Shown: in pieces, positions 1 through 51,576 of the stretch
Layout of the letters: every line of letters begins with the position of its first letter
How positions within the stretch are numbered: position 1 is the first letter of the stretch
Assembly: GCA_031274525.1 (NCBI GenBank)
Contig: JAISQA010000022.1
Coordinates: 1 to 51,576, forward strand
Direction of reading: 5' to 3'
From: Candidatus Margulisiibacteriota bacterium
Lineage (GTDB): Bacteria > Margulisbacteria > Termititenacia > Termititenacales > Termititenacaceae
Length of the DNA: 51,576 bases
The notes under the pieces: generated by a model
The model's database searches: none
What the model was told of the DNA's origin: nothing
Seen by the model: the letters and a program-made list of their open reading frames with translations, nothing else
Made by a program: the position numbers and the translations under genes

Positions 1-585
1 CTGGCTAAGGAAAAGAAAAAATTTGTGTATAAAGAAATAAAAAAAGGCGGGCGCGCCAGCGAGTTTGAAGACGCTTTGAACTGGCTCTTGAATTGCGGCC
101 TGGTGTACAAAATCGCCAGAACGACCCTGCCGAAAATTCCGCTGAACAGCTGTGACGGGCGGGAGGCGTTCAAACTGTATATGCTGGATACCGGGCTGCT
201 TTCCGCTAAGGCGAATATAGATCTAAAAACTTTTTTTGAACCGGGCGCGGCTGTTTTTTCCGATTTTCAGGGCGCCTTGACCGAACAATACGTCTTGCAG
301 GAATTGCAGGTCAGCGGCGGCCTGCCGGTATTTTACTGGGGCAGAGCCAACGGCGGCGCTGAGGTAGATTTTATAATACAGTTTGAAAATGAAATAATCC
401 CGCTGGAAGTAAAAGCCGCGCTGCGCACCAAAGCCAAAAGTCTCAAGGAGTATATCAAACAATATCAGCCGGCGCGCGCCCTGCGTGTTTCGCTGAAAAA
501 TTACGGCCGGGGGCAAAATCTTTATTCTATTCCGTTATACCTGATCAGTTCATTTCCGGATATTCTCAAGCGGGATGTTTCTTAA
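1..585 (+). CDS. C-terminal part of a DUF4143 ATPase-family protein (5' end outside window)
   Basis: The frame is open from base 1, so the true start lies upstream; the GTG at 25 is only the first internal start codon. The visible ~194 residues match the C-terminal half of the AAA-type ATPase family that carries a DUF4143 domain: a winged-helix-like stretch (WLLNCGLVYKI), the LYMLDTGLLSA motif, and a PD-(D/E)XK-like core with GGAEVDFII followed by IIPLEVKA. Acidic residue and EVK spacing fit the nuclease-like fold, but catalysis is not established for this family. These proteins are common in accessory regions and often multicopy. The N-terminal Walker A and B part is not in the window. Confidence 0.8.
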   Translation: MAKEKKKFVYKEIKKGGRASEFEDALNWLLNCGLVYKIARTTLPKIPLNSCDGREAFKLYMLDTGLLSAKANIDLKTFFEPGAAVFSDFQGALTEQYVLQELQVSGGLPVFYWGRANGGAEVDFIIQFENEIIPLEVKAALRTKAKSLKEYIKQYQPARALRVSLKNYGRGQNLYSIPLYLISSFPDILKRDVS

Positions 586-597
586 AAATCAGCGGCT

Positions 598-610
598 GCG
601 GCGGCCTGAC
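598..610 (+). repeat. 13-bp direct repeat bracketing the toxin-antitoxin module (copy 1)
   Basis: GCGGCGGCCTGAC occurs here, just after the stop of the DUF4143 gene, and again identically at 1231-1243 inside the 3' end of the XRE gene. The two copies enclose the promoter, antitoxin and toxin exactly. This could be a recombination footprint of module acquisition, or chance in GC-rich sequence. Confidence 0.5.
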
Positions 611-659
611 GGCGTATAACAAGAAAAACGTACGGTAATATTCCCGTGGTTTATTTAAA

Positions 660-687
660 TTGCAAAATAAGCAAAAGCGGGTATAAT
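660..687 (+). promoter_or_regulatory. Promoter of the yefM-yoeB pair
   Basis: TTGCAA at 660-665 and TATAAT at 682-687 are separated by 16 bp. The start codon of the antitoxin follows at 720, behind a GGGGTGAG ribosome binding site. The -10 is a perfect consensus match. Confidence 0.65.
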
Positions 688-690
688 TAA

Positions 691-700
691 TATGTACATA
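691..700. promoter_or_regulatory. Palindromic operator with TGTACA core
   Basis: TATGTACATA is a perfect 10-bp palindrome three bases downstream of the -10 hexamer. The E. coli YefM-YoeB complex recognises palindromes built on a TGTACA core, so this is the expected autoregulatory operator. CGTACG palindromes at 629-634 and 705-710 on either side may be secondary sites. Confidence 0.6.
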
Positions 701-719
701 AAAGCGTACGGGGTGAGAA

Positions 720-962
720 ATGACCAGTATAAATGTTACTAACGCCAGAAAAAATTTATTTGCTATTCTGGAGCAGGTGCAGGGCTCTTATGAGCCGCTG
801 GTCATTACCGGCCGGAAAGGTGCCGCTGTGCTGCTCTCGGAAGAAAACTGGCGGGCCATAGAGGAAACCCTGTATTTGACTTCTATTCCGGGCCTGCGGC
901 AGTCAATTATTAAAGGCTTGCGGGAAGACCCCAAAAATTGTGCTAAGATTTTGAAGTGGTAA
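720..962 (+). CDS. yefM: YefM/Phd-family antitoxin
   Basis: 80 residues. The N-terminal MTSINVTNARKNLFAILEQV and the VITGRKGAAVLLSEENWRAI segment are the hallmark of the Phd/YefM antitoxin fold, which dimerises and binds DNA through its N-terminus and wraps the toxin with its C-terminal tail. The following gene is a YoeB/Txe toxin four bases downstream, the standard antitoxin-first order. A consensus promoter and a TGTACA palindrome lie immediately upstream, consistent with autorepression by the antitoxin or the complex. Length is typical. Confidence 0.9.
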   Translation: MTSINVTNARKNLFAILEQVQGSYEPLVITGRKGAAVLLSEENWRAIEETLYLTSIPGLRQSIIKGLREDPKNCAKILKW

Positions 963-966
963 TTAA

Positions 967-1227
967 ATGTACCAGCTGGTCTATGCTGCTCAAGCGCAAA
1001 AAGACGCGAAAAAAGCCAAAAAGTCCGGCTTGAAACCCAATATCCAAAAACTGCTGAAAATATTAGAAAAAAATCCCTTTCAAAATCCGCCGCCTTATGA
1101 AAAACTGGTCGGCGATTTAAGCGGAGCGTATTCCCGCCGGATAAACCTCCAGCATCGTCTGGTGTATCAGGTGTACAAAGACCAGCGTTTGGTCAAAATT
1201 ATCAGAATGTGGACGCACTATGCGTAA
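967..1227 (+). CDS. yoeB: YoeB/Txe-family mRNA interferase toxin
   Basis: 86 residues, typical for YoeB. The YEKLVGDLSGAYSRRINLQH and RLVYQV segments correspond to the family's conserved L-x-G-x-(W/Y)SRRIN-x-(E/Q)HRLVY core, and the protein ends in a His-Tyr pair (WTHYA) as the catalytic C-terminus of YoeB does. YoeB cleaves mRNA in the ribosomal A site. The gene follows yefM by four bases. Its stop codon (1225-1227) directly abuts the stop of the convergent XRE gene. Confidence 0.9.
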   Translation: MYQLVYAAQAQKDAKKAKKSGLKPNIQKLLKILEKNPFQNPPPYEKLVGDLSGAYSRRINLQHRLVYQVYKDQRLVKIIRMWTHYA

Positions 1228-1575
1228 TTAGCGGCGGCCTGACAGCCGTAATTTGACGGAATAACGCCGCTGCGTCTTCAGGATAGAACGCTTAACAGCA
1301 TTCTGCATATCCTCGGTATATTTTTCCAGCAGTTTATTAGAATTATCCGGCAGTATATTTTCCGGTTTGTACAATTCATAAACTTCGATATTAAACACTC
1401 TGGCGATTTTTACCGTGGTGATGGGCGACGCCCATTTTTTGCCTCTTTCCACATCGCCTAGAAAATTAAGAGAGATGTCTGTTTTTTCCGCTAGCCCGGC
1501 CTGTGACCATCCGGCGCGCTGCCGGTAGCGCTTGATATTCTGGCCGAAAACTTTTAATAGTTCTCTTTCGTCCAT
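1228..1575 (-). CDS. XRE-family helix-turn-helix regulator
   Basis: 115 residues. A Cro/CI-type HTH spans about residues 10-65: FGQNIKRYRQRAGWSQAGLA, then ISLNFLGDVERGKKWASPIT and LARVF-type helix 5 as IARVFN. The C-terminal ~45 residues are basic and unassigned. The gene is convergent with and abuts yoeB, and diverges from the tail-fibre-like gene across a 120-bp region holding a TATACACT-N10-AGTGTATA palindrome, so self- and neighbour-regulation is likely (inference). Its 3' end contains copy 2 of a 13-bp repeat (1231-1243). Confidence 0.85.
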   Translation of the reverse strand: MDERELLKVFGQNIKRYRQRAGWSQAGLAEKTDISLNFLGDVERGKKWASPITTVKIARVFNIEVYELYKPENILPDNSNKLLEKYTEDMQNAVKRSILKTQRRYSVKLRLSGRR

Positions 1576-1611
1576 GATAACCCCCTGTTAATTATTTATT
1601 ATGCTAAATGC

Positions 1612-1667
1612 TTGACAGCCATGAAAACATCTGTAAGAATGTATACACTACTCTTTAAGAGTGTATA
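1612..1667 (+). promoter_or_regulatory. Promoter plus palindromic operator between XRE and tail-fibre genes
   Basis: TTGACA (1612-1617) is a perfect -35; AAGAAT (1635-1640) is a 4/6 match to a -10 at 17 bp spacing. Immediately downstream are the inverted arms TATACACT (1642-1649) and AGTGTATA (1660-1667), with a second nested symmetry ACTCTT/AAGAGT inside. Placed at the expected start site, this is a plausible repressor site for the adjacent XRE protein. The role is inferred. Confidence 0.5.
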
Positions 1668-1695
1668 GATTTTTGGGTCACAAAAGGAGTAAAAA

Positions 1696-2568
1696 ATGGT
1701 TATAAAAGAAGGCGCACCGATGCTGGCGGAGGATATTCTGAGACTAAATTTTTTACCGGTGGGCACGATACTGATGTATGACGGAACCAGCTGGGCGGAT
1801 GACAAAACTATCCCCGGCTGGGTAAAATGCGACGGCACGGTCAAGACAGTCAAACTGCAAAACGGCTCCACAGTAACTGTAACGCCGCCCAATCTGGTAA
1901 ACAGGTTTATCCGCGGCGGAATAGTCTCCAGCAGCTCTGGCGGCAGCGACAGCCAGAGCATCACCCTGACCACGGCTAATCTGCCGAGCCATGCGCACAG
2001 TATTACGGACAAAACCCACACGCATGTGCAGGATGCTCACAATCACACCCAGGACTCTCATAATCACACGCAGGATGCGCATAATCATACCCAGAGTTCT
2101 CATACCCATACACAGGATGAGCATAACCACACTCAGGATGCTCATAATCATACACAAAATGCGCATGGACATACCGACAGCGGGCATACGCATACTTATA
2201 CTAAAGCAAATGGTTCCCGCCTTGAGGGAAACCTCTGGGATAATGAGTATTTTACACAGTTCGGCACGGATACTACGGGAACAACAGGTAGCAGTAAGGC
2301 CAATATTCAAAATACTACCGCCAGCAACATAGCCGTGACGGCCACTAATCAGGCTGCTACCGCTACAAATCAAGCGACGACAGCGGTAAACACAGCGGCG
2401 ACAGCTACCAATCAAGCCGTGACAGCGACAAATCAGGCCGCCACCGCCACCAATCAAGCGGCCGGTACCGGGCTTACCGCTACCGATGCCGCCGGTTCCG
2501 GCAGCGCCTTTACAGTCAATACCGTGCCTGTATATTACACGTTGATTTATATTAAAAAAGTGGCGTAA
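1696..2568 (+). CDS. Phage tail-collar/tail-fibre-like protein with HxH heptad repeats
   Basis: 290 residues, strong AAAGGAG-type RBS. Residues ~18-75 form a tail-collar-like module (LPVGTILMYDGTSWADDK, GWVKCDG, PPNLVNRFIRGG) and the end YYTLIYIKKVA is the usual strand closing such proteins. Between them are two seven-residue repeat arrays: about nine HNHTQDA-like units (residues 108-168) and about six TATNQAA-like units (214-256). HxH motifs in phage T4 gp37 bind iron ions on the axis of a trimeric needle, so a metal-stapled trimeric fibre is likely here. No other phage genes are adjacent, so it may be a prophage or tailocin remnant or a domesticated adhesin. Confidence 0.8.
   Translation: MVIKEGAPMLAEDILRLNFLPVGTILMYDGTSWADDKTIPGWVKCDGTVKTVKLQNGSTVTVTPPNLVNRFIRGGIVSSSSGGSDSQSITLTTANLPSHAHSITDKTHTHVQDAHNHTQDSHNHTQDAHNHTQSSHTHTQDEHNHTQDAHNHTQNAHGHTDSGHTHTYTKANGSRLEGNLWDNEYFTQFGTDTTGTTGSSKANIQNTTASNIAVTATNQAATATNQATTAVNTAATATNQAVTATNQAATATNQAAGTGLTATDAAGSGSAFTVNTVPVYYTLIYIKKVA
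2017..2199 (+). repeat. 21-bp imperfect tandem repeat encoding HNHTQDA units
   Basis: About nine 21-bp units inside the tail-fibre-like gene, each encoding H-x-H followed by four mostly polar residues. Synonymous differences between units show the array is not a very recent expansion. A second 21-bp array encoding TATNQAA units lies at 2335-2463. Confidence 0.85.
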
Positions 2569-2612
2569 ACCTAGCAGTGTATCCTGCCGGAATATTTCAG
2601 GCTAAGTCAGAC

Positions 2613-5600
2613 TTAGAAGCTCGCGCTGAGTTTGCCCAGCAGGTCGGTCGTTTCGTAGGCCGGTATTTCGCTCCTGATCTTTTCGACGGTCAGGCTGCTT
2701 TGCAGATAAGAGCTCCAGTAATATTCCAGCGTTAAATTATGCTGCTGGCGCAGGCTTTTCTCGCCCTGCACGGATTCGATTTTCTTATAGTCGTAGCGCG
2801 CGCGGAATTCCGTGTGCCGGCAGCCCAGACCGATGCCCGGCGCGTATTCACGGGTAATATTGTTCGCGCTGGCCAGCAGGTCGGTCGTTTGGAAAAAATC
2901 ACAGCCGAGGTAGAGCGTCCAGTAATCGTTGAGCTGCTGCTGTATGCCGCTATTGTACTGTTCGCGTTCCAGCCGCGCATTAAGTGAAGGCAGGTGGAGG
3001 TAAGTCATTTCTTCGCTGCTTAGCGACCAGCCGTTCGTGAACTGCGTCTGTTTCCACGGACGGTAATAAATATTGAGGCCTTTTTCCCGCTCCCGGCCGC
3101 TGCCGTCGCTGTAGACCAAATTGCCGGTAAGCTGTTCATCTAAAAAATTATCCAGTTTGTCTTTTGCGCGGTATTTGAATTCCAGATCAAGCGTTTCCCG
3201 CGGTAGCAGGCGCAGGAGGTACATGTTTTCCTGATTTTGAGTTTCGGTCTTCAGAATATTTTCGGCTAATCTGGCGGTGTCTTTGGTCTGCGCCTGATTG
3301 CCGGTATAGGTGTATTTCAGCGAGCTCCAGGGGAAGGGCGCGATATCGATGACCGCGTTCTGCCCGGTGAAAAAAGAATACGGAATATTTTCCGCGGTCA
3401 GACTGATATTCGGCGCATAGCGCAGCGTGGCGCGCAGCAGCGGCAGCGGCTGATAGCGCATTAAAAAATTGCCGCGCTGCTTTTGCACGCGGTAATTGAC
3501 CGAGGCTAATTCCTCGTACAGAGTTTCCAGAGTATAATTGCCGTTGCTGTTCCAGGCTTCCCAGGGCGAGAGCGTATAGTCCAGCTCCATTAATTCGCTG
3601 TGTCCGGCGGTGTTGTCCAGTATTTGCTGATAGGAGCTGCCCAGCCGGATCTTGCTGTCGGGGTAGAGATTAAGTTTCAGATAGACTTCTTCCCGTGCGG
3701 CGTTGAGCGAAACCCTTTGCTCTATATCGCGCAGCAGCTGCTGGCTGCGTTTTTGACCGGCGATAAAATCCGCGCTGCTCAGGCCCTGCGTCTGGATATA
3801 CGTACCATAAGTTTTTCTGCTTACGTAAGGCAGTTCGTCCAGATTATTGGTGAGGGACTCCTGTTCGCCGGTCAAACCCAGCCGGAAATTCTGGTTCAGG
3901 CTTTTGGCCAGCTCCAGATTTTGGGAGCTGTACTGGCGCAGGGTGTTAAGCGTGCTGCTGATAGAGACCAGTTCTTTTTGCGTGTCTTTAGTCCAGAGCT
4001 GCATTTCCGGCCAGAAGTTTTCTTTGACGAATAGTTTGTAGTAATTTTCTTTTTCCAGAGCGAGCGCCTCGCCGCTGTTGATATCCCGGCGGTAGACGTC
4101 TGCGCGCAGAGTATAATCCGGCGGATAAAATTCGAAGTAATACTTTTCTTCGGTCAGACCCGGCGGCGCCGGATTACCGATCGCGGAATACCGGGCGGTG
4201 GTCTGCGCTTTCTGCAGCGCCAGCCGCAGGTTTTGCTGATTGTCATATTCCAGACTGGCGGCAGCGGCCTCGCCGCTGCTGCGCGAGACTGCCTGTCCGC
4301 CGTTCAGCACGTTTTTTTGCGTCAGCGCCTGCTCGATATTGAGCGTGGCGCCGCCGCCGGCATACAGGAGCTGAGCGGTGTATTGCGTGCGTTCCTGCGG
4401 CGGAGCATTGCCGCTGACAGGCTCCGCGGCAAGGTCTCTGGCCTGCGTCGCGTCTATTCTCACGCGCGCCGGCCCGAATTGCTGAACAGCGCGCGCATGG
4501 GTGAACTGGTTTTTGTACGGCGTGAGCTCGCTCTGGTACAGGACACGCACGAGTTGATGTCTGGCGATAATATTTTGCCGGAAGATCAGCTTGCCGCCGC
4601 GGTGATCGAAATAATAATCTTTGTCACGCAGGAGCGGCCGCCCGTCCAGCAAAATTTGCTCGCTGCCCGGCACCGCCGGCGGATAAAGCACAGCGTACGG
4701 CCCCTGCGTATCATTGCCGTAAAAATACTCTTCCTGATCCGCGCCGCGTTCTTTGCCGATGATCGCGTGCAGTTCCGTCTGGCCGGGAAAATAAGCGAAA
4801 TGGAAGCCGTTTAAGTTTTTGTTGTTCAGCCCCAGATAGCTGTGCGCGACAGTTTCGGTGAAATCGCCCATGTAGGCTGACCAGCGTTCAGTCCAGAGTC
4901 TGACCATGATGTCTTCCTGTTTATCGACAGTTTCCTGCGTGGTGGCCAGAATGTGCGCGGCGACATTTACCGAATTTTCCCTGCCGCTGGCTTCTATATA
5001 CAGCGTCTCTTCCCGCCGTTGTTCCTCCGGAAAATCTGTCTCGCCATCGGCCGTGCGGTTGATGAAAACTATGGTTTTGCTGCCCTTGACCTGCAGGCCG
5101 TTGATAGCAGGCGTTGGGCCGGTCTGCTCTGCTGGCCGGGGCGGCTCCGGCCGGGTGGTTGGATCTATATCGGCGGTATTCCCCGCAGGGTTAATTTCCG
5201 GCAGAGTTAAAAGGACGCTGCGTTCGATATTTTTCCCCTGACTTTGAAAAGTGATTTTGATCTCCGCACTGGCGGCGGCCAGCAGCTCGGCGTGGAATAT
5301 AATGCCGGTCAGTTCCATAGGCCGGGTTTGGCCGGCATAGGTCAGCAGGGCGGTTTCCGGCGCGAAAGGCGTCCGGGCCGTGATCAGGATTTTCTGGCCG
5401 GGCACCGGATCGCGCGGCGCGGCGGAGATATTAATATCGGTTTGTCTGGTGATATAGAGCTGCCGCTGCAGCGTCAGGATTTTCTGGCCGCTCTGGTACC
5501 GCCAGCTGCTTTGCGGTATGTCCGCGCAGACCTGTTCTATGTCCGCATAAGTTTCCGGCAGAACTAGATTAAAGAAGCAGGGCAGATAGCCTTCCAGCGC

Positions 5601-5843
5601 ATTGTCCGGCAGAGCAATATTTTTCTCCCAGATATTATTTTTATTTTCCAGCACATAAGTCTCACCGCTTTGCAGCTGTAGATAGGCGTATTTCAGCGGC
5701 AGGGTAGAGGCCGCTCCGAATACTGCCCGCTGTCCCGGACGGCAGGCTCCGTCCGGCAGATACAGCTGCAGGTAGCCGTAATCTTCGGCGGCCGCCAGAC
5801 CAATTACCCCCGCGCTAAGCAGGAGTAATTTAATATATTTCAT
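2613..5843 (-). CDS. Large outer-membrane beta-barrel protein
   Basis: 1076 residues. It starts with a Sec signal peptide (hydrophobic residues 6-19, cleavage likely after GLAAA). An N-terminal ~250-residue part looks like beta-sandwich domains and contains a Pro/Thr-rich linker (about residues 215-245). A middle region holds motifs such as LLDGRPLLRDKDYYFDHRGG, a beta-rich module seen in large outer-membrane proteins. The last ~600 residues are alternating, aromatic-rich strands with dense Tyr, Gln and charged turns, and the chain ends LLGKLSASF, a C-terminal Phe as in BAM-inserted barrels. The start overlaps the 3' end of the upstream propeller gene by 14 nt, implying coupled translation. 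I do not recognise a specific family; transport or anchoring is inference. Confidence 0.7.
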   Translation of the reverse strand: MKYIKLLLLSAGVIGLAAAEDYGYLQLYLPDGACRPGQRAVFGAASTLPLKYAYLQLQSGETYVLENKNNIWEKNIALPDNALEGYLPCFFNLVLPETYADIEQVCADIPQSSWRYQSGQKILTLQRQLYITRQTDINISAAPRDPVPGQKILITARTPFAPETALLTYAGQTRPMELTGIIFHAELLAAASAEIKITFQSQGKNIERSVLLTLPEINPAGNTADIDPTTRPEPPRPAEQTGPTPAINGLQVKGSKTIVFINRTADGETDFPEEQRREETLYIEASGRENSVNVAAHILATTQETVDKQEDIMVRLWTERWSAYMGDFTETVAHSYLGLNNKNLNGFHFAYFPGQTELHAIIGKERGADQEEYFYGNDTQGPYAVLYPPAVPGSEQILLDGRPLLRDKDYYFDHRGGKLIFRQNIIARHQLVRVLYQSELTPYKNQFTHARAVQQFGPARVRIDATQARDLAAEPVSGNAPPQERTQYTAQLLYAGGGATLNIEQALTQKNVLNGGQAVSRSSGEAAAASLEYDNQQNLRLALQKAQTTARYSAIGNPAPPGLTEEKYYFEFYPPDYTLRADVYRRDINSGEALALEKENYYKLFVKENFWPEMQLWTKDTQKELVSISSTLNTLRQYSSQNLELAKSLNQNFRLGLTGEQESLTNNLDELPYVSRKTYGTYIQTQGLSSADFIAGQKRSQQLLRDIEQRVSLNAAREEVYLKLNLYPDSKIRLGSSYQQILDNTAGHSELMELDYTLSPWEAWNSNGNYTLETLYEELASVNYRVQKQRGNFLMRYQPLPLLRATLRYAPNISLTAENIPYSFFTGQNAVIDIAPFPWSSLKYTYTGNQAQTKDTARLAENILKTETQNQENMYLLRLLPRETLDLEFKYRAKDKLDNFLDEQLTGNLVYSDGSGREREKGLNIYYRPWKQTQFTNGWSLSSEEMTYLHLPSLNARLEREQYNSGIQQQLNDYWTLYLGCDFFQTTDLLASANNITREYAPGIGLGCRHTEFRARYDYKKIESVQGEKSLRQQHNLTLEYYWSSYLQSSLTVEKIRSEIPAYETTDLLGKLSASF

Positions 5844-6669
5844 AGATCAGAATTTTTCTCTGCTGAGAATCCAGCACATACAGCGAATCATTCAGGCTGA
5901 ATAAATCTTCCGGATAAACATTCTGCGGCGTGCTCAGCAGCTCCCCGGAAGGATAAAGATAGATGCCCTGTTTGGTGCCGATGAATAATTTGTCCTGATA
6001 GGCGGCGAGCGAGAGCAGGCCGGGATAGCTGACCAGACTGCTGATCCGCGCGGCGGTAATTTGTTTTACGGCGTTATTGCCGCTGTCCAGCACGACCGGA
6101 CTATTGGCGTACATGACCACCGCCCGCGGCGTATTCAGACTCTGCGGTGCGTCGCCGAACAGGCCTCTGCGCCATTCCAGCAGGCCAAAAGCGTTGAAGC
6201 AGTACACTTGATCACCGGTGCTGTCCGTTAAATAAATATCCTGATTTTTAGCAACGTAAATCCCCGCGGGGCTGAGCAGCTCAACATTTTTCAGGTCGAG
6301 TTTGTGGGCATTGGAGAGATCGAGCCGTTTGCTGATCTTGATAATACTTTTACTGAGCTCATCGGGGAGATACAGATACTCATTGTCCTGCGCCAGATCG
6401 CTGGCAATAAAAAAATCATTGTTCACTCTTTGGAGCTCGGTGACCAGCGTGCCTTCCGCGTCGTATTTGCACAAGCCCCCGGTTTTGTCCGTGACGTAAA
6501 TAAAACGGCCGTCCGCGACGAGCGCGTTGGGCTGGCGGGTAGTTCTTTGCAGATTGAGCGTTTGGCGGAGTTTCAGGCGGACTGCGGCTGGTTGCGCCGG
6601 TTCGGCCAGAGCGCCGGCCGGCGTCAGCAGGAGCAGACCGAGACAGGACCAGAGAAGCAGGTGTCGCAT
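5830..6669 (-). CDS. Secreted NHL/beta-propeller-like protein
   Basis: 279 residues from ATG 6669 (a TTG three bases upstream is possible). The signal peptide spans residues ~2-23 (LLLWSCLGLLLLTPAGALA). The mature part has repeated blades of the pattern ...G.FIYVTDKTGG...YDAEG, ...YLYLPDELSK, ...DIYLTDSTGDQVYCFNAFG, ...VLDSGNNAVKQ, ...LYVLDSQQRKILIYE, about five to six blades, as in NHL or six-bladed propellers. It is first in a two-gene unit with the outer-membrane protein, so it may be its periplasmic partner. There is no Shine-Dalgarno; a TAAAAT hexamer sits eight bases before the start, suggesting a leaderless transcript. Confidence 0.75.
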   Translation of the reverse strand: MRHLLLWSCLGLLLLTPAGALAEPAQPAAVRLKLRQTLNLQRTTRQPNALVADGRFIYVTDKTGGLCKYDAEGTLVTELQRVNNDFFIASDLAQDNEYLYLPDELSKSIIKISKRLDLSNAHKLDLKNVELLSPAGIYVAKNQDIYLTDSTGDQVYCFNAFGLLEWRRGLFGDAPQSLNTPRAVVMYANSPVVLDSGNNAVKQITAARISSLVSYPGLLSLAAYQDKLFIGTKQGIYLYPSGELLSTPQNVYPEDLFSLNDSLYVLDSQQRKILIYEIY

Positions 6670-6698
6670 CAATAGCTATTTTAGCATATAATGAGCGC
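6670..6698. promoter_or_regulatory. 29-bp divergent promoter region
   Basis: Only 29 bp separate the start codons of the propeller gene (minus) and tatD (plus). On the plus strand TATAAT lies at 6687-6692, six bases before the tatD ATG. On the minus strand a TAAAAT lies eight bases before ATG 6669. Neither gene has a Shine-Dalgarno, so both transcripts would be leaderless or nearly so. The -35 elements would lie in the opposing coding regions and are weak. Confidence 0.55.
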
Positions 6699-7472
6699 AT
6701 GATAGACACCCACGCCCATTTGCAGATCGAGCCGCTGGCCCGGGAGACTCCGGAAGCGCTTATTCAGCGGGCGCAGGAGCAGGGTGTGTCTGTGCTTATC
6801 AATGTGGCGACTTCTTTACCGGATGCGCGCGCGGCGCTGGCGCTGGCTCAAAAACATCAGGAAATTTACGCCGCGGTCGGCGTGCATCCTCAGGAGGCGG
6901 AAACTCTTTTTCATGACGCGCTGCTGCTCAAAGAGCTGGAGCATCTGCTCGGTCAGGATAGGGTTGTTGCGCTGGGTGAGGTCGGACTGGATTATTACAA
7001 AAATAAAGTTACGCCTGCGGTGCAGAAACAGGTTCTGGAATGGCAGATCCGGCTGGCTCTGGCCAATGACAAGCCGCTGATCATTCACAACCGCGAGGCG
7101 GATGCAGATGTGTATGATATTCTCAAGTATTACAAATGCCGGAAAGCGGTGTTTCACTGCTACGGCCGCGGAGTGGAATACACGCGTAAAATTCTGGATC
7201 TGGGTTACTATGTTTCTTTCACCGGCAATATCACTTTTCCCAAAAATCAGCAGGGTCAGGCCGCGGTAAAATTTGTGCCGCTGGACAGGATAATGCTGGA
7301 GACGGATTGTCCCTTTATGGCGCCGGTGCCGCGCCGCGGCCAGACCAATGAGCCGGCTTTGCTGCCTTATGTCGCGGAGAAAGTCGCGGAGCTGAAAGAG
7401 CTGACCGTGGCTGAAGTGGAAAAAAGCACCGATCGCAACGCGCGGAAATTTTTTAACCTGCGGGAGGCGTAA
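6699..7472 (+). CDS. tatD: TatD-family metal-dependent hydrolase (DNase)
   Basis: 257 residues, typical length. Metal-binding motifs of the family are all present: MIDTHAHL at the start, GEVGLDYY (about residue 90), PLIIHNREAD (~127), FHCYGRG (~153), and LETDCPFMAP (~200). The enzyme acts on DNA 3' ends or short substrates in the cytoplasm; in E. coli it is linked to quality control rather than to Tat export. The gene begins 30 bases from the divergent propeller gene, with TATAAT right upstream and no RBS. acpS follows after one base. Confidence 0.93.
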   Translation: MIDTHAHLQIEPLARETPEALIQRAQEQGVSVLINVATSLPDARAALALAQKHQEIYAAVGVHPQEAETLFHDALLLKELEHLLGQDRVVALGEVGLDYYKNKVTPAVQKQVLEWQIRLALANDKPLIIHNREADADVYDILKYYKCRKAVFHCYGRGVEYTRKILDLGYYVSFTGNITFPKNQQGQAAVKFVPLDRIMLETDCPFMAPVPRRGQTNEPALLPYVAEKVAELKELTVAEVEKSTDRNARKFFNLREA

Positions 7473-7473
7473 A

Positions 7474-7863
7474 ATGCTGGGTCTGGATGCGGTGGAAATA
7501 GCCAGAATAAAAAAAATCGTGGATTCGGAAACGGGGCCGGATTTCCTGCCAAAAGTTTTCACGCCGCGGGAGCTGGCTTACTGCACGCACAAAGGCCAGT
7601 ATCGTTATGAATCGCTGGCGGCGCGTTTTGCGGCTAAAGAAGCCGTGGGCAAAGCGCTGGGCGTGGGCATTATGACCGAGGCGGATCTGACGCATATTGA
7701 GGTCGTGAATGACGAGAAGGGCAAGCCTGCTGTGGTCCTGCATGCTAAGGCCGCGCTGCTGGCGCAGGAGAAAAATATAATTGGCTTTGAAGTGTCTTTA
7801 ACGCACACGGAAACCACGGCTTATGCTGTCTGTCTGGCGAAAACCGCGGCGGTGCTCGGCTAA
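7474..7863 (+). CDS. acpS: Holo-[acyl-carrier-protein] synthase
   Basis: 129 residues. GLDAVEIARIKKIV matches the N-terminal G-(I/L)-D-x-V-E-(I/V)-x-R motif that binds Mg and CoA; FAAKEAVGKALG is the second signature, and VSLTHTETTAYAVCL the C-terminal one. It transfers 4'-phosphopantetheine from CoA to apo-ACP, enabling fatty-acid synthesis. Start ATG 7474 lies one base after the tatD stop, with GGGAGG inside the tatD end as RBS. Confidence 0.95.
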   Translation: MLGLDAVEIARIKKIVDSETGPDFLPKVFTPRELAYCTHKGQYRYESLAARFAAKEAVGKALGVGIMTEADLTHIEVVNDEKGKPAVVLHAKAALLAQEKNIIGFEVSLTHTETTAYAVCLAKTAAVLG

Positions 7864-7888
7864 AAAACTGTAAAAAGGAGTTGTTGGC

Positions 7889-8212
7889 ATGTGTATCTTT
7901 TGCCAGATCATCAATAAAGAAATTCCCTCTGCGCCGGTTTATGAAGATGCCAATGTGCTGGTGATACCCGATATCAGCCCTCAGGCCCCGCTGCACTGGC
8001 TGATCATTCCCAAAATCCATACCGAATCTCTGTCCTCGGTGCTGCCGGATCAGGCGCTGGCCTGCCTTCTGGTAATCCAGCGGCTGGTCAAAGAAAAAGC
8101 AGTTAAAGATTATCGCATTGTCGTGAATACCGGTGCAGAAGCCGGGCAGTCCGTGCCGCATCTGCATTTTCACCTGCTCTCCGGCCGGAGTCTGGCCTGG
8201 CCGCCGGGGTAG
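7889..8212 (+). CDS. HIT-family nucleotide hydrolase/transferase
   Basis: 107 residues. It has CIFCQIINKEIPS at the N-terminus, YEDANVLVIPDI, and the histidine triad in SVPHLHFHLLSG (HxHxH). These are features of the Hint/PKCI branch, which hydrolyses adenosine phosphoramidates. AAGGAG lies 8 bases before the ATG. It is third in the tatD-acpS-HIT run; a weak terminator-like hairpin overlaps its stop. Confidence 0.93.
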   Translation: MCIFCQIINKEIPSAPVYEDANVLVIPDISPQAPLHWLIIPKIHTESLSSVLPDQALACLLVIQRLVKEKAVKDYRIVVNTGAEAGQSVPHLHFHLLSGRSLAWPPG

Positions 8213-8227
8213 AGCGGCCGCCTTTTT
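8199..8227 (+). terminator. Weak intrinsic terminator after the HIT gene
   Basis: GGCCGC (8199-8204) pairs with GCGGCC (8214-8219), and GCC then TTTTT follows. The hairpin overlaps the HIT stop codon and the T-run merges with the putative rpsU -35, so function is uncertain. Confidence 0.35.
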
Positions 8228-8253
8228 ACTTTTCACGCCTGATAGGGTAAAAT
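8225..8253 (+). promoter_or_regulatory. Candidate rpsU promoter
   Basis: TTTACT (8225-8230) and TAAAAT (8248-8253) are 17 bp apart. rpsU starts at 8287 behind a strong AAGGAGG. Confidence 0.45.
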
Positions 8254-8286
8254 GAAACTAATGGAAAGATCTTTAAGGAGGCTGTC

Positions 8287-8484
8287 ATGGCTTACACTGA
8301 AGCGAGAGATGATGAAGATATTGAAAAAATACTGCGGCGTTTCAAACGGCAGGTGAAGGACGAAAATATTCTGCAGGATTTGCGTGAGCGCGAGGTTTAT
8401 GAAAAACCCTCGGAACTGCGCAAGAAAGAGCAGCGCGAAAGAGAGCGTCAAAACCACCGCCGGATGCGTATGGAAGATTACTAA
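8287..8484 (+). CDS. rpsU: Small ribosomal subunit protein bS21
   Basis: 65 residues. The core LRRFKRQVKDENILQDLRER with EVYEKPSELRKKE right after it is the diagnostic S21 segment, followed by a basic C-terminal tail (RQNHRRMRMEDY). S21 sits near the anti-Shine-Dalgarno end of 16S rRNA and aids initiation. AAGGAGG lies 6 bases before the ATG. In many bacteria rpsU heads the rpsU-dnaG-rpoD operon; here it is about 24 kb from dnaG-rpoD and instead precedes an Lpt permease. Confidence 0.95.
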   Translation: MAYTEARDDEDIEKILRRFKRQVKDENILQDLREREVYEKPSELRKKEQRERERQNHRRMRMEDY

Positions 8485-8506
8485 ATTGCTGGCCAAAATT
8501 CTGGCA

Positions 8507-9622
8507 ATGTTCCGCAGCTGCGCCGGCCGGTTTAAGATAATCGACCGGTATATTGTCGGTGAGGTTGCCGGCCCTTTTATTCTGGGCATGGCCGGGCTGG
8601 TTATTATCGGCATGATGGATATTGTTTTCTCGCTGGTCGATATGTTTTTCAATAACGGCGTGCCTTTTCCGATAGTCTTTAAAATTTTAATTTTTAAAAT
8701 CCCGGCCATTATGGTTTTGTTTTTTCCCATGGCTGTGCTTTTTTCGACGACGCTCGCGCTGATCAGGATGATCAAGGATTCGGAGCTGACCGTTTTTCGC
8801 GCCGGCGGGGTTTCTCTGCTGCGGGTGATCCTGCCGGTTTTTGTCGCCGGAGCGCTGGCTTCGCTGCTGTCTTTCGGCAATAACGAAAAACTGGTGCCCT
8901 GGGCCAACAGCGTTTCGGAGGATTTGATCGACAAGGCTGTGCTGAAAAAACCGGTCGCGGATGTGCTGGAAAATACTTTCTTTAAGGAATCCGACGCGCG
9001 TTATTTCTATATCCGCCGGATCGACAAGCAGACCAATACTATGGAAGACGTGGTGATCAATGAGACCACGGGCGATTTTCCACGGACGATCACCGCCAAG
9101 CAGGCCCGCTGGGACGGCAAGCAATGGCTGCTGACACAGGGCATTATTCATAAATTTGACGGGAACGGCGCGCTGGCCTATCAGAGTAATTTTGAGAATA
9201 TGAAGCTTAATATCGATCAGGGTTTTTATAATTATTACAAATCGCAGAAGTCGCCCGTGGAAATGACCAGCAGAGAGCTGCATGATAAGATTGCCAATTT
9301 CAAGAAAAGCGGGCAGAAAACCGACTCTATGGAAGTCGCCTACTATATGAAATATTCTCTGCCGCTGGCCTGTCTGATCTTTGCGCTGGTCGGCACAGCG
9401 CTGCTGCTGCTATTTATGGGCAGCGGACACGATCTCTGGGGCGTGATCGTCGCGGTGCTGCTGGCTCTGCTTTCGGTGGGTTTTTATATTTTTTTGATGG
9501 CCACTTTCCGCGCTATGGGTAATGGCGGCCGGCTGCCGCCTTTCTGGGGAGCCTGGGCGCCGAATTTTATTTACGGAACGCTGGCAGTTGGTATAATAGC
9601 TCTGCGCAACAAAGCGCGTTAG
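8507..9622 (+). CDS. LptF/LptG-family lipopolysaccharide export permease
   Basis: 371 residues from ATG 8507; TTG 8486 behind GGAAG, right after the rpsU stop, is the alternative start. Layout is that of YjgP/YjgQ proteins: membrane helices near residues 15-100 (IIDRYIVGEVAGPFILGMAG, then FPMAVLFSTTLAL), a periplasmic beta-jellyroll middle (about 120-260), and three closing helices (PLACLIFALVGTALLLLF, then two more). The SELTVFRAGGVSLLR motif is the conserved cytoplasmic coupling segment. LptF and LptG form the permease that, with LptB, extracts lipid from the inner membrane toward LptC/A. Only one family member is in the window. Confidence 0.85.
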   Translation: MFRSCAGRFKIIDRYIVGEVAGPFILGMAGLVIIGMMDIVFSLVDMFFNNGVPFPIVFKILIFKIPAIMVLFFPMAVLFSTTLALIRMIKDSELTVFRAGGVSLLRVILPVFVAGALASLLSFGNNEKLVPWANSVSEDLIDKAVLKKPVADVLENTFFKESDARYFYIRRIDKQTNTMEDVVINETTGDFPRTITAKQARWDGKQWLLTQGIIHKFDGNGALAYQSNFENMKLNIDQGFYNYYKSQKSPVEMTSRELHDKIANFKKSGQKTDSMEVAYYMKYSLPLACLIFALVGTALLLLFMGSGHDLWGVIVAVLLALLSVGFYIFLMATFRAMGNGGRLPPFWGAWAPNFIYGTLAVGIIALRNKAR

Positions 9623-9634
9623 ATAGGGGCCGCT

Positions 9635-12007
9635 ATGGAATCGTTGATGGAAGGAACAGCCGCGAGCCAGCCGCCTGCTCTGGCAGAGCAGGCCAGTCAG
9701 GCTTTTGCCCGGAATTATTTTCTGCAGGCGGCCGGTTATGACGAGCAGCTGATCCGGGACAATCCCGCGTCCGCGCCGGAAATTATCTTAAAATATCTGA
9801 AAGCGCAGATTGAAAACACGCAGTTCGAAGCGGAAATTCACAAAGCGCTGATCAGGCTCTATCTGGCCGAGGGCCAGCCGACGGATGTTTTAGAGGAGAT
9901 CAGCGATTATCTGGATCATGCGCCCCATGATCCGCAGGTGATCGAGCTGCTGCTGAAGCTGGGCTACGAATATAAGAGCAGCAAGCTGCTGGTACCGGTT
10001 TTGGAAAAAGCAGCTTATTTTAATTTTCGTAATTATGCGCTGCTGAAAATGCTGGCCGGTCTGTATCTGGAGCGCGACAATACGGCGGCGGCCGTGCGGC
10101 TCTACGAAGGCTGTCTGCAAAATCAGAACGGCGGACGTCTCGCGGATATTCTGAGTGCGCTGGCCGAGCTGCAGCTCCGGGAAAAAAATTATGCGCGCTC
10201 GGCTGAACTGTACCGCGAGCTGGCGCAGAAGCAGTTGAAAAACGTGCTGGAGCGTCTGGAGGCTCTGCGGCAAAAGCAGGGCATGCCGCTGGAGCTGGAG
10301 CTTTTACTGGCCGAATTGTACGCCCAGAACACCAATCCCGACCGGGCGCTGGGCGTGTACGCGCAGATTTTTGCGGATCGCCCCGGGGCGGCGGGCAATA
10401 TTCTGGCCGGACTGAAAAAATTTCTCAAGACTTACCCGGATTATCCAGACGCTAATTTTTTGATCGCCGGTATTCACAAAAGCTCCGGCCAGTACACCGA
10501 AGCGGTGTCGGTGTACAACAAGATCCTGCGCTTTTCGCCGCAGTATGTAGACCGGGCGGCGGAAGAGCTGCGGGACATTGTGCAGAAAATGCCGGATCAG
10601 GTCATGGCGCTGCAGTCGCTGGCCGAAATATACATGTATAAAAAAAATTTTGACAAAAGTTTTTATTATTACAGCCGGCTGCTCGATCTGGTGCCGGAAC
10701 AGGCGGACAATATTATCGAAAAAGCCCGCAAAGTTTTGAAGGTCGATCCGCAGGTGATCGCCGCGCGGGAGATCCTGGCCAAGTCTGTGCTGGCGCATCA
10801 CAATTACCGCCGCGCCAAAGCCGAAGCCGAAGCGATCATCGCCATTGACCAGAATAATTCAGAGGGCTACTGCGTGCTGGGGCGCGCCCAGCAGGCTTTG
10901 GGCGAATACAATCAGGCGGCGGGCAGTTTTCGCACTGCGCTGGCGCTCGATCCTTACAATAAAACTATTCATCATTATTATCAGGAGGCCGCGGCGCAGA
11001 ATCTGGATGAAAAAGCCGTAAATCTGGCCAAAAAAGTCGAAAAAAATATGTGGAAATATTCCCGGCATTATGAGCTGGGGCTGAATTATTTTTACCGCGG
11101 TCTGCTCAACGAAGCAATCGCCGAGCTGCAGATCGCCGTGAAGGACAGCGCGCTGGCGCAGAAAGCCCATAAGATGCAGGGTTTATGTTACAAAGAGCTG
11201 GGGCGTTACGATCTGTCCGCGGCGCAGTTTGACCGGGCGCTGGACAAGACTCCGGGCACGGATACGGATGAGCGTTTGAAGCTGCTTTTTTACACCGGAC
11301 TGTCTTATGAGGCGCTGGGCCGGCATCAGGATGCTTTGCGCGTGTATGAAGAAATTGTGGCGCTGGATCTGCACTATGAAAACGCCAGCCAGCGCATTGC
11401 CAAGCTGCAGTCTTTTGCCTGGGTGGAGATCCGCGGCAAAGCTCTGGAGGCGCTGATCGCCGAGCCGAAAACGCAGCGGCTGATCGTGAGCTGGGCCAAG
11501 AATAATGAATCGGAAGAATTTGCCAAAAAACATAAAAATAAAAATGTGGATATGTCTTTTAGCATGGAGCATAACAATCAGGCCGTGGAATTTGCGCTCA
11601 AGGGGCAGCTGGCGCAGGCGGAAAACGAGCTGGTTTTGGCGGAACAAATGGATCCGGCTTTTACGATCGTCCACAACAACAAAGCTGTGCTGGCTCTGCT
11701 GGCCGGACAGCTGGAGCAGGCCAAAACCTATCTGGATGAGGCGCTCAAACTCAATCCGAAGCTCTGTGTCGCGCGCGCGAATCTGGGCATCTATCACCTG
11801 CTGTGCGGAGAAAAAGATCTGGCCAAAGAAAATCTGGAAAAAACGCTGGCTCTGGATGACACGCTGTATGTCGCTCAGATCAATCTGGGTGATATTTATT
11901 ACGAAAAAGAAGATGTGCAGAAAGCCCTGCGTTACTGGAGCGTGGCTCTGCAGCTGGGCGTGCTGCCGGAGCTGGCCAAGCGCCGGCTCAAATACCGCCA
12001 GCCGTGA
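9635..12007 (+). CDS. Tetratricopeptide-repeat protein
   Basis: 790 residues made almost entirely of 34-residue TPR-type helical pairs, from about residue 20 to the end; clear units include AEIYMYKKNFDKSFYYYSRL, VLGRAQQALGEYNQAAGSF and NKAVLALLAGQLEQAKTYLD. No signal peptide or membrane segment, so probably cytoplasmic. A charged break near residues 600-650 divides two TPR blocks. It starts 12 bases after the lptF/G stop and its stop overlaps the next start by 4 nt (GTGA), so the genes are co-translated. A scaffold role is inferred from the fold only. Confidence 0.85.
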   Translation: MESLMEGTAASQPPALAEQASQAFARNYFLQAAGYDEQLIRDNPASAPEIILKYLKAQIENTQFEAEIHKALIRLYLAEGQPTDVLEEISDYLDHAPHDPQVIELLLKLGYEYKSSKLLVPVLEKAAYFNFRNYALLKMLAGLYLERDNTAAAVRLYEGCLQNQNGGRLADILSALAELQLREKNYARSAELYRELAQKQLKNVLERLEALRQKQGMPLELELLLAELYAQNTNPDRALGVYAQIFADRPGAAGNILAGLKKFLKTYPDYPDANFLIAGIHKSSGQYTEAVSVYNKILRFSPQYVDRAAEELRDIVQKMPDQVMALQSLAEIYMYKKNFDKSFYYYSRLLDLVPEQADNIIEKARKVLKVDPQVIAAREILAKSVLAHHNYRRAKAEAEAIIAIDQNNSEGYCVLGRAQQALGEYNQAAGSFRTALALDPYNKTIHHYYQEAAAQNLDEKAVNLAKKVEKNMWKYSRHYELGLNYFYRGLLNEAIAELQIAVKDSALAQKAHKMQGLCYKELGRYDLSAAQFDRALDKTPGTDTDERLKLLFYTGLSYEALGRHQDALRVYEEIVALDLHYENASQRIAKLQSFAWVEIRGKALEALIAEPKTQRLIVSWAKNNESEEFAKKHKNKNVDMSFSMEHNNQAVEFALKGQLAQAENELVLAEQMDPAFTIVHNNKAVLALLAGQLEQAKTYLDEALKLNPKLCVARANLGIYHLLCGEKDLAKENLEKTLALDDTLYVAQINLGDIYYEKEDVQKALRYWSVALQLGVLPELAKRRLKYRQP

Positions 12008-12579
12008 ATGACCTGAAATACAAATACTCGCTGACTTTCCGCAAAGAAGGCCTGTTGATTTTTTTGTCGCAGCTGGACTTGATGCGGCTGCTGGCCCGCG
12101 CTCTGCAAAAATCCGGACTGCCGGTGGCCTACAGCCAGGGTTTTAACCCGCATCCGCGTTATGCGCTGCCGTACCCGCTGCCGGTCGGCTATACCGGCAC
12201 GGCGGAAATACTGGAATTGTATTTGACCCGGCCGCTGCCGGAAACCGGGCTGGCCGCACGCCTGAACGAGTATTTGCCGGACGGCGTGTGTATGACCGGG
12301 GCGGTTCCGGGCAGCCTGCAGCCGGCTTATTATCTGCGCGTGCTGCTGGAAGCAGAATTCAGCCTGCCGGAGAATTGGCCGGAGCTGGTCTTGACCAAAG
12401 AGACCAAAAGGGGCCGGGTGGAGCATTTCCGTCTGGGCGAGCATATGCAGCTGGCACTGTCCGGCCGGGAATTATATATCACGCCGCTGGGCGCTGTGCC
12501 GCTCCGGGCTGAAAAAATCTGCGCCCTGCTGGGTCTTGCGCCGGAACAGATCGCGGAGATTATCCGGGAAGCGCGCTAA
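12004..12579 (+). CDS. DUF2344/TIGR03936 radical-SAM-linked protein, stand-alone
   Basis: 191 residues, GTG start overlapping the TPR stop by 4 nt. RKEGLLIFLSQLDLMRLLAR and SQGFNPHPRYALPYPLPVGY are the signature of the TIGR03936 domain. In many bacteria this domain is fused to, or next to, a B12-binding radical SAM protein; here it stands alone with a TPR protein, and no radical SAM gene is visible in the window. Biochemical function is not known to me. A strong terminator follows the stop directly. Confidence 0.82.
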   Translation: MNDLKYKYSLTFRKEGLLIFLSQLDLMRLLARALQKSGLPVAYSQGFNPHPRYALPYPLPVGYTGTAEILELYLTRPLPETGLAARLNEYLPDGVCMTGAVPGSLQPAYYLRVLLEAEFSLPENWPELVLTKETKRGRVEHFRLGEHMQLALSGRELYITPLGAVPLRAEKICALLGLAPEQIAEIIREAR

Positions 12580-12580
12580 A

Positions 12581-12612
12581 AAAAAGAGGCGGTGTCAAAA
12601 CCGCCTCTTTTT
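12581..12612. terminator. Strong bidirectional intrinsic terminator
   Basis: A perfect 13-bp stem (AAAAAGAGGCGGT / ACCGCCTCTTTTT) with a 6-nt loop. Because the stem ends in A on one side and T on the other, it can terminate both the plus-strand tatD-to-DUF2344 region and the convergent minus-strand lipoprotein gene. Confidence 0.92.
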
Positions 12613-12672
12613 GCTTAAACCGGACAGTGAGCGGAATCAAACCCTCCCGCGCACCGTCCAGAACAAGACAAT

Positions 12673-14001
12673 TTATTTCAGAGTATCGTAATTACCCAGA
12701 GCCCTCAACAGCTTGTTATTCTCTGCGCGGACTGTGGCCTCGGCATTAGCCGCTTTGGCGTTGTACAGAGTATTGATCTGCACCACAATGCCTTCGGCGC
12801 CGAGATTATTGACCAGCAGATAGTGGGCTTTCTGCGGGTCAGTTTTGTCCACCGCATCAAAAGTAAACTCCGCGGCGTCAAAAGTATAAGTGTAACCTAT
12901 GTCGGCCAGAGCGCTGCGGACAGACTTAACCACATCGTTTTGATTGCTGGAAAGGAAAGCCTTGTCGCTGGTCAGGATAGTCTGCTGCGCGGCCAGCAGC
13001 TGAGCCAGACTGAATAATTCCTCGGTGACTTCTTCATTTAACTGCTCTTTAGTCTCCCCGGCGGCAGCTTCGATAAAAGCCTCGATATTTACGGCAATGG
13101 AGGTGTTGATTTTCGTAAAAGTGACCGCCAGATTTAAGCCGCCCTTAGCCGCAGTAAGCACATAGTTGGTCTTGTCTTCGCTCTGGAGCGTGAAACCAGC
13201 GGAGGTGAGCGTCGCTTTGGCATTGGTAAAAGCTCTGGCAAAATCGATGAAACGGTAAGTATGCCGCGTGCCTTTTTCTACCACCGGATAGGTGTCCAGA
13301 TAATCAACTAATCTGCTGATAAAATTATCAACATAAACTTGATTGCCGTCCACATCGTAATTGCCCTGCAGCACGGCGCCGAGCCTCAAGGTGACGCGGT
13401 TGGTCTCATCGGCCGCTATAGCGATCCGCGCGACCAGCGGCTCGTTAAATTGATTATTGGCCTGAGCGTCTTTTATGCTGAAGCCGCTGCTGGTCTTTTC
13501 GTAGACCAGCGAGTTCAGCACCAGATAGTCCTCAATAAAATCGCTCACTCTCTCTGCGGTGGCTATGGCATAAACGTGTTCAGCCGTCCGCTGCGAGGTA
13601 AATTTACCGTATTTGTTCAGCTCGGCGATAATCTCCGCCACGGCATCTCCGGCGATCTGTTCCGAACTTTCCTGATCGACATTGCCGTTGATCTGCGCCA
13701 GCACGGTGACTACCGTTTCATTGGTTCCGGAGCCGTCCGTGATTGTGGCGACCACCGATTTATCCTCTGTATCCGCGCTGCCCAGCGTGCGGTTATTTTC
13801 CGGGACCGCGGTAAAAGTATAACTGGCCGCATCTTCTTTGGTAATAGTGTAGCCCTTGCTCTGCACCGCCGTGGTGGCAAAGCCGTACACTTTATCTTTG
13901 CTCAAATCCGTATAGATCTTGTTGCCTTCCTGTCTGATATTCGCGCCGCAGCCGGTCAGCAGCAGCACCCCCAATAAGATACCGATTACTTTCTTTAACA
14001 T
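12673..14001 (-). CDS. Hypothetical lipoprotein
   Basis: 442 residues from ATG 14001, which has AGGAGG six to seven bases upstream; a longer reading from 14067 would overlap the tRNA gene and is rejected. Signal peptide with lipobox LLLTGC (Cys ~18), so lipidated. The mature part has three to four alpha/beta repeats of ~110 residues sharing the pattern YGFATTAVQSKGYTITKEDA...YTFTAV, AFTNAKATLTSAGFTLQSED...YVLTAA and SVRSALADIGYTYTFDAAEF...FDAV. Each unit may be a small periplasmic alpha/beta domain. I do not recognise the family. It follows the CAU tRNA by 34 bases and is probably transcribed with it. Confidence 0.75.
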   Translation of the reverse strand: MLKKVIGILLGVLLLTGCGANIRQEGNKIYTDLSKDKVYGFATTAVQSKGYTITKEDAASYTFTAVPENNRTLGSADTEDKSVVATITDGSGTNETVVTVLAQINGNVDQESSEQIAGDAVAEIIAELNKYGKFTSQRTAEHVYAIATAERVSDFIEDYLVLNSLVYEKTSSGFSIKDAQANNQFNEPLVARIAIAADETNRVTLRLGAVLQGNYDVDGNQVYVDNFISRLVDYLDTYPVVEKGTRHTYRFIDFARAFTNAKATLTSAGFTLQSEDKTNYVLTAAKGGLNLAVTFTKINTSIAVNIEAFIEAAAGETKEQLNEEVTEELFSLAQLLAAQQTILTSDKAFLSSNQNDVVKSVRSALADIGYTYTFDAAEFTFDAVDKTDPQKAHYLLVNNLGAEGIVVQINTLYNAKAANAEATVRAENNKLLRALGNYDTLK

Positions 14002-14035
14002 CCTCTTCCTCCTGTTTTTTTCGCTCTTATTTAAG

Positions 14036-14109
14036 TGGGCCCACTTGGACTTGAACCAAGGACCCACCGGTTATGAGCCGGTTGCTCTAACCAACTGAGC
14101 TATGGGCCC
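14036..14109 (-). tRNA. tRNA with CAU anticodon (Ile2 or elongator Met)
   Basis: 74-nt cloverleaf on the minus strand: acceptor GGGCCCA/TGGGCCC, D-arm GCTC..GAGC, anticodon stem ACCGG/CCGGT with loop CTCATAA (anticodon CAT), variable GGGTC, T-arm CTTGG-TTCAAGT-CCAAG, discriminator A. CCA is not encoded. The anticodon arm CGGCTCATAACCG resembles Bacillus tRNA-Ile(CAU), which needs lysidine at C34, more than its elongator Met, but the sequence alone does not settle this. Confidence 0.92.
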
Positions 14110-14129
14110 CCCGCACTTATAGCCCTGAG

Positions 14130-14158
14130 ATTATACAAACAGTGCGGGTAAAAAGCAA
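14130..14158 (-). promoter_or_regulatory. Promoter of the CAU tRNA gene
   Basis: On the minus strand TTGCTT (14153-14158) and TATAAT (14130-14135) are exactly 17 bp apart, about 20 bases before the mature tRNA 5' end. An inverted repeat CCCGCACT/AGTGCGGG brackets the -10. The rest of the ~290-base gap up to tatA shows no gene. Confidence 0.75.
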
Positions 14159-14361
14159 ATTTACCCCTATTGGTTGCGTTAGCTTAGAAAAATCTCTGCA
14201 AAGTTATATCCTGCAGATAAGCATGTTCGCTGACGGTGCAATATTTAAGATATGTAAAAAAATCAGACTGCCAGTGAATACAAAAAAAATTGTCTGAACC
14301 GGGCTTTTGCAGAGGTCGCGCAGGGAGCTCGGCCCGCGCATTAGGTTTTCCGGCCCAAAGG

Positions 14362-14370
14362 TGGTATAAT
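14362..14370 (+). promoter_or_regulatory. Extended -10 promoter of the tatA operon
   Basis: TGGTATAAT is an extended -10 with perfect TATAAT at 14365-14370; no good -35 is visible, as is usual for extended -10 promoters. tatA starts at 14404 behind AAGGGGG. Confidence 0.65.
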
Positions 14371-14403
14371 AAACTGTAACAATTTTATATAAAAGGGGGA
14401 TTT

Positions 14404-14622
14404 ATGAATTTCGGCGGATGGGAAATACTGGTTATTGCGGTCATTGTGGTGCTGCTTTTTGGCGGTGCACAGCTGCCCAAGCTGGCCAAATCGATGGGCA
14501 GTTTTGTTAGTGAATTTTCTAATGCCAAAGACGAAGCGGAAAATGCCCTGAAAATCAAAAAAACGAAAAAGACCGAAAAGGCTGACGCGCTGAAAAAAAC
14601 GGAAAAAGCCAAACGCAAGTAG
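14404..14622 (+). CDS. tatA: Sec-independent protein translocase TatA/E
   Basis: 72 residues. A single N-terminal membrane helix (GWEILVIAVIVVLLFGGAQLP) with the FG-x-x-(Q/K)LP hinge is followed by an amphipathic helix (LAKSMGSFVSEF) and a Lys-rich tail. TatA oligomers form the passage for folded twin-arginine substrates. It is the first gene of a tight seven-gene run, with tatC 10 bases downstream; no separate tatB is present, so this TatA may serve both roles. Confidence 0.93.
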   Translation: MNFGGWEILVIAVIVVLLFGGAQLPKLAKSMGSFVSEFSNAKDEAENALKIKKTKKTEKADALKKTEKAKRK

Positions 14623-14632
14623 GAGTTAAATT

Positions 14633-15328
14633 TTGTTACTCCTGCTGTTAATTTTTTTAGCAGGCCTCTTTGCGGCAGGTTTTTATTTTGCGGTGCATAT
14701 TCTGCGCTGGCTGGTCGCTTATTTAGCCGCAGGCTACGGCGTTAATATCGCGATACTCTCGCCCATGGAAGCCATAATCAGCATTATGCAGCTGGCGCTG
14801 CTGCTGACCTTGATAGTCTGCGTGCCGGTAATTATCCTGCTGTTTATCAATTATGTCCGGCCGGCGCTTTATGAAAATGAACGGCGGATTCTGGTCTATG
14901 TGCCGGTAGGTCTGGCGCTGGGCTGCGCGGGCAGTTTGTTTGGCTGGTATTTGTCGCTGCATATTTTTCTGCCGTATTTTGAAAAATTTTCCCGGCTGCT
15001 CGGCGTGCAGAATGTCTGGACGCTGGAGCATCTGACCGGTTTTGTGATCGGCAACCTGTTTATCTTTTTTCTGGTTTTTCAAATTCCTTTGATCATCATC
15101 AGTCTGCATGCTCTCGGCCTGCTGAAAACCGGCGATATGGCCTTGCTGCGCAAGGTTGTCCTTGTGGCGGCGCTGGTGATCGGCGCCACGGTTACTCCGC
15201 CGGATGTGGCCAGCCAGCTGCTGGTCGCGCTGCCTTTTTACCTGCTGTTTGAGCTGTCTATTCAATACTGCCGCTTCAAAGAAAAAAGGCAGAAAAAGAA
15301 ACTGCCCGGGAAGGTTGCGCACTGGTAA
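14633..15328 (+). CDS. tatC: TatC translocase subunit, short at the N-terminus
   Basis: 231 residues, TTG start with AGGAG seven bases upstream. Six hydrophobic segments are visible and the family's ALYENERRILVYVPVGLALG and ATVTPPDVASQLLVALP segments are present; the Glu in LYENERR matches the conserved signal-peptide-binding loop acid. The usual cytoplasmic N-terminus with an HLxELRxR-type motif is absent: the protein begins inside helix 1. An in-frame TAA at 14627-14629 rules out a longer start in this frame. It is either a reduced TatC or a variant whose recognition site is built differently. Confidence 0.85.
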   Translation: MLLLLLIFLAGLFAAGFYFAVHILRWLVAYLAAGYGVNIAILSPMEAIISIMQLALLLTLIVCVPVIILLFINYVRPALYENERRILVYVPVGLALGCAGSLFGWYLSLHIFLPYFEKFSRLLGVQNVWTLEHLTGFVIGNLFIFFLVFQIPLIIISLHALGLLKTGDMALLRKVVLVAALVIGATVTPPDVASQLLVALPFYLLFELSIQYCRFKEKRQKKKLPGKVAHW

Positions 15329-15332
15329 AAAA

Positions 15333-16547
15333 ATGAGAATTAAGCGCAAATATGTCACCCTTACCGTTTTGGCGGCGCTGTGTCTGGGGCTGCTCTGGAA
15401 AATATCTTTTGTCGAAGTGCCGCTGCTCTTGGTGGCCGCGGAAGCCAGTCCGTGGCGCAATGTAAATGAGCAGCTGCTGGGCGAGATAGCCGCCGGGCGG
15501 CAGACTTTGATTGTGCTAAAAAACTGGCGGCGCGCGGTGCGGAAACTCGGACTGGCGGCGGGAGACTTGATTATCGCCGAGGATCTGACAGAACTGCGCC
15601 GCTTCCTGCGCGACAGGCCCGACGCGCTGGCCGTAATACCCTGGTATGACGCGCGGCCGGGCTGGCGCACCCTGCGCCTGAACGGACTGTATTTTTGGGA
15701 AAATCAGCGGCCGTATCCGCTGGTCAGCCGTTGTTTTAGCTGGGGCTGGCTGCCCAAATATAAGCCCCGCCGGGTCAAAAATATCACGATTGGCGGACAG
15801 GTGCTGCTCGCGCGCGGCGTGGGGCAGGTCATAGACCGCACCAGCGACGCCAATTATCCATGGCAGGGGGTGGCCGGTGTATTGCGCGCGGCCGATCTGG
15901 CCGTGGTGACTCTGCAGGCTCCGCTGGTCTATGATTATGTTAAGCCGCGCTCCCCGGAATTACTGTACGGCAAGGCGCGTTATGCCGACGGGCTATCCTA
16001 TGCCGGGATCGATCTGGTGGCGCTGTCCGGCCGCAGCATGGGCGATGCGGGGGTGAGCGGCATACGCGACACGCTGGATATTCTGGGCAAGCTGAATATT
16101 CCGCATATCGGTCTGGCGGCCAGTCCGGACGCGGCTTATGCGCCATGTCTGTTCAAACTGAATGGCCTGCGCGTGGCTTTTTTAGCCCGGCGCTGGTCTG
16201 GCCCGTCTAAATACACAGAGACCGATTTGCGCGGCGTGGCCCGGACTTATTATCTGCCGGAACATTCTCCGTCTGATTCGCCCGGGGAGCAGGCGCCGGC
16301 GGCTGATCTGCTGATCCTGCTGAATAACGACGGCGCGGACAGCAGCGTCAATTTTTGGGAAGGCGGTAATTTGGCTGACGGGGAGCGGAGTAAAGCTGCG
16401 CCTCAGCTGGGTAGTTTGATCTTTGACCAGCCGTCCGGAAAAACCGGCGGCGCGCTGCAGAGAATTTTTGTTTATGGTAAAAAAGTAGCCGCGGTGGATG
16501 TTTTGCCTGTCTTTTTAAATGATAGATGGTATACTGAAATAAAGTGA
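15333..16547 (+). CDS. Membrane-anchored CapA-like protein with a degenerate active site
   Basis: 404 residues from ATG 15333, four bases after the tatC stop. An N-terminal membrane anchor (residues ~8-22) precedes a ~110-residue domain of unknown type and then a CapA/PGA-cap-like metallophosphoesterase fold (about 149-370): NITIGGQVLLARGV, PWQGVAGVLRAADLAVVTLQ, GIDLVALSGRSMGDAG, TLDILGKLNIPHIGLAA. Compared with active family members, the GD is GQ, the (N/T)LE is TLQ, and the NNH is GRS, so metal-binding residues are lost. It probably works as a structural or binding protein. It ends in a 4-nt overlap with the LpxB-like gene. Confidence 0.7.
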   Translation: MRIKRKYVTLTVLAALCLGLLWKISFVEVPLLLVAAEASPWRNVNEQLLGEIAAGRQTLIVLKNWRRAVRKLGLAAGDLIIAEDLTELRRFLRDRPDALAVIPWYDARPGWRTLRLNGLYFWENQRPYPLVSRCFSWGWLPKYKPRRVKNITIGGQVLLARGVGQVIDRTSDANYPWQGVAGVLRAADLAVVTLQAPLVYDYVKPRSPELLYGKARYADGLSYAGIDLVALSGRSMGDAGVSGIRDTLDILGKLNIPHIGLAASPDAAYAPCLFKLNGLRVAFLARRWSGPSKYTETDLRGVARTYYLPEHSPSDSPGEQAPAADLLILLNNDGADSSVNFWEGGNLADGERSKAAPQLGSLIFDQPSGKTGGALQRIFVYGKKVAAVDVLPVFLNDRWYTEIK

Positions 16548-17620
16548 AAAAAGAAATAGTTTTTACCGTCAATGGGCCGGGGGAATTGAACGGCCTGATT
16601 TTTCCTCTGGTCAAAGCGTTTCGGCGGCAATATCCGGAACTGATCTATACGCTCTATACGGTGCCCTGCCAGTTCAGCGCGGGTACAGAGGCTGAGCTGG
16701 CCCGGGGCAGCGGTTTATTTACGCGTGTATTTACCACGCAGGAATACCGGCGGTATATGTTCCGCCGGATCTGGCCGGAAGGGTATCAGCCGGCGGCGGA
16801 CGGATTGGTTTTCTACGGCGGCGGTGATAGCTGGCACGCCAGACGGCTGGCCCAAAAATACGGCTGGCCGCTGTACGGTTATGATGAAGGTAAAGTGACT
16901 CATAAACAGTGGTTCGTGAAATTATTTTCGCGCGATCTGGACGGCAATCTAATGGTGGACGCCGCGCTGGAAAAAAATATTGGCTATCAAGCCGTGCCTA
17001 TCGGCTCGTCCGCGCTGACGGTCGGCTTGTATCCTGGCAGCCGCGCCGGACATTTGCGCCTGATGCTGGGTTTTTTCAGCGAGACGGCCGCGCTGCTCAA
17101 AGCCAAATACCCGCAGATCAATTTTCGCTGGGGCATCAATGCCGAGCTGCGGGCTCTGGCCGAGCGGGATTTTCCGCAGAGATTTGCCGCGCCTTATGAA
17201 CAGGCCGGCGATAAATACGATCTGATCGTTTCCCTCACCGGCACGAACACGGCGCTCAGCGCGGCGCTGGGTATTCCGCTGCTGGTTTTGCTGCCATTCA
17301 ATAATCCTGACCTGATCCCTTTTACCGGGCTGCTGGGGCTGCTGTCGGATATTCCGCTGCTCGGCCGGCCGCTCAAAAAACTGCTGCTGGGGCTCTCGCT
17401 GCGCCGGCTGGAATATATTTCTATACCCAATATCAAAGCCGGGCGTAAAATAGCGCCGGAGCTGCGCGGCTACCTGACGCCGCAGCAGGTCGCGCAGGAA
17501 ATAGAGCGTATTCTGCTGAACATAACAGAGCGGGAGCAAATGCACCATGAGCTGCCGGTTTTTCTCGGCAGGCCCGGCGCGCAGAATATAGTCAATTATT
17601 TTGCGGAGATTTTGCGGTGA
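16544..17620 (+). CDS. LpxB-like glycosyltransferase (lipid-A-disaccharide synthase family-like)
   Basis: 358 residues, GTG start in a 4-nt overlap. It has a two-lobed GT-B-like layout: an N-terminal lobe opening FTVNGPGELNGLIFPLVKAF (equivalent to the LpxB GExSGD region), VGLYPGSRAGHLRLMLGFF at the start of the second lobe, and the donor-site segment VSLTGTNTALSAALGIPLLV. Canonical LpxB residues differ enough that the substrate may not be UDP-diacylglucosamine. It is embedded with CapA-like, RfbD, an exporter and another glycosyltransferase, pointing to an envelope glycolipid. Confidence 0.65.
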   Translation: MKKEIVFTVNGPGELNGLIFPLVKAFRRQYPELIYTLYTVPCQFSAGTEAELARGSGLFTRVFTTQEYRRYMFRRIWPEGYQPAADGLVFYGGGDSWHARRLAQKYGWPLYGYDEGKVTHKQWFVKLFSRDLDGNLMVDAALEKNIGYQAVPIGSSALTVGLYPGSRAGHLRLMLGFFSETAALLKAKYPQINFRWGINAELRALAERDFPQRFAAPYEQAGDKYDLIVSLTGTNTALSAALGIPLLVLLPFNNPDLIPFTGLLGLLSDIPLLGRPLKKLLLGLSLRRLEYISIPNIKAGRKIAPELRGYLTPQQVAQEIERILLNITEREQMHHELPVFLGRPGAQNIVNYFAEILR

Positions 17621-18459
17621 AAGTGGCGGTGACCGGCGCTAAAGGAATGCTGGGCCGCGCGCTGTCCGCGCGCCTGTCCGCGCTGGGACATCAGACGCTG
17701 CCGCTGGATCTGCCGGAGCATGACCTGCTGGATTTTCCGGCGGTGCAGGCCTATCTGCAGGCTGCCGCGCCGGATTTCATATACAACTGCGCCGCGTTTA
17801 CCAATGTAGACCTGTGCGAGACAGAGTATGCCAGCGCCAGAGCGGTCAACGCGCTGGCGGTCGGCAATCTGGCCGGCAGTGCGCGGACTTTGCAGATCCC
17901 GTTGCTGCAAATCAGCACGGATTATGTTTTTTCCGGCATGGCGGATAAACCTTATCTGCCCGAAACTCCGCCCGCGCCTCTGTCCGCTTACGGCCGCACA
18001 AAAGCCGAGGGCGAGCTGCTGGCGCAGACGACAGACAAATATTTTATTGTGCGCACGGCCTGGCTGTACGGACAGCACGGTAAGAATTTTGTGGAGACTA
18101 TAATTAAACTGGCCGGAACGCAGCCGGTGCTCAAGGTGGTGAACGATCAGCGCGGCGCGCCGACTCTGGTCGATGATCTGGTGGCGGTGCTGCTTTTGTT
18201 TCTGGACTGCCGGGAGTACGGTATTTACCATTTCACGAACAGTGGCGAGACGACCTGGTACGGCTTTGCGCAGGAATTTTTGCGTCTGCTGCATATCGAG
18301 ACTAAACTGGAGCCCTGCGCCACGGCGGAATTTCCGCGTCCGGCGCGGCGTCCGGCTTATTCGGTGCTGGATTTGACTAAAACCCGCTCTCTGTTCAAAA
18401 TAGCTGTCCCGGACTGGCGGGACGCCATCGCACGCTACTGCCAAAACCGCAAAGGATAG
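17617..18459 (+). CDS. rfbD: dTDP-4-dehydrorhamnose reductase
   Basis: 280 residues, start GTG overlapping the previous stop by 4 nt. NAD(P)-binding VAVTGAKGMLGRAL, QISTDYVFSG, catalytic YGRTKAEGE (YxxxK) and RTAWLYG are all present, the signature of RfbD/RmlD, which forms dTDP-L-rhamnose. rfbA, B and C are not in the window and must lie elsewhere. Placement suggests the product of this operon contains rhamnose or a related 6-deoxysugar. Confidence 0.9.
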   Translation: MKVAVTGAKGMLGRALSARLSALGHQTLPLDLPEHDLLDFPAVQAYLQAAAPDFIYNCAAFTNVDLCETEYASARAVNALAVGNLAGSARTLQIPLLQISTDYVFSGMADKPYLPETPPAPLSAYGRTKAEGELLAQTTDKYFIVRTAWLYGQHGKNFVETIIKLAGTQPVLKVVNDQRGAPTLVDDLVAVLLLFLDCREYGIYHFTNSGETTWYGFAQEFLRLLHIETKLEPCATAEFPRPARRPAYSVLDLTKTRSLFKIAVPDWRDAIARYCQNRKG

Positions 18460-18462
18460 TAA

Positions 18463-20196
18463 ATGAAACTCTATATTAGATTGTGGCCTTTTTTCCGCGA
18501 GCACTGGGGGCGCTGTCTGGCCGCGCTGGCCAATGTTTTTCTTTTTGCGCTGTCCAATATTTATTTTTTGGCTCTGGTCAAAGAATTAAGCTACGACATC
18601 GAGCGCGGCAATATCGGACTTTTTATTTACCGGATCTGCGCCGGTCTGGTTTTGGCGCTGGTTCGCTCGCTGGCTTCTTACGGCCAGAGTTACAACATGG
18701 ACTGGATCGGCCAGCGGCTGGTGATGAAGCTGCGCGTGCGCATGTATGAGCATCTGCAAAAACTCTCGCTGGATTTTTTCAATAAATGGAAAGTAGGGGA
18801 AATAATGTCCCGCTCCACCAACGATCTGCAGATCGTGCAGAATGTTTTTGTCTCCAATATAGTCACGCTTTTGCCGGAGGCGGTGACTTTTGTCGGCGTG
18901 CTGATTTATCTGACGGCGCTCAACTGGCAGCTGCTGATCATGACGATCATCACTCTGCCGCTTTTTGCCTATCTGATCCAGCTTTTTACTTCCCGGATGC
19001 GGCGCATCAGTAAATATAATCAGCGCAAGCTCGCGGATCTGGCCTCGGTTTTGCAGGAGTCCATATACGGTGTCAGCATTATCAAAGCCTTTGCCGCGGA
19101 ACGGAAAGAGATCAGCAAATACACCAGAGAGAATGAGCGTTCTTTCTGGATCAGCATGAAAGGCTCGCGCCTGCACGCTATGCAGGAGCCGATGCTTTTT
19201 ATGCTGCAAATCACCATGATCCTTTTGATATTTATGGTCGGCGGCGTGCAGATCATCGAGGGTAATATTACCGTCGGTAATTTTATTGCCTTTTGTCTGG
19301 GTCTGGGCATGCTGGTCAATCCGGTGACGATTTTCGGCAAAGTCACCGTGAAGCAGCAGCAGGCCTATGTCGCGCTGGACCGGATTTTTGAGCTGCTGGA
19401 CACCGAGCCGACCGTCAAGGAAGCGGCCAAACCGCGGCGTCAGGCCATTGCCGGCAATGTGCAGATCGTGGACTTGAGCTTTGCCTATAACGTGGCTAAC
19501 GGGCTGGTCTTGAAGGACATCAATCTGGACGTCAAAGCCGGCGAAGTGATCGCTCTGGTCGGCCCCTCCGGCAGCGGCAAAACCACGCTGGTCAATCTGC
19601 TCCCGCGTTTTTATGACGCCACGCAGGGCAGGGTTTTGATCGACGGAGTGGATGTGCGGGAATACGCTTTTGATTCTCTGCGCGGCCAGATCGGCATTGT
19701 CACGCAGGAGACGATCCTTTTCAGCGGGACGATCCGCGACAATATTACTTACGGCAAGGAGCATGCCACGCAGGCCGAGATCGAAAAAGCGGCGCAGATG
19801 GCCAACGCGCATAATTTCATAAAACTTTTTCCCTCCGGCTATATGACTTATCTGGGCGAGCGCGGCGTGCGGCTCTCCGGCGGCCAAAAACAGCGCGTGG
19901 CCATAGCCAGAGCGATTTTGAGCGACCCCAAAATTTTGATCCTGGACGAAGCCACTTCTGCGCTCGATAATGAATCCGAAAAACTTGTCCAGCAGGCGCT
20001 GGAAAATCTGATGCGCCGCCGCACGACTTTCATTATCGCGCACCGGCTCTCGACGGTCCGCAATGCCGACCGTATCGTGGTCATCGACGACGGCCGGATC
20101 TCGGCCATAGGCCGGCATCAGGAACTGCTCCAGACCAGCCCGGTTTACCAAAAACTTTACCGCCTGCAGCTCAAGCAGGAACAGGAAAATGCCTAA
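18463..20196 (+). CDS. MsbA-type ABC exporter (fused membrane and ATPase domains)
   Basis: 577 residues. Six membrane helices lie in about residues 10-300, followed by the nucleotide-binding domain: Walker A ALVGPSGSGKTTLV, Q-loop IGIVTQETILFSG, signature LSGGQKQRVAIARA, Walker B ILILDEATSALD and switch His IIAHRLST. The intact domain order and length match lipid flippases of the MsbA group. With an LpxB-like enzyme, RfbD and a glycosyltransferase around it, a glycolipid is the likely substrate (inference). Three bases follow rfbD, and the next gene overlaps by 8 nt. Confidence 0.92.
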   Translation: MKLYIRLWPFFREHWGRCLAALANVFLFALSNIYFLALVKELSYDIERGNIGLFIYRICAGLVLALVRSLASYGQSYNMDWIGQRLVMKLRVRMYEHLQKLSLDFFNKWKVGEIMSRSTNDLQIVQNVFVSNIVTLLPEAVTFVGVLIYLTALNWQLLIMTIITLPLFAYLIQLFTSRMRRISKYNQRKLADLASVLQESIYGVSIIKAFAAERKEISKYTRENERSFWISMKGSRLHAMQEPMLFMLQITMILLIFMVGGVQIIEGNITVGNFIAFCLGLGMLVNPVTIFGKVTVKQQQAYVALDRIFELLDTEPTVKEAAKPRRQAIAGNVQIVDLSFAYNVANGLVLKDINLDVKAGEVIALVGPSGSGKTTLVNLLPRFYDATQGRVLIDGVDVREYAFDSLRGQIGIVTQETILFSGTIRDNITYGKEHATQAEIEKAAQMANAHNFIKLFPSGYMTYLGERGVRLSGGQKQRVAIARAILSDPKILILDEATSALDNESEKLVQQALENLMRRRTTFIIAHRLSTVRNADRIVVIDDGRISAIGRHQELLQTSPVYQKLYRLQLKQEQENA

Positions 20197-21259
20197 ATTA
20201 AGAGCAGGGTGTTATACCGCCCGGTTTCTGGATCTTTCCGAGACTTTTATTTATGAGCCGCTGCGCCTGCTCCAGAACACCGAAGCGCTGGTCTATGCCT
20301 GGCAGCGGCGCAATGCGGACAAATTCCCTTACGCGGACTGCTGTATCGGCCGTCCCTCTTACCTGCGGGAGAATATGCTGCGGGATAATCTGCAGCTGCT
20401 GCACGCGCATTACGGCTATGTCGGCGTATCGGCGCTGGGTTTCCTCACGAAACTGCACGTGCCGCTGGTCACCAGTTTTTACGGTCTGGACGTATACCAG
20501 CACACCAAAAATCCGGTTTACCGCTGGCAGCTGCGCCGCTTGTTTAAGCGCGGCGATTTATTTCTGGTCTGTTCGCAGAAGATGCGGGGGGATTTGATAG
20601 GGCTGGGCGCGCCCCCTTCTAAAATAAAAGTCCTGTACGGCGGCGCGGATCTGGCCAAATTTCCTTATGCTTTCAACGCCTGCCCGGAAAAAGACCCGGC
20701 GACGATCCTGATGTGCGGCCGTTTTGTGGAGAAAAAAGGTTTTCTTTACGGTCTCCGGGCTTTTTTGCGGGTGGCGCCCGGATATGACAATCTGCGCCTG
20801 AAGATCATCGGGGACGGCCGGCTGGCCCCGGAATTGAAGCGTGAAGCGGCAAGTTCGCCTTTCGGCTCTCAAGTGGAGTTTTTGGGCGGTTTGAGCCATG
20901 CGGAGTATATCGCCCAGCTGAAAAAATGCCATATTTTTATGTCGCCGTCCGTCACGGCGCACAATGGCGACAGCGAGGGGCTGCCGACGGTGCTCATCGA
21001 GGCCGCGGCGCTGGGCCGGCCTTTACTGGCTACTGTTCATTCCGGCATACCGGAGATAGTCCACGCCGGGCAGAACGGCCTGCTGGCTCCGGAAAAAGAT
21101 GTGGCGGCGCTGGCGGCCAATATCGACAGCTTGATGTCTGCGCCCGGCCAGTGGCGCGCTTATTCCGAATACGGGCGGCGGCTGGTCGAAGAACAGTTTG
21201 ATCTGGCCAAACAGACGGAGAAGCTGGAGAGCCTGTATTTGACGCTTGGGAATATATAG
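20189..21259 (+). CDS. GT4-family glycosyltransferase
   Basis: 356 residues. A GT-B fold is indicated by HAHYGYVGVSAL in the acceptor lobe and, in the donor lobe, KVLYGGADLAKFPY, ILMCGRFVEKKGFLYGLRAF, KIIGDGRLAPEL and the E-x7-E motif in EGLPTVLIEAAALGRPLLAT with GIPEIV. It probably adds a sugar from a nucleotide donor to the glycoconjugate exported by the neighbouring ABC protein. It is last in the seven-gene run; no clear terminator follows. Confidence 0.9.
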   Translation: MPKLRAGCYTARFLDLSETFIYEPLRLLQNTEALVYAWQRRNADKFPYADCCIGRPSYLRENMLRDNLQLLHAHYGYVGVSALGFLTKLHVPLVTSFYGLDVYQHTKNPVYRWQLRRLFKRGDLFLVCSQKMRGDLIGLGAPPSKIKVLYGGADLAKFPYAFNACPEKDPATILMCGRFVEKKGFLYGLRAFLRVAPGYDNLRLKIIGDGRLAPELKREAASSPFGSQVEFLGGLSHAEYIAQLKKCHIFMSPSVTAHNGDSEGLPTVLIEAAALGRPLLATVHSGIPEIVHAGQNGLLAPEKDVAALAANIDSLMSAPGQWRAYSEYGRRLVEEQFDLAKQTEKLESLYLTLGNI

Positions 21260-21348
21260 AAAGTAATAATTCCTGCTATTTGTATTTACTGCGGGGCAGA
21301 TAAAGAATTGGTGCGTCATATTTGTTCAAAATTTTACCTCCGGTTTTG

Positions 21349-21849
21349 CTAGTTGTGATGAGGGGCAATATCTGACGTAAGCCTACCATGTTCCATAGAA
21401 GATACAGTACCGTCATTGTTTCCATATCTATGATAAATTTGGTCTCCTCTACCAAAGTCTCCGTCGCCGGTCGTATCAAAAATGGCATCTTGTTTGAAAC
21501 CAGTGGGAGTTTTTATTGTTTTAGTCATCATGTCTGGTTCTCCATCGGAACCTTTGAAGAATTTCCATCCGTCTGCCTCTAGAGCGGATCTGCCAGATGG
21601 CATACTCCCTGTAGGCCGAGCTACAGTTGCTTGAGGTTGGCTGGTTGTAGACTGTTTATTAATTGGTTTATGAAATTCTGATTGTTGCGGCTGCTTAAAG
21701 AATTCGTCACCAGTATTTTGTGGTGCTTGGTTGGCAGTCGGATTATTTTGCGATGCGGCAATTCGACTATCCATTCTGCCAAGAGCAGCATTTGCTGCAT
21801 TTCGCGCCGTTTCTATTCCTCCAGCTAATTGAGTGTTTAAGTATCTCAT
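21349..21849 (-). CDS. Hypothetical Gln/Asn/Pro-rich protein with an EF-hand-like loop
   Basis: 166 residues, ATG preceded by AGGAGGG six bases upstream. No signal peptide or membrane segment. Residues ~35-80 are low complexity (Q, N, P, T), followed by a compact C-terminal part containing DTTGDGDFGRGD (residues 125-136), which has acidic or oxygen ligands at positions 1, 5, 7 and 12 with Gly at 6, as in EF-hand or dockerin calcium loops; position 3 is Thr. The gene has a 270-nt upstream region holding a candidate structured RNA. I do not recognise the family. Base use is more AT-rich than the operon before it. Confidence 0.65.
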   Translation of the reverse strand: MRYLNTQLAGGIETARNAANAALGRMDSRIAASQNNPTANQAPQNTGDEFFKQPQQSEFHKPINKQSTTSQPQATVARPTGSMPSGRSALEADGWKFFKGSDGEPDMMTKTIKTPTGFKQDAIFDTTGDGDFGRGDQIYHRYGNNDGTVSSMEHGRLTSDIAPHHN

Positions 21850-21871
21850 AATTTCCCTCCTAAATTTTTTT

Positions 21872-21990
21872 CCAAACGCAAAAACTACCCAGCCAGCCCC
21901 TCCTTGCTGGCGAAAGAGTGTCAGCCGCAGATACGGCTGACGCCCTTACCGGAATTACCCGGAAAGGTTTTTATTATTTATTGCGTTCGG
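21872..21990 (-). ncRNA. Candidate structured 5' UTR RNA (possible riboswitch)
   Basis: On the minus strand, CCGAACGCAA (21981-21990) pairs with TTGCGTTTGG (21872-21881) as a 10-bp closing stem with one G-U. Inside are three hairpins: CCTTTCCGG/CCGGTAAGG (21944-21967, loop GTAATT), GTCAGCCG/CGGCTGAC (21920-21941, loop TATCTG) and GCCAGC/GCTGGC (21892-21911, loop AAGGAGGG). This makes a four-way-junction RNA ending about 10 bases before the AGGAGGG of the downstream gene. I match it to no riboswitch class I know. Confidence 0.55.
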
Positions 21991-22005
21991 ATTACTTAGA
22001 TTTTT

Positions 22006-22034
22006 AGCGTAGGTACGCCAAAAATGGGGGGGGG
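22006..22034. repeat. Hairpin and nine-base G/C homopolymer upstream of the 21849 gene
   Basis: TTTTTAGCGTA/TACGCCAAAAA forms a hairpin around 22001-22024, followed by nine consecutive G (22026-22034; C on the minus strand). On the minus strand a TAAAAT lies just upstream of the C-tract. The remainder of 22035-22320 shows no gene I can support. Confidence 0.45.
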
Positions 22035-22321
22035 TAATTTTAAAATACGTATTCTTTAACATAAAATTCTCCCAAAACTTTGTCATTTTTACGGTTCGAT
22101 TTTGCTTACCGTTAATTATTCACGTCTACTAATACCCGCTTTTGCCAGAATTATACATTTGCTATATCGGTGAAAATTTATTTTTCCATGCAGGGAATTT
22201 TTCTGTTTTTGTGCGGACACGGGAGCTGTTCAGTCATTTTCCAAAAATAAACAGCCTGATGGAATGTTTCCGGGGGATAAAAAACCGGGATAAAAGGTTG
22301 TTGAACGGGTACTACTTTAAC

Positions 22322-22349
22322 TTGACAAGCCAATCCTATTGTCTATAGT
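22322..22349 (+). promoter_or_regulatory. topA promoter
   Basis: TTGACA (22322-22327) and TATAGT (22344-22349) are separated by 16 bp; topA starts at 22371 behind AAGGGG. This is the best-matching -35/-10 pair in the window. Confidence 0.8.
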
Positions 22350-22370
22350 ATCGAACAATAAGGGGCAGCA

Positions 22371-24509
22371 ATGGCAGCTAAATTCAAATATCTGGTCATC
22401 GTGGAATCACCCGCCAAATCCAAAACGCTGGAGAAATATCTGGGCAAGGATTACAAAGTTCTGGCCTCGATGGGGCATTTGCGGGATCTGCCCAAAAGCC
22501 GCATTGCCATTGATGTGGAGAATAATTTTGAGCCGTCCTACTGCATTATCAAAGGCAAAAATAAGATCGTCAAAGAACTCAAGACTTATGCGGCCAAAGC
22601 CGAAAAAGTGTTTCTGGCTCCTGACCCGGATAGAGAAGGCGAGGCTATCGCCTGGCATCTGGTGCAGGCGCTGGATCTGCCGGCGGATAAATTTGAGCGC
22701 ATCGAATTTAACGAAATTACCAAAAACGCCGTGCTGGGTTCTTTTGACCGCGCGCGCGGCATTGACCTCAACCGGGTAAATGCCCAGCAGGCGCGCCGCT
22801 GTCTGGACCGGCTGGTCGGCTACAAGATCTCGCCGCTGCTCTGGAAACGCGTGCGCCGCGGCTTATCCGCCGGCCGTGTGCAGTCCGCCGCGATGCATCT
22901 GATCTGCGAGCGGGAAACGGTTATTCAGCAGTTTAAGCCGCAGGAATACTGGAATATTGACGCGCAGTACTTAAAAGGCACGCGCTTCACAGCCAGAGTT
23001 TTTAATAAGGTAGATAAAGTAGCGGATTTTATTGTGCCCGATGCGGCGACCGCGGAGCTTATCCAGAGCGCGGTCAGGGAAAATCCCTCGACTGTGGTCA
23101 ATGTCAACCGCCGGGAACGCCGCCGCAACCCTTACGCGCCGTTTATTACCAGCACGCTGCAGCAGGACGCGGCCAAAAAACTGGGATTTAACACCCGCCG
23201 GACGATGATGATCGCCCAGCAGCTATACGAAGGCGTGGAGCTGGGTGCGGAAGGGCAGGTCGGTTTGATCACCTATATGCGCACGGATTCGACGCGCATA
23301 GCCGAGCAGGCGCTGACAGAATCGCGCGGCTATATCCGGGACAATTTTGGCGCGGGATTTTTGCCGGAAGCCCCCAATGTTTACAAACAGAGCAAGTCTG
23401 CGCAGGACGCCCACGAATCGATCCGCCCGACTTCTGCGCTGCGTGAGCCGCAGATCGTGGAGCAGTATCTGACCGCCGACCAGCAAAAGCTCTACACGCT
23501 GATCTGGCGGCGTTTTGTGGCTTGCCAGATGCTGCCGGCAGTCTATGACCAGACCACGATCGAGATACAGGCCGGTGATTATTTGCTGAAAGCCACCGGC
23601 TCTATCATTAAGGAAACCGGCTTCTTGAAAGTCTATGAAGAAGCGACGGAAGAAGATGCCGCGAATAAAGACGCCGAAAATGTGCGGCTGCCGGAGCTTC
23701 AGTCCGGTGACGTGCTGGAATTGCTGGCTGTGGCCGGTCAGCAGTGTTTTACCCAGCCGCCGGCCAGATATTCAGAGGCCTCGCTGGTCAAAGCGCTGGA
23801 GGAGCTGGGCATCGGCCGGCCTTCGACTTACGCGCCGATTATCTCCACGCTGCAATTCCGTAATTATGTGCAGAAGCAGGGCCGGGCGCTGGTGCCGACC
23901 GAGCTGGGCGTTATCGTGGACAGGCAGATCCAGAAGCATTTTCCCAAAATAGTGGATTCGGGCTTTACCGCCGGTATGGAGCTGAATCTGGACGAAGTGG
24001 AAGAAGGCAAACAGAACTGGCGCGAAATGCTGGGCGTATTTTATACGCCGTTTGCCAGAGAGCTGGTCGACGCGGAAGAAAAAATGGAGGATATGCGCGT
24101 CAAAGACCGCCCGACTGACGAAGTGTGCGACAAATGCGGCAAGCCAATGGTCATCAAATCCGGACGGTTCGGTGATTTTATGGCCTGCAGCGGTTTTCCG
24201 GAATGTAAAAATACTAAAAGTATCTTGAAGACTCTGGAGGATATTGTCTGCCCCCTGTGCGGCGCGCCAGTCGCTGAACGCCGCTCCAAAAAAGGCCGCA
24301 TATTTTACGGCTGCTCGGCTTACCCGGAATGTAGCTTTGCTGCCTGGGACAAGCCGCTCAAGGAATTTTGCCCAACCTGCGGCGCGTTTATGGTGGAGCG
24401 CAAAGACAAGGCTTCCGGTGAAAAAATAAAACTGTGTATAATGTGCGATATCAAAAACAAAGAGACCGAAAAGAGCGGAGAGAACAATGCTGAAAATAGT
24501 GACCAATAA
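22371..24509 (+). CDS. topA: DNA topoisomerase I
   Basis: 712 residues. TOPRIM domain from the start (YLVIVESPAKSKTLEKYLG, acidic LAPDPDREGEAIAWHL), the catalytic Tyr in LITYMRTDSTRIAE (about residue 302), and the LVKALEELGIGRPSTYA motif. Three C-terminal four-Cys zinc modules follow (CDKCGKPM ~586, CPLCGAPV ~627, CPTCGAFM ~667). It relaxes negative supercoils. Consensus promoter upstream. Its last 23 nt overlap a small ORF in another frame that in turn overlaps panC. Confidence 0.96.
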   Translation: MAAKFKYLVIVESPAKSKTLEKYLGKDYKVLASMGHLRDLPKSRIAIDVENNFEPSYCIIKGKNKIVKELKTYAAKAEKVFLAPDPDREGEAIAWHLVQALDLPADKFERIEFNEITKNAVLGSFDRARGIDLNRVNAQQARRCLDRLVGYKISPLLWKRVRRGLSAGRVQSAAMHLICERETVIQQFKPQEYWNIDAQYLKGTRFTARVFNKVDKVADFIVPDAATAELIQSAVRENPSTVVNVNRRERRRNPYAPFITSTLQQDAAKKLGFNTRRTMMIAQQLYEGVELGAEGQVGLITYMRTDSTRIAEQALTESRGYIRDNFGAGFLPEAPNVYKQSKSAQDAHESIRPTSALREPQIVEQYLTADQQKLYTLIWRRFVACQMLPAVYDQTTIEIQAGDYLLKATGSIIKETGFLKVYEEATEEDAANKDAENVRLPELQSGDVLELLAVAGQQCFTQPPARYSEASLVKALEELGIGRPSTYAPIISTLQFRNYVQKQGRALVPTELGVIVDRQIQKHFPKIVDSGFTAGMELNLDEVEEGKQNWREMLGVFYTPFARELVDAEEKMEDMRVKDRPTDEVCDKCGKPMVIKSGRFGDFMACSGFPECKNTKSILKTLEDIVCPLCGAPVAERRSKKGRIFYGCSAYPECSFAAWDKPLKEFCPTCGAFMVERKDKASGEKIKLCIMCDIKNKETEKSGENNAENSDQ

Positions 24510-24582
24510 CACGCAGATTAAAGTTCTGGCGGTGCTGATCGCCGTGGTGCTCTGGGCGCTGGTGCGTTTCCCGCTCAGATGA
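24487..24582 (+). CDS. 31-residue single-pass membrane protein (YbbR-N-terminus-like)
   Basis: A very short ORF beginning inside the 3' end of topA and ending in an ATGA overlap with panC. It encodes MLKIVTNNTQIKVLAVLIAV followed by VLWALVRFPLR: a short polar start, one membrane helix with AVxxW near its end, and a basic tail. The pattern resembles the N-terminal anchor of YbbR/CdaR proteins, without their periplasmic repeats. A GCGGAGAG sequence lies ~8 bases before its ATG. The overlaps at both ends argue for a translated coupling peptide or small protein. It may instead be a YbbR relic. Confidence 0.5.
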   Translation: MLKIVTNNTQIKVLAVLIAVVLWALVRFPLR

Positions 24583-25427
24583 TGCTTTGCCTGCAGACCG
24601 CCGCGGAGCTCGCACAAAAGATCGAGGAGTACAAACAGGCGGGACTGACTATCGGTTTTGTTCCCACTATGGGCTATCTGCATGACGGACATCTGGCGCT
24701 GGTCAGCCAGTCCAGACAAAACTGCGACGTCACCGTAGTTTCTATCTTTATTAACCCCGCACAGTTCGGGCCGAACGAGGATTTCGCGCAATATCCGCGG
24801 GATTTGGCGCGGGATAAAGTACTGCTGGAGCGCGCCGGTGCGGATATACTTTTTGCGCCGGACACTGCGGAAATATATCCGCCGGATAATTCTGTGCGTC
24901 AGCTCCGGGCCGACGCGCGTTTGTCCGCGGTGGCCTGCGGTCTGACGCGTCCGGGGCATTTTGACGGCGTGGTGACTGTGGTGGCCAGATTGTTCGATCT
25001 GGCGCGGCCGGACAAAGCGTTTTTCGGTCGGAAAGATTATCAGCAGCTGAGAATTATTCAAAAAATGGCTGAGCAGGAAAAATATCCCGTGCAGATAAGC
25101 GGCTGTCCTGTGGTGCGCGAGCCGGACGGACTGGCTTTGTCTTCCCGCAATAAATATCTCTCCGCCGGGCAGAGAAAAAATGCTCTGGCCCTGAGCCGCA
25201 GTTTGACGGAAGCGGCGCGGCTTTTGCGCGGCGGACAGGCCATAGCCGCGGCGCGGCTATGTATGCAAAATATTTTAGAGAATACGCCGGAAGTCAAAAT
25301 TGACTACCTTGAATTTTTACGCCGCCCGGATCTGTCCCGGCTGACGGATTATGAGCCGGGAAACACGGTTATTCTGGGCGCCGTGTATGTCGGCGCGACA
25401 AGATTGATTGATAATATAGAGGTTTGA
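24579..25427 (+). CDS. panC: Pantothenate synthetase
   Basis: 282 residues. GFVPTMGYLHDGHLALV carries the HIGH-type motif; VVSIFINPAQFGPNEDF, CGLTRPGHFDGVVTVV, KAFFGRKDYQQL and ALSSRNKYLS complete the family signature. It condenses pantoate and beta-alanine with ATP, on the path to CoA, and so supplies the cofactor used by AcpS. The first ATG (24579) overlaps the small ORF by 4 nt; ATG 24582 is an alternative. A terminator follows at 25442. Confidence 0.95.
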   Translation: MMLCLQTAAELAQKIEEYKQAGLTIGFVPTMGYLHDGHLALVSQSRQNCDVTVVSIFINPAQFGPNEDFAQYPRDLARDKVLLERAGADILFAPDTAEIYPPDNSVRQLRADARLSAVACGLTRPGHFDGVVTVVARLFDLARPDKAFFGRKDYQQLRIIQKMAEQEKYPVQISGCPVVREPDGLALSSRNKYLSAGQRKNALALSRSLTEAARLLRGGQAIAAARLCMQNILENTPEVKIDYLEFLRRPDLSRLTDYEPGNTVILGAVYVGATRLIDNIEV

Positions 25428-25441
25428 TGCTACTATACGTT

Positions 25442-25465
25442 CCCGCTTAAAGCGGGTATATTTTT
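25442..25465 (+). terminator. Intrinsic terminator after panC
   Basis: CCCGC-TTAAA-GCGGG hairpin (25442-25456) followed by TATATTTTT. It sits between the panC stop and tRNA-Glu. Confidence 0.7.
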
Positions 25466-25469
25466 GTCT

Positions 25470-25544
25470 GGCCCTATCGTCTAATGGTCAGGACATCGGC
25501 TTTTCAAGCCGGTAATAAGGGTTCGATTCCCTTTAGGGCTGCCA
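25470..25544 (+). tRNA. tRNA-Glu (TTC)
   Basis: 75-nt cloverleaf including encoded CCA: acceptor GGCCCTA/TAGGGCT, anticodon loop TTTTCAA giving TTC, T-arm AAGGG-TTCGATT-CCCTT, discriminator G. The bare U-rich terminator of panC ends just before it. Confidence 0.95.
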
Positions 25545-25745
25545 AGCGCGTTTTACCTTGCGCGCGCAGGCGTGTCGGCCGCGACAGGCGGACGGCCTGC
25601 CAGCCGAACTTAACAAGCACGAAGTGTGCCGTTAAGCGAGGCCTACAAGCTCGCGGAAGCGAGCGACGTATTAGTGTTTACCTTGCGCGCCGGGACTTAC
25701 TCCGCGGCATGAGTCCGCTGTCGGTCGCAAGCGCGTGATCATTAC
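25545..25745. repeat. Repeat-rich spacer between two tRNA genes
   Basis: 200 bp without a credible gene. It holds a GTTTACCTTGCGCGC-like direct repeat (near 25550 and 25676), a GCTCGC-GGAA-GCGAGC hairpin, a CTTAAC...GTTAAG hairpin, and CCGCTGTCGGTCG (25715-25727), which recurs at 32824-32836 and, inverted, at 50185-50197. It appears to be part of an interspersed intergenic repeat family. Confidence 0.5.
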
Positions 25746-25820
25746 GGGCGTTTAGCTCAGCGGGAGAGCGCCTGCCTTACAAGCAGGATGTCAATGGTTC
25801 AATCCCATTAACGCCCACCA
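25746..25820 (+). tRNA. tRNA-Val (TAC)
   Basis: 75-nt cloverleaf with encoded CCA: acceptor GGGCGTT/AACGCCC, anticodon loop CTTACAA giving TAC, T-arm AATGG-TTCAATC-CCATT, discriminator A. Confidence 0.95.
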
Positions 25821-25862
25821 GTAAGAAATATCGCGGCACAATCGCGACCGAGACGCAGGAAC

Positions 25863-25894
25863 AATCCCGTCAACGCCTACCAGTAAAAAATATC
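25863..25894 (+). repeat. Degenerate copy of the tRNA-Val 3' end
   Basis: These 32 bases match 25801-25832 (the last 20 nt of tRNA-Val plus 12 nt downstream) at 28 positions, including ACCAGTAA. The copies are 62 bp apart, as in a remnant of a duplicated tRNA or an att-like repeat. From here to 25992 I see no gene. Confidence 0.6.
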
Positions 25895-25992
25895 AGTGTT
25901 TTTTGTTGATATGATTTTGATAAGTTTGCTTTAAGCAAAAAACCGGATTAAATCGCGGCGGTTAAGAGTTGAAGGATTGTTTTAAGGCGCAG

Positions 25993-26382
25993 TTATTTTG
26001 GCAGTTCCTGCAGAAGTAAAGAATAAGTTGCCGGTACCAGCACATAGCCGTTCAGCACAGTCTCATCCAGCGACACGCGGCCTTCGACGATAACGGCGCT
26101 GCCGACCGCCTTGCGGGGCAGGCGGATATTGGGCGAGGCGGCGCTGAAATCCAGCAAAACAGTCCCGCTGTCATCCTCAAGGAAAGCCCAGTTGTTCAAA
26201 GCTGTGTCCTGATGCGTCACCGCACCTTTGAGCTGCACCAGAGTTTTGCGGCGTTCATATTGCCGGGGATTTTTGTCCAGCTCACTGATGAGCAGGGATT
26301 TTTCCAGAGTGAGCGACGGCAGATCCGGAGTCAGACCGGTGCCCAGACAGAATATTAACAATAACGCGGCGGCTTTTTTCAT
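25993..26382 (-). CDS. Secreted OB-fold-like small protein
   Basis: 129 residues. Signal peptide at residues 2-18 (KKAAALLLIFCLGTGLT). The mature domain has the order of an OB fold: YERRKTLVQLKGAVTHQD, WAFLEDDSGTVLLDFSAA, GSAVIVEGRVSLDE, YVLVPATYSLLLQ, similar in style to periplasmic nucleic-acid-binding-like domains of unknown role. It is a single gene on the minus strand downstream of tRNA genes. No enzyme motif seen. Confidence 0.65.
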   Translation of the reverse strand: MKKAAALLLIFCLGTGLTPDLPSLTLEKSLLISELDKNPRQYERRKTLVQLKGAVTHQDTALNNWAFLEDDSGTVLLDFSAASPNIRLPRKAVGSAVIVEGRVSLDETVLNGYVLVPATYSLLLQELPK

Positions 26383-26599
26383 GGGAGAAAATTATACACA
26401 AAAATTCGCCCTGAAGCACGAACATATAGAGATGCAGTGAGGTTAGGTCTGCTCTACTTTTTTCCGCAGGGTTTGAGAAATTGCGGTGATAATATACCAA
26501 CAGAAAAAATCAATGCGTTATTCCGGGTAATTTTTACGATATGTAAACATAAACTATCAGGAAGTGGGGAGTAATTAGCGTTTGTTTTAGGGGAGTTTT

Positions 26600-27778
26600 A
26601 TGAGAATGTTGTTATGTCAGGTGAATACATTAACAAATCCAAATTATTATATTGACAAACAGCCGCTGGATCGTGTGGCTCCTGTTGCCGGTAATGCTGA
26701 TAATGTTAAAAACGGGATAGATGGCATTGTTCCCCGGACTTCTGGCGAGCAAGTGCAGGGACAAAAGATTGGGAAAGATGAATTTAGTATCGCATATGTA
26801 AATCTAGACGCTTTGGTTGGAAATCGGGACGGTGAGAAAGTCAGTGCCTCCTGGAGTACAAATTCGGACTCTTCTATGGTCGCGCAGGCTAAAACGCTTG
26901 TCGGTGAAAATATCTGGCAAGAAGCGGTCGAGGGTATTTTAGCTAAAAATACTCTCAATAATTATCTTACCAAAGAACAAGCAGAGATCAAGTTAATAGG
27001 ACAATTGTGGGATTTCTCTTTCAGAGTAAATGCGGATAGAAATGATTATGTTCGGTATCATAATGATGACCAAAGAATCACAGGCTTGGCAGATAGTAAG
27101 GAGCAGGGCACTACAGGCACAGTTGATCGGCAATGGGATCTGAGAACTGACGGTGCAATCAAGCCGCAATTCTGTGTGCCGCTTAAAAATGGCAGGATTG
27201 AAATCCCGCCTGATGATCAGGGAATAATCACTCCTGAAGACAAAAATGGCAGGATTAAAATACCGCCTGATGATCCGGTAATAACCGCTCCTGAAGGCAA
27301 ATCGGTTCCTCATGTATTGCCGGGACAAGGATATAGATATAATACGAGCGTATCCGGTCATAATTTAAGAAAAAATGGCGATAGTGTATCCTTTCGCCTG
27401 TCTAAAACTGGCTTTCCTGAAAACCCGCTCATTATTCTCACATTTTCTTTAGATCGTTCTAGTGATCCGCCAGAATTAACGGCTAATATTAAAATCGGTA
27501 GTAAATCTTATGACTATCGTGACGAGGAGGATATTGAAAGTATTATAAGAAAAATAGGCAGGCCGGGAGCTGAACCCACTACGGCCTATTTTGCAAGTGA
27601 AATGCGCAGGTACGATCCAGAATATAATAGTTATCCACCGTCGAATTATAATTCTAATCAGATTTGGCCTAATGGCAGAGAAAAACCGGGCACATCATTG
27701 AGAGACAAATATGGAGCGGAGGGAGTGCCAATAATGAAAGCCTTGCTTAATTTTATGAGGCAGCAGGGGATTAAATAA
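26600..27778 (+). CDS. Hypothetical protein with a short internal repeat
   Basis: 392 residues; GGGGAG lies ~8 bases before ATG 26600 (ATG 26606 is possible). No signal peptide, membrane helix or known motif. Two ~19-residue units in tandem, KNGRIEIPPDDQGIITPED and a variant with KIPPDDPVITAPEG, lie near residues 196-234 and are also repeats at DNA level. The C-terminal part contains beta-rich VSFRLSKTGFPENPLIILTF. AT-rich codon use sets it apart from topA and panC. The next gene is convergent. Function unknown. Confidence 0.6.
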   Translation: MRMLLCQVNTLTNPNYYIDKQPLDRVAPVAGNADNVKNGIDGIVPRTSGEQVQGQKIGKDEFSIAYVNLDALVGNRDGEKVSASWSTNSDSSMVAQAKTLVGENIWQEAVEGILAKNTLNNYLTKEQAEIKLIGQLWDFSFRVNADRNDYVRYHNDDQRITGLADSKEQGTTGTVDRQWDLRTDGAIKPQFCVPLKNGRIEIPPDDQGIITPEDKNGRIKIPPDDPVITAPEGKSVPHVLPGQGYRYNTSVSGHNLRKNGDSVSFRLSKTGFPENPLIILTFSLDRSSDPPELTANIKIGSKSYDYRDEEDIESIIRKIGRPGAEPTTAYFASEMRRYDPEYNSYPPSNYNSNQIWPNGREKPGTSLRDKYGAEGVPIMKALLNFMRQQGIK

Positions 27779-27801
27779 CCTGATATATTTATACTCTCTA
27801 A

Positions 27802-28935
27802 TTAAAAGCTGTAATATTCCAGAAATTGTTTCGCTTGAGGATCCTTAGGAAAATAAGTTTGCAGTATTGTAGCTACTCTCTCAAAGCCAGTGTTGTTTTT
27901 GGCGCTGCTGTAACTTTTTATTAGAAATAATAGTATTGATTTTAAATTGGCTCTGACGGAGGCGGCTTCCAAATTTCTGGTCTGCATGATTTTCTCAATA
28001 TCGATATTGTCTAACATAAATTCGCCCAGAGTTATTATGGCTGCATAGTCAGGATTGTCTTGAGCAGAAATTTGTTTTATCAGCAGCCCGATATTGCTTA
28101 ATTTGTACTTATTATAAATCACCGCTTGCTCCAGGTGATAAAGACTGTTTTCTTTCCGGCCCAGCGTTGCTTCATATTCGCTGAGAGAGTGAAGCGGATT
28201 TAATAGATTCCAGCGGTTGTTTACCCCTGGATATTTTGCGCTGGTATTAAAGTAATCTACAGGTTTATTTGTGTCGGTTAGTTTAACAATATCGTGTAAT
28301 AAAGTGCTGGTCAGCGCTGCTCGCAGCACAATAGAATTTTTATTTAGCTGCGAAAAAAACCAAAAACCAAATTGAGCAGTTTCATAACAATAACTGGTTT
28401 TTTGTGCAATAAGCTCCGGTAAGGTATTGTAGCCTGTATCATGCGGCTCGCTGTTGGTCAGCCCTCTTATGCCCAGTCCGCCCATAGTTCGGCGGAACAT
28501 CCTGACCGCCTCGTCATCGCTCACTTCCTGCTCATTCCAGCCCTCGCCCAGCACGCTGTTGACGGCGTTCATCACCGTGCCCTGTTCGTCATCCTGCCAG
28601 ACCAGCGGTATATTGTTGGCGTAGACATAGGAACTTATCTCGTTCTCGATAGCTTCCGTTACTTCCGGTTCTTTGAAACGGATATTGATGTAGTAATGAT
28701 TGACTATTTCCGGCTCTTCCAGCACATTGTTAGCCGCGCCGAATGTTACGCCGTTGGCGGCAAAGCCGATGTCGGCATCGCCGTATTTCTCCTTAAATTC
28801 CTCATAACCCTCGCCGGCATCAGGGTCGATAGTGCCGTTCTGGTTTTTGTCGTCCATACCCAGTTTGCTGGCAATGATTGTGCCCAGCGGTGATAATGAA
28901 TATAATTGCTGGCTGATCGATACTGTCGGCGGCAT
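27802..28935 (-). CDS. Hypothetical protein with EF-hand-like loop and Cys/His centre
   Basis: 377 residues from ATG 28935, which has AGGAG upstream; a longer frame to 29058 would overlap the HEPN gene. Residues 29-40 DKNQNGTIDPDA resemble an EF-hand calcium loop (ligands at 1, 3, 5 and 9, Gly 6, Ile 8). The middle segment KTSYCYETAQFGFWFFSQL followed ~18 residues later by LLHDIVKL has the Cys...His spacing seen in transglutaminase-like proteases, but I cannot confirm this. The C-terminus is helical. No signal peptide. AT-rich, on the same strand as and downstream of HEPN/MNT. Confidence 0.6.
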   Translation of the reverse strand: MPPTVSISQQLYSLSPLGTIIASKLGMDDKNQNGTIDPDAGEGYEEFKEKYGDADIGFAANGVTFGAANNVLEEPEIVNHYYINIRFKEPEVTEAIENEISSYVYANNIPLVWQDDEQGTVMNAVNSVLGEGWNEQEVSDDEAVRMFRRTMGGLGIRGLTNSEPHDTGYNTLPELIAQKTSYCYETAQFGFWFFSQLNKNSIVLRAALTSTLLHDIVKLTDTNKPVDYFNTSAKYPGVNNRWNLLNPLHSLSEYEATLGRKENSLYHLEQAVIYNKYKLSNIGLLIKQISAQDNPDYAAIITLGEFMLDNIDIEKIMQTRNLEAASVRANLKSILLFLIKSYSSAKNNTGFERVATILQTYFPKDPQAKQFLEYYSF

Positions 28936-29009
28936 AGCTGCTCCTTTCCCTGAATATATCTCCTGCTTAAAGATATCGTAATTATTATATAGTAATTGCA
29001 GGGAAGTTT

Positions 29010-29408
29010 TTATAAAGTTAGCTGCTGTGATCCGGTTTTTATTTTTTTCTCCACCCACTGCAAACAGTTTTCGGCGATACGCACAGCCGCTAGGTATTCT
29101 TTTTTATTCAGCGGCAGATAATCGCCGGGGTATCTGGTCTGCGCGGCATAGGGAGTTAAATTTATACTTTCTCGTATTTTCTTGGGAATATCGATATGCC
29201 GTTCTATTATTTTTAATAAATTATCCAGATTATGTGTTTTTTCTGGTTCGATCCCGTAAAATATTAACAATGCTTTCAAGGCTTTTTCTGCGGATTGTTG
29301 TGCTTGAAAGCAAAGATCTTCATAACAGATAGATTTACTAATAGCTGTTTGGGCTAAAGCGAGGCTGCTCTTAGCTCGTTGCAGCCATACTTGATAACTA
29401 TTCTTCAT
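29010..29408 (-). CDS. HEPN-domain protein of a HEPN/MNT pair
   Basis: 132 residues from ATG 29408, overlapping the MNT gene's 3' end by 11 nt. Four-helix HEPN pattern: WLQRAKSSLALAQTAI, CFQAQQSAEKALKALLIFYG, EKTHNLDNLLKII and LTPYAAQTRYPGDYLP. The RX4-6H RNase motif of toxic HEPN proteins is not apparent. Such pairs act as toxin-antitoxin systems or related AMPylation switches in other bacteria. Transcribed after the MNT gene. Confidence 0.85.
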   Translation of the reverse strand: MKNSYQVWLQRAKSSLALAQTAISKSICYEDLCFQAQQSAEKALKALLIFYGIEPEKTHNLDNLLKIIERHIDIPKKIRESINLTPYAAQTRYPGDYLPLNKKEYLAAVRIAENCLQWVEKKIKTGSQQLTL

Positions 29409-29724
29409 ATAAAATCTTTCCCTCGCGGTCAATGGTTTTATATATGTAACCTATGTCGCCTTTTAATCGATTATATTTGGCCTGATTAACAGCAATTAAA
29501 TCAATAGGCACAAAAATATCCTTATGGTCATAAAAAGTTTGATGCAGCCGTCTGGTTAATTTTCTTTCATTTCTTAATCTCTTTTTGATAATTAAAAAAT
29601 CATAATCGCTGTCCGGCCGGTGATCGCCTCTGGCGCGCGAGCCGAAAAGAATGATTTTATCCGGCGCCGCAGCGGATACTATAACTTTGACTATTCTTTT
29701 TAATTCAGCTGTTTCCGTTACCAT
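29398..29724 (-). CDS. Minimal nucleotidyltransferase (MNT) of a HEPN/MNT pair
   Basis: 108 residues. Pol-beta-fold signature IILFGSRARGDHRPDSDYDF (GSxxRG with the DxD-like acidic pair in SDYDFLII) and a further acidic position at VPIDLIA, giving a complete catalytic triad. MNT partners can AMPylate the HEPN protein as antitoxins. No Shine-Dalgarno; TAAAAT sits six bases before the ATG on the minus strand. It diverges from ppdK. Confidence 0.88.
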   Translation of the reverse strand: MVTETAELKRIVKVIVSAAAPDKIILFGSRARGDHRPDSDYDFLIIKKRLRNERKLTRRLHQTFYDHKDIFVPIDLIAVNQAKYNRLKGDIGYIYKTIDREGKILYEE

Positions 29725-29784
29725 ACAGGTATTTTATTATGAATTATCCTTAAATAACAGGGAATATTTCAGCCTAACAAATTG

Positions 29785-29813
29785 TTTACTAAAAACCCTT
29801 TTTGCGCTAGTAT
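29785..29813 (+). promoter_or_regulatory. Candidate ppdK promoter
   Basis: TTTACT (29785-29790) and TAGTAT (29808-29813) at 17 bp spacing, 38 bases before the ppdK start and its AAGGAG. Confidence 0.5.
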
Positions 29814-29850
29814 CTAGCGGTTTTAATTCACTATGCGGAAGGAGTTTTCA

Positions 29851-32655
29851 ATGACAATCAAGACAGAAACAAAAACACAGCGGGTCTATTTTTTTGGCCA
29901 GGGCAAGGCGGAGGGCAACGGCGCGATGCGTGACCTGCTGGGCGGCAAGGGCGCCGGTCTGGCGGAGATGACCAATTCCGGCGTGGCAGTGCCGGCCGGT
30001 TTTACGATCACCACCGAGATGTGCGATCAGTTTTACAGGAATAATAAACAGTTTCCCGCCGGTCTGCCGGAAGATGTGGACGCCAATGTCGCCAAACTGG
30101 AAAAGGCCATGGGCCGGAAACTCGGCGATGAGCAGGATCCTCTGCTGGTCTCGGTGCGCTCCGGCGCGCGTGAGTCCATGCCGGGCATGATGGACACCAT
30201 TCTCAATCTGGGCATCAATGACAAAGTGGTCGCGGCCTTGATCCAGAAGACCAATAATCCGCGTTTTGCTTGGGATTCTTACCGCCGGTTCATTCAGATG
30301 TTTTCGGATGTGGCTATGGATGTCGATAAACATCTTTTCGAACACGCTCTGACCGCGGCCAAATACGCTCTGGCTGACAGGCTGGGTCGGGAGCGCAAGT
30401 CTGTTAAGGACACCGAGTTGAGCGCGGCGGATCTGGAAACACTGGTCGGCGAATACAAGGCTATCTATAAAAAAGCCAAAGGCGAGGATTTTCCGCAAGA
30501 CCCCAAAGTCCAGCTCTGGGCGGCCATTCAGGCCGTGTTTAGAAGCTGGAACAACGAGCGCGCGATAATTTACCGCCAGAAATATAATATCAAGGGGCTG
30601 CTGGGCACGGCGGTCAATGTGCAGGCGATGGTGTTCGGCAATATGGGCGACACCTCGGCGACCGGCGTCTGCTTTTCCCGCAATCCCGCGACCGGTGAAA
30701 ATAAATTTTACGGGGAGTTCCTGATCAACGCGCAGGGCGAGGATGTGGTGGCCGGCATACGCACGCCGCAGAAAATTTCGCTGGAGTCCTCGCAGGAATG
30801 GGCGGAGGCCAACGGTATTTCCGAAGCTGACCGCAAAGCCAAATATCCCTCGCTGGAAGAATTGATGCCGGAGACTTACCAAAAACTTTTGAACTATAAG
30901 AATATGCTGGAAAAGCATTATAAAGACATGCAGGATATGGAGTTTACCATTCAGGAAAACAGCCTGTATATGCTGCAAACCCGCAACGGCAAACGCACCG
31001 GTTTTGCGGCTATTCGCTGCGCCTGCGAGATGATCAAAGAAGGGCTGATAGATGAGCAGACTGCGATTACCCGGGTGCAGCCTGACCAGTTGAATGAATT
31101 ATTGCGGCCGATTTTCGACAGGACTGACCGTGACGCCGCGGCGCAGGCCGGGCGGGTGCTGGCCCGCGGTCTGAATGCCGGGCCGGGAGCAGCCTGCGGC
31201 AAGGTTTATTTTAGCGCGCCGGAAGCGGCGGAAGCCGTGCAGAAAAACGGCGACAAGGTGGTGCTGGTGCGCATCGAGACCACGCCGGAAGATATTAAAG
31301 GCATGCTGGTGGCGGAAGGTATCCTGACTGCGATGGGCGGCGCGACCTCGCATGCCGCGGTGGTGGCCAGACAGCTGGGCACGGTCTGTGTGGCGGGTTG
31401 CGGCGCTTTGAATATTGATTATGCCAATAAGCTGATGACCGTCGGCGGCCGGACGATCAAGCAGGGCGAGTATATTTCGGTGGATGGTTTTACCGGTGAA
31501 GTTTTTGCCGGCCAGATCAAGACCAGGCCTTCGGAGATCCTGCAGGTTCTGCGGGAGAAAACGCTGGCTCCGGAAAAATCGGAATTGTACCAGCAGTATA
31601 AGACAATTATGGACGCGGCGGCCAAAGCCAAAAAACTGGGCGTGCGCGCCAACGCGGATCAGCCGGATCAGGCTAAGGACGCTCTGATTTTCGGCGCGGA
31701 AGGCATCGGCCTGTGCCGCACGGAGCATATGTTTTTCGGCGGCGACCGGATTAAGGCGGTGCGTGAGATGATCCTTTCGGAAAATGTGGAAGGCCGTAAA
31801 AAAGCGCTGGCCAAGCTGCTGCCGATGCAGATCGAGGATTTTACCGGGCTGTTCAAGACCATGCACGGTCTGCCGGTCACGATCCGTTTGCTCGATCCGC
31901 CGCTGCATGAATTTCTGCCGACTCATGACGGCGATATTGAAGAATTGTCCAGAGAGATGGGGGTCAGCGTGGAGCAGCTGCGTTTCAAGATCAAGCAGCT
32001 GCATGAATTTAATCCGATGCTCGGCCACCGCGGCTGCCGTCTGGGCATCACCTATCCGGAGATTTTTGACATGCAGGTCGAGGCTATCCTCAAGGCCGCC
32101 GTGGCGCTCAAGCAGTCCGGTCAGGATATAGTGCCGGAGATCATGATCCCGCTGGTTGGGCATATCAAGGAATTAAAGATCCTGAAAGACAATGCCGTGG
32201 CGGTGATCGAGAGAGTGCTGGCGGAGAGCAAGGTCAGGCTGACCTGCAAGATCGGTACGATGATCGAAGTGCCCAGAGCGGCGATGACCGCGGATGAGAT
32301 CGCTTCCGAGGCGGAATTTTTCTCCTTTGGCACCAATGACCTGACCCAGATGGGCTGCGGTTTCTCCCGCGATGACAGCGGCAAATTCCTGCCGGAGTAT
32401 GTGGCTAAGGGTATCTATGACAAAGATCCTTTCCAGACGCTGGATCAGGACGGCGTCGGGCGCATGATGCAGTACGCTATCGAGCACGGCCGTCAGGTGC
32501 GTCCGGATTTGAAGATCGGCATCTGCGGCGAGCACGGCGGCGATCCGGACACCGTGCAGTTTTGCCATAAGATCGGCCTGAATTATGTTTCCTGTTCGCC
32601 GTTCCGCGTGCCGCTGGCTATACTCTCCGCCGCCCACGCTGCGTTAAAGAAGTGA
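29851..32655 (+). CDS. ppdK: Pyruvate, phosphate dikinase
   Basis: 934 residues from ATG 29851, chosen because GGAAGGAG lies just upstream; an in-frame ATG at 29833 sits before that RBS. ATP-grasp N-terminal domain (DLLGGKGAGLAEMTNSGVAV and SVRSGARESMPGMMDTILNL), phospho-His domain GGATSHAAVVARQLGTVCVA, and C-terminal PEP/pyruvate TIM barrel with GICGEHGGDPDTVQFC carrying the catalytic Cys. It interconverts PEP + AMP + PPi and pyruvate + ATP + Pi, used for glycolysis or gluconeogenesis with pyrophosphate. It stands alone, diverging from the HEPN/MNT pair. Confidence 0.97.
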   Translation: MTIKTETKTQRVYFFGQGKAEGNGAMRDLLGGKGAGLAEMTNSGVAVPAGFTITTEMCDQFYRNNKQFPAGLPEDVDANVAKLEKAMGRKLGDEQDPLLVSVRSGARESMPGMMDTILNLGINDKVVAALIQKTNNPRFAWDSYRRFIQMFSDVAMDVDKHLFEHALTAAKYALADRLGRERKSVKDTELSAADLETLVGEYKAIYKKAKGEDFPQDPKVQLWAAIQAVFRSWNNERAIIYRQKYNIKGLLGTAVNVQAMVFGNMGDTSATGVCFSRNPATGENKFYGEFLINAQGEDVVAGIRTPQKISLESSQEWAEANGISEADRKAKYPSLEELMPETYQKLLNYKNMLEKHYKDMQDMEFTIQENSLYMLQTRNGKRTGFAAIRCACEMIKEGLIDEQTAITRVQPDQLNELLRPIFDRTDRDAAAQAGRVLARGLNAGPGAACGKVYFSAPEAAEAVQKNGDKVVLVRIETTPEDIKGMLVAEGILTAMGGATSHAAVVARQLGTVCVAGCGALNIDYANKLMTVGGRTIKQGEYISVDGFTGEVFAGQIKTRPSEILQVLREKTLAPEKSELYQQYKTIMDAAAKAKKLGVRANADQPDQAKDALIFGAEGIGLCRTEHMFFGGDRIKAVREMILSENVEGRKKALAKLLPMQIEDFTGLFKTMHGLPVTIRLLDPPLHEFLPTHDGDIEELSREMGVSVEQLRFKIKQLHEFNPMLGHRGCRLGITYPEIFDMQVEAILKAAVALKQSGQDIVPEIMIPLVGHIKELKILKDNAVAVIERVLAESKVRLTCKIGTMIEVPRAAMTADEIASEAEFFSFGTNDLTQMGCGFSRDDSGKFLPEYVAKGIYDKDPFQTLDQDGVGRMMQYAIEHGRQVRPDLKIGICGEHGGDPDTVQFCHKIGLNYVSCSPFRVPLAILSAAHAALKK

Positions 32656-32710
32656 CGATAATTTATGGCTAAGTGCTATAGCCGTGAGCGCGTTTTGACC
32701 CGAACTTAAC

Positions 32711-32735
32711 CCTGCCAGCTTGGTTAGCTGGCAGG
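32711..32735 (+). terminator. Terminator-like hairpin after ppdK
   Basis: CCTGCCAGCT-TGGTT-AGCTGGCAGG, a perfect 10-bp stem followed by AATTTT. The TGGTT loop and flanking AGC/GCT are shared with the hairpin at 50201-50223. Confidence 0.6.
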
Positions 32736-32752
32736 AATTTTAGCATCGCTTG

Positions 32753-32839
32753 TCCGCGGCTTGCGGCTGCGTATGGCTTCCAGCCGCCGCAGAAGTTTCC
32801 GTGGCTGACCAGGCCACGGATAGCCGCTGTCGGTCGTCG
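32753..32839 (-). repeat. 87-bp interspersed repeat (copy 1)
   Basis: Its reverse complement matches 50182-50268 at 80 of 87 positions. It contains an internal hairpin TCCGTGGC/GCCACGGA (32798-32820). It lies in the ppdK-dnaG gap; no gene in 32656-32919 is credible. Confidence 0.85.
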
Positions 32840-32919
32840 GCTGTAAGGAATTACACGCTCGGTCGCACTCCGCGCGCTGGCAGTATATTCACTTAGCCGC
32901 AGTATGCCTGGCCCGGACA

Positions 32920-32928
32920 TGTTATAAT
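32920..32928 (+). promoter_or_regulatory. Extended -10 promoter of dnaG
   Basis: TGTTATAAT, with TATAAT at 32923-32928, 12 bases before the dnaG ATG and with no Shine-Dalgarno between, so the transcript would have a leader of about six bases. Confidence 0.6.
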
Positions 32929-32940
32929 ACCTACCTTTTT

Positions 32941-34665
32941 ATGATTGATCCAAAAACCATTGAGGAGATTAAACTCAAATCTGATATTGTTGCCGTTGTC
33001 GGCCGGTATGTCGCGCTCAAAAAACGCGGGCGCAATTATCTGGGCCTCTGTCCGTTCCACAAGGAGAAAACACCGTCCTTTACCGTCTCGCCGGAAAAAA
33101 GCCTTTTTCACTGTTTTGGCTGCGGCAAAAGCGGCAATGTTTTTGCTTTTATCCGCGAAATGGAGCAGGTGGATTTCGTGCAGGCTGTCCGCATTTTGGG
33201 CGAACAGTGCGGCGTGGCGATAGAGGAAATTAAAAATGAGCGTTATGAACAAAACGAAATTCTTTATCAGATCAATGCGGAAGCCGCGCTTTTTTTTGCC
33301 CGGCAGCTGGCTCAAAACCCTGAAGCGCAGGCTTATTTACAGACGCGCGGCTTGACGCCGGAAGTGGTGCAGGCCTTTGAGCTGGGTTTTGCGCCGGACA
33401 GCTGGTCTGCGCTGTACGATCATTTGAAATCAAAATTTAATCCGGCCAGGGTCGAAGAAGCCGGTTTGCTTGTCAAAAAAGACAACGGCGAATACTATGA
33501 CCGTTTCCGCAAACGGCTGATGTTTCCGATCAAGAATTATCAGGGCAAGGCCATCGCTTTCAGCGGCAGGATCATCGACGGAAGCAGCGCGGCCAAGTAT
33601 ATGAATTCACCGGAGACGCCAATTTTTTCCAAAGGCCACAATCTCTATGGCCTGCATCTGGCCAAAAAACAGATTGCCGCCCAGAAACAGGCGGTGCTGG
33701 TGGAGGGCCAGATGGATGTCGTGGCCTGCCACGCCGCGGGTTTTAGCAATACCGTGGCTTCGCTGGGCACGGCTTTTACCAGCAGTCAGGCGCGCCTGCT
33801 GACCAGATACAGCAATAATGTGGTCATTGCTTACGATAAAGACGAGGCGGGTTTGAACGCCACGGATAAAACCATCGAAGTGCTGGCCGCGCTGAATTTT
33901 CAGATCCGCGTGCTGGATCTGCCGGCCAAAGACCCCGACGAGATGATCAAGCAGCATGGCGCGGCGGCTTTGCAGGCAGCGCTGGCCGGCGCCGGCGATT
34001 ATGTGCAGTATCTGCTGCGGCGCAGTCTGGCTAAGTATGATCTCCATGACCGTCTGCAAAAATCCCGGGCGGCGCAGGACTGCCTGCGGATTATCCGTAA
34101 TCTGGGCGACAGGGTGCTGGAAAGCGAGTACATTAAGTGGCTGAGCCGGCAGATCGGGGTCGGCCCGGAGATTTTGCATGAGAGCCAGAAAAGTAGTATA
34201 ATGCCGAACTTTGGGAAAGGTGTTTATGTCTCCCGCAAATATGTTCCTGCGCCGAAGGATAAGTATACTAAGGCGGAGGAAAGTTTGATCACGGCTATGC
34301 TCAGTGATGTTGAACTGCGCCGCAGTTTTTTTGCGCAGTTTCAGCCCGCGGATTTGGCGGAACAATGGCAGGGCGTCTTGAGATATTTGCAACAAAATGA
34401 GTTTACTGACGATAAACTTATTGAGCAGCTGGAACAGGATTCCGCGCAGCAGCCGGAGCTATCCGCACTGAAAGAAACTCTAAGCGCCTGTCTGCTGACG
34501 CAGACTGACCGCAGATTGGACGGAGCGGCCTGCCTGCGGCTTTTGACTGAGAGGAAAAAAGAAGAGCTGCGCCAGCGGCTGCGCGGCGAACTGGCGGAGG
34601 CTGAATCCGCCGGCGAGGAAACAAAAGCCGCGGGGTTGCTGCAGGAACTGCAACAATTGAGATAG
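32941..34665 (+). CDS. dnaG: DNA primase
   Basis: 574 residues. CHC2 zinc finger (CPFHKEKTPSF then HCFGCGKSGN), TOPRIM core AVLVEGQMDVVACHAAG (usual EGYMD is EGQMD) and VIAYDKDEAG, and a helical C-terminal domain (about residues 430-574) for helicase contact. Primase makes RNA primers at the fork. No RBS; TATAAT directly upstream. rpoD follows after 15 bases, the conserved dnaG-rpoD pair, and an internal promoter in dnaG probably gives rpoD separate expression. Confidence 0.96.
   Translation: MIDPKTIEEIKLKSDIVAVVGRYVALKKRGRNYLGLCPFHKEKTPSFTVSPEKSLFHCFGCGKSGNVFAFIREMEQVDFVQAVRILGEQCGVAIEEIKNERYEQNEILYQINAEAALFFARQLAQNPEAQAYLQTRGLTPEVVQAFELGFAPDSWSALYDHLKSKFNPARVEEAGLLVKKDNGEYYDRFRKRLMFPIKNYQGKAIAFSGRIIDGSSAAKYMNSPETPIFSKGHNLYGLHLAKKQIAAQKQAVLVEGQMDVVACHAAGFSNTVASLGTAFTSSQARLLTRYSNNVVIAYDKDEAGLNATDKTIEVLAALNFQIRVLDLPAKDPDEMIKQHGAAALQAALAGAGDYVQYLLRRSLAKYDLHDRLQKSRAAQDCLRIIRNLGDRVLESEYIKWLSRQIGVGPEILHESQKSSIMPNFGKGVYVSRKYVPAPKDKYTKAEESLITAMLSDVELRRSFFAQFQPADLAEQWQGVLRYLQQNEFTDDKLIEQLEQDSAQQPELSALKETLSACLLTQTDRRLDGAACLRLLTERKKEELRQRLRGELAEAESAGEETKAAGLLQELQQLR
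34174..34202 (+). promoter_or_regulatory. Internal promoter in dnaG driving rpoD
   Basis: TTGCAT (34174-34179) and TATAAT (34197-34202) with exactly 17 bp spacing, about 480 bp before rpoD. E. coli also has rpoD promoters inside dnaG. Confidence 0.6.
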
Positions 34666-34680
34666 GAGTGATTGACCTAA

Positions 34681-36033
34681 ATGACAAAGAAACAGGTAAA
34701 GAAAAGCATAAAAAAAACAGGTGCGGCCAAAAAGAAACCCTTGAAAAAAACCGCGCCGGTGCCGCAAGCCAAAGCCGCTAAACCGGTAAAGCCCGCCAAA
34801 GTAAAAACAGTCTCTTTCAGCAAGGACGATCTGCAGGATCTGGCCGCGAGCGTGGTGCTGACCGCCGCGCCGGCTTTAGACCGTAAACAGAAAAAAGAAG
34901 ATTACGAGTCCAAGAAAAAAATGCTGGAACAGAAAGCCAAGACCAAAAACGGCCTGACGCCGGACGATATTCTCAATGTTTTTGATGATCCCGAAGAAGC
35001 CATGATGATCACCGATGATTTTATCAATCAGGGCATCGAGATACTCAAAGATGAGGAGCTGGCGCAGGGCATAGAGGAAGAAGAGGTTATCGCGGTCGGG
35101 CACGATGACGATCTTATCGCCGATCACTCCACGCATATTGAGACGCCCGAAGGCAAGATCGAAGTCAAGAAGCAGGCTTCGGTTTTGAAAAAAAATGAAT
35201 CCGCCGGCGTGGATGACGCGGTGCGGATGTATCTGCGCGAGATCGGCATGATCAATCTGCTGACTTTTGCGGAAGAGCAGGATCTGGCCAAAAAGATCCG
35301 GCAGGGCAGCGAGGCGGCCAAACAGGCCCTGACTAATTCCAATCTGCGGCTGGTCGTCAGCATCGCCAAAAAATATACCGGCCGCGGCATGCAGTTTTTG
35401 GATTTAATTCAGGAGGGCAATCTCGGCCTCATCCGCGCGGTGGAAAAATTTGACCACCGCAAAGGCTATAAATTTTCGACCTACGCGACCTGGTGGATCC
35501 GGCAGGCCATTACCCGTGCGATCGCGGATCAGGCGCGGACTATCCGCATCCCGGTGCATATGGTGGAGACGATCAACAAACTGCGCAAGGTGTCGCGGAT
35601 GCTTTTGCAGAAACTGTCGCGCAAGCCGACGGACGAGGAATTGGCCAAACATTCCGGCATTCCCATCGACAAAGTCCGCGAGATCGTCAAAGTGGCGCAG
35701 GTGCCGCTCTCGCTGGAAATGCCGGTGGGTGATGAGGACAGCTCCCGTCTGGGTGATTTTGTGGAGGAAGGCTCCAATCTGGATATGGACGATCAGGTGG
35801 TCATCAAGATGCTCAAAGAAGAGCTGAACGAAGTTATTAAAACTTTGACCGAGAGGGAGAGCATGGTGCTGCGTCTTCGTTTCGGCATGGACGATGAGCG
35901 GCCGCGCACGCTCGAAGAGGTGGGCAAAGTTTACAATGTCACCCGTGAGCGTATCAGACAGATCGAGGCCAAGGCCCTGAAAAAACTGCGGCATCCGTCG
36001 CGTAACCAGCGGCTTTTGGAATATCTGAATTGA
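34681..36033 (+). CDS. rpoD: Primary RNA polymerase sigma factor
   Basis: 450 residues. A Lys/Ala/Pro-rich, then acidic N-terminus (residues 1-165) stands in place of a clear region 1.1. Region 2 contains [20 protein letters not shown] and [17 protein letters not shown] (-10 recognition); region 3 [17 protein letters not shown]; region 4.2 [20 protein letters not shown] for the -35. The good TTGACA/TATAAT-like promoters in the window fit this protein. TAGGAG precedes the start. Followed after 49 bases by a second sigma-70 gene. Confidence 0.96.
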
Positions 36034-36082
36034 AGATTGTGCCGGATGTGTGAAAAGGCCAATACGGTAAAGGCTATGTAAG

Positions 36083-37021
36083 ATGTTTATCTGCCAGACC
36101 AAAAAAATTGCCGCCGGGGATTCTAAGGTAAGAAAATTCCGGACGGATTTAGATGCAGATCTCATACGGAAATATTTAGAAGGGATCCGGAAATACCCTC
36201 TTTTAACTTTTGCGGAAGAGCAGGAACTGAGTAAAAAAATCCAGCAAGGCAGCGTGGCAGCCAGACAGGCGCTGATAAATTCCAATCTGCGCCTGGTGGT
36301 CACTATTGCTAAAGGATACACCAAATACGGCCTGCCGTTTTTGGATTTGATTCAAGAGGGCAATCTCGGCCTCATCCGCGCGGCGGAAAAATTTGATTAT
36401 CGCAAAGAGGTCAGGTTTTCGACTTATGCCAGCGAATGGGTCCGGCAGAAAATAATGCGCGCGCTGGATGATTGTTCCAGGACGATCCGTCTGCCTATCG
36501 AAGCGCACAGGCGTCTAAATCAACTGGAATTCTATTCTGATATATTGCGGCAGGAATTGGGACGTGAGCCGTCCGTAGAGGAATTGGCCGATTATGCCCA
36601 CCTGCCTGTAAAAAAAATACTGCGCTTGAGGCGGTTTGATCAGCAGGAACCGGTTTCTCTGGACGCTCCTGTACATGATCAGGATGATACTTTGAAGGAT
36701 TTTGTGGGAGATCTCCGCCCGCTGGCTCTGGAAGAGCGGTTCATAAACAAACAGTTTACAGGCGCGTTGCTGCGGGAATATCTAGTGGCTGCCGCTGGAG
36801 ACTTACAGGCCCGGCGGAATATCGAGATCCTGCGTCTGCGTTTCGGTTTAAATCCAGGACATGAGACTCTTACTCTGAGACAGATCAGCCGGCGTTATAA
36901 GATTTCCCCGGAGGGTGTCAGGCTGATCGAACAGACTACGCTGGAAAAGCTGCACAAGTTCGCCGTAGTAAGGGAGCATAAACTTAATATCTCCGTTTTT
37001 GCTCCCACTGCCAGGCGGTAG
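36083..37021 (+). CDS. Second sigma-70 family factor (group 2-like)
   Basis: 312 residues. Region 1.2/2 from about residue 28 ([20 protein letters not shown]), [37 protein letters not shown] (the primary factor has [13 protein letters not shown]), region 3 and a diverged region 4.2 LTLRQISRRYKISPEGVRLI. Altered -10 and -35 recognition residues suggest a different promoter set. A DNA stretch around 36338-36410 is nearly identical to rpoD, indicating tandem duplication or gene conversion. Its last 38 nt overlap the convergent galE gene. Confidence 0.9.
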   Translation: MFICQTKKIAAGDSKVRKFRTDLDADLIRKYLEGIRKYPLLTFAEEQELSKKIQQGSVAARQALINSNLRLVVTIAKGYTKYGLPFLDLIQEGNLGLIRAAEKFDYRKEVRFSTYASEWVRQKIMRALDDCSRTIRLPIEAHRRLNQLEFYSDILRQELGREPSVEELADYAHLPVKKILRLRRFDQQEPVSLDAPVHDQDDTLKDFVGDLRPLALEERFINKQFTGALLREYLVAAAGDLQARRNIEILRLRFGLNPGHETLTLRQISRRYKISPEGVRLIEQTTLEKLHKFAVVREHKLNISVFAPTARR

Positions 37022-37958
37022 CGATGATTTTGTCCAGATCATAAACGGTTTGCCAGCCGAGAATTTTCCGGGCTTTGGCGGCGTCCGCCACCAGATAGGC
37101 CGGATCGCCGGCGCGTCTGGGCGCAGAAACCCAATTTGTTTTTTGGCCGCTGATTTTCTCGCAGGCCTGAATAATTTCTTTTACCGAATAGCCGTTTTCC
37201 GAGCCGAGATTGAAGCAGTCCGAGATCTGGTTTTGGACAATATAGTCCAGAGCTTTAAGATGCGCGGCGGCCAGATCATAGACATGTACATAATCACGTA
37301 CGCAGGTGCCGTCCGGTGTGGGGTAATCCGCGCCGAAAATTTTTAACTGCTGCCGGGGGCGCAGGATAGACTGCAGCGCCAGCGGGATAAGATGCGTTTC
37401 GGGATTGTGCGACTCGCCGCTCAGCCCCTGTTCGTCCGCGCCGGCCGCGTTGAAGTAACGCAGTGCGGCGTATTGCAGGCCGTAAGCCCGGCTGTAATCC
37501 TGCAGCAGACGCTCTACCGCCAGCTTGGTGAAACCGTAAGGATTGATCGGGTTTTGCGGCAGCTGTTCGTTTATTTTGGGCACGTCCTGCAGACCGTAAG
37601 TGGCGCAGGTCGAAGAAAAAATAAAATATTTCACGGAATGTTCCCGCAAAGTTTCCAGCAGACGGGCCGTTTTGCAGAAATTATTGTCGTAATATTTAGC
37701 CGGGTTTTCCACGGATTCTCCGACATAGGCATAGGCCGAGAAATGCATTACGGCCTGAATTTTTTCCCGCCGGATTATTTTGCTGACCAGCCGCTGATCG
37801 GCAATATCGCCCTGATAAAATTTAACGCTGTCCGGCAGGCTCTCCCTGTGCCCGTAAACCAGATTGTCGAGGACGACAGGCCGCAGTCCGTTTTTGACCA
37901 GATAGCGTGTCATATGCGAACCGATATAGCCCGCTCCGCCGGTGACCAGAATATTCAC
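36984..37958 (-). CDS. galE: UDP-glucose 4-epimerase
   Basis: 324 residues; GTG start behind AAAGGAG. NAD-binding ILVTGGAGYIGSHM, SSTCATYG and catalytic YGFTKLAVE, RYFNAAGADEQG and CVRDYVHVYDLAAAH are typical of GalE. It interconverts UDP-glucose and UDP-galactose, feeding the envelope glycans suggested by the 14-21 kb operon. The 3' end overlaps the second sigma gene on the other strand by 38 nt. Confidence 0.95.
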   Translation of the reverse strand: MNILVTGGAGYIGSHMTRYLVKNGLRPVVLDNLVYGHRESLPDSVKFYQGDIADQRLVSKIIRREKIQAVMHFSAYAYVGESVENPAKYYDNNFCKTARLLETLREHSVKYFIFSSTCATYGLQDVPKINEQLPQNPINPYGFTKLAVERLLQDYSRAYGLQYAALRYFNAAGADEQGLSGESHNPETHLIPLALQSILRPRQQLKIFGADYPTPDGTCVRDYVHVYDLAAAHLKALDYIVQNQISDCFNLGSENGYSVKEIIQACEKISGQKTNWVSAPRRAGDPAYLVADAAKARKILGWQTVYDLDKIIATAWQWEQKRRY

Positions 37959-38153
37959 AACTAACTCCTTTCTTACGGCCCTGATGATGTTCTCTGGCTT
38001 CTTGAGGTTCTGAACAGCGCCTCCAGCGGATCAGTCCGCCGAAAAGGCTGGTAAAATCCGCTTGTTTTATTGACGGTTAAGTATATCACGTTATTTAACC
38101 ATCGTCCGTTGCGGCTCCTGTCGCTGCCGAAAAAATCCAAAAAAAAATGCCAG

Positions 38154-38170
38154 TTGGCATAAATTTTGCT
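38154..38170 (+). promoter_or_regulatory. Sigma-54-like (-24/-12) promoter
   Basis: TTGGCAT-AAATT-TTGCT fits the YTGGCAY-N5-TTGCW consensus with GG and GC exactly 12 bp apart. An ATGCCA-GT-TGGCAT inverted repeat overlaps the -24 part, and a GTTGTGT/ACACAAC hairpin (38179-38197) lies at the predicted start. The nuclease-like gene begins at 38223. An NtrC-type activator is encoded at 40454-41932. Confidence 0.5.
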
Positions 38171-38222
38171 GTTTTCAGGTTGTGTGGATAACACAACATT
38201 TTAAGAAAGGCAGGCAAAAAAT

Positions 38223-39132
38223 ATGGCAGAGAGGTACACGTCGCGCCGCAGGGCGCTTGTGGGTCTCACTTCACGTCGCGCCACAGGCGCTTGTGAAGTT
38301 CGACTGAATCCGTTGAATGATTTTTTGTTCATGAAATATATGGGGGAGAAAGGGGATGAAACACAGCTGTTATCTTTCCTGAACGCCGTGTTAAAAAGAA
38401 CCGGGCAGAATAAATTGCAGGGCGTGGAAATACTGGAGAACAAAACCCTGACCCCGGAGATCATCGGGGATAAGACCAGTATTCTGGATATCCGGGCCGT
38501 GACCAGTGACGGCAGTAAAATAAACATCGAAGTACAGGTCTGTAAATTTAAGGATATGGCCAGACGCAGTTTATTCTACTGGAGCAGGGAATATGTCAGA
38601 GGGATAAAAGCCGGTCAGGTGTATACAGAGCTGCCGAAAGTCATCGCTATCAATATCGTGGATTTTGAGTTCAGGCCGGAGGTAGATTTCCACAGTATTT
38701 TTCATATACGGGAGGACACGCATAAGGAGTGTCTTTTAACTGATGCACTGGAGATCCATTTTGTGGACATGGTAAAATGGCGGAGTATAATTTAAGAAAG
38801 ATATAGAGGGCGACCCTTTGCAGCGGTGGCTGGCGTTCTTTGATAAGACCACGCCGGAGAAGACCATAAAGGAGATAATAAATATGGACAAAGCGATACA
38901 GGAAGCGCAGAAAAGGATAACTTATGTATCCGCTGATGACGAGGCGTTGCGCGCTTATCAGATGCGGGAAATGGGCTTGAGCGACTGGAACAGCCGGCTT
39001 TTTGATGCCAGACATGAGGGCAGGCACGAGGGGAAGCTGGATGCCGCGCGGAAAATGAAGAAAGCTGGTATGCCCGTAACCCAGATCAGCGAATATACCG
39101 GTCTGTCTGCGGTGGAGATAGAAAAGCTTTAG
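38223..39132 (+). pseudogene. Rpn/PD-(D/E)XK nuclease-family transposase-like gene, frameshifted
   Basis: The first frame (38223-38795) encodes NPLNDFLFMKYMGEKGDETQ, ILDIRAVTSDGSKINIEVQV (PD-(D/E)XK core: D...ExQ) and RSLFYWSREYVRGIKAGQVY, typical of the Rpn/PF12784 family. It ends at a TAA after VKWRSII. The second frame (open from 38791 to 39132) continues FKKDIEGDPLQRWLAFF to the usual helical tail. The two frames overlap only at 38791-38792, so one extra base in TATAATTT explains the break. The first ~25 residues are not family-like and come from two copies of a CACGTCGCGCC...GCGCTTGTG repeat. Whether the halves act separately is unknown. Confidence 0.8.
38237..38295 (+). repeat. Two-copy palindromic repeat in the nuclease gene's 5' end
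   Basis: Units at 38237-38261 and 38272-38295 share CACGTCGCGCC, then CAGG, then CGCTTGTG; each has an internal GCGCC/GGCGC symmetry. They encode LTSRR-type residues preceding the family-like start of the protein. Confidence 0.65.
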
Positions 39133-39849
39133 TTAGATAGATGGGGTATATAAATCCCGGATATTTATTTTCCCCTCATACAGCGCCTTGCCTATGATAA
39201 CGCCGTCCAGGCGGAGCGCGGACAGGGCCTGCACATCCGCCAGACTGGCTACACCGCCGGAAGCGATAATTTCCATGCGGGTAGAGTCTAACAATTTCCG
39301 ATACAAAGCTAAATCCGGCCCGCTCAAAGTGCCGTCGCGGTTTATTTCCGTGTAAATTATTTTCTGCACGCCGATTTTTTCCAGTTCTTTTATTAAATCC
39401 AGCGCGTCTACTTCTGAATCCTCCAGCCAGCCGGAAGCGGCCGCCCGGCCGTCCCTGGCGTCCACGCCGATAATTATTCTGGCGCCGTATTTCTGGACAA
39501 GCTCCTGGGTCAGCGGCTTATTCTGCAGCGCGGCGGAGCCAAGTATGGCGTAATCTATGCCGAGCGCAAATACCTGCGCCACATCCGCGGCCGTGCGCAG
39601 TCCGCCGCCCAGTTCCAGCCGGCAATTTACATTCTGGCGGAGTTTTTTTATGGCTGCCAGATTGACCGGCCGGCCGCTTCTGGCGCCGTCCAGATCGACG
39701 AGATGCAGGAACTGGGCGCCGGCGGCTGCCCACTGCCGGGCGACCACCGCCGGATCGCTTGCGTAAACTTTGGCGCGGGTATAGTCGCCCTGCGTGAGGC
39801 GCACGACCTGTCCGCCGAGAATGTCTATTGCTGGTATCGGTTCAAACAT
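39133..39849 (-). CDS. hisA: ProFAR isomerase (histidine biosynthesis)
   Basis: 238 residues, ATG behind AGGAG. The half-barrel repeat is clear: IPAIDILGGQVVRLTQGDY and FLHLVDLDGARSG in the first half, IIYTEINRDGTLSGPD and IIASGGVASLADV in the second, with the catalytic Asp in AIDILGG and in TEINRDG. HisA isomerises ProFAR in step four of histidine synthesis. No other his gene is adjacent. It is last on the minus-strand run with pth. Confidence 0.95.
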   Translation of the reverse strand: MFEPIPAIDILGGQVVRLTQGDYTRAKVYASDPAVVARQWAAAGAQFLHLVDLDGARSGRPVNLAAIKKLRQNVNCRLELGGGLRTAADVAQVFALGIDYAILGSAALQNKPLTQELVQKYGARIIIGVDARDGRAAASGWLEDSEVDALDLIKELEKIGVQKIIYTEINRDGTLSGPDLALYRKLLDSTRMEIIASGGVASLADVQALSALRLDGVIIGKALYEGKINIRDLYTPSI

Positions 39850-39916
39850 TGTTTACTCCTGAGTTTGTTGTCAAATTCAGGCGCAAGTAAATATATTTTC
39901 ACCTGCGCTCCCAGCA

Positions 39917-40447
39917 TTATGTTATACCCAGCCATTTATTTAACTGCTCCAGCCCTTTGTCCAGTATTTCCGGCAGCAGTTTTTGCTCCTCTGCCGTGAA
40001 GCGTCCCAGCACATAATCCAGAACCTGTTCTTTAGCCGCTGGTTTGCCAATGCCCATTTTTATCCGCGCAAAATTTTCATGGCCCAGACAGGCGATAATA
40101 GACTTGGTGCCGTTGTGTCCGCCGGATGAGCCTTTGGCGCGGAAACGCACCGCGCCGAATTCCAGATCCAGATCGTCGTAAAGGACGAGCAGCTCCAGTC
40201 CGGAGAGCTGGTAGAAACTCAGCGCCTCGCGCACCGCCTCGCCGGAACTATTCATAAAAGTCCGGGGTTTGAGCAGAATGATTTTTTCGCCGTTTACGGC
40301 CAGCTCCGCGGTTAGAGCTTTGAATTTTTTCTGTTCTATTTTTTTATGCCGCTGTGCGGCGAACCGGTCGATGAGCTGAAAACCCAGATTGTGTCTGGTC
40401 AGCGTATATTCTTTACCGGGATTACCCAGTCCGGCGACCAGCTTCAT
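39917..40447 (-). CDS. pth: Peptidyl-tRNA hydrolase
   Basis: 176 residues. LVAGLGNPGKEYTLTRHNLG with the catalytic His, KPRTFMNSSGEAV, LLVLYDDLDLEFGAVRFRAK and GSSGGHNGTKSI are the family signature. It rescues peptidyl-tRNA released from stalled ribosomes. It begins six bases after the response-regulator stop, so the two are co-transcribed. Confidence 0.95.
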   Translation of the reverse strand: MKLVAGLGNPGKEYTLTRHNLGFQLIDRFAAQRHKKIEQKKFKALTAELAVNGEKIILLKPRTFMNSSGEAVREALSFYQLSGLELLVLYDDLDLEFGAVRFRAKGSSGGHNGTKSIIACLGHENFARIKMGIGKPAAKEQVLDYVLGRFTAEEQKLLPEILDKGLEQLNKWLGIT

Positions 40448-40453
40448 TTTTAC

Positions 40454-41932
40454 TCAGTCCTTGCGGCTGCTGTATTCGTTGATCCTGCTGCGGAGCGTGT
40501 TGCGTGTAATGCCGAGCAGTCTGGCGGTCTGCACCTGATTGTCGGACAATTTTTTGAGGGCTTTGACGATTAGCGATTTTTCCAGCTTGCCGATCAAGTC
40601 CTTGCGGTCCGGACTATCTTCCGGCAGGACCAGCATTTTTTCCAGCAGCGACTCCGACACCGAATCGATCAAATCTTCCAGTGATTTATGCTGGTCATAG
40701 GTCTGCGTGAAAAAAGTATCTTCGGTCAGCGGCGCCTCCGGCTCATGCGCCGCCAGTGCGGACGCGCGGCCCAGATCGATCTGCAGGATTTTGCCGGTGG
40801 TGGTGACGACCCCGCGCTTGATAATATTTTCCAGCTCGCGCACATTGCCCGGCCAGTCGTAAGCCAGCAGCGCTTCCATTGATTTTTTGGGAATCTCAGA
40901 AATATTTTTGCCAAACTCGTAATTAAATCTTTTTAAGAAGTAAGAAACAATATCGGGAATATCTTCTTTGCGTTCTTTCAGGCTGGGCAGATTGATCTGA
41001 ATGACATTCAGCCGATAATACAAGTCCTCGCGGAATTTATTTTCTTCGATCAGTTTTTTGAGGTCTTTGTTCGTGGCGGAAATGATGCGCACGTCCACTT
41101 TGATAGTTTCTGTGCCGCCGACCCGCTCCAGCTCGTGCTCTTGCAGGACGCGCAGGATCTTGGCCTGAATGGACATTGGCATATCGCCGATCTCATCGAG
41201 AAAAATTGTCCCGCCGTTGCACAGCTCAAATTTGCCGATCTTGCGTTCGGCCGCGCCGGTGAAAGAGCCTTTTTCGTAGCCGAATAATTCCGCCTCCAGC
41301 AGCGTCTCCGGGATCGCCGCGCAGTTGATCGCCAGGAAGGGCTTGGCGCTGCGGTTGGAGTTGTGATAGATCGCGCGTGCCACCAGCTCTTTGCCGGTGC
41401 CGGAGTCGCCGATGAGGATCACCGGCACGCTGGTGCCGGCGATCTGTCCGATTTTTTTGTACACTTCCTGCATACGGGGCGAGAGGCCGATGATCGAACG
41501 GATATTGAGATTGATGTCTTTGGTGTCCACCGCATCCTCGACGACCACGACTTCATTCATCATCTCGCTGGCGCGCAGAGCGGTGTTGACCACGCTGAGC
41601 AGGGCATTGCTGTCGAATGGCTTGGTGATGTAATCATACGCGCCGCTTTTCATGGCCTCGATAGCGGTGTCAGTGGTGCCGTAGCCTGTCATCATAATGA
41701 CAAGCTGCTTGGGATTGATTTTTTTGAGCTCGGCAAAAGCGGCGAGGCCGTCCATGTCCGGCATTTGAATATCCATCAAGACCACCTGCGGGTTACCTTT
41801 TTTGACCTGCTTGATCGCCTCTTTGCCGTCCGGGGCTTTGAGTATCTCGATAGATTCGTTCTTGCTGCGGATAATTCTTTCGAGCATCACCAGCATATTT
41901 TTATCGTCATCGACTAATAATATTTTGGCCAT
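40454..41932 (-). CDS. NtrC-family sigma-54-dependent response regulator
   Basis: 492 residues. Receiver domain (1-120) with LLVDDDKN and phospho-acceptor Asp54 in VLMDIQMPDMDG; AAA+ domain with Walker A GDSGTGKELVARAI, the sigma-54 contact GSFTGA (usual GAFTGA), Walker B GGTIFLDEIGDMP and the arginine-finger region FREDLYYRLNVIQI; Fis-type HTH at the end (QTARLLGITRNTLRSRINEY). It activates sigma-54 promoters after phosphorylation. AAGGGGG precedes the ATG. Directly upstream, 10 bases away, is a stand-alone DHp domain; no full kinase is in the window. rpoN is also not in the window. Confidence 0.94.
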   Translation of the reverse strand: MAKILLVDDDKNMLVMLERIIRSKNESIEILKAPDGKEAIKQVKKGNPQVVLMDIQMPDMDGLAAFAELKKINPKQLVIMMTGYGTTDTAIEAMKSGAYDYITKPFDSNALLSVVNTALRASEMMNEVVVVEDAVDTKDINLNIRSIIGLSPRMQEVYKKIGQIAGTSVPVILIGDSGTGKELVARAIYHNSNRSAKPFLAINCAAIPETLLEAELFGYEKGSFTGAAERKIGKFELCNGGTIFLDEIGDMPMSIQAKILRVLQEHELERVGGTETIKVDVRIISATNKDLKKLIEENKFREDLYYRLNVIQINLPSLKERKEDIPDIVSYFLKRFNYEFGKNISEIPKKSMEALLAYDWPGNVRELENIIKRGVVTTTGKILQIDLGRASALAAHEPEAPLTEDTFFTQTYDQHKSLEDLIDSVSESLLEKMLVLPEDSPDRKDLIGKLEKSLIVKALKKLSDNQVQTARLLGITRNTLRSRINEYSSRKD

Positions 41933-41942
41933 GCGGCCCCCT

Positions 41943-42158
41943 TTACGCTAATTTGCCCAATTCCTCGCGGTAGCTCGCGGTGATCGCGTTGATCCTGGCG
42001 GTTTCTTCTTTGAGGATTTCCAGGTCTTCCCGCATTTCCGGAGCCCTGGGCAGATACGCCTGCAAAGTGGCGTAAAGCATATTCAGCACAGTAAGCGGCG
42101 TACGGACATCATGAATCATCCGTGCGGTCATTTTTTCCAGAGTTGCTTTTTCGACCAT
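41943..42158 (-). CDS. Stand-alone histidine-kinase DHp (HisKA) domain
   Basis: 71 residues from ATG 42158. MTARMIHDVRTPLTVLNMLY is an H-box (His followed by DxRTPLT), and LEILKEETARINAITASYRE matches the second DHp helix. The protein then ends; there is no ATP-binding domain in this or the next frame. It lies 10 bases before the NtrC-type regulator in the same direction. It may be a phospho-relay or dimerisation protein phosphorylated in trans, or what remains of a kinase. A longer frame to 42227 has no supporting RBS. Confidence 0.7.
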   Translation of the reverse strand: MVEKATLEKMTARMIHDVRTPLTVLNMLYATLQAYLPRAPEMREDLEILKEETARINAITASYREELGKLA

Positions 42159-42414
42159 ACGACCATTTCCCCCACTAGTATACAGCTTAGCATATCCGGG
42201 CCAAAAGAGACAGACATTCCAGTCCATGATTTGCTTCCGCCGTCACGCAAGAAGACAACGTATATTTTCGATATATCCGGGTATACCTATGGCAGGTCGA
42301 TTCGGGAAAACGAAAGAATAAAAATTTTTAAAGCGCCGCGCCATATTAAAATGCAACTTTTTTGAGCTGCTTACGATATATTAGAGAAGATAAACAGGGA
42401 AAGGATGATTTATT

Positions 42415-45400
42415 GTGGGTTTTAATAATAATATAAATACTGGTTCCGGGAAGTTGCTTCCCTGGTTCCAAAGCTGGATTCTTCCGGGAGCCCGGAAGAA
42501 TTCTACCGCCGGGGCGTCCCGGCCCCAGGGCAATTCCGGGGACAGGGCTTCCTTGCCGCCTGACAACGCTCAGGGCCGCCCGGCTTCTGCGCTTGAAGAG
42601 CGTTATACTGTGCCGGTTCAGTATGCGCCGGACATAAATAGAATCGGCGGCGTTGCTCCGGCCAGGACTACGGTAGCGGGAACGGGATTGGTCGATACAA
42701 CGATCCATTATAGAAAAGAAGATGTGGATGCCGCCCAGAACGCTGGAACGCGGGATGTTTTCGACCCTCCTGCCATAGAGGGAATGTGGCTGGAGGATGG
42801 CACCTTCGTTTCCAGGGAACTGTCCATTTTGCTGGGCTATGTAGATTTTTATCCGATTGCTAGTAATGCAGACAAAAATAGTAAACCTGTTCTGAAACAG
42901 GGCGATATTTTACAGCGAGTGAAAGCAGAAACAAGCGCTGATAAAATAAAATTATTTAGTGAAACTGATTTAAAAGATTGGGATAGTTTCGAGAAAGCCT
43001 GGAAAGAAAAAATATTGGCCGAATTTGTAAAGATTGGCAGTAATGGTAATCCCGTGGACATTGTCTCCATTATCGCTACTATAAATCAAGTGAATACCAA
43101 CATCGGGAAAACTCCCCTGGGTGAAATTATTTATGAGCAGAATGATGAGGAAACTATTGGTTTTTCTAGAATTAAATTTACTGTGGAATTTCTGGATGAT
43201 GTTTTTTCCAGGACGGAGGGACTGGATGAAGCTAAAAAAATAGCTATTGAAAGAACTCGTAAAAATTTGCAAGCCTTGAGTGAAAAGCTTGGTACAGAAT
43301 ATGCTAAAGCTGATAAAAGCTTATTTACTATATTTCACACGGTCAATACAATAGAGCAGGAAATTGCCTTTGTTAACAACGCACAAAAAAATCCCGGAGG
43401 AAAAGTAAAAGGGGAAAATATTCTTACAACTGACGAGTTATTCGCTGGCTATGAGCTGCCTAATTATAATGTTAATCCTGAGACCGGATTTCAGGGCGGC
43501 GCTCGCCTTACTTTTCCTTTGATTGGTGTGATCGCTATAGATAAGGAGGGTAAGCCGATTACGAGACCGGATGGAACTTTCGTTTATGTAACGCGCGCCG
43601 CTGGTCACAACGAACAGAATATTTTACTCCCGTCAAAACAGGTTAAATATTTTGAACTCCAGGCCATCACCGTCACCGGCTCCGGTCTGAATGAAAATTT
43701 CGCTGACTATAAGGATATGTATACTACAATAGTAAACTTATTATCCCCAAAAACCCAGCCGCCGACTGCCGCAGTTCCTCCCGAGCAATTTGCCAGGAAT
43801 GTCGCTAAGGCCAGAGCGCTTTATGACGCTTTGAGCGCGCTGACAGATCAGCGTATTGCCAGCGAAACCCGCAAAACTGACGCTGACCCTGCGGTCGCCG
43901 GGGCAGTCAGGGAGGCTAGCGCAAGATTAACGAAAAATAACGCGGATCTCTTAGGTATTCTGACAAAAGCTGAAGAGAAAGTCAGCGCCGCTGCCGCTGC
44001 CGCGACGACAGTGGACCAGCCGTATATCCCGGCTGGCAAAACTGAGGCGGAGGATGCCCGGATTTTCCGGGAGCTTGGGGTCATTACTGGAAAATTAGAA
44101 AGCGTGCGCAAGGAAATGCGCGGTCTGGTCACGAGCATCTCCCAAAATCCCACCCTGGAGAATCTTACTGCTCTAAACCAAAAATATACTGAACTGACAG
44201 CCAATGAACAAGGTTTATTAAAACAGCTCGAAGATTTGAAAAAACAGTATGACGCTGTGCAGGGCGAAAAAGACCCCGATACCGGCGATATTATAAAACG
44301 TGAAAAGGTAACACAAGAACCTAATTTAGCCGCAACGTTTCTGCGGTCGCCGGAGGCCACAGCGGGCGAAACCTGGAGTTTTAATTTTTCTTATGACAGG
44401 ACTACCACTTCTACTTTTGATACAAACGGCGCGCTGGGTAGCGCGATCGACGCTGCTAGCAAAGCCAATCCTGAAAAAGATAATGTCGGTGCATATCTCA
44501 CCCAGGCCGAGGTAGCGATCCGCGCGGCGCTGGAATCTGCCCGGCAGCGGGTTGGCGTAAATGAGAGGCTCAAAAAAGGACTTTATGATAACGATACTGA
44601 CACAATACAGGAGGAGTTGTTTACTGAAAACAGCGATGGCGACTATGTGCCTGATCAGGATTACATTAATGGTGTGGTGACCAAGGCTATGGAGCCCTGG
44701 ATTGGCTCTTTGAAAGGACAGGTTAGCGCCGAACAGCCGTTCAAAGCCGGCGACCTGCGCCGCGAGTTTCCTGACGATTCCAAAACACTGCTGGAAAAAC
44801 TTGAGTCGCCTCTGGAAAGAGTGGATATCAATATCACCAGACTTGACGAAGCGGCGCTGAACGCTAACATTCTCGACGCGCTGATTGCCATAGAGACTGA
44901 AAACGAAGATCGCTTTAGAACTATATATTATGATGAAATAATTAAAGTTTACGCCAAAAAAACTCAATTGGCGGACGCGCTGCGTATGGCGATCAGAGCC
45001 GCGGCGAAGGTTGTGACGGAGGATCAGGAGTTTGAGGCCGACCGAAACGTCGCTTTGCGGCAGGGTTTGATAGAGTATTTTAGTACTAAGATAACCGTGA
45101 CGCCGCCGCGCGGTCTGACCGACAGGACACTGCTGATGATCGACGCTCTGACCATGAATTATAGTTACGAATATGAATTATCAAATGGGGAGACAAAAAG
45201 AGATTATACCCCTGGCCTGCTGGAGGAGTATAAGGGTTTTCTGGAGAAATATAGAGAGATTACCGGGACTGAAGTTGAGGGCGAAACCAGGTTGCCTGGA
45301 ATGTATGACATTAAGCCCTGGGAGATAAATGCACTGTCCGATAAGTACAAAAAAGTGCTCGAACTTCTGGAATATTTCAGCGACTTACCCGGACAGTCCG

Positions 45401-48400
45401 GGCAAAAACCGGATCCGGTATCCGGCGTGCCGGCGGCAGGAGGGCAGCCTGTCCTGGCGTCTTATACACCGCAGAGTCCGGCGGCTATTTCCGGCCCGCA
45501 GGCTATTCTGGCTGCGGAGACCAGCGCCGGGGAAGATGGCGGGGATAGCATTGATACCACTGGCGTCGAAACAGAGGCTGCTGCTTTCCGGAAGGCGCTG
45601 CTGAACAAAGTGAAAATTCCTCTTGAATCGTATACTAAGTATCAAGACGAGATTAATATAAAGCCAGAAGAGATTGAGGAAATTTTTGCTGAAATAGCCG
45701 CTGAAATAAAAGCTAGAAATCTTCGAGAATACCCTAACAATAAAACTGTGCGTGACCTCAATAAAGCGGCCTGTGCTGAAATAATTAGCGCGGCTGCTAA
45801 GCGGGCTCAAGAAAAGCATGGCATCGTTGTGCAAAGATTAGAAACTCGCTTTCCCGGCTATGAGAATGGGGTTAGGCTGGAAGATTATATAGCGGAGATA
45901 GAGAGGATTGTTGATAATTATGAGAAAGGTGGCAATTTTGTTTTTACCACTATTGAGAGGAACCGGGAGCAGATGAACCAGTCCCGTCCGGAGAATCGAG
46001 ATATTCACTCGCCGCTGGATACCGATCCGGCCCGTGTGCTGAATTTGGATTCAAGCATGCGCCATGACTTTCCTGACGCGCCAGCCAGCCCGGAGCGTAA
46101 ACCTGTTTCTGAAAAGCTTAACGGCATAAATGAACTGCTATATAAGGTTCTGTGCCCTAAGGTAGAAGTTCCGACTATTAATGATGCCTATTTTACATTT
46201 GATATAAACGGGGAAGTTGAGCTTGGCTTTACTAGAGGTAATAAAAAAGGACCATTGGTCGTTAAATTGGGTTTCAATCTATTTCGCCTTTTGGGCGAAG
46301 AAGGCCCGCTGTATGATAGAAAAGACCTGCCTCTGCCGGAGTATAATGTGTGGGCCAGTTTGGCCATTGAAAAAGATATTGCGAAACCCTGGGGCGGCAT
46401 ATTGTCTCTGTACGCTAGCATGGGGGTGGCTATAGACAGTGAGTCAATGGAATACATACATAAAACGATAACAAAATTAGAGGCCGAGGTGGGCGCTGAG
46501 CTGGATACATCCGCCTCCTCTGCGGTGACCTATACTCCTAAAGTAAATAAAGTTGGCGGCACTGAAACAATCCAGGTGACTGATGGTACGGTTTCTCTAG
46601 GTATCCCGTCCAGGCTTCCGGGCGATACTACGCTGAGGACTTCAGGCCTGAATGTTCCCGCGGCTGTGCCGGATAATGAGAGCAAAGCATTTAGCTTGGA
46701 AAATAATTTTGAGATAAAAGAACCCGGCGGCACAAAAAAAGAGACGGAGACTAATCTTGGCGTAACGGGTGTAGCCATAACCTCCGATGGCAGTATTCCT
46801 ATTCCTGAAAACGGTGGTACGCACAATGACTTTTTTATTGGAGTTAATAATAACTCTACCAAAGGATATTTTCCCGCAATTTTTATTGGCGGCGAATTAG
46901 CATACGATCCAGCCATAAACCAGCCCTATTCTTTTGCTCCCGGTAATGATGTGAAAATATCCGGTGTGGTTATTTCAGGCCTTGTTGATAAGAATGGAAC
47001 ACAGTTTGACTTTAGAACAGCAAAAAAAGATCTGGTTGTTAATGTGTGTTACCGGGACGCGGGTAATAATGTAACCAGAGTTACTACCAATAATGATATT
47101 GCAGCACTTGGCATACAAATAAAAGAGAATCCAATGACACACGTCGCATATTTTGAGATTACTCCAGGCACGGGATATCAAAAGCTTTTTACGCGTACAG
47201 CCACTGATCCGAATCAGCCCGGGCAAGAACGTGATGTTCCGAATAATGATTTTTCCATAGCTACTAAAAACCCTGTGCCCAATACCACTGTTAAGTTCAG
47301 GATTGGGTCCGGAGCAGAAAGAGATGGCCCGATTATCCAGACGGACATTACTACCTACCCGACCACGGTGTATGCAGTGGTCAGAGATCATAAAGGCAAT
47401 ATTATAAAGGTGGATAACAATGATCAGATTGCAGTCGCGACGTTAGAAAAGGATACCGCTACTGGCGCTGTTAGTCTTATTAAAAATAGCTTTAACCATA
47501 ATATAACTGTTCCGGTGCCCAATCCGGGATATGATCTGTTTGAAATCGGGCTTGCTGCTGGCGCCTATGATACCGTGCCGGTTGATGCTAATGATTATAC
47601 TATCGGCTTATATGATGCTAACAATGTGCTACTAAAATCCCTGGTCAGAACAGACCCTAATGCTAAGTATAATGTGAGTGGTCTTGGTATCGCCGATGGC
47701 GCTGAAGCCACGGTGACGGCTAAATGGCAGTATAAAGATCCTGCTACTGGCAATTACATCCGGGTTGATACCGGGGAGATTATGTCTGTCACCGTAAAAA
47801 ATAATGGCGGCAAGTATAACAATGCAGGGACGACCAACCCGGGTGACGTGACTGTCCCGGATCCGAATGCCGGTCATGCTTCATTCGAAATTACGGCCAG
47901 TGGCATTTATGCCGGTGTGCCGCCTAACTATGTGCTCGCTTTATTCGATGAAACCGGTAAAGAGCTGTCCAATGCCCGTTTTACAAGGGTCGGCTCCAGC
48001 CCTGACTCTAATGTTAAATTTGATGCAAGTTCCCTTGCTTTCAATGCCAGCAATCATCAGGCTAAGGTAACGGCGAAATGGATTTTTGTTGATCCCAATT
48101 CCAGTGCCGAGAGGGTAATTAATCAGGATTTTATGACTGTCACCGTGCAGCGCAATGGCAGCGCGCCGAATTATAAGTATAACAATGTAGAGCAGACCGG
48201 GCCGCACTCTGTTACCGAGAGTCGTTCGGACTGGCTTTCTGCGGATAAGCTTACTATTGAGCTTAAGGATATTCCCCAGGGTTATTCAGTCAAATACCGT
48301 GTCGGCGATAAGGTGTATGACCAGGACAAGTTTAAAGAGGCGCTGGGCGCTATTGGGGAGAGCACGTCCGCTGCTATAGCCGTGGAGTTGTGGAAAGGCG

Positions 48401-49710
48401 ATTCACCGGCTATCTATGACAGTCCGGCGAACTCCACATTCAGAACTATAACTGTCGCTCGGGATAAAGGTGATCTTTACAAAGTCATGAGTGTGGTCCC
48501 GGAGCAGGATAAAGTACTCACCGCCACCGGTTACGATCGGTTTATCTTTAAGACTGTGGTTGATCTTAAATCTATTGACGAGGGGGCCTACAGGGATAAA
48601 TGTTCTGTGGAATATCATCGTTATACTAAAAACCCGGATGGCTCGTGGACAAGAGAAGACACGCCTTTGTCCGTGGCTAAAGGTCCGCTTGACTCAGAAT
48701 ATAAACTTAATTCAGGCTATGAGTTTACGCCTAATAATGAGCTAAAGTTTGCGGATGGCGAGGAATTTAAGGTAGTTGCGGAGTTATGGAGTGAGGATGC
48801 TGAGTCCGGCCCCTTCAAGATTGGCGATTATGCCGAAGTCACCGGCGTGTATAAAAACGGGCTTTATGAGAATGTGCAGTGTACGAAAAAGGAAAGTGTC
48901 AGCGCCGAAATTGTCAAAGAGGAAAAGTTTGATGTTGGGGCTCTTTGGTTGGAGCTTGAAGGGACGCTTAGCATCAAGTTCAAAAAAGATTTTGATATTA
49001 GACAGGATGATAAGTTCAAATTATTCTGGACGCTGAATGTCGCTTTCGGTATAGAGTATTTTATATCCAGATTTATAACCCTTTATGGAGATGAGCTGCC
49101 TCCTGATGCGCGGAAGATTATAGAGGAACGATTTAAAGCAGAGCTGGATCGGCAAAGCATTGGTGTAGTGGGTTCCACTGAGCAAAGTATAACGCTTGAG
49201 AGTGAAAAGGATAAGGTAACAGTGAGCGCTACAGTCGGGGTAAAAGAAACCGGGGAAATTAAAAAGGATCTGGATGAAGATAGCGGTCCTGTACCGTATT
49301 GGTCGTTTACTCCTTTTTTGAAAGCTATGATCATGACTAATTCCTTGCAGAATGATGAAGGAAAGGATGAATACCATTATTTCCGCGGTGTGGGTATAGG
49401 AGGCGCAATAGGATTTAATGGGACTGGGTCTGAGATAAATAATGTGAGCTGGATGGCTAAGCTGGAAGTACTTTTCGGCACCCTTAAGAATACAAAAAGG
49501 GATAAATGGGGATTAAACATCTCTGCTACTGGGATAAAAAAAGATGAAGAAAAAGACCAGCTTAATCTGGGAGTGGGTGGCTATTATAGACTTAATCCCT
49601 GGGTCACGCCTGCTGGTGCATTAGTTGCACCAGAAATTGTAGGTAACCTTAAGGTGAATCCTGCTGATGGGAGTATTAACGCGTCTTTGGGTTTGGGTTT
49701 ACGTTTTTGA
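42415..49710 (+). CDS. Giant putative surface protein with Ig-like repeats and barrel-like ends
   Basis: 2431 residues; GTG start with AAAGGA ~10 bases upstream. No recognisable signal peptide: the N-terminus is Gly/Asn/Pro-rich. Residues ~540-620 form a coiled coil (LESVRKEMRGLV, LTANEQGLLKQLEDLKKQYD). Residues ~1250-1350 have amphipathic strands (AYFTFDINGEVELGFTRG, NVWASLAIEKDI). Residues ~1490-2155 are several beta-sandwich units of ~130-160 residues with recurring patterns such as VTAKWQYKDP/VTAKWIFVDP and VTVKNNGGKYNNAG/VTVQRNGSAPNYKYNN. Residues ~2170-2431 are strand-rich and end LGLGLRF, a C-terminal Phe like outer-membrane barrels. Codon use is AT-rich relative to core genes. Adhesin or surface scaffold is inference. 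Confidence 0.7.
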   Translation: MGFNNNINTGSGKLLPWFQSWILPGARKNSTAGASRPQGNSGDRASLPPDNAQGRPASALEERYTVPVQYAPDINRIGGVAPARTTVAGTGLVDTTIHYRKEDVDAAQNAGTRDVFDPPAIEGMWLEDGTFVSRELSILLGYVDFYPIASNADKNSKPVLKQGDILQRVKAETSADKIKLFSETDLKDWDSFEKAWKEKILAEFVKIGSNGNPVDIVSIIATINQVNTNIGKTPLGEIIYEQNDEETIGFSRIKFTVEFLDDVFSRTEGLDEAKKIAIERTRKNLQALSEKLGTEYAKADKSLFTIFHTVNTIEQEIAFVNNAQKNPGGKVKGENILTTDELFAGYELPNYNVNPETGFQGGARLTFPLIGVIAIDKEGKPITRPDGTFVYVTRAAGHNEQNILLPSKQVKYFELQAITVTGSGLNENFADYKDMYTTIVNLLSPKTQPPTAAVPPEQFARNVAKARALYDALSALTDQRIASETRKTDADPAVAGAVREASARLTKNNADLLGILTKAEEKVSAAAAAATTVDQPYIPAGKTEAEDARIFRELGVITGKLESVRKEMRGLVTSISQNPTLENLTALNQKYTELTANEQGLLKQLEDLKKQYDAVQGEKDPDTGDIIKREKVTQEPNLAATFLRSPEATAGETWSFNFSYDRTTTSTFDTNGALGSAIDAASKANPEKDNVGAYLTQAEVAIRAALESARQRVGVNERLKKGLYDNDTDTIQEELFTENSDGDYVPDQDYINGVVTKAMEPWIGSLKGQVSAEQPFKAGDLRREFPDDSKTLLEKLESPLERVDINITRLDEAALNANILDALIAIETENEDRFRTIYYDEIIKVYAKKTQLADALRMAIRAAAKVVTEDQEFEADRNVALRQGLIEYFSTKITVTPPRGLTDRTLLMIDALTMNYSYEYELSNGETKRDYTPGLLEEYKGFLEKYREITGTEVEGETRLPGMYDIKPWEINALSDKYKKVLELLEYFSDLPGQSGQKPDPVSGVPAAGGQPVLASYTPQSPAAISGPQAILAAETSAGEDGGDSIDTTGVETEAAAFRKALLNKVKIPLESYTKYQDEINIKPEEIEEIFAEIAAEIKARNLREYPNNKTVRDLNKAACAEIISAAAKRAQEKHGIVVQRLETRFPGYENGVRLEDYIAEIERIVDNYEKGGNFVFTTIERNREQMNQSRPENRDIHSPLDTDPARVLNLDSSMRHDFPDAPASPERKPVSEKLNGINELLYKVLCPKVEVPTINDAYFTFDINGEVELGFTRGNKKGPLVVKLGFNLFRLLGEEGPLYDRKDLPLPEYNVWASLAIEKDIAKPWGGILSLYASMGVAIDSESMEYIHKTITKLEAEVGAELDTSASSAVTYTPKVNKVGGTETIQVTDGTVSLGIPSRLPGDTTLRTSGLNVPAAVPDNESKAFSLENNFEIKEPGGTKKETETNLGVTGVAITSDGSIPIPENGGTHNDFFIGVNNNSTKGYFPAIFIGGELAYDPAINQPYSFAPGNDVKISGVVISGLVDKNGTQFDFRTAKKDLVVNVCYRDAGNNVTRVTTNNDIAALGIQIKENPMTHVAYFEITPGTGYQKLFTRTATDPNQPGQERDVPNNDFSIATKNPVPNTTVKFRIGSGAERDGPIIQTDITTYPTTVYAVVRDHKGNIIKVDNNDQIAVATLEKDTATGAVSLIKNSFNHNITVPVPNPGYDLFEIGLAAGAYDTVPVDANDYTIGLYDANNVLLKSLVRTDPNAKYNVSGLGIADGAEATVTAKWQYKDPATGNYIRVDTGEIMSVTVKNNGGKYNNAGTTNPGDVTVPDPNAGHASFEITASGIYAGVPPNYVLALFDETGKELSNARFTRVGSSPDSNVKFDASSLAFNASNHQAKVTAKWIFVDPNSSAERVINQDFMTVTVQRNGSAPNYKYNNVEQTGPHSVTESRSDWLSADKLTIELKDIPQGYSVKYRVGDKVYDQDKFKEALGAIGESTSAAIAVELWKGDSPAIYDSPANSTFRTITVARDKGDLYKVMSVVPEQDKVLTATGYDRFIFKTVVDLKSIDEGAYRDKCSVEYHRYTKNPDGSWTREDTPLSVAKGPLDSEYKLNSGYEFTPNNELKFADGEEFKVVAELWSEDAESGPFKIGDYAEVTGVYKNGLYENVQCTKKESVSAEIVKEEKFDVGALWLELEGTLSIKFKKDFDIRQDDKFKLFWTLNVAFGIEYFISRFITLYGDELPPDARKIIEERFKAELDRQSIGVVGSTEQSITLESEKDKVTVSATVGVKETGEIKKDLDEDSGPVPYWSFTPFLKAMIMTNSLQNDEGKDEYHYFRGVGIGGAIGFNGTGSEINNVSWMAKLEVLFGTLKNTKRDKWGLNISATGIKKDEEKDQLNLGVGGYYRLNPWVTPAGALVAPEIVGNLKVNPADGSINASLGLGLRF

Positions 49711-49743
49711 TGAGATAGCCTAAGACTGTAAAATTAACTGTGT

Positions 49744-49770
49744 AAACGGCCTGTTTAATTCAGGCCGTTT
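49744..49770 (+). terminator. Intrinsic terminator after the giant gene
   Basis: AAACGGCCTG-TTTAATT-CAGGCCGTTT, a perfect 10-bp stem followed by ATTT. It overlaps the inner side of a terminal-repeat-like sequence (49722-49749). Confidence 0.7.
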
Positions 49771-49873
49771 ATTTAAGAAACAACAATTCAAAATTATTCG
49801 AGACATAACAAAAGCGGCCTTGCCGCGCTTGCCAGTCGGAGCGCGGCACAGTGTGTCAGCAGCTGGTCGTCAA

Positions 49874-50112
49874 GGGACTGTAGAATTACCTGTGTAAACG
49901 AGCTGTTTAACAGGCCAATTATTACGGAAAAAACAAATCAGGGCTAATCGAACAGCGCAACAGCGGCGTTCCCTCCAGCAGAACATATCTGGCAAGCATA
50001 AAGCCCGGCACGCTGGCGGCGTGAATATCACAAATAAACAGTGCCAGCCAGAGCGTTGCGCCGCAGGAATATGAACACATCTATTCGTTTACACAGGTAA
50101 CTTTACAGTCCC
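49874..50112. mobile_element. MITE-like element or IS remnant with 28-bp terminal inverted repeats
   Basis: The left end (49874-49901) starts GGGACTGTAGAATTACCTGT; the right end (50085-50112), reverse-complemented, matches it at 26 of 28 bases. A third, diverged copy (about 23/28) lies at 49722-49749 in direct orientation. GGGACTGT...TGTGTAAACG ends recall IS256/Mutator-type elements. The 239-bp interior has no transposase ORF. No target-site duplication is evident. Confidence 0.65.
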
Positions 50113-50181
50113 GCTATTGAGATGTATCCACGGATATACAGAGCTTTTACAGCAATCGAGCGCACAATAATACCTGACCAG

Positions 50182-50268
50182 CGACGACCGACAGCGGCCA
50201 TCCGTGGCTTGGTTAGCCACGGAAACTTCTGCGGCGGCTGGATGCCGCACGCAGTCGCAAGCCGCGGA
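50182..50268 (+). repeat. 87-bp interspersed repeat (copy 2)
   Basis: Matches the reverse complement of 32753-32839 at 80 of 87 positions. Contains the perfect hairpin TCCGTGGCT-TGGTT-AGCCACGGA (50201-50223). Its 5' part CGACCGACAGCGG also occurs inverted at 25715-25727. Confidence 0.85.
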
Positions 50269-50349
50269 GTGCGCACTGGCTGTATGTTCCCTGTCCTGTC
50301 AGGTTGTGCTCTGGCGGCAATCCCGCTATTGCTACTAAATATTTCAAAG

Positions 50350-50586
50350 AAAGGGACAGGTAAAATATCCGGGACATATCTATGGCACACGAAGCAAAAT
50401 ATTTGCGCAGCTGTGCTGTGAGAAATCACAACCCCTCAGTCCGCTGACGCGTACAGCTCCCCTTATAAAGGGGAGCCAATAGTTCAGATACAGTTAAGTT
50501 AGTCCCCCTTAATAAGGGGGACAGCCGCAAAGCGGCAGGGGGTGTCTCGCCTCGGCTTCGCTCCGCGACATCTCACCTGTCCCTTT
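50350..50586. repeat. Hairpin-rich intergenic element flanked by a 12-bp inverted repeat
   Basis: AAAGGGACAGGT (50350-50361) recurs inverted at 50575-50586. Between them are GCTCCCCTT-ATA-AAGGGGAGC (50456-50476), GTCCCCCTT-AAT-AAGGGGGAC (50502-50522) and GCCGC-AAA-GCGGC (50524-50536). No protein gene is credible in 49711-50710. Confidence 0.6.
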
Positions 50587-50710
50587 TTTCTACATAAATT
50601 AGCCTGTCTTATACAGGGTGCTCACACCGTTAATTTTTCAGTCCCTGTAAGGATTTTCCCCGCCCAAACACTGGCGTCTTTTGCATATATATGATATTAT
50701 AGTATTTACA

Positions 50711-51576
50711 ATGAATGTAGTAAAAATACTGAAAAGGTCATTTCTACTGGCGTTGTTTTTTTCCGCGTGTCTGTTCGCTGAGACCAAAATTAACGATGCG
50801 CCGATTAATCATTTTTCTAGCAATACTGGGTTTGACGTGGTTCCCTTTAGATCTGACGGCGGGCACAAACTGGTTCGTTCACCTGCAAATCCTGGCGTAT
50901 TGCATGCGGTCTTTTATGATGGTACGGGCTCTAGCAACACCTATAAGCTCATCTATGCTACCTCCACTAACGATGGTGCATCCTGGACTAAGCGGGAGCT
51001 TTATACCATCACTGGCGGGGGGACGTCCCTTGACGATCCGGCTATTGCGGTGGACAGTTCTGGCAGGGTTTATATTTCTTATGGTGAACTGAATACTGGT
51101 CGGGGAATGCTCAATTTGATCTCCGGTAGTAATTTGCTTACGGATCCAATTACGCCGGTAACAGTCACCTATAATACTTCGCAACGGGTTTATCAGACGG
51201 ATATTGCCGTGGACAGCGCTGGTTATGTAAACGTTGCTATGGTTTTTGTTGGGTCTGGCGATGCGAGCACTATTCCGTGCAAAATTATGGTGTATACCGG
51301 CAGGACTGCAAACAGTATTAATGGTGGTTTTGATGAATATGCTGTTCAGGAGACGGGGAAAGGTTTTATCCCCCGTTTGTTCCCTGGCTCCGGCGGGGAT
51401 CTTTTTCTGACCTTTGATTTACTGGAGGAGTACAGCATCACCTCCAGAAGGCTTATAAAAGTTTATAAACGCGCAAGTGGAAGCTGGAATACTGGTTTTG
51501 CAACTATCAATAACGGTTATTCTTCCGCCTATCGCGCCCAGCACCCCGGCCTGGCTTTGGATCAGTCCAGCAATGT
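50711..51576 (+). CDS. Secreted BNR/Asp-box beta-propeller protein (3' end outside window)
   Basis: The frame stays open from ATG 50711 to the window end (288 codons), so the gene continues beyond. Signal peptide KILKRSFLLALFFSACLFA; cleavage after LFA is likely, although FSAC is close to a lipobox. The mature part contains an Asp-box YATSTNDGASWTKREL (S-x-D-x-G-x-x-W) and propeller-blade phrases DDPAIAVDSSGRVYISYGE and QTDIAVDSAGYVNVAMVFVG, with VPFRSDGGHKLVRSPANPG before them. This is the sialidase/BNR-type fold; the catalytic set of a sialidase is not evident in the visible part. No Shine-Dalgarno: TATTAT and TATAGT hexamers lie within 16 bases of the ATG. Confidence 0.75.
   Translation, partial: MNVVKILKRSFLLALFFSACLFAETKINDAPINHFSSNTGFDVVPFRSDGGHKLVRSPANPGVLHAVFYDGTGSSNTYKLIYATSTNDGASWTKRELYTITGGGTSLDDPAIAVDSSGRVYISYGELNTGRGMLNLISGSNLLTDPITPVTVTYNTSQRVYQTDIAVDSAGYVNVAMVFVGSGDASTIPCKIMVYTGRTANSINGGFDEYAVQETGKGFIPRLFPGSGGDLFLTFDLLEEYSITSRRLIKVYKRASGSWNTGFATINNGYSSAYRAQHPGLALDQSSN

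Follow-up and report, generated by a model that had tools for sequence, protein, structure and literature searches.

In Streptococcus gallolyticus, slippage of a GCAGA repeat within a leader peptide has been found by experiment to control a terminator located before the pil1 genes (Danne et al. 2014, PMC3894217). Besides pil1/pil3, our literature search, with subscription journals lying outside its reach, returned no second published case of repeat slippage combined with leader-peptide attenuation. Two further kinds of described systems come close: the attenuators of amino-acid operons such as trp and leu, where the position of the ribosome on a leader peptide decides whether a terminator forms, and the classical homopolymer contingency loci, whose poly-C or poly-G tracts are situated in a coding sequence or a promoter. 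The window analysed here, a whole stretch of 51,576 nucleotides from a Candidatus Margulisiibacteriota bacterium, contains at 21872-21990 a folded RNA that belongs, as its 3′ half, to a longer control leader and is not a riboswitch; this leader is quite probably phase-variable, with the structure as its output half.

A preliminary description of this region had reported a 10-bp closing helix and three internal hairpins forming a four-way junction, which would end some 10 bases before the ribosome-binding site of a small protein gene. All of these elements are present on the minus strand: the closing helix (P1) joins CCGAACGCAA (21990-21981) to UUGCGUUUGG (21881-21872), including one G-U pair, and encloses the hairpins H1 (21967-21943), H2 (21941-21920, 9 bp) and H3 (21911-21892, 6 bp, with the loop AAGGAGGG), whereas the AGGAGG motif (21861-21856) starts 10 nt past the helix. 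The minus strand of 21990-21872 folds with a minimum free energy of -55.3 kcal/mol, against -33.9 +/- 3.2 kcal/mol in dinucleotide shuffles (z = -6.7), none of the 200 shuffled sequences reaching this stability, and the plus strand is also stable (z = -7.6). Because the plus strand folds equally well, fold stability alone cannot assign the strand, which was taken from the adjoining 166-aa gene and from comparisons with related leaders. The region 21872-21990 scores at or above the gathering threshold for no Rfam 15 family; its top match under a permissive threshold reaches 15.5 bits where the family requires 440, and across the whole window Rfam 15 at the gathering threshold finds tRNAs only. 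The proposal of a structured cis-regulatory 5′ UTR outside Rfam, likely acting on the expression of the downstream gene, is upheld. What had been missed is the 5′ half of the leader, made up of a C9 tract, a palindrome and an upstream ORF, as well as the nature of H2 and H3, which together form a 58-nt insert missing from 10 of 10 related leaders with intact terminators. The features of the window leader are as follows.

21955..22062, minus strand: upstream ORF (leader peptide) MLKNTYFKITPPHFWRTYAKNLSNPNAINNKNLSG, ending in a stop, with GGGAG 5′ of its ATG; coding register supported in the group formed by the window, L007 and L008
22026..22034, minus strand: C9 homopolymer within the upstream ORF; its length modulo 3 sets the frame, and C5-C20 occupy the same place in related loci
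22001..22024, minus strand: near-palindrome of 24 nt, UUUUUGGCGUA-CC-UACGCUAAAAA, 3′ of the C-tract and common to the leader family
21981..21990, minus strand: 5′ arm of the closing helix P1, from the fold and the comparison of cognate and swapped arms
21943..21967, minus strand: H1, counterpart of the intrinsic-terminator stem in L008, L200, L199 and L007
21957-21955, minus strand: UAA stop codon of the upstream ORF, in the H1 loop
21885..21942, minus strand: 58-nt insert (H2 21941-21920 and H3 21911-21892), which parts H1 from the U-run
21880..21884, minus strand: U5 run, in relatives directly 3′ of the terminator stem
21872..21881, minus strand: 3′ arm of P1, overlapping the end of the U-run
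21856..21861, minus strand: Shine-Dalgarno AGGAGG of the downstream gene
21349..21849, minus strand: downstream gene, 166 aa, with no Pfam family above the cut-off

The same order of short ORF, C5-C20 tract, palindrome, folded region, Shine-Dalgarno and gene constitutes a module that occurs at about 45 loci in seven of the eight genomes of one family, the relatives of Termititenax. The shared palindrome reads UUUUUGGCGUA-NN-UACGCYAAAAA over 24 nt and is followed by a folded region specific to each group; a DNA search recovers from relatives the 5′ flank and the region round the ribosome-binding site, while the folded middle does not recur. When the family was searched with a covariance model built on C-tract plus palindrome, around 50 matches resulted (G003, 18; G004, 14; G006, 6; G002, 4; G000, G005 and G007, 3 each), of which a few are the palindrome scored on the reverse strand. 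This model finds no match in the sister species G001 and a single weak hit, not convincing, among 47 genomes outside the family; viral contigs hold no match to the C-tract and palindrome either. The named genomes matched by the window-leader pattern are only those of Candidatus Termititenax aidoneus, Candidatus Termititenax persephonae and one Margulisiibacteriota MAG, which makes a termite-gut relative of Termititenax the very likely origin of the window. Tract length varies among loci from C5 to C20, as read from one assembly per species. The palindrome was also considered as a conserved RNA hairpin and rejected as such: it is 91% paired, yet its covariation is not above that of shuffles, and G-U pairs outnumber A-C pairs (39 vs 10), but many of the sequences are close copies.

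For the 30 leaders in which the downstream gene is separate, we read the C-tract in all three registers. At least one register is open far past the palindrome in every leader (30 of 30), and the register encoding FWRxYAKNL is found in 28, the open register being a different one in L067 and L110. In most loci the other two registers end between -12 and +5 of the palindrome end, with one short register extending to +23 to +50 in six loci. With the limit set at 40 nt, 28 of the 30 leaders have one and only one open register, compared with 48% in shuffled sequence, although these loci are related and their counts hence not independent. Sequence-level support for coding in the long register comes from synonymous codon changes, from indels that preserve the frame and from loci where it is fused to a lipoprotein gene. 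The synonymous share of codon differences amounts to 0.64 in nine lipoprotein leaders, against 0.23 and 0.08 in the other frames, and to 0.42 among the window, L007 and L008, against 0.06 and 0.00. Groups B and C show no synonymous excess in the coding register (0.14 in group B), and selection on the group B peptide is unsupported by the codon pattern. Indels that keep the frame are a 60-nt insert in L011 and L094 and a 3-nt one in L002; L011 and L094 carry an identical, GC-rich 60-nt element, in frame, in otherwise different leaders. L055, which is devoid of a C-tract, encodes MKKVLNLNFSDIGAKNIGNPSALLAKAFSG before a stop codon, and its frame agrees with that of YAKNLSNPNAINNKNLSG in the window, likewise followed by a stop. 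In L070, L099, L100 and L114 the register corresponds to the signal peptide of the lipoprotein itself (for example FWHKYTKNTLHYCILISTIFFSLFFSGCGK), and these fusions therefore fix it as the productive one. Wherever the available upstream sequence suffices, in 23 of 23 loci, an ATG opens into the C-tract and is accompanied by a Shine-Dalgarno or, close by, a -10 box. Assembled tract lengths correspond to a short register in 22 of 23 cases, the window being the exception, an excess that may reflect either biology or homopolymer assembly errors.

Ten related leaders (L007, L008, L010, L072, L103, L104, L106, L110, L199 and L200) make up class I, and all ten contain an intrinsic terminator with its U-run, at -12 to -25 kcal/mol. 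The long ORF stops in the terminator loop in L007, L008, L199 and L200, with SG or TG as the last residues, and beyond it elsewhere, whereas the short-register ORFs stop 8-46 nt ahead of the hairpin, the distance being 8 nt in L008 and 24 to 46 nt in most. The class I Shine-Dalgarno is exposed, with an accessibility of 0.52 vs 0.32 in controls with a shuffled 5′ part. Among seven representatives, the P1 arms pair better with their cognates than when swapped (mean -13.4 vs -10.3 kcal/mol; 25 of 20,000 permutations). Comparison with related leaders sustains the closing helix only; the junction, H2 and H3 are unique to the window copy.

Judged by P1, H1 and the end of its ORF, the window copy is a class I leader. 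The terminator stem of L200 is GGAAAGGGC-UUUUUGCGUUUG; its window counterpart is composed of GGUAAGGG, then 58 nt with H2 and H3, and only afterwards UUUUUGCGUUUGG. Two of the three hairpins in the preliminary description are an insert, because H2 and H3 sit between H1 and the U-run, unlike in L200. No intrinsic terminator is called in the window copy, where H1 and the U-run lie 58 nt apart, and a search with a stringent pattern of the window-type terminator gave no matches. H3 together with the lower stem runs into the U-run at -13.0 kcal/mol, a weak substitute for a terminator, and a ribosome halted within H1 would leave it closed. At C9, the upstream ORF of the window is in the long register and ends in H1; clearing this ORF of pairing barely alters the accessibility of the Shine-Dalgarno, from 0.29 to 0.37-0.39. 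The 58-nt insert was also considered as a repeat or mobile element and rejected: chance matches aside, no second copy turns up in the window's own genome or among 94 relatives.

Class II leaders comprise the lipoprotein group A and the MRxLYT-type group B, and they have no terminator. Off-state accessibility of their Shine-Dalgarno is 0.19 and 0.04, vs 0.41 and 0.19 when the 5′ parts are shuffled. In a model that assumes ribosomes to keep the entire ORF unpaired, and which thus gives an upper bound, translation of the long register raises this accessibility strongly in group B (from 0.01 to 0.92 in L009, and from 0.00 to 0.88 in L048) and also in most of group A, with L050 and L062 as exceptions. 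Since compensatory changes affect only 2 of 32 pairs (10 close sequences, the 114-nt insert of L062 being left out), the class II helix rests mainly on the shuffle control.

The genes behind related leaders encode lipoproteins, EF-hand or repeat proteins, and unknowns. The C-terminal part of the 166-aa protein shows 48% identity over 85 aa to the 509-aa protein of L037, a locus whose leader belongs to class II. A glycosyltransferase gene and topA flank the 166-aa gene (window 20189-22371), and in G001, G005 and G007 they are near each other without it; the gene and its leader are accordingly an accessory insertion, their neighbours being found together in relatives that lack them. Downstream of L103, L104, L106, L010 and L072 there are repetitive proteins of the STDDQYPS type, which resemble fibre proteins; several are near contig ends, and one has a sub-threshold Pfam head-fibre match. 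The window's own genome harbours further C-tracts of the ordinary phase-variation type, within ORFs and between -35 and -10 boxes. L153 (G000:C26:7073) has a C11 tract between a -35-like TTGACT and TATAAT, with a 16-bp spacer, upstream of a lipoprotein gene, and from this layout it looks like promoter-spacer phase variation. Long C-tracts are inside or at the start of ORFs in L157 (G000:C51:9331), L160 (G000:C66:7530) and L150 (G000:C15:21223); by eye, one of the three is glycosyltransferase-like, one has an extra CA repeat and one is of an unidentified family.

The DNA itself shows the recurring module, the pattern of registers, the terminators and the Shine-Dalgarno pairing, and from these we infer the following switch. 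The C-tract in the short upstream ORF probably gains and loses bases through slippage. In the long register, which in the window corresponds to C9, ribosomes would pass the palindrome and the 5′ arm of P1 and stop inside the terminator-type hairpin, whereas in the other two registers they would stop before it. In an intact class I leader, the long register should block the terminator, leaving the gene on, and a short one should allow it to form, turning the gene off; in class II, the change of register would expose or hide the Shine-Dalgarno. The window copy, with its terminator split, may still work in this way, may have turned constitutive or may have been rewired.

The latter outcome, a former phase-variable attenuator broken by the 58-nt insert, with a constitutive gene and a four-way junction as a by-product, falls in our estimation just short of an even chance. 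Its H1 and U5 match the intact terminators of L008 and L200 and yet are 58 nt apart, no terminator is called, and the Shine-Dalgarno is 0.63 accessible when the ORF stops early; however, P1 and the ORF are both intact, and the H3 and lower-stem structure of -13.0 kcal/mol reaches the U-run and may replace the lost terminator. A new riboswitch, with the four-way junction binding a ligand, is highly improbable, despite a compact and strong fold that adjoins the Shine-Dalgarno and matches nothing in Rfam. The ligand sensing suggested in the preliminary description lacks support: the junction occurs only in the window copy, while relatives enclose within P1 one terminator hairpin of a different sequence. 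Moreover, no conserved unpaired core is seen, the closing helix is the only part with comparative support, and the downstream genes encode unrelated surface-type or unknown proteins and not a single metabolic pathway. What is conserved marks a leader under ribosome control, namely an ORF, the C-tract setting its frame, and either a terminator or a concealed Shine-Dalgarno.

A different reading takes the C-tract and palindrome for a DNA-level element, such as a recombination or protein-binding site, which spreads promoter and leader among surface genes and leaves the RNA folds as secondary. The strong conservation of the palindrome without significant covariation would fit this idea, as would the several copies at contig ends and the same neighbours flanking no leader or gene in relatives. 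A DNA site alone, however, would not be expected to conserve a frame and a synonymous pattern past the palindrome, nor to come with terminators placed relative to the ORF stop and hidden Shine-Dalgarno sequences, and we regard it as unlikely, although it is not exclusive of the leader switch.

Returning to the phase-variable leader, it is somewhat probable that the leaders form a family-wide regulon, where dozens of genes for surface or secreted proteins each lie behind a C-tract leader peptide that acts on either a terminator or a helix concealing the Shine-Dalgarno, the majority of loci being off at any time, so that an uncultured phylum would achieve phase variation through leaders and not through genes. 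The principle of pil1/pil3 would here rely on a homopolymer and extend to dozens of loci of a different phylum, each locus using one of two RNA outputs. Were this correct, it would amount to a generally applicable way of varying the surface at random that spares the regulated protein, and it would help to explain how these ectosymbionts could vary their surface.

As far as sequence can tell, the Termititenax leaders match the pil1 switch in anatomy. Like pil1/pil3, they have a short upstream ORF whose frame depends on how many units of a simple repeat it contains, a long register that ends within or beyond an intrinsic terminator and short ones that end before it (here in ten related leaders), and downstream genes for surface proteins. 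Unlike the GCAGA repeats of two pilus operons, the repeat is here a C homopolymer at about 45 loci of seven species in another phylum, and the leaders add a shared palindrome after the tract, the P1 helix round the terminator and a second class that hides the Shine-Dalgarno. With the classical contingency loci they share C8-C20 tracts near gene starts, L099, L100 and L114 being cases of a tract in the gene; the leader tracts, however, are in a separate short ORF and not in the regulated gene. As in the trp and leu attenuators, the position of the ribosome on a leader peptide would decide terminator formation, but the Termititenax peptides differ from one another, have no codon run for a regulatory amino acid tied to the function of the gene and owe their prolines to the C-tract; unlike the amino-acid attenuators, this switch would be genetic rather than metabolic.
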